A stretch of 50,636 nt of DNA from a virus. The notes beneath the pieces were generated by a model. The model was not told where the DNA came from. It saw only the letters and a list, made by a program, of their open reading frames with translations, and searched no databases. The translations under genes and the position numbers were made by a program. Shown one piece after another: positions 1-50,636 of this stretch. The stretch's first letter is position 1, and each line of letters opens with the position of its first letter. The DNA is taken from IMG/VR virus record IMGVR_UViG_3300027833_000072, positions 1-50,636 of that record; one strand, given 5' to 3'.

Positions 1-158
1 CCTGATTCTATAAGCTTTTTAAAGTCACCAAATGTTAAAGATCTATTATCAAAGGGGTGTGACATGTGTCCAGCCGCTCCACCTTCTAATATAAGATTAG
101 ATTCTCCTAAATGAAGACGCTCGGTTACAAATGTACTAAAAGTTGTATATATTTTCAT
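1..158 (-). CDS. N-terminal fragment of a phage protein, possibly nucleotidyltransferase-like (3' end outside window)
   Basis: The reverse strand is open from an ATG at 158 down to base 1, giving the first 52 residues of a gene that continues outside the window. The readable part begins MKIYTTFSTFVTERLHLGES and then has a Gly/Ala/His segment (GGAAGHMSHPFD) followed by LTFGDFKKLIES. From memory, this segment resembles the start of large proteins of marine T4-like phages that carry a nucleotidyltransferase or RNA-ligase-like domain further on; the catalytic lysine region is not in the window, so the function stays open. The first residues also fit the aromatic pattern of capsid-targeting peptides (MKxYxxFxxF). 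It lies behind a hairpin terminator, and its start context ACAATATG recurs at other genes in the window. The reading frame is well supported; the function is weakly supported. Confidence 0.55.
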   Translation of the reverse strand, partial: MKIYTTFSTFVTERLHLGESNLILEGGAAGHMSHPFDNRSLTFGDFKKLIES

Positions 159-171
159 ATTGTTTGAAAGT

Positions 172-199
172 AAAAACCAGAGAGTATTATGCTCTCCGG
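172..199 (-). terminator. Rho-independent terminator hairpin
   Basis: On the minus strand, an 8-bp stem CCGGAGAG pairs with CTCTCTGG (one G-U pair) across a 7-base loop and is followed directly by five T residues. It begins 15 bases beyond the stop codon of the 606-residue gene, where a terminator for that transcript would be expected. The next gene starts only 14 bases after the T-run, with no promoter in between, so some read-through or an attenuator role is likely. The T-run is short, so efficiency may be partial. Confidence 0.75.
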
Positions 200-213
200 T
201 TTATATATTGTTT

Positions 214-2034
214 TTACCCAAGTGATGATTTTAGAGCACCAACCATAGCGCCGTAATCTCCTGAGTTTTTAGAAATTAATCCATCAACTACTTCTTGTGC
301 TTTAGCTTCGTCAAAATCATCTCCGAAAGCTTTTTGTAATACAGAAAATGCATACTCTTTAAATTCTTCATCTGAAGTAACTTCTGCTTCAGCAATTAGA
401 GACTCTTTAATTGGATCAAGTCCCCAATAATTAGACATATCGTATTTTACTGGATATATTGCTAACTCGCCAACGTTACCTTCTTCTGTCTGAATGTTTT
501 TAGTAAGATAAAAATCACCAGCTGCTTTTTCATATCCATAATCTTCAGCATCTGCTTTCATTTCCTTTTTAAAGCTTTTTGCTACTTTGTCAAATTTACC
601 AATTTCTATAACTTCTACAACATTGTCGTTATAGTCGATACCAGTATCTCCAACCTTTAAGTCCTTTTTAGCTTCATTTAAAGATTTAACTTTAGCTGTA
701 TAAGTTCCGTTAGATTCTTCAATGTATTCTGCTAAACCTGCATCGTCCCAACCATTCTCATCTGCTAGAACCTTTTCAAGATTTTTTCTGTCTCCTGTTA
801 ATTCAACTTCTGGCCATCCAGATGGTCCGTCGTTATCAATGATTTCCATTGTAACTTTATGTTTCTTAAGTAATTTTCTTAATACATTTGAACCTGGATC
901 CATTGCATCCATAACTACAGTTGCTTCTAGTACAGCCTCTGCATATTTGATAGATTCGAACATTCTAAACTCAAAGTTATCTTTAACTTCACCTTCAAAG
1001 AAAGAATTAAATCTATCTAATAAATCTTGTCCCATTTTAGCAAATCCGATTTGCTCTAAGAATAATGCAGTACCTTCTGCAATACCTTGACCTGACCATC
1101 CAGCTGCGTTTGAAATTCTAGAATATTCTTTTTCTAATGCATCTTTAATTCTTGTTGATCCAATGTTTACTGCCATTTTACCTAAACCGTCAACAATTAC
1201 TGGAATTGCACCGATATTTCCTTTAATAGCGCTTGCACACTTTTCTCTTTCTCTGTGGAAATTAGCATCTTCCATTGCATCCATGAATAATTTCTTAATA
1301 GATCCTAATAAAGTCTTTTTATCGTTAGCGGCACCAAGTGCAGTTAATTTCTTAAAGAATATTTGGTTATATTGAGTTAAAACCTTTTTGGCATCTCTCT
1401 TACCTTCTACTTTAATAGCTTCATTAATTTTTACAGATTCAAATGCTGGTTTTAAATCTTTATCACCTGCATATATGTCTGCCATTAACCACTTTCCTGA
1501 TTTTTCATCAAAAAGGTAAATGAATTCTGCCCCGCCTCTATCTGCTGCGGTTGAAATATATCTGTCAACGTTTTTAACGTTACCTTTCATATTATCAGTG
1601 TCTCCGTAGTAGTTCATTCCGCTTGGATCAGCTTCTAAACCTGAATTATCTCCATTTTTAAGAACCATGTTTAGTGGTGAACCGCCCTTTAAATATGTTT
1701 TCTTGATAAGCGGTAGCATGTTGTCAGGATATGAATCATAGTGTGTATACACAGACTCTATGTTACCTCTTTTGTCTATTTTACCAAACTGACCTCTTGT
1801 TCCTTCTATAATCAAGAAAGCTTCGTTCATTTCAACGCCTCTTAATTGAGTAAAGAATTTGTTTTTTTGCTCTTCTGATAGTTCTTTGACAGAAGTAACA
1901 TTAAACTCTGCTAACAAAGTCTTAAACGTATGAGCCTCAGATTCTCTTTTTGCGTTCTGTTCTTCTTGTACTTGAGCCTTGTCGTTGTCAACTTTTACTT
2001 TTGCAAACTGCTCAAATGATTGTAGTTTTTCCAT
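214..2034 (-). CDS. Large mosaic phage protein of unknown function
   Basis: This 606-residue protein has no function I can name. It starts MEKLQSFEQFAKVKVD, an aromatic-spaced N-terminus loosely like T4 capsid-targeting peptides, followed by a charged, probably helical stretch. Residues about 72-130 contain GQFGKIDKRGNIESVYTHYD and then SYP, resembling a small module I know from other phage proteins with the pattern Y-x-H-x-D-x-Y-P. The last 57 residues (TSDEEFKEYA to the final SSLG) look like a compact helical domain that I recall at the C-termini of other marine T4-like phage proteins. The middle is rich in helix-forming charged residues. A promoter-like GATATATAAT lies 32 bases before the ATG, inside the end of uvsW, and a hairpin terminator follows the stop, so it may be a monocistronic late gene. 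An internal head or injected protein is one possibility. Confidence 0.85.
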   Translation of the reverse strand: MEKLQSFEQFAKVKVDNDKAQVQEEQNAKRESEAHTFKTLLAEFNVTSVKELSEEQKNKFFTQLRGVEMNEAFLIIEGTRGQFGKIDKRGNIESVYTHYDSYPDNMLPLIKKTYLKGGSPLNMVLKNGDNSGLEADPSGMNYYGDTDNMKGNVKNVDRYISTAADRGGAEFIYLFDEKSGKWLMADIYAGDKDLKPAFESVKINEAIKVEGKRDAKKVLTQYNQIFFKKLTALGAANDKKTLLGSIKKLFMDAMEDANFHREREKCASAIKGNIGAIPVIVDGLGKMAVNIGSTRIKDALEKEYSRISNAAGWSGQGIAEGTALFLEQIGFAKMGQDLLDRFNSFFEGEVKDNFEFRMFESIKYAEAVLEATVVMDAMDPGSNVLRKLLKKHKVTMEIIDNDGPSGWPEVELTGDRKNLEKVLADENGWDDAGLAEYIEESNGTYTAKVKSLNEAKKDLKVGDTGIDYNDNVVEVIEIGKFDKVAKSFKKEMKADAEDYGYEKAAGDFYLTKNIQTEEGNVGELAIYPVKYDMSNYWGLDPIKESLIAEAEVTSDEEFKEYAFSVLQKAFGDDFDEAKAQEVVDGLISKNSGDYGAMVGALKSSLG

Positions 2035-2066
2035 TATGGTTGTATTTGTTTCATTATGATTATTTT

Positions 2067-2076
2067 ATTATATATC
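2067..2076 (-). promoter_or_regulatory. Late-promoter-like element before the 606-residue gene
   Basis: The minus strand reads GATATATAAT, the same 10 bases found before several other genes in this window. It ends 32 bases before the ATG at 2034 and overlaps the last codons of uvsW. It resembles the T4 late promoter core TATAAATA. This is inference from recurrence and position. Confidence 0.5.
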
Positions 2077-3576
2077 TCCTTCAAACGACACATTTTTTAT
2101 GTCGTATGCAAACTTTTGTTCTTTATAGATAATTTGCCTTGCTTTAGCATGTCTCATAAGGTAATTATCCCAATCCGGTGATGATAAATCATCTACGAAA
2201 TCTATAATATTTACACTGTCCTTTGAGCTGTGTTGTCTTAATCCACGACCAATAGACTGCCTAATTACAACCTCTGATTTAAAAGATTCCGTAAAGAAAA
2301 TATTGTGTATTCTTTTAATAGAAATACCCGTTGAGAATGTACCGTATGACGCAACAATGACTACATCTGCGTTTGCTTCCATTTTCTTTTTGTACTCTTC
2401 TCTGATCGAGGTTTCAGTTCCCCCATCAACATAGTATATCGTCTTGTCGCTCTCTTGCCTAAGCTTCGCATATAACTTCTTGCCGTGTTCGATCCTGTGG
2501 AAAAGAACAAGGCTGTTACCGCGTACTCTGGATATAATGTTTGAAATGAAATTAAGACGACCTTGGGAATTAATAACATAGTTTTGCTCAAATTTGAATA
2601 CATCTTTACTTTCATATCTGTTTTGTGACATTTCTCTAAATGCGTCCTTTGTAGATTGAGGAGCATAATCCATCTTAATTACTTTAACCTTACATTTTGC
2701 AATGTGTCCTTCATTTTGTAGGAAATTTGCAGAAACCTCTGTAATTAATGGTCCAGTGTATGCCATCAATGTAAGTCTATCTATAGTACCCGCTTTAGGA
2801 ATGGTACCTGATAATCCGTATCTATAAGTAGCGTTTACACATTTCTGTAAGATGGTTTTAATTGAGGTTGATTTAGCTTTATGTGTTTCGTCAATGATCA
2901 CTGCATCGAACTGTTCAAAATACTCTTTATTTTTTTTAACAAGTGACTGATAAGTACCTATTACCACATTTCTGCCCTGTCTTATCTTTTGACCTGAATA
3001 AATTTGTTGTACTTTTATATCTACTGCATTCCTATAATTATAATCTATGAAGTCTTCACTAGCTTGCACAACAAGAGAAACATTAGGTACAATAAAAAGA
3101 ATTCTTTCTGATTTCTTTTTCTCTAGTTGATATGCTACTGTTAAGAATGATATTAATGTTTTACCTGCAGAAGTTGCAAGCTCTGATAAACATTTTCTAA
3201 ATTTAAGGATGTTATACGCTGCTTCTATTTGATAGTCGCGTGGTGTTATTTCTGATTTGTCAAAGAATTTCAAGGCCCACTCTGTAAACTCTTCCTGGTT
3301 TATTTCAGTGTCAAATAAGACAGTTATACCATTTAATTTAAGTTCATATCCGTATTCTTTACAGATGGTCATGACTTCTCTCCATAGACCAGATGGAATC
3401 CATTTATCATCCTTTATATATGATATGTAGCCGTCCCATAATCCCTTCTTAACTAGTGGATTAAATCTCCATGATTCAATTCTCTTGTTAAGTGAAATAT
3501 TAAGCTGTTCTAGCTCCATTTCAGTTGCGTCGTCAATGCGCAGCAACTGTCTATTCTCTGTTAAACTAAGTTCCAC
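2068..3576 (-). CDS. uvsW: UvsW-like superfamily 2 DNA/RNA helicase
   Basis: This is a T4 UvsW relative, 502 residues, essentially the family length. UvsW unwinds branched DNA and R-loops and supports the switch from origin-dependent to recombination-dependent replication. Visible motifs are Walker A ATSAGKT (residues 134-140), a DEAH-type box DETH (229-232), motif III SGT (256-258) and motif VI QSIGRGLRQH (440-449). The N-terminal 100 residues carry a small substrate-binding region, including WRFNPLVKKGLWDG, as in UvsW. It follows uvsY, the same neighbourhood as in T4. An exact T4 late-type TATAAATA lies 16 bases before the ATG, consistent with T4 uvsW being expressed late. A shorter reading frame inside it (2361-2666) is a shadow. 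The identification is secure. Confidence 0.93.
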   Translation of the reverse strand: MELSLTENRQLLRIDDATEMELEQLNISLNKRIESWRFNPLVKKGLWDGYISYIKDDKWIPSGLWREVMTICKEYGYELKLNGITVLFDTEINQEEFTEWALKFFDKSEITPRDYQIEAAYNILKFRKCLSELATSAGKTLISFLTVAYQLEKKKSERILFIVPNVSLVVQASEDFIDYNYRNAVDIKVQQIYSGQKIRQGRNVVIGTYQSLVKKNKEYFEQFDAVIIDETHKAKSTSIKTILQKCVNATYRYGLSGTIPKAGTIDRLTLMAYTGPLITEVSANFLQNEGHIAKCKVKVIKMDYAPQSTKDAFREMSQNRYESKDVFKFEQNYVINSQGRLNFISNIISRVRGNSLVLFHRIEHGKKLYAKLRQESDKTIYYVDGGTETSIREEYKKKMEANADVVIVASYGTFSTGISIKRIHNIFFTESFKSEVVIRQSIGRGLRQHSSKDSVNIIDFVDDLSSPDWDNYLMRHAKARQIIYKEQKFAYDIKNVSFEGDI

Positions 3577-3592
3577 ATTTAATGGGACTTTT

Positions 3593-3600
3593 TATTTATA
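3593..3600 (-). promoter_or_regulatory. T4-type late promoter core (TATAAATA) before uvsW
   Basis: The minus strand reads TATAAATA, identical to the T4 late promoter consensus, 16 bases before the uvsW ATG. It overlaps the intergenic space and lies close to the uvsY stop codon. T4 uvsW is a late gene, so the position fits. The assignment is by motif and analogy only. Confidence 0.55.
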
Positions 3601-3601
3601 G

Positions 3602-4030
3602 TTACAGGTCTTTAAGTGCCAACCTGTTTCTAATGGCAAATCCCATATTATCTAGGGTTTTTACCGATTCTTTCATAAAATCTAATTGATTTTCTAAAAG
3701 GGATAATTTTGTATGTTCTTGTACTAGATCGTTTTCAATAAAACGTTCTTTTTGTTTCTCACCAAGCTTGTAGTCATACTCAAAATATTTGATATATGAT
3801 TCTCTCCACCTGGAATTTATATTGTTTTTTTGCTCTCTTACCTTGGTATTCAAATATGCTATTTGTTCTACCATAGTTTGTCTCGAAGATAACACACCTG
3901 AAATAGTTGATTCCATAGCATTAATATCTCTAAGTGCTTGAGCAAGATCTTTTATATTCTTTGACCAGCTTGTTCTTTGAGAACTTAATCTTTCGTCTAG
4001 CGCTAGTATTTTTTCTTTATTGGTGCTCAT
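3602..4030 (-). CDS. uvsY: UvsY-like recombination mediator
   Basis: This 142-residue, mostly helical protein is close to T4 UvsY in length (137) and sits beside uvsW as in T4. UvsY loads the UvsX recombinase onto gp32-covered single-stranded DNA. The best sequence evidence is near the C-terminus, where ESVKTLDNMGFAIRNRLALK matches the UvsY pattern of a leucine/isoleucine-rich helix followed by GFAIK and then an arginine-containing end. Much of the chain has coiled-coil-like heptad spacing, fitting the oligomeric UvsY. It abuts the upstream 75-residue gene and lies in the gp32-primase-UvsY-UvsW block, which is the expected functional company. UvsX itself is not in the window. The call combines a short similarity with strong synteny. 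Confidence 0.78.
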   Translation of the reverse strand: MSTNKEKILALDERLSSQRTSWSKNIKDLAQALRDINAMESTISGVLSSRQTMVEQIAYLNTKVREQKNNINSRWRESYIKYFEYDYKLGEKQKERFIENDLVQEHTKLSLLENQLDFMKESVKTLDNMGFAIRNRLALKDL

Positions 4031-4258
4031 TTAAAATAGTGATTTTTTGTTAGGATCTGGTTTGATGTGCTTGGAAGTTGTTTGTCTTTTCTTAAATTTA
4101 GGCTTACTAAACTCAATATCAGGTGTATTCGGCTCATCAGGAATTTCTACTGCCTCAAAGTCTATGAGTAGTCTATGCCCTTTAAATCGGTCTCTGTCGT
4201 TATAAAAATCTTCTAGGTTTTCTTCAACCATAAATGTTAATTCTTCTAAATGTACCAT
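4031..4258 (-). CDS. Small conserved-position protein of unknown function
   Basis: A 75-residue protein lies between primase and uvsY. It overlaps the primase 3' end by 13 bases and directly abuts the uvsY start, a spacing that argues for a real, translationally coupled gene. The N-terminal half is acidic (MVHLEELTFMVEENLEDFYN) and the C-terminal third is basic and lysine-rich (KPKFKKRQTTSKHIKPDPNK), which could contact nucleic acid. I see no known domain. Its place in the replication-recombination block suggests an accessory role there, but this is inference from neighbours only. Confidence 0.7.
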   Translation of the reverse strand: MVHLEELTFMVEENLEDFYNDRDRFKGHRLLIDFEAVEIPDEPNTPDIEFSKPKFKKRQTTSKHIKPDPNKKSLF

Positions 4259-5328
4259 AGGTCTAATTGACTTGATGTAAAATAATTGTTTATATTCTTA
4301 AAAGCGCTAGACTTTATTTCAAAACATTTAATCATCAAATCATTAAGATCTTTGATATTATATGTATCTAAATTACTGTCCTTTAGAAATTTAGACCACA
4401 TGAAGACTGGTCTACCCTTCTTTAATTTCTCTATCATCTTTTTCCTACCAGTATCATCGTTATCAAACATATATCTTACCGTTTCTATCTCGTCAAACTC
4501 TTCAGTAGATCTTCCGGCTGTTGCCAGCGCTAGCGAATTTGTCATAAACTTAGCATCTAATGGACCTTCAAACATTGTTACAGGTCTTGTAAACGTAACG
4601 GTCATGATGCCAAAAAGAGTAGAGATCTTTGCTAACGAATTGGATTCAGCTTCACTTACTTGTAGTGGCTGGCCCATTTCTTCATATAATTTAGGTAGAT
4701 CATATGAAAGGTATCTTTGTCCATATCCTTTCATTCTTCTAGTTTGTGCACCTATAATTTTATTATCTCTACTTAAGTTTAAAATCCATAAACGATGTTC
4801 TTTTGCAGAATACAAGAATTCATCTGATCTCTTATGTAGTAATCTATCTTTGAGTTGAAACCATATCCATTCTCCAGGTTCAATAGACTTGGCTTTAAAT
4901 TTTGATTTGAATAGATCAATGTCTATTGCATGTTTTTGTACATCTTCAAACAGAGTAGGTTTGAGCACATTTTCAGTTCTTACCTGTAACTTGTTTTGTT
5001 GAATGTAATCAATCACAGTAAACGAATCACCTTTTTGTGCTAACGTTATGTCATGATCTTTTAAAAACGTATGTAAATTTGTATGGTGACTACAATTGTA
5101 GCAATGAAATTGCAGTGTGTCCCAGAATATGTTACCACGTTTAGCAGTATCATCTTTATGCGAATCACCACAATAAGGGCATGCAAGGGTTATTCGCCCA
5201 TGCATGCTCTTTAGTGATTGCTTATTAGGATTAGAATGTTGCTGAGTAGTTACTTGTATAAGTGCGTACTCGATTCTTTCCTTTAGCTCTGGTGTTAGCT
5301 CTATGTTATTATTAGATGTCGAGGTCAT
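4246..5328 (-). CDS. 61: DNA primase, T4 gp61-like
   Basis: This 360-residue protein synthesises RNA primers for lagging-strand replication with the phage helicase (gp41 in T4). A zinc-binding region has Cys50 and Cys53 (CPYCGDSH) and Cys76 and Cys79 (CYNC). A TOPRIM catalytic fold follows with Glu254 in FEGPLDAKF and Asp289 and Asp291 in MFDNDDTG. Between them is a primase core region with RRMKGYGQRYLSY. The length is near that of T4 gp61 (342). Its first 17 bases overlap the end of gene 32 and its end overlaps a small gene by 13 bases, so the block is probably one operon. The replicative helicase gene is not in this window. Confidence 0.92.
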   Translation of the reverse strand: MTSTSNNNIELTPELKERIEYALIQVTTQQHSNPNKQSLKSMHGRITLACPYCGDSHKDDTAKRGNIFWDTLQFHCYNCSHHTNLHTFLKDHDITLAQKGDSFTVIDYIQQNKLQVRTENVLKPTLFEDVQKHAIDIDLFKSKFKAKSIEPGEWIWFQLKDRLLHKRSDEFLYSAKEHRLWILNLSRDNKIIGAQTRRMKGYGQRYLSYDLPKLYEEMGQPLQVSEAESNSLAKISTLFGIMTVTFTRPVTMFEGPLDAKFMTNSLALATAGRSTEEFDEIETVRYMFDNDDTGRKKMIEKLKKGRPVFMWSKFLKDSNLDTYNIKDLNDLMIKCFEIKSSAFKNINNYFTSSQLDLWYI

Positions 5329-6241
5329 TCAAGAAAGAATCAAGATCGTCATCTGTACTAACTGCTGCAGCTGGTTTTGATTCTGTCTTTGCAGGTGCCT
5401 CTGCTTCAACTACAGTTGTTGCTGTTGCACTTGTAGTCGCTTTTCTTGGTGTAGATGTAGAACTACTTGTCATCGCAGAGATAGAATCTCCAGGGTTTAA
5501 GTACATTCTTAGTACATCATTTATAAAAGCTCTAGTATCTTCGTCCCATGCCTTATAGTCATAGTTTACAAGAGATGGTGCATTTTCAAGCTCAGCTTTA
5601 ATTGCAGCCATTGTCTCTTTGTTTCTTTCTGCAGGAGCATCGCCCATTAAGATTGCAGAAGTACTAGCAGAAAACTTAGATTTGTCGTAGTTATTGTATT
5701 CACCTTGACGAGTAATGATCAATTCGAAGTTCTTACCTTCAAACAAGTCAAATACTTGTGTTGGTTCACCGAAATCTGGCTTAAGCTCAGCATCGATTTT
5801 TTCTTTAATCTTATAACCGAATTTGAATACTTTATAAGTACCTTCTAATTCTGGATTTTGTGGATCTTTTACGATCTTAATTAAAGAATAGTACTGCTGA
5901 CGTCTCTTTAATTTCTCTGATGACTTGCGATCTACTGCTGAATCTGATTTTCTCAGTTTCCAGAATACATCTGCAATTGGACATTTTTCACCTATAGAAG
6001 ATGGTGAATCTACCAATTTTCCGTCACCACTAGAATTAGTTAACCAGTGTACGTATTTTTGAATTAGAGAATTTCTTGGATTCTCTGGATTTGGAACGAA
6101 GCGTATTAGTGCTTTGTAAGTTCCGTCTTTGCCGTCATCGGCTGTTGGTTTGTAAACTTCGTTAGAAGAATTACTTGTTTGTACTTGGTGAGTTTCTACG
6201 TCTTCTACGCCCAAGTTAAAAATGTCAAATGAATCGCTCAT
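5312..6241 (-). CDS. 32: Single-stranded DNA-binding protein, T4 gp32-like
   Basis: This 309-residue protein coats single-stranded DNA during replication and recombination. The core segment YKALIRFVPNPENP, then KYVHWL, KCPIADVFWKLRKSDSA and the QQYYSLIKIVKDPQNPE region follow gp32 architecture, as does QVFDLFEGKNFELIITRQG. The end is a Ser/Thr/Ala-rich linker and an acidic tail (DDDLDSFLNDLDI) that in T4 binds partner proteins. Only one cysteine is visible where T4 gp32 uses three Cys and one His to bind zinc, so the zinc site seems lost or replaced. The leader carries a perfectly duplicated 15-base A/C-rich element that may be an autoregulatory binding site. Primase overlaps its end. Confidence 0.93.
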   Translation of the reverse strand: MSDSFDIFNLGVEDVETHQVQTSNSSNEVYKPTADDGKDGTYKALIRFVPNPENPRNSLIQKYVHWLTNSSGDGKLVDSPSSIGEKCPIADVFWKLRKSDSAVDRKSSEKLKRRQQYYSLIKIVKDPQNPELEGTYKVFKFGYKIKEKIDAELKPDFGEPTQVFDLFEGKNFELIITRQGEYNNYDKSKFSASTSAILMGDAPAERNKETMAAIKAELENAPSLVNYDYKAWDEDTRAFINDVLRMYLNPGDSISAMTSSSTSTPRKATTSATATTVVEAEAPAKTESKPAAAVSTDDDLDSFLNDLDI

Positions 6242-6247
6242 ACCTTT

Positions 6248-6280
6248 AAATTGTTTAGTTTGTTAAAATTGTTTAGTTTG
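6248..6280 (-). promoter_or_regulatory. Duplicated 15-base element in the gp32 leader (candidate autoregulatory operator)
   Basis: On the minus strand CAAACTAAACAATTT occurs twice, at 6280-6266 and 6262-6248, 18 bases apart, ending 6 bases before the gene 32 ATG. The RNA would be A-rich, almost free of G and unstructured. T4 gp32 represses its own translation by cooperative binding to an unstructured A/U-rich leader beside the start site, so this duplication is a good candidate for the equivalent site. The duplication is observed; the function is inferred. Confidence 0.5.
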
Positions 6281-6332
6281 AAATTACTTTAATGTCCTTT
6301 CGGTTCTTTATATTGTATAATAATTAATAGTT

Positions 6333-6503
6333 TCAATTAATAGTTAAGATTGCTCCAGAAGGTTCCTTCCATTTATTCTCCTCTAACTTAATCAGTCCTG
6401 ATTTGTGAAGTAACTCTGACGCTTGCTTTTCAGTAAGCTGGTTCGCTATCACCATTTTTTGTAGGATGTTTAATAAACGAAGGTAATCTGTTGTAACTAA
6501 CAT
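6333..6503 (-). CDS. Small hypothetical protein upstream of gene 32
   Basis: I place the start at the ATG at 6503, giving 56 residues (MLVTTDYLRLLNILQKMV...). A longer frame from 6560 is open, but its extra codons run through the promoter-like GATATATAAT at 6531-6540 and encode low-complexity Asn/Tyr/Lys sequence, so it is probably untranslated leader. The protein is one compact helical domain, NILQKMVIANQLTEKQASEL followed by KSGLIKL and then WKEPSGAILTIN. This resembles a small winged-helix-like fold, but I cannot assign a family. It precedes gene 32 with about 90 bases between. Confidence 0.6.
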   Translation of the reverse strand: MLVTTDYLRLLNILQKMVIANQLTEKQASELLHKSGLIKLEENKWKEPSGAILTIN

Positions 6504-6650
6504 GTAATTTATACTTTTGTTATTATACCTATTATATATCTTAGTTCCCGATTGTTTCATGGAGAGGCTTATTGAAAATAAATAATTAAATTATGAAACA
6601 GTTTCTCACAACTAGCATATAACAAATGTTATCTAAGTCTGGAGGAAAGA
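6504..6650 (-). other. Intergenic region with promoter-like element and small palindromes
   Basis: This 147-base gap follows the RuvC-like gene. It contains a promoter-like GATATATAAT (6531-6540), a short palindrome GAAAC-A-GTTTC (6595-6605) and a 14-base inverted repeat ATAACA-AA-TGTTAT (6619-6632). The palindromes are too weak for a convincing terminator and could be operator half-sites. I see no RNA gene in it. Confidence 0.4.
6531..6540 (-). promoter_or_regulatory. Late-promoter-like element before the small gene and gene 32
   Basis: The minus strand reads GATATATAAT, 27 bases before the preferred ATG at 6503. It is identical to elements before the 606-residue, S1, amidoligase, 2715-residue and collagen-fibre genes. 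Its position decides the start of the small gene and could also drive gene 32 and primase. Confidence 0.5.
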
Positions 6651-7304
6651 TTAGGTCGAGGGGTTTGAAACGTATGTAACCAGAAAATAAGCGTCAACTA
6701 GGTCGTCTAACGGCTTCGGGATCTTTTTCCCAATTTCCAAGTTTTTAACCATAGAATGCAAGGGACTTCGAGCCAAGATTGGGTCATCGTTCACATTTTG
6801 CTGATAAGCCTCAAACAACTGAAGCTTATTCATATTACCTTTACCGGCAAACTTCTTAATAGTTGTAGGAGCCACAGTTAATATGTCTTTAACGTGAAGT
6901 TGAGTAATCATCTGTTCTTTAAGAATAGCCGCACCTGCAGCCATGTCAATTATATTGTTAGTTCCCATTTTAGAACCATAAGAAGTACCTTCAAAGGCAA
7001 CTATATAATCTTGTTTAGTTTGTGTAATACTAATGATAATATTAATAATAGCGTCAGCAGTTGCCATGTATCTTCTTACCTTTGCTAACTCATTCTTTGA
7101 ATAATCTCCAAATGTAGTCTTCCAATCTTCTTGATAAATTAATGTGACATCATCTAATAAGCCTATATCTTCCTGAAGCTTTTGTTCCTTTTTGGTACCT
7201 AAGCCTGGTTTAACGTAACTAATATAATGATGTGTGTTGGCTACTGTATCAAATATACAAATGCCTGGGGAATTTAAAGAAAAATCTACTGAAACGTAAT
7301 TCAT
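6651..7304 (-). CDS. RuvC-like Holliday junction resolvase (RNase H fold)
   Basis: This 217-residue protein has the layout of RuvC-type resolvases. A catalytic Asp7 sits in the first strand (YVSVDFSLNSPGICIFD), Glu105 in VAFEGTSYGSK, and Asp201 and Asp204 in the C-terminal PLDDLVDAYFL helix. The segment APTTIKKFAGKGNMNK matches the conserved region before the last acidic residues. It would cut branched recombination intermediates before packaging, the role of endonuclease VII (gp49) in T4, which has an unrelated fold. Its neighbours, gp32, primase, UvsY and UvsW, fit that role. It starts directly after the stop of the upstream 122-residue gene, so the two are probably co-translated. A non-resolvase RNase H-like nuclease is the main alternative. 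Confidence 0.78.
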   Translation of the reverse strand: MNYVSVDFSLNSPGICIFDTVANTHHYISYVKPGLGTKKEQKLQEDIGLLDDVTLIYQEDWKTTFGDYSKNELAKVRRYMATADAIINIIISITQTKQDYIVAFEGTSYGSKMGTNNIIDMAAGAAILKEQMITQLHVKDILTVAPTTIKKFAGKGNMNKLQLFEAYQQNVNDDPILARSPLHSMVKNLEIGKKIPKPLDDLVDAYFLVTYVSNPST

Positions 7305-7673
7305 TTAGAATCTTTTACCAAGACTAGCACCTAATGCGGCACCAACAAGTCTTGAAGTTAATAAATCATATAATATACCCTTTTGAATACCTAGTACTCT
7401 AGCTAATAACTTACCAACTGATTTACCTAAAGCAAAACCACCAAGACCACCAATGATTGATCCTAAAAGACCTTCATTTGTCATCTCTTCATTAAGCTTG
7501 TCTAAATCATAAGTACCGTCTTCCTTTTGATATGTATTACAAAATTCATCGATAGCTGCATCTATTTTAGCTTCTAATTCAGGAGACCATTCAGAGTTTA
7601 GGTTCTCTTTAAGAATGTCCATATCCTTTTCAGTGATTTTCTCTTCAACTAAGTATTTATTAAATGTTTTCAT
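7305..7673 (-). CDS. Small protein with capsid-targeting-like N-terminus and glycine-zipper C-terminus
   Basis: This 122-residue protein begins MKTFNKYLVEEK, which closely follows the T4 capsid-targeting sequence of internal head proteins (known form MKTYQEFIAEA). An acidic middle (residues about 20-68) is followed by a Gly/Ala/Leu-rich C-terminus (GLLGSIIGGLGGFALGKSVG, then GAALGASLGKRF) with small-xxx-small spacing typical of glycine zippers that pack in or on membranes. This suggests a protein packaged into the head and perhaps ejected into the host membrane. I see no perfect prohead protease site of the form (L/I)-x-E before A or G; MTNE before GLLG is the nearest. The function is inferred. 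Confidence 0.75.
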   Translation of the reverse strand: MKTFNKYLVEEKITEKDMDILKENLNSEWSPELEAKIDAAIDEFCNTYQKEDGTYDLDKLNEEMTNEGLLGSIIGGLGGFALGKSVGKLLARVLGIQKGILYDLLTSRLVGAALGASLGKRF

Positions 7674-7699
7674 ATTGTATATATCTTTGATTATTAAAC

Positions 7700-8155
7700 T
7701 TAGTCTTTATCAATAAATTGTTCAAATAACAATAAGTGTTTTAATGTCTTTTTAGATTCTTGAATTTTATTATCCTCATTAGAGTAAAATTTATATCCTT
7801 CTCCTTCAACGAATCCGTCTTTATTGAATTTAACATAGCTTCCACCCTTTATAGGTTTTTTAAAATAAGCTGAACATCTAGTGTTTAAATTCTGTAATTC
7901 CTTTTTAGCCTTGTTTTCAGACATGTTTTCACAGAAAATTCTAGCACTATGAAAGCCACTACCTACACGTATACCTGCTTTAATGTCATAATTGCTTATA
8001 CCTGTAAATTCATAACCTTTACCTTCAGAAGATGCAAAAGCATTTGCTTCTTCTTCAGTTTCAAACACAGCTGCTATCCAGTCCTCTGCTTTATCGAAAC
8101 GATCTCCTTTTTCTGGGTTAGATCCCCAAAATGTGTATGTTTTTTGTTCTGCCAT
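7700..8155 (-). CDS. Hypothetical protein, 151 residues
   Basis: I do not recognise a family. The protein starts MAEQKTYTFWGSNPEKGD and has a segment (VFETEEEANAFASSEG) that looks like a small alpha-beta module, a central GSGFHSARIFCENMSENKAK region, and a C-terminal LKHLLLFEQFIDKD that echoes the aromatic 'FEQF' peptides found at the N-termini of neighbouring genes. The leader contains TATAAACA, a possible weak late promoter. It lies among small genes between the tail genes and the resolvase. It might be a head-internal protein, but only the neighbourhood suggests this. Confidence 0.72.
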   Translation of the reverse strand: MAEQKTYTFWGSNPEKGDRFDKAEDWIAAVFETEEEANAFASSEGKGYEFTGISNYDIKAGIRVGSGFHSARIFCENMSENKAKKELQNLNTRCSAYFKKPIKGGSYVKFNKDGFVEGEGYKFYSNEDNKIQESKKTLKHLLLFEQFIDKD

Positions 8156-8175
8156 GATTATATTGTTTATATTTA

Positions 8176-8727
8176 TTATGCTCCAGAGAAATCCTTAAAA
8201 GGAAGTTCTGTTTTATGTTTCTTTACAAATTCTTTATATGCCTTTTTCTTTTCGGCACTTTTTAAAACCTTATACATTTCTCTTAATCTATCAGCATGCG
8301 CTGTTCCTCTCTTCCATGCTCCATGATCATCTGCATACGCATGATACTTATCAAAAGATTTCATAGATGCCAAATACTGATCTAAAGGAGTTACAAATTT
8401 CTTTAAGAATAATTGTTGAATATCGTATTCTGAAGTTTTCTTCTTGTTTAAATAGAATTCGTATTGACCTCTCCAATTAGTATGCTTGTATGCATGTAAA
8501 ATATCTTTACCCTCAGCATGTTTAATTGTTATTTGCCACTTTATGCCCTTATCATTTGATTGATCCTCATATTCAACGTCGTCTAAGTTGTCTGATATAC
8601 CAGCATATGTGAATAGTTTGATAACAGCAGTTCTAAGATCTTCTTCTATTTCTGCAGGAGTTCCCCACTTGCCTTTTTTAAAATCGTCGTAAGAGTAATA
8701 ACCTTCTAGTGTTAGTATATGTTTCAT
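8176..8727 (-). CDS. Hypothetical protein, 183 residues
   Basis: I see no known domain. It begins MKHILTLEGYYSYDDFKKGK, similar in style to the other MK-aromatic N-termini here. The middle is mixed alpha/beta with KWQITIKHAEGKD, and the last third is strongly basic and His-rich (HAYADDHGAWKRGTAHADRL, then KKKAYKEFVKKHK), which could bind DNA. Its leader is nearly identical to that of the 122-residue gene: both have ATATATACAATATGAAA across the start. The stop of the preceding gene overlaps this leader. The gene is real by its spacing; the function is unknown. Confidence 0.72.
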   Translation of the reverse strand: MKHILTLEGYYSYDDFKKGKWGTPAEIEEDLRTAVIKLFTYAGISDNLDDVEYEDQSNDKGIKWQITIKHAEGKDILHAYKHTNWRGQYEFYLNKKKTSEYDIQQLFLKKFVTPLDQYLASMKSFDKYHAYADDHGAWKRGTAHADRLREMYKVLKSAEKKKAYKEFVKKHKTELPFKDFSGA

Positions 8728-8737
8728 ATTGTATATA

Positions 8738-9289
8738 TTACTCTAATTCTATTCTTAGTTTAAGCTGATTATAATAGAAATTAATTTCAAATGTACTAAA
8801 TTCAGAAATATTATCTGAAAAGTTTAAATTAAGTTCATTAATAGAATTCATTATAGGTTTAGCAAATTGCATATATGCAACTGATGCACCTTCAGAATCT
8901 AATATTCTTAACGTTAATGGTTCAGTATATGGTTCAGTAGTAGATCTTGCATAATAATATAATAAAGTGTCCATCATTATCCAATAGTTTATAAAACCAT
9001 CTAATAATTGCATAGTAACAGTAAACTGTCTTTCTATTGTATTTTGAATTGGAACTGCTCCACGTTGGTATCTTATAGAACCATCATTATCAGCTTGTGA
9101 TATTGGATCAAAAGAAACACCTGGAATATTTACGCCTTGAACAGAATAGTTAACAAAATCTATAGGCTCTGCTAATACAGATCCTGGTACCTTAGTAAGA
9201 TACTGCTTATATTTTGCAGCAACTTCTTCTGGTATAAAATTCCTAGGGAATTTAAAGTCAAATGTGTTATTCCTACTATTTAAAATCAT
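8738..9289 (-). CDS. Putative tail-tube-like or baseplate structural protein
   Basis: This 183-residue protein resembles the gp19/baseplate-tube fold class in outline. It has an early GVNIPGVSFDP segment, a central RQFTVTMQLLDGFINYWIMM, and a C-terminal MNSINELNLNFSDNISEFST with FEINFYYN. Tube proteins of myophages show the same pattern: a strand, then a Trp-containing helix, then a 'target' segment before the final strands. It could instead be a tube-cap, tape-adjacent or wedge protein. It follows the 688-residue structural gene with only a base between them. The similarity is by pattern, not by a specific family match, so I am only moderately sure. Confidence 0.6.
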   Translation of the reverse strand: MILNSRNNTFDFKFPRNFIPEEVAAKYKQYLTKVPGSVLAEPIDFVNYSVQGVNIPGVSFDPISQADNDGSIRYQRGAVPIQNTIERQFTVTMQLLDGFINYWIMMDTLLYYYARSTTEPYTEPLTLRILDSEGASVAYMQFAKPIMNSINELNLNFSDNISEFSTFEINFYYNQLKLRIELE

Positions 9290-9290
9290 A

Positions 9291-11357
9291 TTAAGCCTTT
9301 ATAAATTTTCCAGAAGTTACATAAGTTTGTTCAGTACCATTATCTAAACTAATGTAGAATGTATTATTACTCATGTTTCTAATTGCTTTAGCATTAGCTT
9401 CGTTTATTCTAAATAAAACTTCTCCTTCGCCCATGTCAATATCTTTATTAGATACATGATTAAATACTAATTTACTAGTTCCATCTCCAAAGGATAGTAC
9501 TAATCTCTCTGCATTTTCAAACGAAATAAGCTGAATGTCATCTCCAATCTTTTTTGATATAACAAACTTAAAATAACATGCGAATGGCGGAATGCTAATT
9601 CTAGTGTCGCCTTCTACCATAAATTCAGAAGTTTCAATTTCTTCAACATCTTTTAGCATTATGTTTTCAATTTGACCCTCTAATTTAACTTTAGATGATG
9701 ATGCTATTATATTGTGTCTTTCTATAAATGCAGGTACAACCTTAACAGATCTAGGCACACTGTCCATAAGCAAACTTTTAATTACTTTATTACCAGAAAG
9801 ATTTGGTAGTATGTTATAAACTTCAGTCATTATATTTGGACTATTAATCTTTAATGCCGAAAGTTTTTTACCATATCTACCAGCTTGATTTAAAATCAAA
9901 CTAGCTCTTTTTACTATTTGTGTGTTATCTGTTTGGTTATAAATTCTCATAGTTACTTCTATAGAAAAGTTAACCGCAACGCTTGCATTCTTTATTATTG
10001 GTCTAAACAATATAGGATCATTAAAATCTTCGTATTGTGTAAATGTTATTTCATTAGTCTTTACATATGTTGATCCTATCTGTTCAAATACATCAACATC
10101 GAATATTGCTATAATATCATCAGAACTTGTTTGGATTCTATTAAGAATGTATGCTTCAAATGCACCTATAGAATTATCCTTTTCACCATATATTTTAAAA
10201 TAATCTCCGTCGTCTGCGTCTTCTATTACAACTGTAAAATCTTGATATTCGTCTTCTCTAGAAACTGTAAACTTATTTTCTTCACCTACATAGAAATAAT
10301 CAAAGCCATTTCCTACTTCTAATTTATCTATTAGCTTAAAGCTTACACCGTAGTTTGAAGTTATATCTAAATCACTTGAACCTATAGTACCATCTCCGTA
10401 AAATCTATCTCTAAATTCTGAGTTTTGTCCAATGATAGAAGGAATTTTAATTTCAATAAATTTACTCCATAATGTTTCACCTAAAATAAAAGGTCTTGGA
10501 TTTGCATACTCATAATTACTAGTATTAAGATATACTAATTGTGTCAAGTAATTTTTTATTCCTGTTGTTCTCTCGGTTGTAACTTCAAATAAGAAACCTT
10601 CATAATTTCTAGCAGAAAAACTATAACCACTTTTTAAGTGAAGTCTTACAGAATCATATTGAATGTAATTAATATTTTGTGTAGCTTCTACTTGATAGTT
10701 AATAAGATCAGCTTCGTTACCACCAGTCCACGATGAAGCATTATTGATATAATTAAACATCTCATAATATCCAGTCGAGTCATATCCTAATAATGCATAT
10801 CTTGATTCGTCATTAGGAACTTTAATACCGTGGTATCTTCCTATTGGCTGATTAATGTCATTACCCGTAACTTCGTCTGGTGTAGAAAATAAAGGATTTG
10901 CTCTAGTGTCTACTATTATTTTACCACCTATAAGATCTGGGTAATTATATTCAATTATTCCATTTTGATTAGGAATGTATTGTCCTATCATTGTAGTACC
11001 AGAATAAGAATATATGCCCAATGATCCACTAATAGTAAAATCTCCAGGGCTATCTAATGCAGATAAGTCAAATTTATATGTTTTACCGTTTTGTAAAAGT
11101 AAAGTTCTTGCTGCAAAGTTTTCAACAGACAAGTAGCCACTGTTTGTCGTAACATCAAAGTTTACAACATCACTACCTAATTCATTTATTAAATGTCTAG
11201 GTGCTGTGGTTACGTTTTTAACAGTATCTAAGAATTTTACTTCACTACCGTTATCATCCACTTCAATTTTAGTTGCATCTGGATTACTCTGATCGTGATA
11301 TATGAATTCTAATAAAACGTCTTCGTCTATCCTGAAATATCTTGATGATTTTGCCAT
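9291..11357 (-). CDS. Virion structural protein, probably fibre or baseplate (unrecognised)
   Basis: This 688-residue protein is beta-rich, with few cysteines and many Asn, Ser, Thr, Tyr and Ile residues, as in phage fibre or baseplate proteins. It starts MAKSSRYFRIDEDVLLEFIY. A central segment (EFRDRFYGDGTIGSSDLD) and a C-terminal region (LVLSFGDGTSKLVFNHVS) suggest beta-sandwich modules, but I cannot name a family. Its end is close to the start of the 183-residue tube-like gene. Its position at the end of the fibre block suggests a tail appendage. I see no signal peptide or transmembrane segment. Confidence 0.7.
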   Translation of the reverse strand: MAKSSRYFRIDEDVLLEFIYHDQSNPDATKIEVDDNGSEVKFLDTVKNVTTAPRHLINELGSDVVNFDVTTNSGYLSVENFAARTLLLQNGKTYKFDLSALDSPGDFTISGSLGIYSYSGTTMIGQYIPNQNGIIEYNYPDLIGGKIIVDTRANPLFSTPDEVTGNDINQPIGRYHGIKVPNDESRYALLGYDSTGYYEMFNYINNASSWTGGNEADLINYQVEATQNINYIQYDSVRLHLKSGYSFSARNYEGFLFEVTTERTTGIKNYLTQLVYLNTSNYEYANPRPFILGETLWSKFIEIKIPSIIGQNSEFRDRFYGDGTIGSSDLDITSNYGVSFKLIDKLEVGNGFDYFYVGEENKFTVSREDEYQDFTVVIEDADDGDYFKIYGEKDNSIGAFEAYILNRIQTSSDDIIAIFDVDVFEQIGSTYVKTNEITFTQYEDFNDPILFRPIIKNASVAVNFSIEVTMRIYNQTDNTQIVKRASLILNQAGRYGKKLSALKINSPNIMTEVYNILPNLSGNKVIKSLLMDSVPRSVKVVPAFIERHNIIASSSKVKLEGQIENIMLKDVEEIETSEFMVEGDTRISIPPFACYFKFVISKKIGDDIQLISFENAERLVLSFGDGTSKLVFNHVSNKDIDMGEGEVLFRINEANAKAIRNMSNNTFYISLDNGTEQTYVTSGKFIKA

Positions 11358-11363
11358 ATTGTT

Positions 11364-12167
11364 TTAGAATCTCAAAAATTTAGGTGACCAATACACTCCT
11401 AAACCAATAGAAGGACCGGTGCTAATTACTTGATTATTATTTAAGTTTATACCATAACCAACTCCAATTCCAATAGACCATCCTGATTTCTTCTCATTCT
11501 TTCTATTTAGTCGTGTGTTGATTAAATTTATGTTTTCAATGTCTTTAATTTCTATACCTGGATAACTAGTACTTAATTTTAATTTATCAGCTCCATCTAC
11601 ATTTTCAATTGCAGCAAATAAACTTAATGTTTGTTTTAATTCAAATTTACTATCTAAAACCCTAAATTGACCGAAATCATATTTTAATGTAGAAGTTCCA
11701 AATAGAGATCTGCTGTTACCACTACCATAATCTTTAAATGATTCATACTTAACTTCAGCAGTAGTTGAATCTATTTGAGTTACGCTTGCGTTTGCTAGTA
11801 AACTATCTTTAATTTCTAATTCAGCAGATATTAAGGAATTAACATCTGATAAATCATCATTTAAGTCTAGCGCTTTTTTATACTTATTAGTCATCTTGAG
11901 AAGCTTATTATCTTTAATTGATAAATCAACTTTATAAGATCTTATCTGTGCCAATTGATCACCGTTATCATTTTTTAAAACCGTAACAGAATCTTGGGCA
12001 GCTAACAAATTATTTAAAGAAATACTAGCATCTTCTTGTGCATATTTAACATCTTGTTTCAAAGATGATACTTGGTCGCATTGTCTCAAAAACAACAAAA
12101 CGAAAAGAGCACCCAGTACAAATGTAAGGGTGTTCTTATTACCAAATATTTTCTTTATAAATTCCAT
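11364..12167 (-). CDS. Membrane-anchored coiled-coil protein with beta-strand C-terminus (spanin candidate)
   Basis: This 267-residue protein has a transmembrane segment at residues 13-28 (TLTFVLGALFVLLFLR) just after a short basic N-terminus. A long, coiled-coil-like stretch (about 32-110) follows, then a beta-rich region, and finally a Gly-rich beta segment (GWSIGIGVGYGINL to a terminal LRF). The last strand ends in phenylalanine, as the C-terminal signal of outer-membrane beta proteins does. An inner-membrane anchor, periplasmic coiled coil and outer-membrane-like tail would suit a spanin that fuses the two membranes at lysis. I have only topology evidence; a membrane-associated injection or structural protein is possible. 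No lysozyme or holin is recognised nearby. Confidence 0.62.
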   Translation of the reverse strand: MEFIKKIFGNKNTLTFVLGALFVLLFLRQCDQVSSLKQDVKYAQEDASISLNNLLAAQDSVTVLKNDNGDQLAQIRSYKVDLSIKDNKLLKMTNKYKKALDLNDDLSDVNSLISAELEIKDSLLANASVTQIDSTTAEVKYESFKDYGSGNSRSLFGTSTLKYDFGQFRVLDSKFELKQTLSLFAAIENVDGADKLKLSTSYPGIEIKDIENINLINTRLNRKNEKKSGWSIGIGVGYGINLNNNQVISTGPSIGLGVYWSPKFLRF

Positions 12168-12180
12168 ATCTACTTATTTT

Positions 12181-12876
12181 TTATGCATCTTTATCATTAC
12201 CTAACGACCCAAAGAGCATTTGTACGTACCATACTTCAGTTGTTCCGTATGGTCCACTAACTGTACAGTCAACATTCTGATTACTACTTCCTGATTGCTG
12301 TTTAGTAAATCTATAAACTCCTGTAAATACAAGTGGATCGTTTGTTCCTGTTGGTCCTGATTCATTTGCTCCATTAATCCATCCTCCTGACGAAGACATG
12401 GCACTTGGCGCAACAGGTGAAGTCATTCCATCATTAGTAATAGTATATGCTACATCGTTATACATCGCGTTAGATGCCATTATATCTCTATTTGCAGGAG
12501 TAGTTCCACTGGCGAATGTAAACGTCGGATTAACCGAGTTAGAACTAGATGGTGATGGGGTTGGAGTCGGTCCAGGTGTACTTGAACTCGGTGTTGGAGT
12601 CGGAGGTATTGTACTCGGCGAAGGCGTTGGTGTTACACCACCTGATGCACCCGCTGCTTGAGAAACTGTAATAGAATTAGTAGTTGAACCATCTGTGTGA
12701 TTTACTGTTAATGTTGCCGATCTACTTTGACTGGTCGTATTATCTAGTACTTCAATATTCCATGTATCAGAACTACCTACTTGTGTAATAACAATCCATC
12801 CAGTAGCTGGATTACTCCATGTGTACCCATCATCTGCTGGAACTACTGTTACTGTTCTTGTGTATGTATGTGCCAT
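12181..12876 (-). CDS. Fibre-type protein with BACON-like domain and Pro/Thr/Ser linker
   Basis: This is a 231-residue modular protein. Residues about 10-75 look like a BACON domain: W20 and W27 in the first strand region, TWNIEVLDNTTSQSRSATLT, and the typical end ITVSQAAG. BACON domains bind carbohydrate or mucin-type ligands in Bacteroidota proteins and also occur in crAss-like phages. Residues about 77-115 form a Pro/Thr/Ser linker (PTPSPST, PTPTPSSS). The C-terminal domain (about 116-231) has NDPLVFTGVYRFTKQQSGSS and a GPYGTTEVWYVQMLF end and is not a family I know. No signal peptide is visible, as expected for a virion protein. It follows the collagen-like fibre gene, so a tail-tip receptor-binding role is likely. 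The opposite-strand frame here is a shadow. Confidence 0.82.
   Translation of the reverse strand: MAHTYTRTVTVVPADDGYTWSNPATGWIVITQVGSSDTWNIEVLDNTTSQSRSATLTVNHTDGSTTNSITVSQAAGASGGVTPTPSPSTIPPTPTPSSSTPGPTPTPSPSSSNSVNPTFTFASGTTPANRDIMASNAMYNDVAYTITNDGMTSPVAPSAMSSSGGWINGANESGPTGTNDPLVFTGVYRFTKQQSGSSNQNVDCTVSGPYGTTEVWYVQMLFGSLGNDKDA
12532..12648 (-). repeat. Pro/Thr/Ser-rich linker repeat
   Basis: Residues about 77-115 of the BACON protein are made of PTPTPS-like units. A very similar linker occurs in the 2715-residue protein at about 22106-22174. Such linkers separate domains and are commonly O-glycosylated. Confidence 0.7.
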
Positions 12877-12896
12877 TTTTTACTTTGTTTATTTCT

Positions 12897-12908
12897 AATT
12901 TATATATT
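12897..12908 (-). promoter_or_regulatory. Weak late-promoter-like element before the BACON gene
   Basis: The minus strand reads AATATATAAATT, a one-base variant of the T4 late core TATAAATA, 20 bases before the ATG at 12876. It is weaker than the GATATATAAT copies. Confidence 0.35.
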
Positions 12909-12929
12909 TTAATTTTATTATCTATGTTT

Positions 12930-14708
12930 TTATCCCATTGCGAATCCGTCTCCTCCAGGGCCTTCGCTAGGATCACCTGATGTTGAAGGATTTGTTATGT
13001 AGAAGAAATCTTCTGTTCCTTGTACGTCGTAAGCTCCTCCGCCAAACAAAGGAACTGTAAGATTACTACTTTCGACACCAACTGAAATACCAATCACATC
13101 CCATGTATAAGTACCTGTCCAAACTTGCGCTTTTAGAGATCCACCCGGTGGCGGAAGCATAGAAGTAGGTGTTCCAGAAACTATACCGTCAGCTATTGCA
13201 CCAGGTCCTGCTGGACTTGTGTTGCTTGGCACGTTTGTTAAAGTATAACTTACTGTTATTGGGAAGTTAGCGCCATCAACACCTCCTGCAAATCTGGATG
13301 CATTGTCTATGTAATCATCAAATATAATTCCCATAGTACTAGATACAATTACTTCTGTAACCGCTTCTACCGTTAATGCCCATGATAATGAAGATAAACT
13401 TCCTGATGTATTAAATGTAATTATGTATTCGCCTGAGGCTGCATCTGTTGTTATGTTCTGTATGTCAGCTGTTCCACCTTGTGTAATTGAGAATGCTCCA
13501 CCTGCAGCATCACCGTCGAATTGTAAATTATTTCCAGCTGTTGCGTTAATTTTAACTTGAACTGAAACGCCGTCTTCTGCATCAAATACTAATGTTCCGC
13601 CGTTTCCACCCTGTGTCCAAGAAGTTTGACTTACACTTGAATGTGAGTTAGTTCCTATTTCTGCGAAATTAAAAGTCCAATCAGCTGTGGTTCCTCCAGC
13701 ATCAAGATCTAATGTATATGAGTTAATCGTTGAGCTTCCTACTGGTGTACCATCTGCGTTTGCATCAATGTTTCCACCACCTATAGAAATACTATTATTA
13801 TTAACTGGTGTACCGTCTGCATTTGCATTAATGTTTCCACCTCCAATTATTATAGAGTTAGGGACAGCAGCACCGCATGTAGTACATAATTCTTTCCATT
13901 CATTGTCTGAAAAATAACCTTCAAATGTATCAGTATTTGAATTGTATCTAAGCATACCAGCAGTTGCTGTGAGAGGATCTGCAGTGTTATTTAATTGAAC
14001 AAACCCCTTAAACTCAGCATTAGAATCAACATTTAATATGCCTTCACCTAGTGTTTCTAATTTAATATCAGAGTCTGCTCCTGATTGAATAGTAACACCT
14101 GATCCACCTGTTATGGTAGTATGGTTGTTAGAATCTAAATCAATAGAATCAACATTTATTGCAAATTGAATGTTTGAAGCTTGGAACGCGTTTTGAATAG
14201 CAAATCTAGTTATTGAAGTATTTGCATCATATGCTCCTGTAAATACTATTTTCTCACCGCTATTGTCATCTACTAATGTAATGTAGTTATCAAAAGCAAT
14301 TGAATCCTTTTTGATAGTTAATTTTGCATTAATATCAGTATTTATACCATCTATTGGCGTTGTTTCATCAAATACTTCATCTCCTATAAATACAACTGGA
14401 GTATAAGCTAAACCTAATCTCTTTGGTTTTAAAATTTTATAAGCTGCAGAATTAGCCCCTATTGGATCTACAGAGGACCAAGGTGTGTTAGTAGTTCCGG
14501 TTTCACCCTTTAAACCCTGTTCACCTTTTAAACCCTGGTCACCTTGAGCTCCAGTTAAACCTGGATTTCCTTGACCACCTTTTTGACCCTTTAGGCCTCT
14601 TGGCCCACCGCCATTTGCTAGTATCTGATCAAAGTTGTAGTTAATTTTCTCAAACTTAATAGAATCAGAATCGCTCGGATGTAATATTTCTCTAATGTTG
14701 ATTGCCAT
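12930..14708 (-). CDS. Tail fibre with collagen-like repeat
   Basis: This is a 592-residue trimeric-fibre candidate. Residues 1-30 (INIREILHPSDSDS, KINYNFDQIL) look like an attachment module; a similar one starts the short 186-residue appendage protein. Residues 35-73 form 13 Gly-X-Y triplets (GLK, GEQ, GET and similar) expected to form a collagen triple helix. The rest is beta-rich, with a fibre-type core (IKLETLGEGILNVDS, ATAGMLRYNS) and a 21-residue tandem repeat containing IGGGNI and ANADGTPV (two copies, DNA 13741-13847). The GGFP-like C-terminus ends GGDGFAMG. The start is supported by the module match. A promoter-like GATATATAAT lies 55 bases upstream, inside the end of the 2715-residue gene. 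The likely role is receptor binding. Confidence 0.85.
   Translation of the reverse strand: MAINIREILHPSDSDSIKFEKINYNFDQILANGGGPRGLKGQKGGQGNPGLTGAQGDQGLKGEQGLKGETGTTNTPWSSVDPIGANSAAYKILKPKRLGLAYTPVVFIGDEVFDETTPIDGINTDINAKLTIKKDSIAFDNYITLVDDNSGEKIVFTGAYDANTSITRFAIQNAFQASNIQFAINVDSIDLDSNNHTTITGGSGVTIQSGADSDIKLETLGEGILNVDSNAEFKGFVQLNNTADPLTATAGMLRYNSNTDTFEGYFSDNEWKELCTTCGAAVPNSIIIGGGNINANADGTPVNNNSISIGGGNIDANADGTPVGSSTINSYTLDLDAGGTTADWTFNFAEIGTNSHSSVSQTSWTQGGNGGTLVFDAEDGVSVQVKINATAGNNLQFDGDAAGGAFSITQGGTADIQNITTDAASGEYIITFNTSGSLSSLSWALTVEAVTEVIVSSTMGIIFDDYIDNASRFAGGVDGANFPITVSYTLTNVPSNTSPAGPGAIADGIVSGTPTSMLPPPGGSLKAQVWTGTYTWDVIGISVGVESSNLTVPLFGGGAYDVQGTEDFFYITNPSTSGDPSEGPGGDGFAMG
13741..13847 (-). 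repeat. 21-codon direct repeat in the fibre gene
   Basis: Two 44-base near-identical copies (13741-13784 and 13804-13847) are spaced exactly 63 bases. They encode IGGGNINANADGTPV and IGGGNIDANADGTPV. The in-frame period suggests a tandem duplication of a fibre beta-turn unit. Confidence 0.8.
14490..14606 (-). repeat. Collagen-like Gly-X-Y repeat (13 triplets)
   Basis: Residues 35-73 of the 592-residue fibre have glycine at every third position without a break, with Lys, Gln and Glu in X and Y positions. This pattern forms trimeric stalks in phage fibres. Confidence 0.88.
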
Positions 14709-14709
14709 T

Positions 14710-17700
14710 TTATGACTTTATTTTTATCATAGGTTTTATATCATAAGAGTAGCCTAATCTTTTATTATATATCAACCTAAAATTCATTGGCTTTTGGACG
14801 TGACTTCTATATGCAAAATTATTCTTATCAAGCGTGAAACCATCACTGTCTAATTGATCAATAGTTACTGCATTTATAATCTTAGAACCTTTACCCTTAA
14901 ATCGTTTAGTGTATAATTGAACAGAATCTAGTATATAAGTTTCTATTAAATTATTTTCAGCGTATAGTAGTGCATCATCGGTCAATGTTTCTTTGTTTCC
15001 AGCTGAATTAGCAGGAGAAACATATCTTGAAATACTTTCTAATACACCATCTTTTGCAAGTCTAGTAATTAATGTATCTGTTATGTAAAAATCAGCTATA
15101 ACGTAATTTGTATTTTCATATACAACAACATTACTAGTATTTGCATTATTTCTTAAAATATCATCTAGTTCTTCCTCTGAAGTAACATATGATGTGTTGA
15201 AATCAAGAAGATTATATGAATATTTAGGCTTCATCACTGTTGATGCTAAATATGATCTTTCTTCGTGAGTGTCTAACGTGCCTGGAATACTAGTAGAAGT
15301 TCCACCTGCTAACGATCTTGTATAATAATCAGAATCCCATGAGGATCTAAATACATTAATATCTTTTTTATCGATAGCGATTTCTCCAATAAGAGGATAT
15401 AAAGGCAGTTTATCACTAGTACTAGAAAGTTTAGTTACACCGCTAGGATTTATTTCATTTACTTTATGATAGAAATGATTTTTAATTATTCCCCATTCAG
15501 AATCATGTGTACCATCGTCACTGATAAACCCTAAGTTAAACATAACACCACATTTGTTATATCTTCTGTAATATGCATCTGCTCTATTAAACTCATCTAA
15601 ATTAGTCAATGAGTGTTTATATAAAGCCTCTTCAAATCTAAGCTCGTTAGTGTTATTTGTCAAATGTAATCTGTTAACTTTAAAGTGAGAATATGCATCA
15701 GTAAATGTAACAATAGGTTTCATATCTACTGTGTAGCTTCCATTGTGTCTTATTAAGAAAGGATAATATTCAGAGTTAGACATTAAATTATAACCAATAT
15801 TACCTTTAAATAATTTAAAACTTTTGGGTTTGTCTGTATCTTCTTCAATGTTAAGATTAGATCTTTGAATCACTTCCGTACCGTCGCTAAAGTTAATAAC
15901 AAATCTATTATTTAATATAGTTCCATCAACATCAACTGTCGTATATGTAATCTCATCGTTGTTTAAGTTGACCAAGTCTGCAACTGATTTTGCTGTTAGT
16001 TTTTCTAAAATAATTTTATGTGCATTTGCTCCACCGCCGATATACGTATACTCAGCTCCACCTTGTATAGAGTTGGGTAAGAATTCAATATCTAATATGT
16101 CATTAGCATCATTGATATTAATTGGTTTCCCTGCTATTTTTAACGAATTGTCTGAATCTACCGCTGTTACAGAAACTTTATAAATTGAATTAGTATCGTC
16201 GTTAGGAAATAAATCTATAATAATATCACCGTATAGTCCATCATCGCCTAGTGTTATTTGAGAATCAAATTGAGGTAATGTGCCACTAATGTGAGAAACA
16301 CCAGGAATAGTATAAGGTCCTTCATCTGCCCAGTTTATAGATGAATCATTAAATTGTAATGCACCATTAAACTTAGTATCAGCATATGCGAAATCATTTT
16401 GATTAGAATCAAACACTATTTTATGGTTTAATTCATAAAGCAGTTTTCTATTCATATTGTTATCAATCCAATAATCACCTAAGTTTAAAGTAATATACAT
16501 AATAACAAACTTAAATTGTTTGTTTTGAATCACTTCATATGATACGCTATTGGTTTCAGTGTCTTCGTTAACTTTAAGAAGTATACTAAATTTATAACCA
16601 TTGAATTCACTGCTCTTTACAAATTCACTAGCGGTTGTGTTTACAAATTCTTTTCTATTTTTAAAATCAACTTTAATACCTTTAAATACTGTACTAGCAT
16701 GTGATATTCTATTACCACCATCTACTAGTGAATATTTCTTTAAAAGGTTGGTCTTAATGTATGATGTGATAGAATCTTCTAGTGAATTTATTTCTGGATC
16801 ACCTTCAAAAATATCATCATAAATATCTACTAAATCTTCTGATGTGAGTTTCTTTTCAAATCCATCACTAATCATAAACTTGTCAAAATAATTATTGACG
16901 GTACTTTTAAATAAATTAGCACTTAAATCAAATCCCTCTATAAAGTTAACGTAACTAAAAGTATCGTTAAGTTCATTGTACTTCAAATACTTAGGTGGTT
17001 TTTCCATATAGAACCACTCATGTGTCATTGCTTCTCTGTCTCTTTCAGAAACTGATAAGTCTGGGGAGAAATTAGTTCTACCAAATGCTTCGTTGACATT
17101 TAAGTAATATGGTTGCTCTCTGACTGTAACTGTATCTTTAAGTACCCATTTGTTAATGTTAGGTACTATTCTAGAATTAGTAGCATATTCTTTTAAATTG
17201 TTTTCTTTAAGTCTGTCATATTCTGACGTGATTTGTTCTAAATCTTCATCATCTACAGTTTCTTCAGTTAATATTTTAGATAAATTAGAGAAATAATCTA
17301 TTGGATCTAATTCAAAATCCTCACTAAAAATATCTCTAGCGCTTAATATAGTAGTTTCAAGTCCAGTCGTTTCATCGATATTATTTATAGCGTTTGTATA
17401 TGGTTCGTAATCTATTTCAGATTGAGTCTCGTATACTAGTTCTTTTATGTCTGAATTAGACGTGTCATAAAAATCAGTATTTAAGTCATACATGTCATAC
17501 GCTGAAAATAAACCCAATCTAACTTCATTTTCATAATATATTTTACTATCACCATCGGTTAAATCGTTCTTATCTTCTAAAACTACTTTAGAATAATCAC
17601 TGTTAATCCTAGTAATATCTTCTACCACGTCTATTACTTTATTGTAGACATTAGCATATCTAGTTTGTATATAGTCGTTTGCATTTATTTCACTTAGCGT

Positions 17701-20700
17701 TTCATTGTTTACAAATACTGATTTACCGGGTGCATTACCACCTGAAAGGAAATATGCATCATATTTTTCTAATATGGCTTGTTCTGGCAATAATGCTATA
17801 CTCTCTCTAAGTTGTAATCTATTGTATAGATCTGCATTTTCGATAGTTAAAAATTCATTAACATTACCTTTACCTAATAATAAGCAAGATTGCATTAACT
17901 CGTATCCAGATATTTTACTAACTATATAAACTATTGATCCAACATTATGTGCAGTAAACCTAGATTCATTACTATCAATACATGCTGCTAGTGCTACCGC
18001 AACATCTGTTGTTGTACCCTGATTAGAATATCTATATCCTTCAAATCTACCAGCAACAATTTGAGATTCTGCCCTGTATATGTGATTTTGTAAATTTAGA
18101 TTGGTTTGAATTTGATCATTTCTAATAATACAATCACCTTGTGAAAGTATTCTTAAATTTAGATCTCCTAAATTAGCGTGTCTTTCAGTAAAAAAGAAAC
18201 TTTTAGTATTAATAAAACTGCTACCATCAAGTGTAATATCAAAAAGATCTCTGAATAATAAAGAATCTTCCATGTTTAGATAATATATGCTTGTACCATC
18301 TGCCTTGGTACCATATGTTACTTTATTATAAATAGTTTTAATAGTTTCAGAAAATCCATCAATGCCATTCAGTGGGTCATCTGCTACTGTTTCTATTGAA
18401 AATGTTTTAGGTGTGCTTGGATTTGCAGGATCATCAATAGCAAATACAATCACTTGTCCTGGAACGTATTTAATAAATGTGAATTTATTAGCTTCCTCTC
18501 TGATATTCGTGATTCCTAGTGCGTCATTAGTATGTGGCGTATTAGTTACGTTTAACTTTATGAAGTCATATCCATGATCATTGTTTTCTTCCAGGTCAAT
18601 TGATCTACCTGTTTCTTTTATACCTAATTGATCTGATATATAATTTCCTCCATCTTCTATGGCAACTTTCCATTCCTTGTCGTTATATACTGTATTACCT
18701 GAGACATTAAAGAATTTATTTCCTGCGCTAGCGTATGCTAACATTGGCATTGTAGTAATTTGTTTATATGATGGTATTGCTGTCTCGGGCTTAGTGACAT
18801 CCACTAAAGAATTTAGTTCTTTAAAGTGGTGTATCTTACCATCAATCGAAAATATTCTACCATAACCAGAATCTATTTCATCTACAAATAATCCAAAGTA
18901 TCTGTTTACACTATATTCTGATGCTAAATCATCGTTAAATAAAAATTCTAAATTAATTAAGTTTGCTGAAGCTATCTCATTTCTTCTAAATGCATCAGTT
19001 ATATAATCATTTGCTTCAATTAACGGTTTATCAGTTAAGATATAATCTTTATATAGATATTCTCCTTTAGATGTAAAACCTCCCTTAATAAGATCGATTC
19101 CATTAAAGCTAGATTTCTCCTTCTTTTCAAAGTTTACAGTGATTGGCGCTGAAGGAAAAGTTTCGTCTTGTACGTGATTTCTTAAATATGTACCTATGTT
19201 AGAATTTCTAGTCAAATCAAATGATTTAATAATTTCTGAATTTCTAAGAAGGCTTTTAATTCTACTTAAATTATCTACAGCGTTATCTTGTAATTCCAAA
19301 GACCCTACTGGATCATTAACTCTATAGATAACAAAGTTTCTAGGTATATGCGTGTCTAACCATATCGGTGCAAACATTCTAAAATCTTCTGTGTGCGATT
19401 TAGAAAAATTATAGTTTGTACCATATTGATATGATTCTTCTATTTGTTTTTCATAACTGTCCAAAACAGTAATATCAGAATAATCTCTTTTTGTTTGGAA
19501 CATTAGCTCGTTTGGAGTTGAGTTCACGTTATAGAAATTAGCAACGTCGTACGCATACTTGCCATCTTTGTTAATTGAAAATTTCTTATACTCTATCGCT
19601 GCTAATTCTTTACTAGCATTTATGCTTTCTAAATATAAATTATCATCTTCACTAACAACTAACTTAACATTAGTAGTAAGTTTAGGATTTGTTCTTAACA
19701 GCGGTCTAGAAACATTGTCTAATTTATAGTTAGACTCTAAATCAAAGTTAGGTCCTAGCGCTTCAATAATAGAATCATCCATTATTGGCATGTTATATAT
19801 AGAATCTGGATTTTTAGAAGGGTCTCCACAATCGTCACATGTCTCTCCAGAATAAACACTTATTTCTTGTTCACTTCCAAAACCTAAATCAACTGCATTA
19901 ATACCAGCTACTTTAATATTTGGCGATGCATATGTAACGTTAATAGAGTTTACGGCGTCTGCTATAGTTTCAGACCAAACAGTATGTACAAATGTCAGAC
20001 ATCCATATCCCTCTGGTTGAACTGTCTGTTGGTTTGTCATGTCACCGAAACTGTCGATTAAACCTTTGAGTGCGCTTTCGCCTACTGCAACAGAATTACC
20101 TTCAGAGTTCATTGTAACATCAAAACCAGCATCAACTACATATAAATTCCAATATTGAGAAAGTGTTCCTAACGTGTTATCTTGGTCCGTGTTTGAATTA
20201 CACTCATAAAATACATAATATACATTAGTATCATTTATACCACCGTCTCCAGTAGTTAAGCCTAAGTTTTCACCATTAAGGCTTGGTCTATTGTATTGCA
20301 CACAATCACCCAATTGCGTGATCTCTGAATTCTTTACAAATTGGTTGCTGCCATTAAATCCATACCAGTTATATTCAAACCCGTCACCTTCGTTGTCCCA
20401 TACTAAATAACCAGCATCAATGCCAAAATCCAAATATACACCAGCTGGTGCCAAACCATCTGTTATGTTTCCATCTGCAGCAAGTTGACTTGTGAATATT
20501 GGAATATTTTGTTGGGCTATTTCAATTAAATCTAATTTAACTGGAACAATTCCATTAATTTCCGGGAGTCTATAATAAATATCTTGTGTACTAGAGCCTG
20601 TGCCACATATATCATCAACACTTGTCGCATATGTTAAAGTACCTAAATTAAATGTAACATATGTTATAGGCTCAGGACATGACCAAAATAAAGATCCACC

Positions 20701-22857
20701 CGTTGTGGTCCATGTGCCATTAATTCCTCTTTTGTAGTAAGTAACTGCTTCACCATCTGCCTGATATAAACCTGCTGGAATTAATCCCTCTAATGTTTCA
20801 TTAAGGCCATTTTGATATTGATTTGCTCTATAGCTACTAACAAACAGTTTAGTGTTATTTGCAACCAGTGTTGCTAAAGTTATTGAAGGATCTCCAGCTG
20901 TTGAGATTCCGTAATACACGTCTACCGTTTCCCCTCCATCCGGATTACAAAGACTAGTCTCTGATCCAGAATATCTAACTCTAGTTTTTTGAAATAAATC
21001 TGATTGTGCCTCACATGTTCCTATAGTTAATATTTCACCAGAACTATTTAGCGTTATTATTTTTTCTTGATCGTCTTGTACTATTTTACAATGAGTTGCA
21101 ATGTTATCAGAAGCTCTAACTCCTGCACCGTTAACATCATTATATATTTTATCACCTATTGAAAGTCCACTTATTTGTGTTGCGTTCTGTGTTGAGAACC
21201 AAGCTGAATTAGTTGCTGGCTCTAAACATGCATCGTCGTCATTGTTATAAAATGCTGTTGCATTAATTTCAAAGAATGCAGGAAACGAAATGTTTACATT
21301 AATAACAGTTGTAGAAATACCTCCTACAGAATCTTCTGCACGTAATGTTATGGTGTCTGGTCCAGTTTCACCTAAATTTGGTGTATATGAAACAGTAGAA
21401 TTACCAGTATCTATTGAAGCTACACCCTTTGATGGTTGTACATTAATAGAATATGTAATAGTTTGACCTTCTGCATCGATTGCATTGTACGAAATACTTA
21501 CAGCTGTCGTCTCATTTAGAGATGTTGCTATCGTATAAGGCGTGTTCTGAAATACTGGAGCAGTGTTAGCTTCAGCTGTTATGTTAATAGTAACAGTTCC
21601 AGTTGATATGTTACCTGTAGTATCTTCTGCAGTATAATCAAATGTTTGTGTTTTGTCGCCATCTGCAAATACTAATTGAGGTGCAGTATATAATGTTACA
21701 CCGCCTGTAAGTGTGCTAAGAGATGATCCTGATATTACAGGGGTTAAAGCGCCGAGTGTAATTATAAGGTCACCATCAGCGTCTATATCATCTTCTACTA
21801 ACGTAAAAATATTAATGCTTTGAGTATCTTCAGAATTAAGGTTAATTGTATCGTCATCTGATACTGGAGCACTATCGCCAGCAATAACGCCTGTACACGT
21901 TATTGTTCCATCTGCTGAATTTTGATACCCACCTGGTATTGTAATGGTAAATGTGTAAGTACTTGAACCTGATTGTATTGTAGCAGGTGTTACTGCTCCT
22001 GATGTACCAACTGTAGCATAATTAGTGCTTGTGTCAATGGTTGTACCCACTGCCAATCCATCTAAACTAGATAAATCTAACTGAGCTACCGTACAATCAA
22101 ATATAGGATCGGGCGATGGAGATGGCGTCGGCGTTGGTGCTGGTACGCTTGAACTTGGTGTTGGTGTTGGAGATACATTAACAATGTCTAAGGTTGCAGA
22201 ATCATTTGAACCCATGCCGGTTCCGTCAGTTGATGATAAATCAAATTTCAGAGTTTCTAAAACTTCAGTTTCAGCATCAGTGTTTATTGTAAACGTAAGA
22301 ACTGCTTGATATAGAAATGCATCTGCTGTGGGTGCAGAAAGAGCTGTTGATCCGTTTGCTCCTAAATCAAGATCACTGTATTCTGCTGCATCTGTGTCAG
22401 TATCATCAATTTCATAATCAATATCTACACCATCAAAATCACCTATTCCTGTAATGTAAAGTGAAACAGTGTCACCTTCGTTTGCTTGTGTTATTGGAGT
22501 TCCAGGTGCTGTACTTAATTCCCATCTATTATCTAAAAAGAAATTACTACATGTACTAGTTGTTGTGCTGGTTATTCCGGTATTACTGTCAATTTTAATT
22601 TGACCAAAAAAACCTGTGTCCTTTATTGCCCAAAAGTTATTTCCAGTTGTATTGTTTAGGTATGTTGCGTCGACTACAGTACTTGTACTTAGCGCATTCG
22701 TTTGGTATAATTGTACACCAGTATCTGCCGAAAGGTCGATAGTACCAGATACATCATCATACCATACTTCGATCTCTGTTGTATTTGCGCGATCAAAACT
22801 ACATGCTGAGGTATTATTAGCAGATGCTTGAAATAATTTAATTGAAATTGATGCCAT
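14710..22857 (-). CDS. Giant 2715-residue modular virion protein (adhesin/fibre)
   Basis: This is the largest protein in the window. The N-terminal 220 residues are beta-rich with a Calx-beta-like stretch; a Pro/Thr/Ser linker (about 228-251) follows. Residues about 255-525 contain cadherin/Ig-like modules, seen in ANTAPVFQNTPYTIATSLNE and SYTPNLGETGPDTITLRAED. Next comes a cysteine-flanked module (about 530-620), then two diverged copies of a Cys-bounded unit at about 630-720 and 735-845, sharing a DVYYG or DIYYR start and PAGLY or PAGVY. The remaining roughly 1900 residues look like a conserved structural backbone with PRNFVIYRVNDPVGS. I infer a long tail appendage with host-binding modules grafted onto a baseplate-bound body. 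A GATATATAAT element precedes it by 46 bases. I cannot name its family. Confidence 0.85.
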   Translation of the reverse strand: MASISIKLFQASANNTSACSFDRANTTEIEVWYDDVSGTIDLSADTGVQLYQTNALSTSTVVDATYLNNTTGNNFWAIKDTGFFGQIKIDSNTGITSTTTSTCSNFFLDNRWELSTAPGTPITQANEGDTVSLYITGIGDFDGVDIDYEIDDTDTDAAEYSDLDLGANGSTALSAPTADAFLYQAVLTFTINTDAETEVLETLKFDLSSTDGTGMGSNDSATLDIVNVSPTPTPSSSVPAPTPTPSPSPDPIFDCTVAQLDLSSLDGLAVGTTIDTSTNYATVGTSGAVTPATIQSGSSTYTFTITIPGGYQNSADGTITCTGVIAGDSAPVSDDDTINLNSEDTQSINIFTLVEDDIDADGDLIITLGALTPVISGSSLSTLTGGVTLYTAPQLVFADGDKTQTFDYTAEDTTGNISTGTVTINITAEANTAPVFQNTPYTIATSLNETTAVSISYNAIDAEGQTITYSINVQPSKGVASIDTGNSTVSYTPNLGETGPDTITLRAEDSVGGISTTVINVNISFPAFFEINATAFYNNDDDACLEPATNSAWFSTQNATQISGLSIGDKIYNDVNGAGVRASDNIATHCKIVQDDQEKIITLNSSGEILTIGTCEAQSDLFQKTRVRYSGSETSLCNPDGGETVDVYYGISTAGDPSITLATLVANNTKLFVSSYRANQYQNGLNETLEGLIPAGLYQADGEAVTYYKRGINGTWTTTGGSLFWSCPEPITYVTFNLGTLTYATSVDDICGTGSSTQDIYYRLPEINGIVPVKLDLIEIAQQNIPIFTSQLAADGNITDGLAPAGVYLDFGIDAGYLVWDNEGDGFEYNWYGFNGSNQFVKNSEITQLGDCVQYNRPSLNGENLGLTTGDGGINDTNVYYVFYECNSNTDQDNTLGTLSQYWNLYVVDAGFDVTMNSEGNSVAVGESALKGLIDSFGDMTNQQTVQPEGYGCLTFVHTVWSETIADAVNSINVTYASPNIKVAGINAVDLGFGSEQEISVYSGETCDDCGDPSKNPDSIYNMPIMDDSIIEALGPNFDLESNYKLDNVSRPLLRTNPKLTTNVKLVVSEDDNLYLESINASKELAAIEYKKFSINKDGKYAYDVANFYNVNSTPNELMFQTKRDYSDITVLDSYEKQIEESYQYGTNYNFSKSHTEDFRMFAPIWLDTHIPRNFVIYRVNDPVGSLELQDNAVDNLSRIKSLLRNSEIIKSFDLTRNSNIGTYLRNHVQDETFPSAPITVNFEKKEKSSFNGIDLIKGGFTSKGEYLYKDYILTDKPLIEANDYITDAFRRNEIASANLINLEFLFNDDLASEYSVNRYFGLFVDEIDSGYGRIFSIDGKIHHFKELNSLVDVTKPETAIPSYKQITTMPMLAYASAGNKFFNVSGNTVYNDKEWKVAIEDGGNYISDQLGIKETGRSIDLEENNDHGYDFIKLNVTNTPHTNDALGITNIREEANKFTFIKYVPGQVIVFAIDDPANPSTPKTFSIETVADDPLNGIDGFSETIKTIYNKVTYGTKADGTSIYYLNMEDSLLFRDLFDITLDGSSFINTKSFFFTERHANLGDLNLRILSQGDCIIRNDQIQTNLNLQNHIYRAESQIVAGRFEGYRYSNQGTTTDVAVALAACIDSNESRFTAHNVGSIVYIVSKISGYELMQSCLLLGKGNVNEFLTIENADLYNRLQLRESIALLPEQAILEKYDAYFLSGGNAPGKSVFVNNETLSEINANDYIQTRYANVYNKVIDVVEDITRINSDYSKVVLEDKNDLTDGDSKIYYENEVRLGLFSAYDMYDLNTDFYDTSNSDIKELVYETQSEIDYEPYTNAINNIDETTGLETTILSARDIFSEDFELDPIDYFSNLSKILTEETVDDEDLEQITSEYDRLKENNLKEYATNSRIVPNINKWVLKDTVTVREQPYYLNVNEAFGRTNFSPDLSVSERDREAMTHEWFYMEKPPKYLKYNELNDTFSYVNFIEGFDLSANLFKSTVNNYFDKFMISDGFEKKLTSEDLVDIYDDIFEGDPEINSLEDSITSYIKTNLLKKYSLVDGGNRISHASTVFKGIKVDFKNRKEFVNTTASEFVKSSEFNGYKFSILLKVNEDTETNSVSYEVIQNKQFKFVIMYITLNLGDYWIDNNMNRKLLYELNHKIVFDSNQNDFAYADTKFNGALQFNDSSINWADEGPYTIPGVSHISGTLPQFDSQITLGDDGLYGDIIIDLFPNDDTNSIYKVSVTAVDSDNSLKIAGKPININDANDILDIEFLPNSIQGGAEYTYIGGGANAHKIILEKLTAKSVADLVNLNNDEITYTTVDVDGTILNNRFVINFSDGTEVIQRSNLNIEEDTDKPKSFKLFKGNIGYNLMSNSEYYPFLIRHNGSYTVDMKPIVTFTDAYSHFKVNRLHLTNNTNELRFEEALYKHSLTNLDEFNRADAYYRRYNKCGVMFNLGFISDDGTHDSEWGIIKNHFYHKVNEINPSGVTKLSSTSDKLPLYPLIGEIAIDKKDINVFRSSWDSDYYTRSLAGGTSTSIPGTLDTHEERSYLASTVMKPKYSYNLLDFNTSYVTSEEELDDILRNNANTSNVVVYENTNYVIADFYITDTLITRLAKDGVLESISRYVSPANSAGNKETLTDDALLYAENNLIETYILDSVQLYTKRFKGKGSKIINAVTIDQLDSDGFTLDKNNFAYRSHVQKPMNFRLIYNKRLGYSYDIKPMIKIKS
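14764..14773 (-). promoter_or_regulatory. Late-promoter-like element inside the 2715-residue gene, before the collagen fibre
   Basis: The minus strand reads GATATATAAT 55 bases before the fibre ATG at 14708. It falls in the last coding part of the preceding gene. It is identical to other copies in the window, so it may give the fibre its own transcript. Confidence 0.45.
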
Positions 22858-22903
22858 TTACAGTGTTAATTGTTTTATTAATAGAGTTCTCATTACCTTC
22901 TCT

Positions 22904-22913
22904 ATTATATATC
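22904..22913 (-). promoter_or_regulatory. Late-promoter-like element before the 2715-residue gene
   Basis: The minus strand reads GATATATAAT in the 83-base gap before this gene, 46 bases upstream of its ATG. It matches the other copies exactly. Confidence 0.5.
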
Positions 22914-22940
22914 TAACACAATAACGGTAGCTTTCTCATA

Positions 22941-25900
22941 TTACCTTACAGAATACCCTTTAAAGTCATATATTCTTCTATCAACTGCTGGTGAAGAAAA
23001 GCTTGGTACGTTTCTAACTAACTGTGCAGCTCTTATTGAGTTTAAGTTTTTACCTTTCGCACTGTACTTAGCAAATACTTCTAAATCAAATGTAAATTGT
23101 TGATCAAATTTATCAAAAATATCAAAACCGATCTTTTTTGTATATGTTAAGTTAGGGAAAGTTAATTTAGCTTGTCCACCAATTCTTCCTCTATCAGAAT
23201 CTTCATCATTACCAAAATAATCTGTCATTCTATATTGGAATACGATGTCAACTGTAAGTGCATTAGAGTTGTCTAAGCCTGATTTGTCTCTACCTTTAAT
23301 AGATTTTCTAGATTGTTTAGTTTCTCCATCAACTGATAATGTATCTAAATTAATAGGAGACATAAATAAGAAAGATCCACATGATCTTCCACCTAATAAA
23401 AATTGATCATTAGAATCGAATGACATTTTAAGCGTTCTGTCTCCAGCCGCTATAATCTGACTGTCCTTAGTATCTTGGAATCCTAATTGTTGTTTAGCTT
23501 TAATATTATTAATATTAATAAAGTTTGCACCAAATGCACCAACTGATCTAAATGATTTACCAGATACAAACGTAGATGTAATTGGCATTGTGTGGGTTGC
23601 ACCGTTTACAAGTGCTTGTAATGAAGCTTTTTGATTTGCTTCTGAATAAGCAAGCATAACTTGATTAGCTTCATCATTTAACCAGCCTGCATATAGATTT
23701 TCTAAATCTGGATGATCCTTATGCATATAAAGACCTGTGTTGTATGCTGCTGCACCTATTGTTCCAACAGAACATACATCTACCATATTTGCACCAAAGT
23801 CCATATTTAGGTTTGACACTCCTTGTGCTACACCGAATGTACCTGTCCAAATAAAGTCGTTTGATGTACCGTCACCTGTTGGTGTTTCTAGAATTATATT
23901 ACTAGCACCACTTTCAAATGTAGCATAACTTAGTGTATATTCGTAATTAGTTAAACTTGCAGGAGCTCCATCTATTAATGATTCAGTCACATAAAGAGGA
24001 TTATGATTTGCGACATCCATATATCTGTTGTATATGAATTGTCCTCTTCTTTGTGCAGATTGATACGGAGCAGACAATAATAAATCATCTACATTAGCAA
24101 TCGCAGATGGAGAAACATTTTGATATTGTATTGGAGCTAAATCATATTTACCTTGAGATGTATAATACGTATCAGATGCAATTTTAGTATCAATGCTTGC
24201 TGTTTCTTGATCATTTAACTGAACACCAAATCCGTTAGTGTGTTCTGTAGAACCTGAACCTGATGATTTGTAAACTGGCTTACTTCTATCTCCAGTTAAT
24301 CTTGCAACTAATTCTAATTGTGTTGCTTTAGTATTTTCTAATAATAATTTGAATGTCTTAGTAACAATGTGTCCTTTCTTAACTGTAAGTTCTGCAACTT
24401 CGTCAACATAATAACCAGCAAATATTTGGTTAACCGTATTGTTTTGTATAACAGATACTGTACCGTCTTCTGATCTTAATGTAACTACTAATTCACCAAC
24501 TTCAGCCTCGATGCCTTCTTTAAGTGCAGCTATTTGAGATTCTAAAGCAATTAGCTTGTCGAATACTGAGATAGGTTTTTGTTCTGCTGATAAGAAACCA
24601 GATGCTATTGATGCTGCGTTGTGAGCATAAAACTTTTCGTTAGCGACAAAACTTTCGTCAACGTGTGTGAATACACCTTTAGAAGTTAATTCTTCAGATA
24701 TTTTAACTGCAGCTACTTCCGCTAAGTTTTTCTGGACTAGTCCATCTAAATCAGTTGTGTCAATCTCAGCCTCTGGAAAATCAATAGTAATTGGTGCTGA
24801 CCACTCAGAATATATTGGGTTTGCAGGATAACCTGCTTCAGAAATAGATCTTACTCTAATTTCAACTAATTCGTTTTGATTAATTGCAATATCTAATTGA
24901 TTGAAATTAATTTCCTGTGCATCTTCTACTAAAGATTCTTTCCACTCAAACTTTCCTATTCTAGGTGTTATTGAAAGATTTCTGTCAGCTTGTGATAAGC
25001 TAAGGCTAGCAGCTGGGTTTGCAACTACTCTTCCTCTTGGTCTAACTTTAGTTTTAATTTCATTCCAGTTTGAGAATACCGCAGTCTTCTCTCTAGTACC
25101 GTCAGTGAATGGTAACTGAGAAACTTCTCCTGATTTACCATTTGTCGATAAGTATCTATATTGTACTGAGAATTGTACTACACTCTGGGGAACTGTATCT
25201 GCAACCTTTTTAGGTCTAGGCACAGCCCAAAAACCTCTAACTCTAAATTTAGGTGTGATATTCGTAGCATTAGTACTAGAAGATAATGATTGAATTTGAT
25301 TTACTAAACTATTATAAAGTTTAGTTTCACTTGCTCTTTCTTCTATTAATGCATTAAGCTCACTCTTGTCTTTGTCTCTTTGAACTTCAGATTCATATTT
25401 CTTAGTTGAAATTTCACTTCTTTTCTTAGAAATAGTATCATCTAATTTCTTAATTGTTTCTTCAACCGAAGTTTTATCTGCCGAGAACTTCTTAATCTTA
25501 TCAGATGCGTCATTCTTAGTCAGGTGTCTGTTAATTTGTACAACCTTAAAGTTACTGTTGTCCAAGATTGGAGCATCAGGAGTCACACCTATGGTTGCAG
25601 GTGGGATAGCGTCATCTTTAAGTGCTTTGATATATTGACCGAAGTCTGCAACGTTTTCCTTATAAAAATCATCTAATCTAATGAATGTTCCGTCTTCTTG
25701 TAAAAGAGTTAATTCATTTGTATATAGTCCAACACCAGGTGACCATTTTTCTGCCAACATGTTTGAATCAGGATCAATAGCTTTAATAAATACTAAAACT
25801 CTTTCATTGAATCCACAGTTAACCTGTACAGATAATCCGCCTTTAACATATTTGTAAATAGATAGTGCATCAACACCTATTCTAAGTGCTCCGTAACCTT

Positions 25901-26780
25901 CTATTATTTCTAATTCTAATGATCTCTCAGATCCATCTATTTTTAAAATCTTATATCTAGTGTTCTTCCCGCTATTGTTAAGCATTAGCTCATCGCCTGC
26001 TTTAAGAAGTTCAGTATCATCTAAATCTTTAGCATTGTCAGAGTATGTTAATTTATCAACAGTTACTAACTTGACTGATTTCTTTTTAGTAACACCATCG
26101 ACAATAACATCCTTTTTCAATGTAACTATATCAGTAATTTCAAACTTACCACCATACTGACTATTTCTAAAAGGTAAATCTCTAACTTCTTCGTCAACAA
26201 TATATGTTAAATTATTATTTACAACTTCGCGGATGACAGTATAATAATCAAGCTCTTCTTTGTTTTTAAAGTTTTCTTTAAAATATTCTACTGTAGTTTC
26301 GTTAGTAGAATCAAAAATAATCCTTTTAATTAACACTCTTTCAGTATCATCTGCAACTTGTCCAGAAACATCTAAAGATGTTGTCAACAATGGATTTAAG
26401 AAATCTTCAAAGAAATAATTACTTTTAGTAGCAAAGCGTTCAGGTCTAATTACATTTGTAATGTCGTTAGCTGGAGTTTTTAATGCTGAGGTAATAATTC
26501 TCTGATAACTTCCATCTGCTAACTTAATTTTAGTATTACCGTTTCCTAAACCTGTAAGTGCCTTTAGGTTTGTGTCTAGTCTATCTAGCTCACGTTTCAT
26601 ATAACCGAATGCAGGTACATAAACTGTAGTAGTTGTACCATCTGGTGCCAAGATTTCCAAAGGAATATCTTTCTTTTCAGTGGTTACCGCTTCGTTAACT
26701 CTTTCGTATACCTTTAAAGAGTTAGCATTGATTTCAAGAAGCTTCTTGAGCGTGTTAGAAAGTGAGTTGTTAGTATTCAT
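22941..26780 (-). CDS. 1279-residue baseplate/fibre structural protein
   Basis: The protein opens with a helical N-terminus (MNTNNSLSNTLKKLLEINAN) and has FGYMKRELDRLDTNLKAL near residue 80. A charged coiled-coil-like stretch spans about 427-497 (KKFSADKTSVEETIKKLDDT onward). Two fibronectin-III-like beta segments lie around 527-667 (QFSVQYRYLSTNGKSGEVSQ and VRVRSISEAGYPANPIYSEW). The C-terminal half is beta-rich and Asn-rich. I see no enzyme motif. Its place between the 645- and 2715-residue structural genes and its mixed coiled-coil and beta layout fit a baseplate-associated fibre or its support. I cannot match it to a specific T4 gene product; gp10-like is only a guess from position. Confidence 0.75.
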   Translation of the reverse strand: MNTNNSLSNTLKKLLEINANSLKVYERVNEAVTTEKKDIPLEILAPDGTTTTVYVPAFGYMKRELDRLDTNLKALTGLGNGNTKIKLADGSYQRIITSALKTPANDITNVIRPERFATKSNYFFEDFLNPLLTTSLDVSGQVADDTERVLIKRIIFDSTNETTVEYFKENFKNKEELDYYTVIREVVNNNLTYIVDEEVRDLPFRNSQYGGKFEITDIVTLKKDVIVDGVTKKKSVKLVTVDKLTYSDNAKDLDDTELLKAGDELMLNNSGKNTRYKILKIDGSERSLELEIIEGYGALRIGVDALSIYKYVKGGLSVQVNCGFNERVLVFIKAIDPDSNMLAEKWSPGVGLYTNELTLLQEDGTFIRLDDFYKENVADFGQYIKALKDDAIPPATIGVTPDAPILDNSNFKVVQINRHLTKNDASDKIKKFSADKTSVEETIKKLDDTISKKRSEISTKKYESEVQRDKDKSELNALIEERASETKLYNSLVNQIQSLSSSTNATNITPKFRVRGFWAVPRPKKVADTVPQSVVQFSVQYRYLSTNGKSGEVSQLPFTDGTREKTAVFSNWNEIKTKVRPRGRVVANPAASLSLSQADRNLSITPRIGKFEWKESLVEDAQEINFNQLDIAINQNELVEIRVRSISEAGYPANPIYSEWSAPITIDFPEAEIDTTDLDGLVQKNLAEVAAVKISEELTSKGVFTHVDESFVANEKFYAHNAASIASGFLSAEQKPISVFDKLIALESQIAALKEGIEAEVGELVVTLRSEDGTVSVIQNNTVNQIFAGYYVDEVAELTVKKGHIVTKTFKLLLENTKATQLELVARLTGDRSKPVYKSSGSGSTEHTNGFGVQLNDQETASIDTKIASDTYYTSQGKYDLAPIQYQNVSPSAIANVDDLLLSAPYQSAQRRGQFIYNRYMDVANHNPLYVTESLIDGAPASLTNYEYTLSYATFESGASNIILETPTGDGTSNDFIWTGTFGVAQGVSNLNMDFGANMVDVCSVGTIGAAAYNTGLYMHKDHPDLENLYAGWLNDEANQVMLAYSEANQKASLQALVNGATHTMPITSTFVSGKSFRSVGAFGANFININNIKAKQQLGFQDTKDSQIIAAGDRTLKMSFDSNDQFLLGGRSCGSFLFMSPINLDTLSVDGETKQSRKSIKGRDKSGLDNSNALTVDIVFQYRMTDYFGNDEDSDRGRIGGQAKLTFPNLTYTKKIGFDIFDKFDQQFTFDLEVFAKYSAKGKNLNSIRAAQLVRNVPSFSSPAVDRRIYDFKGYSVR

Positions 26781-26781
26781 A

Positions 26782-28719
26782 TTATCTTAAAATATCTGCT
26801 TCAAAGAGATAGGTTGTAGGATCTACACATACTATCTCAATATATGGTTTATTTGTTAAAAGTTGACTTACATCTATTTCAGCAACTAGTTTATCAAATC
26901 TATTGACTTTATCAGAATAGATTTTAATACTGTTACCTTGCATGTCTATCGTATCAAATACTATCTTAAGTGTTTGACCAACCTTCCATGAAATAGAACT
27001 GTCGTCAATGTATATATTCAGATCATTATTAGGATCCGATGATAACAGGCCGTTTAAGCTTAGTCTATTAGTATATTCTTGTAATTTTGTCCAGATTGCA
27101 AATTTATCAGCACCTTGACCATTAACATTTGCATCGAACGGCGCAGCTGTGGTTAATCTAGCGGCTAAAGCTTCTCCAGACATGTTGTATATCCAAGCTT
27201 CATCTAAAGAGTAACCGTATACTGTGTTATTGATTTTTATCTTGTTCTCAATAGTTTTATCAACAGCAGTACCTTTGCCATTAAAGATAACATCAGTATT
27301 ATATTGTAATTCTACTGGGATTGTGCCATCAATTAATCTATTAATTTTATCATGCGCCCTAGTTATTAATTGTAATAAAGATTTTGAATCTTGTAACTGA
27401 ATAGACGCATTTTCAAAGTCAGACTCTACTGCAGCTATTCTATTAACAATATCTTCACTATCATTAGACATTAAAACCAATGATTCTAAATCATACAATC
27501 TTGTGTCAATGCCTAAGTATCTTGTATTCGCTTCTAAAAGTAATTGTGTTGCATTCTCAAGTGCAGTGGTCGTGTCCATGAATAAATCCATAGAAAATGT
27601 TGTAAAATCATTAATAGAAGTTTCAACACCTACGTTATCAAGAGAAGAATTAAACTTTAAGTTTAGCTTTAATGAGTAACCATTACCGTTAAGTCCAGTA
27701 ACCTCATTTGGCTTATACTTAATTTGTTCATGTATTTTTGTACCAGGACCGAACGCATCTTTAATATCATCTAAGATTAGAACACCATATAAGTTAGTAG
27801 CTCTATTTGCCGGTACTGATTCACTGTAAAGATCATAATAAATTAATATTGCGTTAAACCTAAAGTCCTGTCCTTTTTGAGAAAATTCTAAAATAGAAGT
27901 AGTTTCTGGGTCTTGTTCTATTGCAGCATAGCTTCCGGCAGCAAATTCAATTTGTACTGAATTAGTTGCATTGGTTTGAATGTCATAATACGGTCCACTT
28001 TCGGCATTGTATTCGTCGACAATTGAGTCTATGTTGATATTAGAATCTGGGTGTACTTGACCTGCTCTTCCTTTAATATAATCATCTGCATATAATTTAG
28101 TAGCAGTTGTATTATAATTAGTTGGTCTAAATAAAACAGTTGGTGTGTAACCTACTGATGTCGGAACATTAACGTAAACTTCATGATAAGTATTATCAGA
28201 ATAAGTCACGTCGTTCTCTGCGTCAATAGTTCCCAGATATTTTACTAGTCTTTCGTAATTTGCACCACCTAAGATAGCATTGTCGTTTTCTGCATATAAA
28301 CCATTAATACTCTCATTAGAGTCTGTTGGTCTAAAATCTACAGCACCTAGTTTTGACATCCATTTAAAGAATACCTTTTCAGCATCTGATTGCAAAATGA
28401 TTGGATCATAGTCATCATCTCTTAATAGAAGTTCTTCTAGGTTAAGAGCGTAATTCTGAAAAGTTTGCGCGAAATCTACATTTGGCATCGATGCAACATA
28501 AGATTGACCTGAGGCTTGTTTTAAACCAAGTTCAAAATCAATTGTGTTAGAGCCTGTAACAGATTGCGTAAAATCTGGTAGATCAAGTAATGCATACTTG
28601 CTAAATTCAAATTTTAGATCAGGATTGTTAAAGGCCCTAGTTATGTCTCTTGCAGCCGATGCGAATGCATACATTGTGCCGCCTTGCGGCTGTGGTATTC
28701 TAACTAAAGGAGTCGCCAT
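26782..28719 (-). CDS. 645-residue baseplate structural protein
   Basis: The protein starts MATPLVRIPQPQGGTMYAFA, then ITRAFNNPDLKFEFSKYALL, a style I associate with conserved virion proteins of T4-like environmental phages. The rest is beta-rich with a helical stretch around residues 385-465 (TTALENATQLLLEANTRYLG, then SEDIVNRIAAVESDFENASI). No enzyme motif is visible. Its start sits in an A-rich leader after the short appendage gene. T4 places gp8, gp9 and gp10 at this point in the order after gp7; a gp8-like wedge role is possible but not shown by sequence. Only 1 base separates it from the following 1279-residue gene. Confidence 0.72.
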   Translation of the reverse strand: MATPLVRIPQPQGGTMYAFASAARDITRAFNNPDLKFEFSKYALLDLPDFTQSVTGSNTIDFELGLKQASGQSYVASMPNVDFAQTFQNYALNLEELLLRDDDYDPIILQSDAEKVFFKWMSKLGAVDFRPTDSNESINGLYAENDNAILGGANYERLVKYLGTIDAENDVTYSDNTYHEVYVNVPTSVGYTPTVLFRPTNYNTTATKLYADDYIKGRAGQVHPDSNINIDSIVDEYNAESGPYYDIQTNATNSVQIEFAAGSYAAIEQDPETTSILEFSQKGQDFRFNAILIYYDLYSESVPANRATNLYGVLILDDIKDAFGPGTKIHEQIKYKPNEVTGLNGNGYSLKLNLKFNSSLDNVGVETSINDFTTFSMDLFMDTTTALENATQLLLEANTRYLGIDTRLYDLESLVLMSNDSEDIVNRIAAVESDFENASIQLQDSKSLLQLITRAHDKINRLIDGTIPVELQYNTDVIFNGKGTAVDKTIENKIKINNTVYGYSLDEAWIYNMSGEALAARLTTAAPFDANVNGQGADKFAIWTKLQEYTNRLSLNGLLSSDPNNDLNIYIDDSSISWKVGQTLKIVFDTIDMQGNSIKIYSDKVNRFDKLVAEIDVSQLLTNKPYIEIVCVDPTTYLFEADILR

Positions 28720-28740
28720 TTATTTTATTAATTTTGTTTA

Positions 28741-29301
28741 TTAAACAATAGTTGCTTTATGTGAGCTAACTACGTACCAGATATTTTCAAAACATCTTAA
28801 TGTAATTGTTGAGTTAAGTCCGTCGAGCGCGATTGAAGTCGCAGCTATATCAACACCTGCAGCTACTAAGATAGTAGATGCTGCTGTCGCTATAATCATA
28901 ACTTCATAACCGTCTACAGCAGCAGGCATTGTAAAATCAGCATCCACGAAGTATGTTGATTTTTCAAGCGTTGTTGGTGCAGAGATTGTCGTAGCAGTTG
29001 CAGCTGAACCAACAACTCCGCTAAATATCACTTTGCCTGCGGCTGTGATAGCATTGTTGAATGTAAAGTCTGTTCCTACTGTTCCGCCATTTTGGTTAAC
29101 TTGTAATAACGTTAAGTCGTTTTGCAAAACTGTAATAGCTGAAGTAGTAATGTTAGTTACTCCGCTTAAAACCGAGGTTGTCGGATTTAATAGAGCAGTT
29201 ACACTAGCTAACTCATCGTTTAATAACTCAAAGTTATTATTAATAGTTGGTCTCGATGATGATACCGAGTCAGTTCCTAAGATTTCTGTAATGTTTGCCA
29301 T
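28741..29301 (-). CDS. Short tail-appendage protein
   Basis: This 186-residue protein begins ITEILGTDSVSSSRPTINNN followed by FELLNDEL, the same kind of attachment module as at the start of the collagen-like fibre (EIL, then DS, then IN-x-NF-x-x-(I/L)L). The body is low in charge and rich in Thr, Ala, Val and Ile (SGVVGSAATATTISAPTTLE), as in small beta-structured appendage heads. The C-terminal CFENIWYVVSSHKATIV is a typical closing strand seen in fibre knobs. It is located between the gp7-like gene and the large structural genes. I infer a short trimeric appendage attached at the same site type as the collagen fibre. Confidence 0.7.
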   Translation of the reverse strand: MANITEILGTDSVSSSRPTINNNFELLNDELASVTALLNPTTSVLSGVTNITTSAITVLQNDLTLLQVNQNGGTVGTDFTFNNAITAAGKVIFSGVVGSAATATTISAPTTLEKSTYFVDADFTMPAAVDGYEVMIIATAASTILVAAGVDIAATSIALDGLNSTITLRCFENIWYVVSSHKATIV

Positions 29302-29310
29302 TTTATTTGT

Positions 29311-32097
29311 TTATTTTACTTTTAGCATGTTTCGTTTTACAACGTTTTTGTTTCCATGTGTGTCTTCCGCTTCGAGCGATATGGAGTAATATCCAGGTTG
29401 CTTGAATATGTAAGTCAGCCACATATTATTATAGTATATATCAGTGATTTCTGGATTACTTATATTCTGAATAGTCCATTTTGCATTCTTTGCTCCTGGG
29501 AACTTAGAAATGTCAGTAGAAATAGTTACGTGCGTAGATCTTTCAACCTCAGCATAATCCTTAAACACTTTAGTATCGTCCCATGTTGGGTTATAATGTA
29601 CAACATGATTTTCACCACTAACACTGGCTGGACTTGATAAATTATTAGGCATTACTCGCACATCTTCAAAATCATAAGTATATGAATACTCTTCGCCTGT
29701 TGCTAAAATAAATCTAAATATATCGTTTGCTAATGGATCAATTCCATCAACGTCTTCAAATACTGGATTGTAATTAAATTTACTTATAACAAAATCAGTA
29801 CTGTTGTTTAATTCTTCAGCTATTGCATTCCATGCGGCTAAATCAGAAGTGTTAGCGGGTGTTGGAGATAATATTTCATGTTCTCCTACAAATGATTGAC
29901 CGCTTCGATCAACATGTGTAACCTTTAATGTATCACCTTGAGATATGTCGTTTATTTTAAAACTTGCAGATAAATCTGTTCCAATTCTCATAGCTTCCCA
30001 CCATAGGTGTTCAGTATCTTTCCACCTCCATGTAGATTCATCATATGTATACGGTCCTGTATTTTCACTAAAACCAATTTCTGAATAAACATCTACAAAT
30101 CTTTGCACTGTTGAGAATCTAATACCTTGATCATCTTCTCTGTGTACATAGTTTGCTCTATCTAGTGTTAAGTATAACGTAGCTATATCATCTTCAACTT
30201 TTGTTAAGTTGTCTTGAGGGAAATCCCAATAACCACCTGACTTAGACCAATCTAATTTCTTAGAATCCCAATCTGTTTGTTCTTTCCACTTGTATATGCC
30301 ATATAATTCCAACTCTTTCAACCTAATATTAATCAAATCGTCCATTCTAAAATGTGATCTATGTCCGAAAAGATCGTATGTTCTCATTTCAACAGAATAG
30401 CTGCCAACAAATGGTAATGTTATTGGAAATACTAGAAACTCGTCTATTGGACCTTTAAAGGTCTGATTATATCCTTGATCTTTGTTAGTTATAATCCATT
30501 CTATTTCATATACCCATCTTTTCCACCAATTGTTCCAAGAAATTCCAGAGTGAATTTGCTCGTTACCGTTTGGTATTGGATCTGCACCTAGTCCAAATCC
30601 AGTTGTGTCTTCCCATGTAAATTTAGCTTCGTTCCATATATCGTCAAACGTTAATGTACCGTCTAATGTAATAGGAGCACCGATAGGAATATTTTGATTA
30701 TATGAATGTAATTCCGTATCATAATAGTTTTGATAAAATTTAGAATGAGCTTCTATTAAATCTTCTCTTTCATTTTGTTGAAGAGTGTCTTCGTTCCCAT
30801 ATTCTAAATTTAATAATGTATTGTAGTTAGAAGTATCATCATTTTGATCTAAGTGACTCTTAAGAACCATTGATGTATCTTCTATAAATAATGGCCTTCC
30901 TTTTGGATGAGCTTCGAATTTTATATCATGTCCTTCTGAAAAGAAACTAACTCCGTTTTGAATATTCCAAACGTTTAGGTTTTTTTGAGCAAAGTAATCA
31001 GCTTCACCTGTAATATCAATAATCTTAGCATTTAATGGTAAGAAATCTTTTTGTAATCTGTTTTTAAGTCCGTATAGTTTTATTAAAACTTCTTCAGGTG
31101 TAAAATCAAATACTTCTTGTACGTTAGGAATGTCCCATTGATCAAATGTACCTGTAGGCTCGTTAATTCTATAAACTAAGCTAAATCTACTAGTTTTCTT
31201 AATTGTACTACTAGGAACATTAAACTTTAATCTTTTACGAATCATTTCCCCACGCTTAGATGCGTTAGGTACTGGAACTGCATACATTTTACCGAAGCTT
31301 TCTGCTGATTTATCAACGTTAAGCCAGTATTCCTTTAGAGTGATCCTGTCATAACCAAAGAAATCTATAGCATTCAATATAGCTTTGTAAGTTCCTACGA
31401 ATGGCTTGATGTTATGTAACTCTAGGAGTAGTTCTTTACGCTTCTTATTAAGTAGCTTAAAATCTGGAGACATTTCACTAATGTCATGTGTTTTAAACAA
31501 CATAAAATCACCAATATCTAGTGTTGCGCCAAGGTTAGAAAGTAAAGTACTAAGCCTTTCGTCTTCTTCAATAACTTCACCGTATATTTTTATCTCTGCA
31601 ATTTTTGTTTCTACACCTGCAACAGATTGATACATGTGTAGTATTCTACTATGTGGTCCCGGTATTTTAGAACTTAAAGCTAAGTTCACTTGTAGAGCAA
31701 CCTGATTTGCAACAGATAATTCTTTTATACCACTTACATCAGTTGAGTCTATTATTGCGTTACTCTCTGCTTCAAATTCAACAAACTCTTTATTATCTAC
31801 TAGAATTTTACCTTCAGATAATTTAGTATTGTACATTATAATGTCATCAGACATTCCTAATGTGTCTTTCTGCCATTTAAAAATAAACTTGGTAGCGGCT
31901 GCATTTTCTGCAACTGGTGTATTAGCTACTAGATCACCTAAGTGTTTACATTCTTCTAATACAAAAAGGTTGACAGTTTCATATAACTGCACAGAAACTT
32001 CATCTAAGTAGAGAGTACCCTTCCAGATACCTTCTGCATTTTGAAGTAAATTTAGATCGTTGTCTAAGCCGTTAAAAAATCTTAAATTATTATACAT
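29311..32097 (-). CDS. 7: Baseplate wedge protein, gp7-like
   Basis: This 928-residue protein follows gp6 after one small gene, the position and approximate size of T4 gp7 (1032). gp7 binds gp6 and gp53 at the wedge. Segments GTYKAILNAIDFFGYDRITL and LKEYW are like the tail-protein-I or gp7 core, where a long helical part is followed by beta domains. The C-terminal 400 residues carry Ig-like beta modules (LPFVGSYSVEMRTYDLFGHR, then KQPGYYSISLEAEDTHGNKN), typical of exposed decorations. The assignment relies mainly on gene order and the helical motif, so it is moderately sure. Its last base is shared with the start region of the upstream small gene's stop. Confidence 0.62.
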   Translation of the reverse strand: MYNNLRFFNGLDNDLNLLQNAEGIWKGTLYLDEVSVQLYETVNLFVLEECKHLGDLVANTPVAENAAATKFIFKWQKDTLGMSDDIIMYNTKLSEGKILVDNKEFVEFEAESNAIIDSTDVSGIKELSVANQVALQVNLALSSKIPGPHSRILHMYQSVAGVETKIAEIKIYGEVIEEDERLSTLLSNLGATLDIGDFMLFKTHDISEMSPDFKLLNKKRKELLLELHNIKPFVGTYKAILNAIDFFGYDRITLKEYWLNVDKSAESFGKMYAVPVPNASKRGEMIRKRLKFNVPSSTIKKTSRFSLVYRINEPTGTFDQWDIPNVQEVFDFTPEEVLIKLYGLKNRLQKDFLPLNAKIIDITGEADYFAQKNLNVWNIQNGVSFFSEGHDIKFEAHPKGRPLFIEDTSMVLKSHLDQNDDTSNYNTLLNLEYGNEDTLQQNEREDLIEAHSKFYQNYYDTELHSYNQNIPIGAPITLDGTLTFDDIWNEAKFTWEDTTGFGLGADPIPNGNEQIHSGISWNNWWKRWVYEIEWIITNKDQGYNQTFKGPIDEFLVFPITLPFVGSYSVEMRTYDLFGHRSHFRMDDLINIRLKELELYGIYKWKEQTDWDSKKLDWSKSGGYWDFPQDNLTKVEDDIATLYLTLDRANYVHREDDQGIRFSTVQRFVDVYSEIGFSENTGPYTYDESTWRWKDTEHLWWEAMRIGTDLSASFKINDISQGDTLKVTHVDRSGQSFVGEHEILSPTPANTSDLAAWNAIAEELNNSTDFVISKFNYNPVFEDVDGIDPLANDIFRFILATGEEYSYTYDFEDVRVMPNNLSSPASVSGENHVVHYNPTWDDTKVFKDYAEVERSTHVTISTDISKFPGAKNAKWTIQNISNPEITDIYYNNMWLTYIFKQPGYYSISLEAEDTHGNKNVVKRNMLKVK

Positions 32098-32369
32098 TAT
32101 CTAATATGTTTGTCTCCTTTTTTAACAGTGTAGTTTTTATATCCCTTAAGCGTTCTAACGCCCTTGATCATCACAAAAAGATAATCATCTAAGAATATTA
32201 AAAAATCACGTAGTATTCTATTTCTAAGAATGTGTGTCGATAACATTTTATTTAAGAAACCTTCACTCATATATTGGCTACCAACATTTAGTCTACTATC
32301 ATGTCTTTCCTTAGAAACATCATAGATCTTTGAAGGATCATATTTTAGTAAGTCTTTAAATAAATTCAT
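32097..32369 (-). CDS. Small hypothetical protein between gp6 and gp7
   Basis: This is a 90-residue basic protein (MNLFKDLLKYDPSKIYDVSK, then DYLFVMIKGVRTLKGYKNYT). It lies between the gp6-like gene (10 bases upstream) and the gp7-like gene, whose start overlaps its stop by one base. The overlap supports its reality. The central part, LNKMLSTHILRNRILRDFLI, is helical and basic. I see no known family; a wedge-assembly or linker role is inferred from position only. Confidence 0.7.
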   Translation of the reverse strand: MNLFKDLLKYDPSKIYDVSKERHDSRLNVGSQYMSEGFLNKMLSTHILRNRILRDFLIFLDDYLFVMIKGVRTLKGYKNYTVKKGDKHIR

Positions 32370-32379
32370 GTTAAGTTAT

Positions 32380-34212
32380 TTATTTCTTTAGTGCTTTTCT
32401 ATCACCTGCTTGTAACCTAGTATATATTGTCCTAGGAACCGGGTCTCCATCAAAGTTTATACTTAATGCAGCTTCAGCGTTGATTAAAACATCATCAACA
32501 ATTTCATCACCATCTCTATCTTGCCAACCTCCTCTGAAAACTGCAACTTCTTCTTTCTCCATAATAATATCACCCCATCTGTCTAATCCAACTACAGTTT
32601 CAGGTATAATAGTCTTTTCATCAACCGTTACTGTGCTAACTTCTTCTATTCTTTTAAAGAACACGTATTTTTGTTTTCCGTTTCCAACGTTTTCTAAAGT
32701 TACAGGATCTTGTGGTACAACTGATACTATTTTAGATTCAAAATAACCCAATCTTCTAGCTGTCTCTTCAGTTTCAGATATGAATTTAACATTAACTGCG
32801 TCAATACCTTCTATTTCTTCTAAGATGTAAATAATATCAGATTTGGGCAACTTATCTCTTCTTGTTACATTTAATAAGTACTCATCTATTTTAGATCTAA
32901 TATCAATAGATAATTCATCTTTTGTAAATCCTTCGAAATACCTAATATTTACATCCATACTATATTTTCTAATCTTAGGTTTAACAAAAACAACTTCAGT
33001 CGTTACCATCTGTTGACCACTATCTTGTAATACTTTACGCATTTTTTCATACTCTTGATCATCGAAAAACATTTCTTCTTGAGGTATAGAAAAATAATCT
33101 TGGTTTTTGGCTAGTTTCTTTCTAACATCTGGAACTGCAAAAATATAAATTACATTATCATCATCTAAATATTGATCATCAGTAGTGTTATATGCATCTA
33201 AATAAGAGAATATACCATATCTTGATAAGAAGTACTCATAATTGTCAGGAGTTGCTAAAACAAATGACTTACTAGCAAGCGGTGTCATGATCTTAGTAAA
33301 CTGAGTAGATTCTCTGTCTGTTCCCATTTTTGGGGATGATGTAACTGTAATATCTAAGAAATTATTTAGGTCGTGTTGTGTACCTACAGAATCTACACCT
33401 TGAGCTTGCCACTTTAATGTTAAATCATTAGAATCATCTAAGTTTCCTTTTTTACCATCGTGTGTAACATACTCTATTTCAATTTTAGAACCTTGTTGAG
33501 GCGCCATACCAAATGCGGTGTTTCCAAAATAAACATCTAATCCACCTGAAATACCTGTTTTAATAAGGTAACCTTTTTCATCTCTTTGTAAATCATAAAG
33601 AGATTCCTGCTTTGTCCATAATTCACCGTTAACACTAACACTTATTTTGCTATGATCAGTTAATCCCTTTGTCTGTGCGTTAAAAGATTGTAACGGTTGA
33701 CCATCACCAGTAAATGTTTGTGTTTCAAACTTACCTTGAATAATTGCAGTATTAATTACCTTGTTGTTACTTTTCTCTAATCTAAATCTATCTTTACTTG
33801 TTAACAAAGTGTAAGTTAATCCATTAAGATCAAACTTTAATTCAGCTCTATTTTCTATTGTAATTCCAGCACCTGATATTTTTTCAAAGTCTACACCTGG
33901 TTTCCATCTAAATTCTATTTCGCCAGTTGCTGCGAATCCTCTAGTAGCATCATGACCCGTAAGTCTACTCATACCGTATATTGATTCAGGATGTTGAGCA
34001 GTATATATGTTCTGTTCAACTATTGCATCTTCAAGATAGAATAATACTAATTCTTGAATCTCTGTTATTACACCTAATATTTGAGCAAATGGCGATGCTT
34101 CAGTAAATAATGTACCTGCTCTTCCATAAACCCTAGAAATATAAACCCTAGCATCATCACTGACCTGCTTTGCGGTTGCTCTTAGTGTACTTATAAATTT
34201 TAATTCTGCCAT
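32380..34212 (-). CDS. 6: Baseplate wedge protein, gp6-like (baseplate J family)
   Basis: The 610-residue protein has the overall gp6 / baseplate-J layout. The N-terminus (ATAKQVSDDARVYISRVYGR, FAQILGVITEIQELVLFYLE) is the helical part that in gp6 precedes the beta domain. The middle is beta-rich, and the C-terminal part has IRKYSMDVNIRYFEGFTKDE, then DIIYILEEIEGIDAVNVKFI, the typical alternating helix-strand end of this family. T4 gp6 is 660 residues. It forms the wedge ring, pairs with gp25 and gp53, and its gene directly follows gp25 here with a 1-base gap. The identification is good. Confidence 0.85.
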   Translation of the reverse strand: MAELKFISTLRATAKQVSDDARVYISRVYGRAGTLFTEASPFAQILGVITEIQELVLFYLEDAIVEQNIYTAQHPESIYGMSRLTGHDATRGFAATGEIEFRWKPGVDFEKISGAGITIENRAELKFDLNGLTYTLLTSKDRFRLEKSNNKVINTAIIQGKFETQTFTGDGQPLQSFNAQTKGLTDHSKISVSVNGELWTKQESLYDLQRDEKGYLIKTGISGGLDVYFGNTAFGMAPQQGSKIEIEYVTHDGKKGNLDDSNDLTLKWQAQGVDSVGTQHDLNNFLDITVTSSPKMGTDRESTQFTKIMTPLASKSFVLATPDNYEYFLSRYGIFSYLDAYNTTDDQYLDDDNVIYIFAVPDVRKKLAKNQDYFSIPQEEMFFDDQEYEKMRKVLQDSGQQMVTTEVVFVKPKIRKYSMDVNIRYFEGFTKDELSIDIRSKIDEYLLNVTRRDKLPKSDIIYILEEIEGIDAVNVKFISETEETARRLGYFESKIVSVVPQDPVTLENVGNGKQKYVFFKRIEEVSTVTVDEKTIIPETVVGLDRWGDIIMEKEEVAVFRGGWQDRDGDEIVDDVLINAEAALSINFDGDPVPRTIYTRLQAGDRKALKK

Positions 34213-34213
34213 T

Positions 34214-34570
34214 TTATCTAATGTTTAATTGTACGAGATATTTGCTATCTACTGTTATATCAATATATGCAATATCTCTAACGTTACCTTTAAGGAAGTT
34301 AACCTTAGTTGAAACGCTGTATTTTTGTGCTAAAGGGCAATAATATTTAATCTGCGTGTCTAGCACGTCTTTTAATTGACCTTCATTATATCCTAAAGCA
34401 TATATGTAACTTTCTAGATCACATCCAAATCCAGGTGATCCTAAAACATCAGCCTTTCCAGTGAATAAAACAGTCTCGATCTGTTGAATGAGTTGTTCTA
34501 TCTCACCATTGGTTTGGACTTGTGTATCGTTCCAATTCGGGTCTCCTAAAGTTTTTATATAAAAATCCAT
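34214..34570 (-). CDS. 25: Baseplate wedge protein, gp25-like
   Basis: This is a 118-residue protein close to T4 gp25 in length (132). The central motif GKADVLGSPGFGCDLESYIY, followed after a few residues by LGYNEG, is the characteristic loop and helix of the gp25/IraD-like fold, which is also found in type VI secretion baseplates. It plugs the wedge to the sheath. It stands directly before gp6. It begins after a leader with ACATATATAAATG, an A/T-rich stretch that ends in the ATG. Confidence 0.88.
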   Translation of the reverse strand: MDFYIKTLGDPNWNDTQVQTNGEIEQLIQQIETVLFTGKADVLGSPGFGCDLESYIYALGYNEGQLKDVLDTQIKYYCPLAQKYSVSTKVNFLKGNVRDIAYIDITVDSKYLVQLNIR

Positions 34571-34591
34571 TTATATATGTATCTCGTTTTT

Positions 34592-35434
34592 TTAACTATG
34601 GAACATGAAGTCTACGCCTTCATCTCCTTTAATTTCTTCTTCTATTGCTTCTAATTCACTGTCACCCATATCTTTAATAGCACTATAATCAAATTCAACA
34701 TTACCAGGTAATGCAAATTTAAAGATGCCTAACTTAGCACCTAATGATTGTTTTATCTTAGCACTAACATATCTAAAGAATATCTCATCGTCGTACAGTG
34801 CACAGTCTGGAATAGTCTCATACAATTCCAATATAACGTCACCTTTAGGCGTATCACCCATAATCTTTAATTCACCAGTATTTCTTTGGTACTGGTAAGA
34901 AATAGGATTTTCTAGAATTTGTCTAGACATATCAGCTAACGAAGCGTTTAATACATAGTATTGTAATTCTTCTGCAGCTTCAGCTGGACCTGATCCATTG
35001 TACATATTTCTAAATAACATTCTTTCTAATGCAAAATCTGCACCGGGTTGGAATCTAAGATCCATTCCAGATCCAACTGAATTCCATCCAGATGTTAAAT
35101 CATATACACCATATACTGAAAATACTCCACCGCCACCATCAGTTGCAGGTGCTGGTAAATTAAGAACCCTATTCTCTACGAAATAAGGTGAATTAAAAGT
35201 CTCAAAAGGAATATGATAATAGTTTTCCCTAACAGAGTCTTCGTACTTCTTATACATCCATTTTTTAGACCTTTTAATTATGTTAATAACTTCTTTTTGT
35301 GGCAGGTTCACAGGTAACATACATGCTCCTGTAATTTCATCTGCGATTTCTTCTAAAAAAGAGTTTAGGCAGTTTGTTCCAAAATCCCTAGGTGTTATTA
35401 AATTACTATTGCTTCCGCTTCTAATTTCACTCAT
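34592..35434 (-). CDS. Putative neck or head-completion structural protein
   Basis: This 280-residue protein has a helical N-terminus (LNSFLEEIADEITGACMLPV), a basic pair of helices (KRSKKWMYKKYEDSVRENYY), a Gly-rich beta hairpin (DGGGGVFSVYGVYD) and a helical C-terminus (FFRYVSAKIKQSLGAKLGIF, then ALPGNVEFDYSAIKDMGDSE). The C-terminal pattern K-x-x-L-x-x-x-L-G-x-F-x-F-x-x-P-G-x-V looks like a neck/portal-adjacent structural protein I have seen in environmental T4-like phages. I cannot match it with certainty to T4 gp13 or gp14. It lies between the amidoligase and gp25 genes. Confidence 0.55.
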   Translation of the reverse strand: MSEIRSGSNSNLITPRDFGTNCLNSFLEEIADEITGACMLPVNLPQKEVINIIKRSKKWMYKKYEDSVRENYYHIPFETFNSPYFVENRVLNLPAPATDGGGGVFSVYGVYDLTSGWNSVGSGMDLRFQPGADFALERMLFRNMYNGSGPAEAAEELQYYVLNASLADMSRQILENPISYQYQRNTGELKIMGDTPKGDVILELYETIPDCALYDDEIFFRYVSAKIKQSLGAKLGIFKFALPGNVEFDYSAIKDMGDSELEAIEEEIKGDEGVDFMFHS

Positions 35435-35437
35435 TTC

Positions 35438-36748
35438 TTAATTTATTTTTTTACTAACTACAACTTCAGTAGTATCTCCTATTCTAGCATCTTTTCCTAA
35501 GAAGCCTTCTCTGTATATACCACCGATAGTTCTACCTTTAAATACACCATCACGGCCAAATATAAAACAATTAGTAGCAGTAGCACTACCATGTACATAA
35601 CATGATTCTACTTTACTGTCTTTTATTTCTGTACTACTGTAAATATTACATCTTTTAAGCATAGATCCTTCTACATTGCAATTATACATTGCAGAGTTTT
35701 CTACATTACCTCTAATTTCACAATCTATAAATTCATATCCATCTAAAATGAATACAGCCGGAAAGACTCCGTCCTTTATTTGAAGTGTACCATAATCAGA
35801 ATCATAATTTATAATTCCTCTTTCCATAGTACCGTTTGCTATTAAATCAATTACCCTATCCTTTATTCTAGGCCATTGAACCTTAACGACTTGCTCGTTG
35901 TCTTGTAAATCAACTAATACGTGAATATTAGGGAAATGTTTGTTTAATTTAGTATGGTCCTTTAGAGACTCTATAAGTGGTTTATTCTTATTAAGAATTC
36001 TTTTAAGTTCTACTCTATTCTGTGGCGTAAATCTAAGATCATTACATGATTTCCACATTTGCATGATAAACCTTTCACATAAATATAGTATCTCGTCTTT
36101 ACGCTTATGATAGTCTTCTCCGCCGATGTATCTAAACTCTAAGTAATTTTTCTGTGCCTTTTCAAAGTTTATGCCATAATATTTAGAATCTGCAAACTTA
36201 AAATTCATCGGTGAAATATGATCCTCATCGAAGTAATAAGCTTCTCTTGCTGGCATAACCCATTTTATACTTTTAGCATATGTTGAACCTTCTCGAGAAG
36301 GGAAGAAATTATAAACTTGTTGCTCATCAAAATCTAAAATAAATTTAAGAATATTCATTTTAGAAACCATTAACGGATCTTCTAAGTAGTCAGTTTGAAA
36401 TGACATATTTAAGTGAATACTAGCACGATCGTTAGTATATCCGTTTTTATCAATCCAATCCAACATTTTAATAATAATTACCCTAGCATTTCTGTAAGGA
36501 ATTGGACCGGTTACCAGTTCTATAAGTCCTTTACCACCTGACATATCAGGTTCCATTTTAAAGACCTTATCGTCTGGTACGAAATCTGAATGTGCTTTTT
36601 CTTCTAGTTGAATTTTTCTATTCAATAAATCAGAAACAGACTTCTGGGTCTCTTGAAGGCTCAAGTTAGAATAGAACTCGAACTCCACGCCTATTTGCGC
36701 GGAGTTCAAGATCTGTTCTTTTGTAGATTTTATATTAAGTTTTTGCAT
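35438..36748 (-). CDS. Amidoligase-like protein with C-terminal beta-helix-like region
   Basis: The N-terminal 250 residues have amidoligase (glutamine-synthetase/GCS-like, COOH-NH2 ligase) signatures: GVEFEFY (20-26), the KMEPDMSGGKG loop (65-74), ELVTGPIPY (77-85) and a histidine in IHLNMSF (111-117), matching the family pattern of GVExE, a DGS-like loop, E-L-V-(S/T)-x-P and an H-containing strand. These enzymes join carboxyl and amine groups using ATP, often to modify peptides. The last 110 residues (about 325-410) are a regular series of short strands with a Cys- or Val-rich core (FIDCEIRGNVENSAMYNCNV, then LKRCNIYSS), like a parallel beta-helix. It has its own GATATATAAT element and lies between S1 and neck-like genes. 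What it ligates is unknown. Confidence 0.66.
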   Translation of the reverse strand: MQKLNIKSTKEQILNSAQIGVEFEFYSNLSLQETQKSVSDLLNRKIQLEEKAHSDFVPDDKVFKMEPDMSGGKGLIELVTGPIPYRNARVIIIKMLDWIDKNGYTNDRASIHLNMSFQTDYLEDPLMVSKMNILKFILDFDEQQVYNFFPSREGSTYAKSIKWVMPAREAYYFDEDHISPMNFKFADSKYYGINFEKAQKNYLEFRYIGGEDYHKRKDEILYLCERFIMQMWKSCNDLRFTPQNRVELKRILNKNKPLIESLKDHTKLNKHFPNIHVLVDLQDNEQVVKVQWPRIKDRVIDLIANGTMERGIINYDSDYGTLQIKDGVFPAVFILDGYEFIDCEIRGNVENSAMYNCNVEGSMLKRCNIYSSTEIKDSKVESCYVHGSATATNCFIFGRDGVFKGRTIGGIYREGFLGKDARIGDTTEVVVSKKIN

Positions 36749-36771
36749 CTAGAGTATGATATTACCGTTTG

Positions 36772-36781
36772 ATTATATATC
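36772..36781 (-). promoter_or_regulatory. Late-promoter-like element before the amidoligase-like gene
   Basis: The minus strand reads GATATATAAT 23 bases before the ATG at 36748, in the 49-base gap following the S1-like gene. It is identical to the copy 1.3 kb upstream before that gene. Confidence 0.52.
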
Positions 36782-36797
36782 ACACTCCCGTTTAAAC

Positions 36798-38096
36798 TTA
36801 TTGTGGTAGTTTAAGAAATACTTTCATTGAGTCGACATCGATCCTTGTAATTTGTACAGTGATCTCATCTCCTGGTTTAAATACTGACATCGTATCTTCA
36901 CCTATTTCGCTTATATGTAGCAATCCTGTTATTCCATCTTCTATTGTAATAAATAAACCGTAGTCCTTTTTAGTTTTAACTTTAGCAATAACATTTGAAG
37001 GAATTTGGTATCTAGATTGAATATCTACCCATGGATTCGTTTCTACATTTGCTTTTTGTGTCAGCGTTATCTTCTTCTCGCTTACTATATCTTTAACTTT
37101 AAATGCAATAGCATCTCCAGGTTTAATTTCTCTAGCCTTAAACTTAACTAATGTTTCTTCGTCTAAATCATTATTGTGAATCATTCCAGTTAAACACATA
37201 TTAAACTCAACAAATACACCATATTTAGCAGTACCAGTAACATGTCCTGTTTGTTCGTTACCAATAGTTTCTTTTAATTCTTCTATTTTACTAGGAATTA
37301 ATGCTTGTAAATATTTTCTATGAGAAACAACTAACGTACCTCTGTCTGGTGAGAAACTTACAGGAACAACATACAATTCGGTTCCTATAATAGAACTAAA
37401 GTCATGTAGTTTATTAATACCAGCTAATGATCCAGGCATAAAGCAATCAATTCCTTGAACGCTTACTATGTAACCTCCATTCTCAATCATGTTTACAACT
37501 GTACCTACCCAAGCAGTGTCACCTTTTTCAACACCATCTCTAAGATCCATGAACGTTCTTTGTTTAACACCACCGCTGATGCTTCCAACAACATGTGATC
37601 CTGGTTGATATGTTGTAATTAACACTGAAGTAGTTTCACCTGGCTTCAGGGCTTGAACCGATTCAGGTTCTTTTTCAAACTTAATATAAACCGATTCCCT
37701 GTAACCGATGTCGACTGTGATCCAGTCTGAGCTCACAGCAAATACAGTACCATCATAGATTGCACCTTCATGTAATTCAGGTAACATGTTAGCGCTAGAC
37801 TCGTACTTCTCCATTTTATCATATAGCTCTTGCGCATATAATTCTCTAGAGTAAACTTTGTCTCCGTTCCTGGTTTTAATATGTTTGTTTGGTTTTCTGA
37901 GTCTAGTTACACAAGTAGCTTCGTATTCATCCCACATGAATTCTCCTTCTGCATTATACCAATGGTCTTTGGTATCTTCTAATTCCTCTGTCTTAGTTGT
38001 TGATTCTACTACTGCTTCAGTATTCGATTGTACTGTCTTTACTGCTAGATCAACCGTAGTTTCGCCGATTCTAGCTCTTTTTGATTTATTTGTCAT
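36798..38096 (-). CDS. Ribosomal protein S1 homologue with four S1 repeats
   Basis: This 432-residue protein has four S1 RNA-binding repeats, at about 108-176, 190-262, 282-348 and 364-430. The third (GHVTGTAKYGVFVEFNMCLT, then GMIHNNDL) and the fourth (IAKVKTKKDYGLFITIEDGI, then GLLHISEI) are canonical. Bacterial S1 recruits mRNA to the 30S subunit, usually with six repeats. The N-terminal 107 residues are charged and unique, with no ribosome-binding repeat evident. Other phages carry ribosomal-protein genes, S1 among them, and Flavobacteria do not use Shine-Dalgarno pairing, so a phage S1 could favour phage mRNAs on host ribosomes. It stands in the tail-gene block with its own GATATATAAT element. 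An RNA-binding regulator rather than a true ribosomal protein is possible. Confidence 0.85.
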   Translation of the reverse strand: MTNKSKRARIGETTVDLAVKTVQSNTEAVVESTTKTEELEDTKDHWYNAEGEFMWDEYEATCVTRLRKPNKHIKTRNGDKVYSRELYAQELYDKMEKYESSANMLPELHEGAIYDGTVFAVSSDWITVDIGYRESVYIKFEKEPESVQALKPGETTSVLITTYQPGSHVVGSISGGVKQRTFMDLRDGVEKGDTAWVGTVVNMIENGGYIVSVQGIDCFMPGSLAGINKLHDFSSIIGTELYVVPVSFSPDRGTLVVSHRKYLQALIPSKIEELKETIGNEQTGHVTGTAKYGVFVEFNMCLTGMIHNNDLDEETLVKFKAREIKPGDAIAFKVKDIVSEKKITLTQKANVETNPWVDIQSRYQIPSNVIAKVKTKKDYGLFITIEDGITGLLHISEIGEDTMSVFKPGDEITVQITRIDVDSMKVFLKLPQ

Positions 38097-38120
38097 TTTT
38101 TTATATTAAGAGTGTAACAT

Positions 38121-38130
38121 ATTATATATC
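38121..38130 (-). promoter_or_regulatory. Late-promoter-like element before the S1-like gene
   Basis: The minus strand reads GATATATAAT 24 bases before the ATG at 38096, in the 44-base gap after the 637-residue gene. It and the element before the amidoligase gene have almost the same spacing to their start codons. Confidence 0.52.
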
Positions 38131-38140
38131 CTTCCATTTT

Positions 38141-40054
38141 TTAGAACACGACAGGTACAAAACCTACCATCGGGACAGGTCCAGCAGGTGTCGGAATTCC
38201 ACCTAAATAAAGTAATTTGAATTCTAGTAAGTGCATAGCATACGTCGCGGCTAATGCCGTGGCAACTACAGTTGCTGGTGGTTTTGTTGGTGGAATCATA
38301 AATGATTTACCAGAGTTCCAAGCTCTTCTCAAGTTATTAGCTAATCTCGTTTTACCACCGTAATAAATTGGCACATAAATACCAGTAAGTGGTGGGGGAA
38401 TTAATGCAGGTGGCATAGATGTCGTTGGTGTAAATGGTTTTACAATACACGCATACCAATATGCAATAGTAATGGCTGCCATTTCTTCATATGGATCTCC
38501 ACCTGGCCAAGTATATGCAATTTCTGCACCATCTTCTAGCTCATCACATTCTTCTGCTGCTTCTTTTGATTTCTTAGCTTGATCATATTGAAATTTAAAA
38601 ACAGTTCCGCCATCTTTAGGATTTAATGCTAAAAATTGAGTTAACGCAGCTTTAGCATCGGCAGAGTTTGGACTAATACTTGTAATACCGGCTGGTATTT
38701 TAGTCCAGTGTCTTTCATATTCATTCTTCACATATTGATTTTCAACATATTGATCTGATTTGTCATACCATAAAATACGACCTGAATCGCTTAAAATAAT
38801 ATTAGCAGCTTCACCTTCGCCTAAATTATTATTGTCGTTATTGACATTTAAACTTTGAATGTTATCTATTGTATCATTATCATATGAAAAGAAAGCAACC
38901 ACATGATCTGTTAATATTCTAGGTCTTTTACTTTCGTATTGTGGCAAATCTCTTTCTCTATCAAAAGAAGTTTGACATTTATATTGATTCAATGGACAAA
39001 GTACATCTTCACTAAGATCTGGTTTAGGCATTGGAGTTGGAGCCATTCTACCTTTAGATACTCTTTTATATAAATCATTTTCAATGTACATGTATGCATC
39101 TTTATTTCCAGATGCAGCAATTGTAACAGTGTATACTGGAAATGCAATGTCTATTGCTTCTTTAAATAATCTGGAAACTCCATCTACTATTGTTTTCCAA
39201 TTATTATAGCCTGCATTTTCAAATCCAACCCTAGTTTTAGTAGAGACATTAACGTATGGAAATCTACTCTTCCACTGTGAGCTAGCATAATAATAATCAT
39301 TAGTGTTGAAATTTTCATATTTATCTTTCCCTAAACTAGTGGCCCATCTAATATAATTAAACCTTCTATTAACCGTACTGCTCCAAGTTCCTGTAGTACT
39401 GAGCGAATCGAATTGTTGTAATAGTCTATTAGTAAACAAATCAATAATATCACTTGTAGATTCTTTACCATCTAAACAATGAAACTGAAAAAACTTAAAC
39501 TTATGTAAATCATAAAAGTCATCGTCTTTAGCTTCCTTAATAAATTTGTCAAATTTCTTTTGAATTTTCTTTTCTTCTTCTATTGGGTCTGGAGGTACTA
39601 TTGGTTCGGGACAAAGATCAGCATAATCAGGGTGAGACTCTTTTCCCATTTCAGTTATGTTACCATCTTCGTCCTTTTGATCCATCAATGGTATATCACC
39701 TTCTCTTAATAATCTTTCAAATACTAAACCATAACCTTCAGTTAATGCTAATTCTGCCCCAGGATTATTAGTATGCGTTGCTCCAACTGGAGTCATTGCT
39801 TTACCTTTAACTGCATCTAAATAATCTTGTGCAATAGCTTTACCAAAATCATATCTACCGCTTAGTGGATTTGGATCAACAGCATTTATATATGGTCCTG
39901 GACCTTTAATAAATGCAGCGTTTAAACTATTTCCTACTTCAGTAGAAAACTCGGGCATATCATACGATAATCCAGCTCCACCTGGTTTTGTAAACTGGTG
40001 GCTTGAAATTGTATTAGCCGCTGCGCTGATAAATGATGGCCAAATTACGGGCAT
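38141..40054 (-). CDS. 637-residue protein next to the spike gene (unrecognised, tail-tip candidate)
   Basis: The gene starts 2 bases after the gp5-like gene stop, so the two are probably co-translated. Both ends are hydrophobic and Pro/Ala/Gly-rich: MPVIWPSFISAAANTISSHQ at the N-terminus and PPATVVATALAATYAMHLLE then a PVPMVGFVPVVF C-terminus. The middle (about 145-330) is charged, helical, and rich in Tyr and Trp (LGKDKYENFNTNDYYYASSQ). Four Cys lie in a central acidic stretch. No lysozyme, protease or amidase motif is recognisable. Because the spike base lacks its lysozyme domain, this neighbour is a candidate for a membrane- or cell-wall-acting tip component, but nothing in the sequence proves it. 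Confidence 0.72.
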   Translation of the reverse strand: MPVIWPSFISAAANTISSHQFTKPGGAGLSYDMPEFSTEVGNSLNAAFIKGPGPYINAVDPNPLSGRYDFGKAIAQDYLDAVKGKAMTPVGATHTNNPGAELALTEGYGLVFERLLREGDIPLMDQKDEDGNITEMGKESHPDYADLCPEPIVPPDPIEEEKKIQKKFDKFIKEAKDDDFYDLHKFKFFQFHCLDGKESTSDIIDLFTNRLLQQFDSLSTTGTWSSTVNRRFNYIRWATSLGKDKYENFNTNDYYYASSQWKSRFPYVNVSTKTRVGFENAGYNNWKTIVDGVSRLFKEAIDIAFPVYTVTIAASGNKDAYMYIENDLYKRVSKGRMAPTPMPKPDLSEDVLCPLNQYKCQTSFDRERDLPQYESKRPRILTDHVVAFFSYDNDTIDNIQSLNVNNDNNNLGEGEAANIILSDSGRILWYDKSDQYVENQYVKNEYERHWTKIPAGITSISPNSADAKAALTQFLALNPKDGGTVFKFQYDQAKKSKEAAEECDELEDGAEIAYTWPGGDPYEEMAAITIAYWYACIVKPFTPTTSMPPALIPPPLTGIYVPIYYGGKTRLANNLRRAWNSGKSFMIPPTKPPATVVATALAATYAMHLLEFKLLYLGGIPTPAGPVPMVGFVPVVF

Positions 40055-40056
40055 AA

Positions 40057-40773
40057 TTATTTACCTTTTTGTTGATAGTTAATATGAGTACTTGATAATT
40101 GACCAACAACAACTGGTGTCGGTGGCATTGGAGGACCGGATGGTCCAACTCCAGTTGGATGAATATGTGCATTATAATCGTCTAACCACATTTGTAACCA
40201 ATCTTGTAGAGATTGACCTCTTACTGCTGGCTCTGTCTCATCTGCTCCAGGTTCACCTTCATTTGAAACAAATATATCACCACAGTCTAAGAACATCTTC
40301 GCATCCGTGCTTATCTTAATGAATCCCTCTTCGTCTATTTGTATCATTGGTCTTTCTTTTGCACCACTACCTCGAGTGATAACTAAACCATCTTCAGGAG
40401 AATGATAGATTCTTACATTACGTTCAGCATCATACACTAAACTAATAACATCATGTGGAGCATCTGATGCCTCTAAAACGTCTGCCTTTAAGTCTGGGTT
40501 TTGATCTATTTGAAACCAATATTCTGGGTGGTAAATGTTCCCGTTATCGAATCTAACAGCAACTATATCTCCAACTCTAGGTACTGAATGTGCACCTACT
40601 TGGTCTCTATTCATAGGAGTTGCCCATGGAATAGCTTCATCCGTTAATGAATCAAATTTACCATAAACTTTTACTCTACATCTTCCTTGTAATAATGGAT
40701 CTTCGTTGACAATTACTTCACCAAGCCAGTGAGTTTCTCTAATATTGTCTTTATATAATTCTTTATCATTCAT
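40057..40773 (-). CDS. 5: Baseplate spike base with gp5-type OB domain (no lysozyme domain)
   Basis: This 238-residue protein has the gp5 N-terminal OB-fold pattern: THWLGEVIVNEDPLLQGRCR followed by VKVYGKFD, then AIPWATPMN, VPRVGDIVAVRFDNGNIYHP and EYWFQ. T4 gp5 (575 residues) has OB, lysozyme and beta-helix domains; here the OB part is followed by a short beta segment (SLVYDAERNVRIYHSPEDGL, KMFLDCGDIFVSNEG) and a His/Pro-rich C-terminus (NAHIHPTGVGPSGPPMPPTP). No lysozyme catalytic region is present. It forms the central spike base in the hub with a gp27-like partner. It overlaps the start of the 455-residue upstream gene's stop by 8 bases. Confidence 0.84.
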   Translation of the reverse strand: MNDKELYKDNIRETHWLGEVIVNEDPLLQGRCRVKVYGKFDSLTDEAIPWATPMNRDQVGAHSVPRVGDIVAVRFDNGNIYHPEYWFQIDQNPDLKADVLEASDAPHDVISLVYDAERNVRIYHSPEDGLVITRGSGAKERPMIQIDEEGFIKISTDAKMFLDCGDIFVSNEGEPGADETEPAVRGQSLQDWLQMWLDDYNAHIHPTGVGPSGPPMPPTPVVVGQLSSTHINYQQKGK

Positions 40774-42133
40774 GAACGTTATCGTTTAAGTTACCGTCTG
40801 GTGATGAATCTACGCCTGTGTTTGGACCACCATAAACATTATCATTAATAGGATTAGTTTTCTCTGCAGGAATTGGATCGTAAACTTTTTGGTTTATATT
40901 ACCGTCTGGTGTTGAATCTAACGCAAAGTTATCAGTAGGATGTATATTACCAGGTTGAATACCTCCAGGCGCACCGCTGCTATTGTTATTAGTAAATAAT
41001 TGTCCAGCTAAATTAGCTATGGCATTTACACTTCCAGAAGAAATCGCATCTTGTATATTACTTAATGTGTTTGCACCGTGCACGTTTCCTAATAATAGAC
41101 TAGCTGTTAAATTATCAATTGCTTGATCCGCTAAACTTGCTAAAGGACCACTCAGTCCTGTTCTACTATGACCATACACATTTGCTAATCCATTAGGTTC
41201 TTGAGAAAATGCACCTTTAAAACTGTCTACTTTAGCCATTACGCCATCTTTAATAGATTTAAGCTTATCGGCAGCCGCATCTTTAACTGACTGTAGAGGA
41301 TCAAATGGTCCAAAATCATATGGGTTAGGATTTCCAACAACACCTAAGCCTTCAGTTGCCTCAACGTTATGAGGATATTTTGCACCTAACTGAGAAACTT
41401 GCTGCCATTTAATTGCTATTTTAGGTTTTCTTGCTTCAGGGTTTTTAGTAATATCTGCATATACGGTAGATATAGAATCAATATCGAATTCACAAAAATC
41501 AAATTGCAATTTAATAAATGGCTTTGCCACTAAATTTAATTGCTGATGTAATGTTTTAGGCTCTTGTTGTTCAGGATGTGCCGGTCCGCTTGGCTTATAA
41601 GAACTGTTTAAATCTCTGGCATGAGTATCTTGTTGGAATTGTCTAATTTCAGTAATGTATATTCCCATTCTAAAATGCCTTAGATTAAATGGAATTATTT
41701 CAATCCATCTATTAAAATCAAATACAGATTTTTTATATAAATCCATCAAAGATATTGCTGTTAAATCAACATTTTCTTCTAAGCATTCTATTTCTAATTT
41801 AGGATCTTTTGCACCCCAATATGGTTCTGCTAATTTTTCATATATTTGTGATTGCTCTAGGCCAGAAATAGTTTGCCAAAACCATGGCATCTCTGTGTTA
41901 ATTTTCATCAACAACTTTTTAAAAGCATTTAAGTTATCTGCTAAACCCTTACCGTATTCTCCGCCTACTGTTTCTAATAAATATTTTTCAGCAGCACCAT
42001 TAAATAAAGGTGAACCAGCATCTTGCCAGAAAAACATGATTAACCAACTCAAATAAGTTGGATCCTCATTGATCGTTCTGAGTCTAGTTCCCTTTCTGAA
42101 CTCATTGCTATGTTTAAATAAATCTTGCTGCAT
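40766..42133 (-). CDS. 455-residue baseplate/tube-related protein
   Basis: It starts MQQDLFKHSNEFRKGTRLRT, with WLIMFFWQDAGSPLFNGAAE near residue 30, suggesting a structural hub segment. Residues about 150-260 look tube-like (FNLRHFRMGIYITEIRQF, then KLQFDFCEFDIDSISTVYAD and KPKIAIKWQQVSQLGAKYP). The C-terminus (about 280-455) is helical with a Gly/Asn/Pro-rich end containing repeated DSSPDGNLNDN-like turns (NIHPTDNFALDSTPDGNI, GPNTGVDSSPDGNLND). It lies between gp27-like and gp5-like genes and overlaps the latter by 8 bases. A gp48/gp54-like tube-initiation role is a plausible guess; the sequence does not show it clearly. Confidence 0.68.
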   Translation of the reverse strand: MQQDLFKHSNEFRKGTRLRTINEDPTYLSWLIMFFWQDAGSPLFNGAAEKYLLETVGGEYGKGLADNLNAFKKLLMKINTEMPWFWQTISGLEQSQIYEKLAEPYWGAKDPKLEIECLEENVDLTAISLMDLYKKSVFDFNRWIEIIPFNLRHFRMGIYITEIRQFQQDTHARDLNSSYKPSGPAHPEQQEPKTLHQQLNLVAKPFIKLQFDFCEFDIDSISTVYADITKNPEARKPKIAIKWQQVSQLGAKYPHNVEATEGLGVVGNPNPYDFGPFDPLQSVKDAAADKLKSIKDGVMAKVDSFKGAFSQEPNGLANVYGHSRTGLSGPLASLADQAIDNLTASLLLGNVHGANTLSNIQDAISSGSVNAIANLAGQLFTNNNSSGAPGGIQPGNIHPTDNFALDSTPDGNINQKVYDPIPAEKTNPINDNVYGGPNTGVDSSPDGNLNDNVHE

Positions 42134-42151
42134 ATCCTATATATTCGATTT

Positions 42152-43657
42152 CTATTCCTTTAAATCTGCTACCTTAGTTGGCCACTCCCTTCTAATTAGA
42201 GTAACTTCTTGAGATAAACCAGTTTCAATGTCATAGTTTATGTTTATGTTTTCTATTATATAGAATCCTGTTAAAAACCTATCTACTACTTGTGAATTAG
42301 ATTCTTCATCGACTCCAGATCTTTCACCACTATCAGGTACTATTGCCTGTTCAGTAAAACCTGCTTCGTCTTGTTTAGCTTGTGCTTCTTCGGCTGCTTT
42401 AATTTTTACACCATCATAGTGATACATTAACAATGGAATCTTTTGAAACTTATATATTGCAGGATTAAAACTACTTAAAGTAACTTTCACCTTCATTTTC
42501 TGAGTTTCCATTTCATTTTGTTTTTGGAACAACTTAGAGTAAATAGCATTTTTATGTGTATTACCTAAACCGTCGTCACCTGCATTTTGTCTACCCATGT
42601 ATTTGAACTTAACGTTTTGTTGATAACGTTCTTCTGTTCTTTTACCTTTAAGTGGTTCTTCAATGTCTCTAAGATTTGTTGAAGATAATGGTTCTATATC
42701 AAATTGTTGCAATCTATCAGAATCACTATTATTATCATAGATCATTACATTTCTTTTGTTACCGGCTTTTAAACTTATTTTACTAGAATTATTGATAAGC
42801 TCAACTTTATCGGCATAATTATTCATACCTTGTACCTCACGATTATTAGTAAGCATTAATGGCATTTCAATATCGTCAGGGTCTTCACCATCTCCATTAC
42901 CTTCTTCACCCATAGATTGTGCAGATGAAGCCAAAGCCACTTGTAAATCATTTATATCTGGGTTAGAAGAATTAAAAATCTTATTTACTTCAATATAATT
43001 CAAATAATAATATTGATCTATGTAAAATTTTGTAAAAGATTCCTCATCAATATAAGCGTCCTTTGCAATTGATTTAATAAACTCTAAATAAGTTTCATAT
43101 GCTTGTATTCTGGATTGACTATCATCGGTTGCGTCAATATTCGTTGCAAGTCCAATTTCAAGTTCTCGAGCTACTAATTCAAGATGATCTAAAGAACCTG
43201 CAGCATCTAGAGTTTGACAATTTTCTGCAAATAGTTTAGGTATTTTAGCAATTCCTGACATATTGATCGTTGCTGGCTCGCCATCAACTTCTCTTTCATT
43301 TGTTATCTCTGTAATATCAAAGTCCATATGAATAGACTTAAACGTTTCTTGATTTTTAGAATTTATTAATAAAACAAATGTATCACCGTCTCTTGGATAG
43401 TGATCAACATCAAATGCTTGTTTATTATCAACAACACTAATATTACATTTAGGTACTATACCTGATAAATCTAAATCTACGCTTTGTATATTGTCTCTAC
43501 CAAAAACGTATTTGTTTACAGATATAAACGGCTCAAGATTACCGGTTTGCTTAGTTTGCTTATCACCTCCATTCTCTTCACCAGCAGCATACATTTCTAT
43601 TTCTGACGGCATTAATGCTGGTTCTACTACTGCTAAAATATTATGTTCTAAATCCAT
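42152..43657 (-). CDS. Baseplate hub protein, gp27/late-control-D-like
   Basis: This 501-residue protein fits the gp27 / late-control-gene-D family outline: an N-terminal tube-like half with SVNKYVFGRDNIQSVDLDLS and KSIHMDFDITEITNEREVDG, then a helical insertion with AYETYLEFIKSIAKDAYIDE and FYIDQYYYLNYIEVN, the typical bridging helix region, and a C-terminal beta half with KMKVKVTLSSFNPAIYKFQK and GFYIIENININYDIETGLSQ, then EVTLIRREW. Such proteins form the trimeric torus that carries the gp5 spike. The gene lies two genes upstream of the gp5-like spike gene, supporting the role. The family match is by pattern. Confidence 0.68.
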   Translation of the reverse strand: MDLEHNILAVVEPALMPSEIEMYAAGEENGGDKQTKQTGNLEPFISVNKYVFGRDNIQSVDLDLSGIVPKCNISVVDNKQAFDVDHYPRDGDTFVLLINSKNQETFKSIHMDFDITEITNEREVDGEPATINMSGIAKIPKLFAENCQTLDAAGSLDHLELVARELEIGLATNIDATDDSQSRIQAYETYLEFIKSIAKDAYIDEESFTKFYIDQYYYLNYIEVNKIFNSSNPDINDLQVALASSAQSMGEEGNGDGEDPDDIEMPLMLTNNREVQGMNNYADKVELINNSSKISLKAGNKRNVMIYDNNSDSDRLQQFDIEPLSSTNLRDIEEPLKGKRTEERYQQNVKFKYMGRQNAGDDGLGNTHKNAIYSKLFQKQNEMETQKMKVKVTLSSFNPAIYKFQKIPLLMYHYDGVKIKAAEEAQAKQDEAGFTEQAIVPDSGERSGVDEESNSQVVDRFLTGFYIIENININYDIETGLSQEVTLIRREWPTKVADLKE

Positions 43658-43675
43658 CTATTAATTGTAATTAAC

Positions 43676-44509
43676 TTATTTTGCACAAGGACTATCATCG
43701 CTCGGTGGAGTATTCTGATCTGAACCAGATTCATTATCACCTCCATTGTTATTATCACCAGTACTGTCTGCATTGTCGCTTTTTCCACCATCGTCCTCAT
43801 TTGATTGGCCATTTGCTCCGCTACCAGAACCACCCTTACCAGAACCACTATTCAGTGCGTTCTCCGCTTGTGTATCTGTAAAACCGTTTCCATCACCTGC
43901 GGTTCCATCATTACCATCTCCGCTACCTTGTTGTGCAAGTATTGCATCTCTTTGGCTTTGGGCATTTTCAGCATTTTGTGAAGCAATAACCTCAGCTGTA
44001 ATAGATTCTGTAACAGGATCTGTTTGAACCTGTGCACCCATTCTAACTTGATTACCATTGAATTCGTAATTTTTTCTACCAACTGGAATTACGTTAGGTG
44101 GCAAAAGAGTTTCTTTGTTGTATTTCTTTTTAAGCGCTTCTATTCTTCTTTGATCTTTCTCACTCAGTCTCTTAGTGTCTACAAATTGTCTTTTAACAAT
44201 ATTATCTTCAATAGACATTGGTCTTTCTAATCTATAGTATGCAGTATCGGGTGAAGGTACTAATATAACTTCACCTGGCATTATACTAAATGGATCCGAA
44301 ATTCTGTTGAATTTTAAGATCATGTCAGTTTTAGTATGATCACCGTAATACTTTAGCGCAATTAAATCAGGTCTAACTTTATCATCTTCAGTAACAACGT
44401 GTTCAGCTATGATTTCAGCATTATCTTTGTTTCTAAACATCATGGTCGGCTGAGTCATGATTAGTTTGACTGTATTGTAAGTTTTATTTAATAGTGTTTT
44501 AAAATCCAT
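43676..44509 (-). CDS. LysM-containing baseplate protein, gp53-like
   Basis: This 277-residue protein has a LysM-type domain at residues about 35-86: DKVRPDLIALKYYGDHTKTD, then MILKFNRISDPFSIMPGEVI and LVP. T4 gp53, which links wedge and hub, carries a LysM-like domain and its gene is close to gp5 in T4. The region from about 194 to 277 is low complexity (Gly/Ser/Asn/Asp-rich: GDGNDGTAGDGNG, GSGKGGSGSGANG), a flexible acidic tail; several other reading frames over this tail are shadows. The gene lies between the gp27-like and 611-residue genes. The alternative is a LysM peptidoglycan-binding tail protein. Confidence 0.68.
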   Translation of the reverse strand: MDFKTLLNKTYNTVKLIMTQPTMMFRNKDNAEIIAEHVVTEDDKVRPDLIALKYYGDHTKTDMILKFNRISDPFSIMPGEVILVPSPDTAYYRLERPMSIEDNIVKRQFVDTKRLSEKDQRRIEALKKKYNKETLLPPNVIPVGRKNYEFNGNQVRMGAQVQTDPVTESITAEVIASQNAENAQSQRDAILAQQGSGDGNDGTAGDGNGFTDTQAENALNSGSGKGGSGSGANGQSNEDDGGKSDNADSTGDNNNGGDNESGSDQNTPPSDDSPCAK

Positions 44510-44523
44510 AGTATATTGTAATT

Positions 44524-46359
44524 TTATCCAGCGTTAAGATCTGAAACTCTCTTAAGGAATGCCTTAGTAACGTGAGCAGCTGTGTTGTCCTTATTACCAT
44601 ATGCACTCGTATCAAACATTTGATTAACATCGATTGATCCTTCAACGTCTGGCTGTAAGTAAGATCTACCTCTACCTGCATTAAACATTGATTCTATTTC
44701 ACTTTTATCTCTAGGTCGACCGGGCTTCATTTGCACAGTCAGCTTTAATTTACTAGGAAAACCTTCATATCCTAATGGTCCATCAAATTCTATTTTACTT
44801 TCCATCATTGCTAAGTTTCCACAAACAATCATTGGATTCATAGGATTACCTATAGTAACATGCCATTGACCAGTTGGGTCACCAGTTAAGAAAGCTGCAA
44901 CAGTTGAAGCACCCTGTGGACTATTCATCATCTTCATTAAACCACCACCTACAATATTATCTAAAATCTTAGAGTCACCCAATGCATTTATACCTTTACC
45001 ATTAGCAACACCTTTCACTGCATTACCAAGATCACCCATTGCAAATGCTGCTCCACCTTTTATCTGAGTAGCAACTGAACCTAAAAAGCCTTTATAATCA
45101 CCACTTTTAAGTTTAGCTATATCACCAAATGGTTTACCAACACTACCACTACCTAAACCTCTAGTAGCACCACCCCAGAAAGGAGCGTTGTTATATGTTA
45201 ATGCGAGTATGTTAGATAATGTGTCCATGAATGCAACCTTAGGACTCGTATCTGCGAAACCTTTAAGATCATAATGAAAATTAAGTTCAAATGATTGATC
45301 AAATTCTAAACCTTGTTGTTTAGTTAAAACTTTTTTAATTACATTTAAAGGACCAAATACTTTGTTAGGATATGTTTCACTAGTTGGATCCCAACCAGCA
45401 CCTTTATCTTTTATTCTAATAGCTTGTTCAGGGCTAACGTTATTTGCACCTGCGTTTACTGCACTCAATAATGGACTTCCATCAATCATTGCACCTAGTT
45501 TACCTTTTTTACCAGCATTTGCAGTAATTTTTTGTATTTCTGATTCTATTTCTTTCCAATTGAATTTAGTTCCAAACTTAAGAATGTTTTTCATTTCATT
45601 TCCTAAAGAAGGCGACATCCATGTTATGGCTCTAGCAAGGTCTGGCATTGAACCGTCGACTGGTTTACCATCTTTACCAGGAATATTCATATTCTTAAGA
45701 TCATCTTGAACAGGGTATGGAAATCTTCTTAGAGTAATTAAATAATCGTTCGATATTTTACCATAATGTTCTGCTTGTATAAAATCATTATAACTATATG
45801 TGTATGCAATAGAAGGATGTTCCTTAGATTCATTTACGATATTACTAGCAGTTGGATTATATGCTTCTTTTAAATTGTGATGGAATACAGCGTGATTATA
45901 AGAGTCTTTACCACTTGCCATATCATCTTTAGAAGAATCTGAACGGTTTTTATATTTGTGTAAAGACCACGCATTCATTTTAGAATTAAGTCCTGCACCC
46001 GCAGATACAGTTTGACCTGCATCCTCTATTTTGTCTCCACCTGTTCCACTAACTGTTTTACCAACAGTGTATTTTCTGGAGTCAACATCATTTACACCAT
46101 ACATACTATTAGCACCTGGTGGTGTATCTTGTGCTGCCGTATCAATTGTTGTATTACCTTGTGAATCTGGTTTAACTTCTGACTTTGGAGTAATAGGATA
46201 ACCTAAAACTGGATGGAACACATATGTGAATTCTCCAGTATCTGCATTTTCGGCAATAGTGAACTTAGGTGTTTCGAATTCATCGCCGTTAGCCCAAGCT
46301 AATATAACTTGATCGTCAGTTGCTCCAGGTCCGACATATGTAAAATTTGATGATGCCAT
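44524..46359 (-). CDS. 611-residue baseplate/tail-tube initiator-like protein
   Basis: This is the first gene behind the strongest late-promoter-like element. The N-terminal third is Ser/Thr/Gly/Asn-rich with few hydrophobics (SGTGGDKIEDAGQTVSAGAG). After residue 180 it becomes structured: QAEHYGKISNDYLITLRRFP, then SFELNFHYDLKGFADTSPKV and LALTYNNAPFWGGATRGLG. A Gly-rich stretch (about 390-480) follows, then TGQWHVTIGNPMNPMIVCGN, LAMMESKIEFDGPLGYEGFP and SKLKLTVQMKPGRPRDKSEI. The latter pattern (structural strands, then a GP-x-GYEGFP turn and a strand) recalls the gp48/gp54 tube-initiator family. I would call it a baseplate component with moderate certainty. Its order, ahead of gp53- and gp27-like genes, fits the hub block. 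Confidence 0.7.
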   Translation of the reverse strand: MASSNFTYVGPGATDDQVILAWANGDEFETPKFTIAENADTGEFTYVFHPVLGYPITPKSEVKPDSQGNTTIDTAAQDTPPGANSMYGVNDVDSRKYTVGKTVSGTGGDKIEDAGQTVSAGAGLNSKMNAWSLHKYKNRSDSSKDDMASGKDSYNHAVFHHNLKEAYNPTASNIVNESKEHPSIAYTYSYNDFIQAEHYGKISNDYLITLRRFPYPVQDDLKNMNIPGKDGKPVDGSMPDLARAITWMSPSLGNEMKNILKFGTKFNWKEIESEIQKITANAGKKGKLGAMIDGSPLLSAVNAGANNVSPEQAIRIKDKGAGWDPTSETYPNKVFGPLNVIKKVLTKQQGLEFDQSFELNFHYDLKGFADTSPKVAFMDTLSNILALTYNNAPFWGGATRGLGSGSVGKPFGDIAKLKSGDYKGFLGSVATQIKGGAAFAMGDLGNAVKGVANGKGINALGDSKILDNIVGGGLMKMMNSPQGASTVAAFLTGDPTGQWHVTIGNPMNPMIVCGNLAMMESKIEFDGPLGYEGFPSKLKLTVQMKPGRPRDKSEIESMFNAGRGRSYLQPDVEGSIDVNQMFDTSAYGNKDNTAAHVTKAFLKRVSDLNAG

Positions 46360-46374
46360 CTATAATGTTGTGTT

Positions 46375-46386
46375 TATTTATATATC
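46375..46386 (-). promoter_or_regulatory. Best late-promoter-like element, driving the hub block
   Basis: The minus strand reads GATATATAAATA, combining the window's recurrent GATATATAA motif with an exact T4 late core TATAAATA. It ends 15 bases before the ATG of the 611-residue gene. It probably starts the transcript for the 40-46 kb hub genes. Confidence 0.6.
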
Positions 46387-46391
46387 TTAGC

Positions 46392-46414
46392 AATTATATT
46401 AATGTAATATAATT
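46392..46414. repeat. Perfect AT-only inverted repeat upstream of the hub promoter
   Basis: AATTATATTA and TAATATAATT form two perfect 10-base arms around a 3-base spacer. The repeat lies between the stop of the 199-residue gene and the late-promoter-like element. It could be a weak terminator stem or an operator; there is no GC clamp and no T-run beyond its AT content. Confidence 0.7.
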
Positions 46415-46430
46415 ATCTGTAAGGTATATA

Positions 46431-47030
46431 TCAAACCCATTCTACATCGTCCATTTCAGAAGATTCTGGACGATATAGGAGATCAACACTCCAGTTTGGA
46501 TCAGAAGGTAAACGATTACCTAAGAATTTTTTAAGTGATGCAACAAATTCACCTTGAGAATTATAGAAGAATTCACCCGAACTATATGTTGCCCTGTTAG
46601 AAAGCTCATACAGCTCCTTCATACACATTTCTATTTGAAACGTTTGTATATTATTAAATAGTTTAATCTGTTCACTGCGCGTCTTGGTGCAGAACACGGA
46701 GTCTACTGTGATTAAGTAGTTCTTCCATTTATCACCATTAAATAAATTATCCTCTATTTCTTTAACAGTACTGTAACCTGCTCTTTTGACATTTATCTTA
46801 GTGTCCTTTCCTTCGAAGTTTTTAATAAACCTTCCACCAAAAATGTTCTTCTTTAAAAAGTATGCGTTATCATAAAACTTTTTAATTCTTATTTGATATT
46901 GAGGATTAGTATCGTCAAACTTTACATCATAGATAGTTGCCCTAACTGGGATAAGTACATTAGGTTGTTGAGTGGTGGAGATTAATGCTTGAACTTGTTC
47001 TCCTTTTGAAAATAATTTGTGTTTAATCAT
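46431..47030 (-). CDS. Hypothetical protein, 199 residues
   Basis: This protein starts MIKHKLFSKGEQVQALISTT and has a short beta-barrel-like opening (VLIPVRATIYDVKFDDTNPQ, then YQIRIKKF), a central GGRFIKNFEGKDTKINVKRA, and a helical C-terminal half with FNNIQTFQIEMCMKELYELS. It ends RPESSEMDDVEWV. I cannot assign a family. It overlaps the upstream 134-residue gene by 8 bases, and a hub-assembly or chaperone role is inferred only because small genes of this type occur beside baseplate hub genes in T4. Confidence 0.7.
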   Translation of the reverse strand: MIKHKLFSKGEQVQALISTTQQPNVLIPVRATIYDVKFDDTNPQYQIRIKKFYDNAYFLKKNIFGGRFIKNFEGKDTKINVKRAGYSTVKEIEDNLFNGDKWKNYLITVDSVFCTKTRSEQIKLFNNIQTFQIEMCMKELYELSNRATYSSGEFFYNSQGEFVASLKKFLGNRLPSDPNWSVDLLYRPESSEMDDVEWV

Positions 47031-47427
47031 TATCTATAAACTTAACATTATCAAATCTACTGAGGACGCCTTTTTTAGGGTAATCACATCTATTGATAAT
47101 AGTTAAGTCTAAGCTAATATCACGATCTTGAACAAGATCTTCTATAAAGTCTTTAAAACCTAAAACACTTCTAGTGTCAAGTTCTTTAAACATATACGCA
47201 ATTGAAATCTCTTCAACTTCACTAGAATCTGTGATTAGTTTTTGTAACATCTTTCTAATATAAAGCGCTACGATGATATGTGACGGTTCTGATCCGTATG
47301 GATCACTCTTAATCAAACGATTAAAAATATCAAAATATGATACAGCGAGATCGTAATCTCTAGATTTCGCTAATTTTTCAAATTCTGTTTTAGTCTTGCA
47401 CCAGACGCCGTCTATCTTTAAAGTCAT
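47023..47427 (-). CDS. Hypothetical protein, 134 residues
   Basis: This is mostly helical (TKTEFEKLAKSRDYDLAVSY, then FDIFNRLIKSD) with an acidic central IAYMFKELDTRSVLGFKDFI. T4 has small hub-assembly proteins (gp26, gp51) near its gp25 and gp27 genes, and this could be their counterpart, but I see no sequence proof. It overlaps its neighbours by 8 and 1 bases, so the three genes are coupled. Confidence 0.68.
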   Translation of the reverse strand: MTLKIDGVWCKTKTEFEKLAKSRDYDLAVSYFDIFNRLIKSDPYGSEPSHIIVALYIRKMLQKLITDSSEVEEISIAYMFKELDTRSVLGFKDFIEDLVQDRDISLDLTIINRCDYPKKGVLSRFDNVKFIDND

Positions 47428-47747
47428 TATTGTATTTGCGATCTATAATACTTAAGCTGAGTCTCAAGTTCTTTGATCTTTAATTTTAGTTCTTTCTGAT
47501 TAGGTTGATACTTAACGCCCCATCCAGATTTTATGACCAACTCATTAGTATCTAATTGAGTCCCAGTTGACATACCCAAATCCATAACCAATTCCTTAAG
47601 AAATTTAATTTGATTAGGTCGTTCTTTTGAACCTGTAAATTCATATACAGTTCTAGATGTGTACTCTTCTCCTCCACCATTAACATTGTCATCAAATACA
47701 AATTTGATTAATCCATTGTCGGCTGGTTCTATACTAATTGTAATCAT
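47427..47747 (-). CDS. Hypothetical protein, 106 residues
   Basis: Two parts can be seen: a beta-rich N-terminus (ISIEPADNGLIKFVFDDN, TSRTVYEFTGSKERPNQIKF) and a C-terminal coiled-coil helix (KELKLKIKELETQLKYYRSQ). It overlaps the following gene start by one base. I recognise no family; the C-terminal helix suggests an oligomer or an adapter. Confidence 0.68.
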   Translation of the reverse strand: MITISIEPADNGLIKFVFDDNVNGGGEEYTSRTVYEFTGSKERPNQIKFLKELVMDLGMSTGTQLDTNELVIKSGWGVKYQPNQKELKLKIKELETQLKYYRSQIQ

Positions 47748-47755
47748 TCAGTAGA

Positions 47756-48148
47756 TTATTTTGTTCTGTTAGCCCTTAGTTCTTTAACTTGTGCTAACAA
47801 TTGCTTTCTTTTTTTCTTATCTTCTCGATAAGTTTCTTTATCTTTAATTGCATTAAGAGCCCATGCTTCTTCTAATAATTCCATTTCAGCGGCATCATAA
47901 CCTTGTTCTTTCCATGAAATTTTAGCTACGTCTAACGCTGCTTCTAATCTAGTAGCATTTAGTTCTTCGATTCTAGCAGTGTTTTCTGCATGTAGTTTCT
48001 TACCATATGCAATATTTTCAGATCTAACTTTAGATCTAACTTCACCAAAATATGGCATCTTAGCAAGTGCCTTAATAATACCTTGTTGCTTTAAGTAAGC
48101 TCTTCTCTGTCTACGATTCGGTGCTGCTTGATTTTGTTGTTGTTCCAT
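47756..48148 (-). CDS. Basic helical protein, 130 residues
   Basis: The N-terminus (QAAPNRRQRRAYLKQQG) is strongly basic, and the rest is charged helix (VRSENIAYGKKLHAENTARI, DKETYREDKKKRKQLLAQVK). This could bind nucleic acid or act as a scaffold. It overlaps the 3' end of the preceding gene by 38 bases, more than its neighbours. A start further inside would remove the basic N-terminus but would fit less well with the RRQRR motif. No family is recognised. Confidence 0.68.
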   Translation of the reverse strand: MEQQQNQAAPNRRQRRAYLKQQGIIKALAKMPYFGEVRSKVRSENIAYGKKLHAENTARIEELNATRLEAALDVAKISWKEQGYDAAEMELLEEAWALNAIKDKETYREDKKKRKQLLAQVKELRANRTK

Positions 48149-48692
48149 TGTAATAGTTTTTAATGAATGATTCTATTTGTTCTTTTAGTTGCTCTCTTAA
48201 ATTATCTATCTGACTTTCTACGAGCAGTCCAATTTGATTATTAAGATCTTTTTTAGTAATGTCCATCTGATCTTTAAATAGATCATAAACTTCTTTTGAA
48301 GGAATGTTAACTTTAACTGGCATTTGCGCATGATTTTTAGCACTCATTTTTCTGAGCATTTCCATCATTACATTAATTTCAGCGGGTTGATTTTCCTGTA
48401 CTGTACTTTTAATTACCTTAACATCAGTTTTGGTATTGACATTAGGTTTTCTTAAAGTAGATGCTGCAGGATTTAGATCTAGTGCCAACATGTTAGCATC
48501 TTCTTCGCTTTTAGCCTGAAATAACATTTCACTTAACAAGTTACGTGCACATCTAGAGCCATCAGTGAAAGCAATAAAATTTGCATCTGATTTAGTTAGG
48601 TCTTCAGTAACTATGGTACCTGCCTTTTCTGTTTTACTCCAAACAAAAATCTTTGCCGGAACTTCCTTAATTTCTTTTTGTTCTACACTCAT
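48111..48692 (-). CDS. Hypothetical protein, 193 residues (start re-assigned)
   Basis: I prefer the ATG at 48692, giving MSVEQKEIKEVPAKIFVWSK. A longer frame from 48767 would overlap the upstream gene by 47 bases, while this start leaves a 28-base gap and has an A/G-rich stretch (AAAGAAG) just before it. The N-terminal part looks like a compact fold with VWSKTEKAGTIVTEDLTKSD and DGSRCARNLLSEMLF. The C-terminal part is a long helix (KDLNNQIGLLVESQIDNLRE, then QLKEQIESFIKNYYNG), probably a coiled coil. The function is unknown. Confidence 0.66.
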   Translation of the reverse strand: MSVEQKEIKEVPAKIFVWSKTEKAGTIVTEDLTKSDANFIAFTDGSRCARNLLSEMLFQAKSEEDANMLALDLNPAASTLRKPNVNTKTDVKVIKSTVQENQPAEINVMMEMLRKMSAKNHAQMPVKVNIPSKEVYDLFKDQMDITKKDLNNQIGLLVESQIDNLREQLKEQIESFIKNYYNGTTTKSSSTES

Positions 48693-48720
48693 ATCTTCTT
48701 TAATTTTAAGCGGTTTACGC

Positions 48721-48942
48721 CTATTTCGTAGAGCCTGATATATTGTTGTTAACAGTTCTACTACCATTATACTCTTGTTTTATAAATTGTTTAATAAAAT
48801 CAATTGAACCTTCAGGTCCGATGATTGCATCTCTCTTTTGAAAGGGTACACACCACCTTTCTATAAATTTCTGATTTCCATTTTTAACTAAGAATTCTTT
48901 TAGTTCTTCTACTTCTGGTAAATACATTTTGTTAAATCCCAT
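48721..48942 (-). CDS. Small hypothetical protein, 73 residues (start re-assigned)
   Basis: The ATG at 48942 gives MGFNKMYLPEVEELKEFLVK. A longer frame from 49008 would overlap the 2OG oxygenase-like gene by 62 bases, and its extra 22 residues encode the antiparallel tail of that gene, so I reject it. The protein has an acidic helix followed by NQKFIERWCVPFQKRDAIIG and PEGSIDFIKQFIKQEYN. I cannot assign it to a family. Confidence 0.66.
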   Translation of the reverse strand: MGFNKMYLPEVEELKEFLVKNGNQKFIERWCVPFQKRDAIIGPEGSIDFIKQFIKQEYNGSRTVNNNISGSTK

Positions 48943-48946
48943 TTTT

Positions 48947-49528
48947 TTAGTTTTCTGTGTCAAAGAAGAATGTCTGAAACAATCTTCCATTATTAATATC
49001 TGTTCCAAAATAATCTAGAGAGGTGTGAAACAAATCACCTTGATAAATGACCAATCTGTTGTATACGTTTCCGATAAAGTCTACCATTTCCCATTTAGTC
49101 ATGTCTCTTGAGTCTCTATATAGTACATCTGTCAACTCAACATCTATTTCTCCATTAGAAAGTCTAGGTATCTTATATAGACCAGTTGCTTTATGTTTAA
49201 AAATTCCAGTTCCACCAGTGAGCGGTGCATTGGGTGTTAAATATAAAACTCCAGCCCATTTGTTGTTTTCATCTGCATGCATCCAACTTCTGTCTTCTTG
49301 TGTAGTGTACTGAAATGCTCCAGTATATTCTTCAGTTACCCATGTTATTTTACCATGAAGTGGTACTATGTGATCAGATATGTATTGTTTGATACTATCA
49401 TTTAGAAAGGGAAGTGTTCGGTTTCCGGGGAAATTACCACTAATTGAATAGTCTTGTTCTAGTGCAAAATCTCTAACTTCTTCAGGATTCTCGTAAAAAT
49501 CATCTATTATTATTGAAGTATATGCCAT
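48947..49528 (-). CDS. 2OG-Fe(II) oxygenase-like protein (DUF6445 type)
   Basis: This 193-residue protein shows a dioxygenase (jelly-roll) layout. The metal motif is H84-x-D86 in SWMHADENNKWAGVLYLTP, the distal His is H168 in YQGDLFHTSLDYFG, and a likely 2-oxoglutarate-binding Arg is R182 in GRLFQTFFF. The N-terminus (IIIDDFYENPEEVRDFALEQ) is the usual substrate-lid start of this phage family. Such enzymes hydroxylate or oxidise proteins, nucleic acids or small molecules; the substrate here is unknown. It overlaps the upstream helicase stop by one base (TAATG), so the two genes are co-translated. Confidence 0.8.
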   Translation of the reverse strand: MAYTSIIIDDFYENPEEVRDFALEQDYSISGNFPGNRTLPFLNDSIKQYISDHIVPLHGKITWVTEEYTGAFQYTTQEDRSWMHADENNKWAGVLYLTPNAPLTGGTGIFKHKATGLYKIPRLSNGEIDVELTDVLYRDSRDMTKWEMVDFIGNVYNRLVIYQGDLFHTSLDYFGTDINNGRLFQTFFFDTEN

Positions 49529-50636
49529 TATTTTATAGTTTTAAGCCTTTCTAAAAAGGATGGAGGGAAGAATCCCTTCTTATTTATCAGGTTTTTAAAG
49601 CTAGCATCCAGGATATATGTAATAGCCCAATCACTCTCACTTCTTACTGATCTACCGACACCTTGCATAATACTAATACCAGTTTTCCAATCATACCACT
49701 CATTTGAAGTATTTAATTTGGCTTTAATAAGGGGTTCGTTTAGATTAGGATATGGCACTTTAAAGAAGATTTGAAAACGACTAATATCATCCTTAAGATC
49801 TAGACCTTCTAATAATGATGGCCCCATTAACACTGCGTCTTTTTTCTTTTTAAACAACTCAATCATCCCTGCTTTCTCTCTAGAATTTTCATAATCCATT
49901 ACTCTAAAATTATGCTTAGTGTTTTGTTTAATGTAATTAGTAAATTCATAGGATCCAGTGTGTATGATACCGCGCTGTCCCTTATGTTTATCAATAATTT
50001 GATCTAAGATAGCAACTACATGTGGCAAGCTTTTAATCTTCTCTCTATATGTTAGCTTGTGTCTGTTTACAAAAACAACCGGAGATTTATCGTAATTAAA
50101 CACATTATCTAATCTAATAAATTGTGCGTTCTTAATTCCCATTATTTTAACAAAAGATCTAGGATCACCGATAGTGGCACTCATAAATACTTTAAATCCT
50201 GATTGCTCATGTAAGTACTTGTTAATCATAAGCGCCTCTTCTACACATTTGAATGTAGACTCTTCTTCTCTTTGGTCTAATACCATTTTATCTACGCCTA
50301 CTTGTTTTATTAAAGCAACATAATCGTTTATTTTACAATGTGTGTCCTTTAATCTATCAAATACACCAAATGCTTTTTGCCAATCTCTAGGAAGAGTCTG
50401 ACTTTTATATCTAAGTTTAGCTGCTTTATTACCTTCGTTTCTGATTTTGCCATATACTTTAAGAATGCTATCAAATTCTTGTAACGCTTCGAAAACAGTA
50501 GACTTATCGCCTTTCATTAAATCATTAATAAGACTTGTTAGTTTACCACGAGTATATGCACTGCTACCAAATCCTTGTTTATTAGAAAATCTAGTAGCTT
50601 CTAATATTTTATCTACTAATGAAGGATCAACTCTAG
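49528..50636 (-). CDS. DinG/XPD-like superfamily 2 helicase, 5'-truncated at window edge
   Basis: The C-terminal part of a DinG/XPD-type helicase is in the window. Motifs are MSATIGD (motif III type), SLLEGLDLKDDISRFQIFFK, which fits the segment before motif V, and MQGVGRSVRSESDWAITYIL, motif VI with its arginines. The reading frame stays open to base 50636 without a stop, so the ATG at 50517 is almost certainly internal, and the N-terminus with Walker A lies outside. Family members unwind DNA 5' to 3', often with an iron-sulphur cluster. The frame before 50517 encodes EATRFSNKQGFGSSAYTRGK. It is co-translated with the downstream oxygenase. Confidence 0.82.
   Translation of the reverse strand, partial: RVDPSLVDKILEATRFSNKQGFGSSAYTRGKLTSLINDLMKGDKSTVFEALQEFDSILKVYGKIRNEGNKAAKLRYKSQTLPRDWQKAFGVFDRLKDTHCKINDYVALIKQVGVDKMVLDQREEESTFKCVEEALMINKYLHEQSGFKVFMSATIGDPRSFVKIMGIKNAQFIRLDNVFNYDKSPVVFVNRHKLTYREKIKSLPHVVAILDQIIDKHKGQRGIIHTGSYEFTNYIKQNTKHNFRVMDYENSREKAGMIELFKKKKDAVLMGPSLLEGLDLKDDISRFQIFFKVPYPNLNEPLIKAKLNTSNEWYDWKTGISIMQGVGRSVRSESDWAITYILDASFKNLINKKGFFPPSFLERLKTIK

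Follow-up and report, generated by a model that had tools for sequence, protein, structure and literature searches.

A short-period repeat array in the gene 32 leader of an uncultivated virus group, likened by its anatomy to the T4 gp32 operator

Gene 32 control in T4-like phages and the gp32 of the window

In the gene 32 operator of T4, a pseudoknot at the 5′ end precedes an unstructured UUAAA/UAAA stretch that overlaps the initiation region, and repression requires both the pseudoknot and the repeats (PMC535899; PMC3014915). The T4 leader ends in TTAATTAAATTAAATTAAAAAGGAAATAAAA-ATG or, taken over its other extent, in GTTAATTAAATTAAATTAAAAAGGAAATAAAA-ATG. The site size of T4 gp32 is 7 nt per monomer (PMC7826291; PMC10484735). 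How the protein recognizes its mRNA among other single strands has been described as unclear (PMC535899). The RB49 leader is reported to retain UUAA/UUAAA units and to give no sign of a pseudoknot (PMC535899). Its array is short (the last 45 nt hold a single UUAA), and autoregulation is unproven there.

We analyzed a 50.6-kb virus fragment from IMG/VR (here called the window), whose predicted genes all lie on the minus strand. The product of its gene 32 (Table 1) matched solved gp32 structures of T4 and RB69 at about 1e-16 (8gme, E 3e-16; 1gpc, E 1e-15; also 2a1k), and its acidic C-terminal tail, ...DDDLDSFLNDLDI, aligns with that of T4 gp32. The match to the T4 gp32 core together with this tail places the protein in the gp32 family. 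The Zn(II) ligand set of T4 gp32 is one His and three Cys. In the HMMER alignment, Cys87 alone is kept among the three Cys ligand positions of T4; Ser and Ala stand at the remaining two, and a His of the window protein lies one place off the T4 His. The family of the window gp32 thus probably lacks the T4-type Zn(II) site. The missing Cys ligands concern zinc and leave gp32 family membership untouched.

A four-unit array between a hairpin and the start codon

A preliminary description of this DNA had reported a 15-base element duplicated with an 18-base period, in a leader predicted to be unstructured, just before gene 32, and our analysis bears out both observations. The element, CAAACTAAACAATTT, is present in two exact copies, the second of which ends 6 nt 5′ of the gp32 ATG at 6241. 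It is the sole exact 15-mer pair no more than 60 nt apart in the 50.6-kb window, and no such pair arose in 30 sequences simulated from it with a first-order Markov model. The 18-nt period is twice a 9-nt sub-unit, and the leader reads as four 9-mers, 5′-CAAACTAAA CAATTTTAA CAAACTAAA CAATTTAAA GGT ATG-3′. Taken by itself, the window array did not reach significance in a best-lag shuffle test (p 0.12). An inexact search for CAAACTAAACAATTT-like copies found 12 matches against 8 expected. One near copy with 2 mismatches, CAAACTAAACAAGAT, lies within the RuvC-like coding gene (7008-7022, minus strand) and is probably due to chance.

Table 1. Features of the gene 32 region of the window
Feature	Position	Strand	Remarks
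Gene 32, single-strand DNA-binding protein, 309 aa	5312..6241	-	PHROG 224, E 2e-41
AAAGG, Shine-Dalgarno-like	6243..6247	-	1 nt from ATG in the window
Array of four 9-nt units	6245..6280	-	Proposed gp32-binding part of the leader
Unit 1, CAAACTAAA	6280-6272	-
Unit 2, CAATTTTAA	6271-6263	-
Unit 3, CAAACTAAA	6262-6254	-
Unit 4, CAATTTAAA	6253-6245	-
First copy of CAAACTAAACAATTT	6266..6280	-
Second copy of CAAACTAAACAATTT	6248..6262	-	Retained in many relatives as CAAACTAAACAATTTAAAGG
Weak hairpin, GAAA-GGACATTAAAGTAA-TTTC	6280..6301	-	Directly 5′ of the array; C6280 common to first unit
Promoter-like pair	6307..6336	-	TTGAAA (6336-6331), 18-nt spacer, TATAAA (6312-6307)

The window leader is rich in A, C and U and lacks G between -45 and -8, and its last 45 nt hold UUAA twice and UAAA three times. 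It contains no ATG from which an upstream ORF could start. Rfam had no match to the window, and at E<=1 the leader region likewise had none. The 64-nt leader has a predicted minimum free energy (MFE) of -3.4 kcal/mol (z -0.35), and its predicted pairs all belong to the 5′ hairpin, leaving the repeats unpaired. The Shine-Dalgarno (SD)-like AAAGG stands farther from the ATG, at about 4 nt, in relatives that end in AAAGGTATT-ATG.

A hairpin with GAAA/UUUC arms lies upstream of the array in most of the related leaders (mean z -1.0 over 33 starts). It has either a GUAA-type tetraloop or, as in the window, a larger loop containing AUUAAA. Changes are confined to the loop and bulge, and a formal covariation test was uninformative because the arms are nearly invariant. 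As to a pseudoknot, RNAfold, which cannot predict one, gave the weak hairpin alone and, in some relatives, no structure at all. The hairpin is absent from leaders L095, L192, L228 and L186. Compared with L097, L095 has a 15-bp deletion that takes out the hairpin and leaves the array, and so is a natural hairpin-deletion variant.

Farther upstream is a promoter-like pair, of which TGAAAC and TATAA are invariant in 46 of the 48 family leaders. The spacer from TTGAAA to TATAA is 18 nt in 40 leaders and 19 nt in 6, and few other sites of this type occur in the larger related records. Initiation about 7 nt downstream of TATAAA would place the 5′ end of the RNA within the 5′ arm of the hairpin. With such a start, RNA from this promoter may or may not contain the hairpin, which is possibly placed at the extreme 5′ terminus of the transcript.

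Two other sets of promoter-like sites were seen in the window. On the opposite strand, TGAAAC-N17-ATATAA at 6594-6622 (+) would read into the RuvC-like gene from its 3′ side, and over 20 related loci have similar sites followed by a conserved AGATTAGG... sequence. The predicted RNA from this site is not unusually folded (z +1.0), and the site possibly yields a small or antisense RNA. On the minus strand, GATATATAA occurs at 2076, 14773, 22913, 36781, 38130 and 46386, in several cases shortly upstream of structural-gene starts, and these sites look like T4-type late promoters.

The leader shares several features with those of T4 and RB69. The array lies upstream of gene 32 and overlaps the initiation region; it is G-poor, A/U-rich and predicted to be unstructured over about 40 nt or more by the start codon; it carries several UUAA/UAAA repeats followed by AAGG and AUG; and a folded element stands 5′ of it. 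However, the unit in the window is CAA(N)1-3U(U/A)AA with a period of about 9 nt, whereas that of T4 is AUUAA with a period of 5 nt. The window family has a weak hairpin where T4 and RB69 have a pseudoknot, the array period of 8 to 10 nt is not the 7-nt T4 gp32 site size, and the window gp32 is only about 30% identical to the T4 protein. The nearest published parallel is RB49, with UUAA-type units and no sign of a pseudoknot. We liken the leader to the T4 operator by its anatomy and do not claim that it belongs to the T4 operator class.

Conservation in relatives and restriction to gene 32

Relatives collected from IMG/VR were reduced to 48 distinct leaders, which are related to each other and not independent (gp32 identity, 75 to 100%). 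No relatives were found in a genome contig collection, and a distant search with the LR756500 gp32 added one further record.

The exact 15-mer duplication occurs only in the window and one other, near-identical IMG/VR contig. In close relatives the first position is occupied by CAAGGTAAACAATTT, and L130, among the nearest leaders, reads CAAGGTAAACAATTTTAACAAACTAAACAATTTAAAGG. The perfect 15-mer thus amounts to a difference of two adjacent bases on an older, imperfect array. The preliminary description had counted a lack of conservation in close relatives against its own proposal, and for the exact duplication that is what was found.

What persists is the short period. In the last 45 nt of the 48 leaders, autocorrelation was 0.47, 0.49 and 0.43 at lags of 8, 9 and 10, compared with about 0.36 in dinucleotide shuffles of the same leaders and 0.29 to 0.32 in 245 leaders of other ORFs from the same loci; the last comparison is the better guide, since the z-scores exaggerate significance when leaders are related and the pattern is window-derived. 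A second rise at lags 16 to 18 is a harmonic of the 8- to 10-nt period. Per 45 nt, the gp32 leaders held 2.98 UUAA and 5.44 UAAA-type motifs versus 0.68 and 1.50 in the controls, and 3.85 G versus 7.00. Units, scored with a pattern derived from the window itself, numbered 0 to 5 per gp32 leader versus 0 to 2 per control. Neither unit number (about 1 to 5) nor spacing (about 7 to 11 nt) is fixed among family leaders. In the most diverged members (75 to 78%) the CAA part fades and UUUAAA-type motifs persist, and in the most distant members the unit count was not above that of shuffles.

Openness of the array is likewise a family trait by prediction. Its mean MFE is -0.22 kcal/mol, and 39 of 40 leaders had an array with less predicted folding than the median of their shuffles. 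Positions -45 to -8 of the coding strand contain 10.0% C and 6.2% G, whereas the minus strand of the window overall contains 14.7% C and 18.7% G. This excess of C over G in the array, against the bias of its strand, points to a role as single-stranded RNA.

We searched 1.45 Mb of sequence from 16 related records for a pattern of two neighboring units. The 14 matches, in 8 records, all fell in gp32 leaders, and the reversed pattern, used as a control, had no match. Within the window, no array was found at other gene starts, structural genes included. Restriction of the two-unit pattern to gp32 argues against a general translation signal. Judged from these sequences, the conserved feature is a G-poor CAA/UUAA(A) array, predicted to be unstructured, with a period of about 9 nt, found at gp32 only and usually behind a small hairpin.

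Proposed autogenous repression and its alternatives

We suggest, with a probability of roughly 0.6, that the array is a gp32 autoregulatory operator that follows the T4 logic with a different unit. This reading is favored because of the gp32 exclusivity, UUAA content and openness of the array. T4-style autocontrol had already been proposed in the preliminary description, in the form of two matching 15-base sites in phase; autocontrol is still the best-supported reading, and the two phased sites have been given up. The 5′ untranslated leader of gene 32 would comprise its own promoter, the 5′ hairpin, and then a selected, unstructured CAA-UUUAAA-type array extending to the start codon. We infer that gp32 binds this leader and that binding represses translation. 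When gp32 is in excess of the available single-stranded DNA, monomers would bind in a row along the open array, possibly beginning at the hairpin, which may nucleate binding. The loaded protein would cover the initiation region, so that ribosomes could not start. The 36-nt array could hold about five gp32 monomers at 7 nt each. One 9-nt unit per monomer was considered and not adopted, as a T4 monomer occupies 7 nt and the T4 unit measures 5 nt; it is kept as a possibility only.

An unstructured leader would suit plain strong translation too, and this counts against the operator reading. As the main alternative, the array could be a translational enhancer, a ribosome landing or S1-type site that works without gp32 binding. 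It is A-rich as well as unstructured, and open leaders would matter in a virus in which 36 of 38 genes other than gp32 have no SD-like sequence (2 of 38 have one) and starts are A-rich. CAA-rich repeats such as the omega leader of tobacco mosaic virus enhance translation in E. coli; omega has tandem, short ACAAUU-like repeats, unfolded and upstream of the AUG, and the window array is built in the same way. Bacteroidetes tune initiation by structure and by A at -3 (PMC6847099). However, other strongly expressed genes should also carry a general enhancer, whereas gp32 alone among the gene starts of the window has the array and all two-unit matches in 1.45 Mb are at gp32. Unlike omega-type enhancers, the array is confined to one gene, that for a single-strand nucleic-acid-binding protein. 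An enhancer thus accounts for the openness of the array and fails to account for its gp32 exclusivity, and we regard it as rather unlikely.

The 38 minus-strand gene starts are A-rich at -1 to -3 and at -12 to -15, which, together with the missing SD sequences, suggests a Bacteroidota-like host.

In such a host the leader might be nothing beyond an ordinary A-rich, SD-less start context with a small chance duplication and no specific function. Other starts in the window are indeed A-rich, some with AAACAAT, and the exact duplication is limited to two contigs. We consider this very improbable, since period, motif count and G depletion go far beyond the 245 control leaders and the signal persists in 48 distinct leaders of variable copy number. 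The array is flanked by a conserved promoter-like pair on one side and the ATG on the other; this location, together with its A+T-rich, repeated sequence, would also fit an element acting in DNA, at which a transcription regulator binds or the duplex is unwound. But the spacing varies and is not a helical repeat, and avoidance of G on the coding strand only has no duplex-level reason; we give such an element hardly any credence.

The leaders of the far more distant gp32 genes of Lak-C1 and LR756504, whose proteins are only about 30 to 34% identical, are UUAA-rich as well, and those of KVP40 and one cyanophage have other short repeats. A best-lag repeat test on 19 other gp32 leaders gave a Fisher p of 0.006, driven mainly by KVP40, Sf-CH1b and LR756500 in a hand-picked panel with related members; 38 control leaders of the window gave 0.69. 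Given this modest significance and the choice of panel, we treat the idea that gp32 leaders of T4-like phages are repetitive in general as a lead only. The speculative and, in our estimate, unlikely extension is that T4-related gp32 leaders are selected as short-period, structure-free arrays of lineage-specific units (AUUAA in T4, AUACA in KVP40 and CAAUUUAAA in the window family), in which repetition and openness, rather than any single fixed sequence, make the operator and slippage re-tunes copy number.

For the window family, the leader array looks like a new version, with a different unit, of the known T4 gp32 self-repression switch. The 48 natural leaders, with about 1 to 5 units and with or without the hairpin, form a ready set for measuring specificity and threshold. 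If confirmed, the operator reading would extend gene 32 autocontrol to a large group of uncultivated marine phages, mostly without Shine-Dalgarno sequences.
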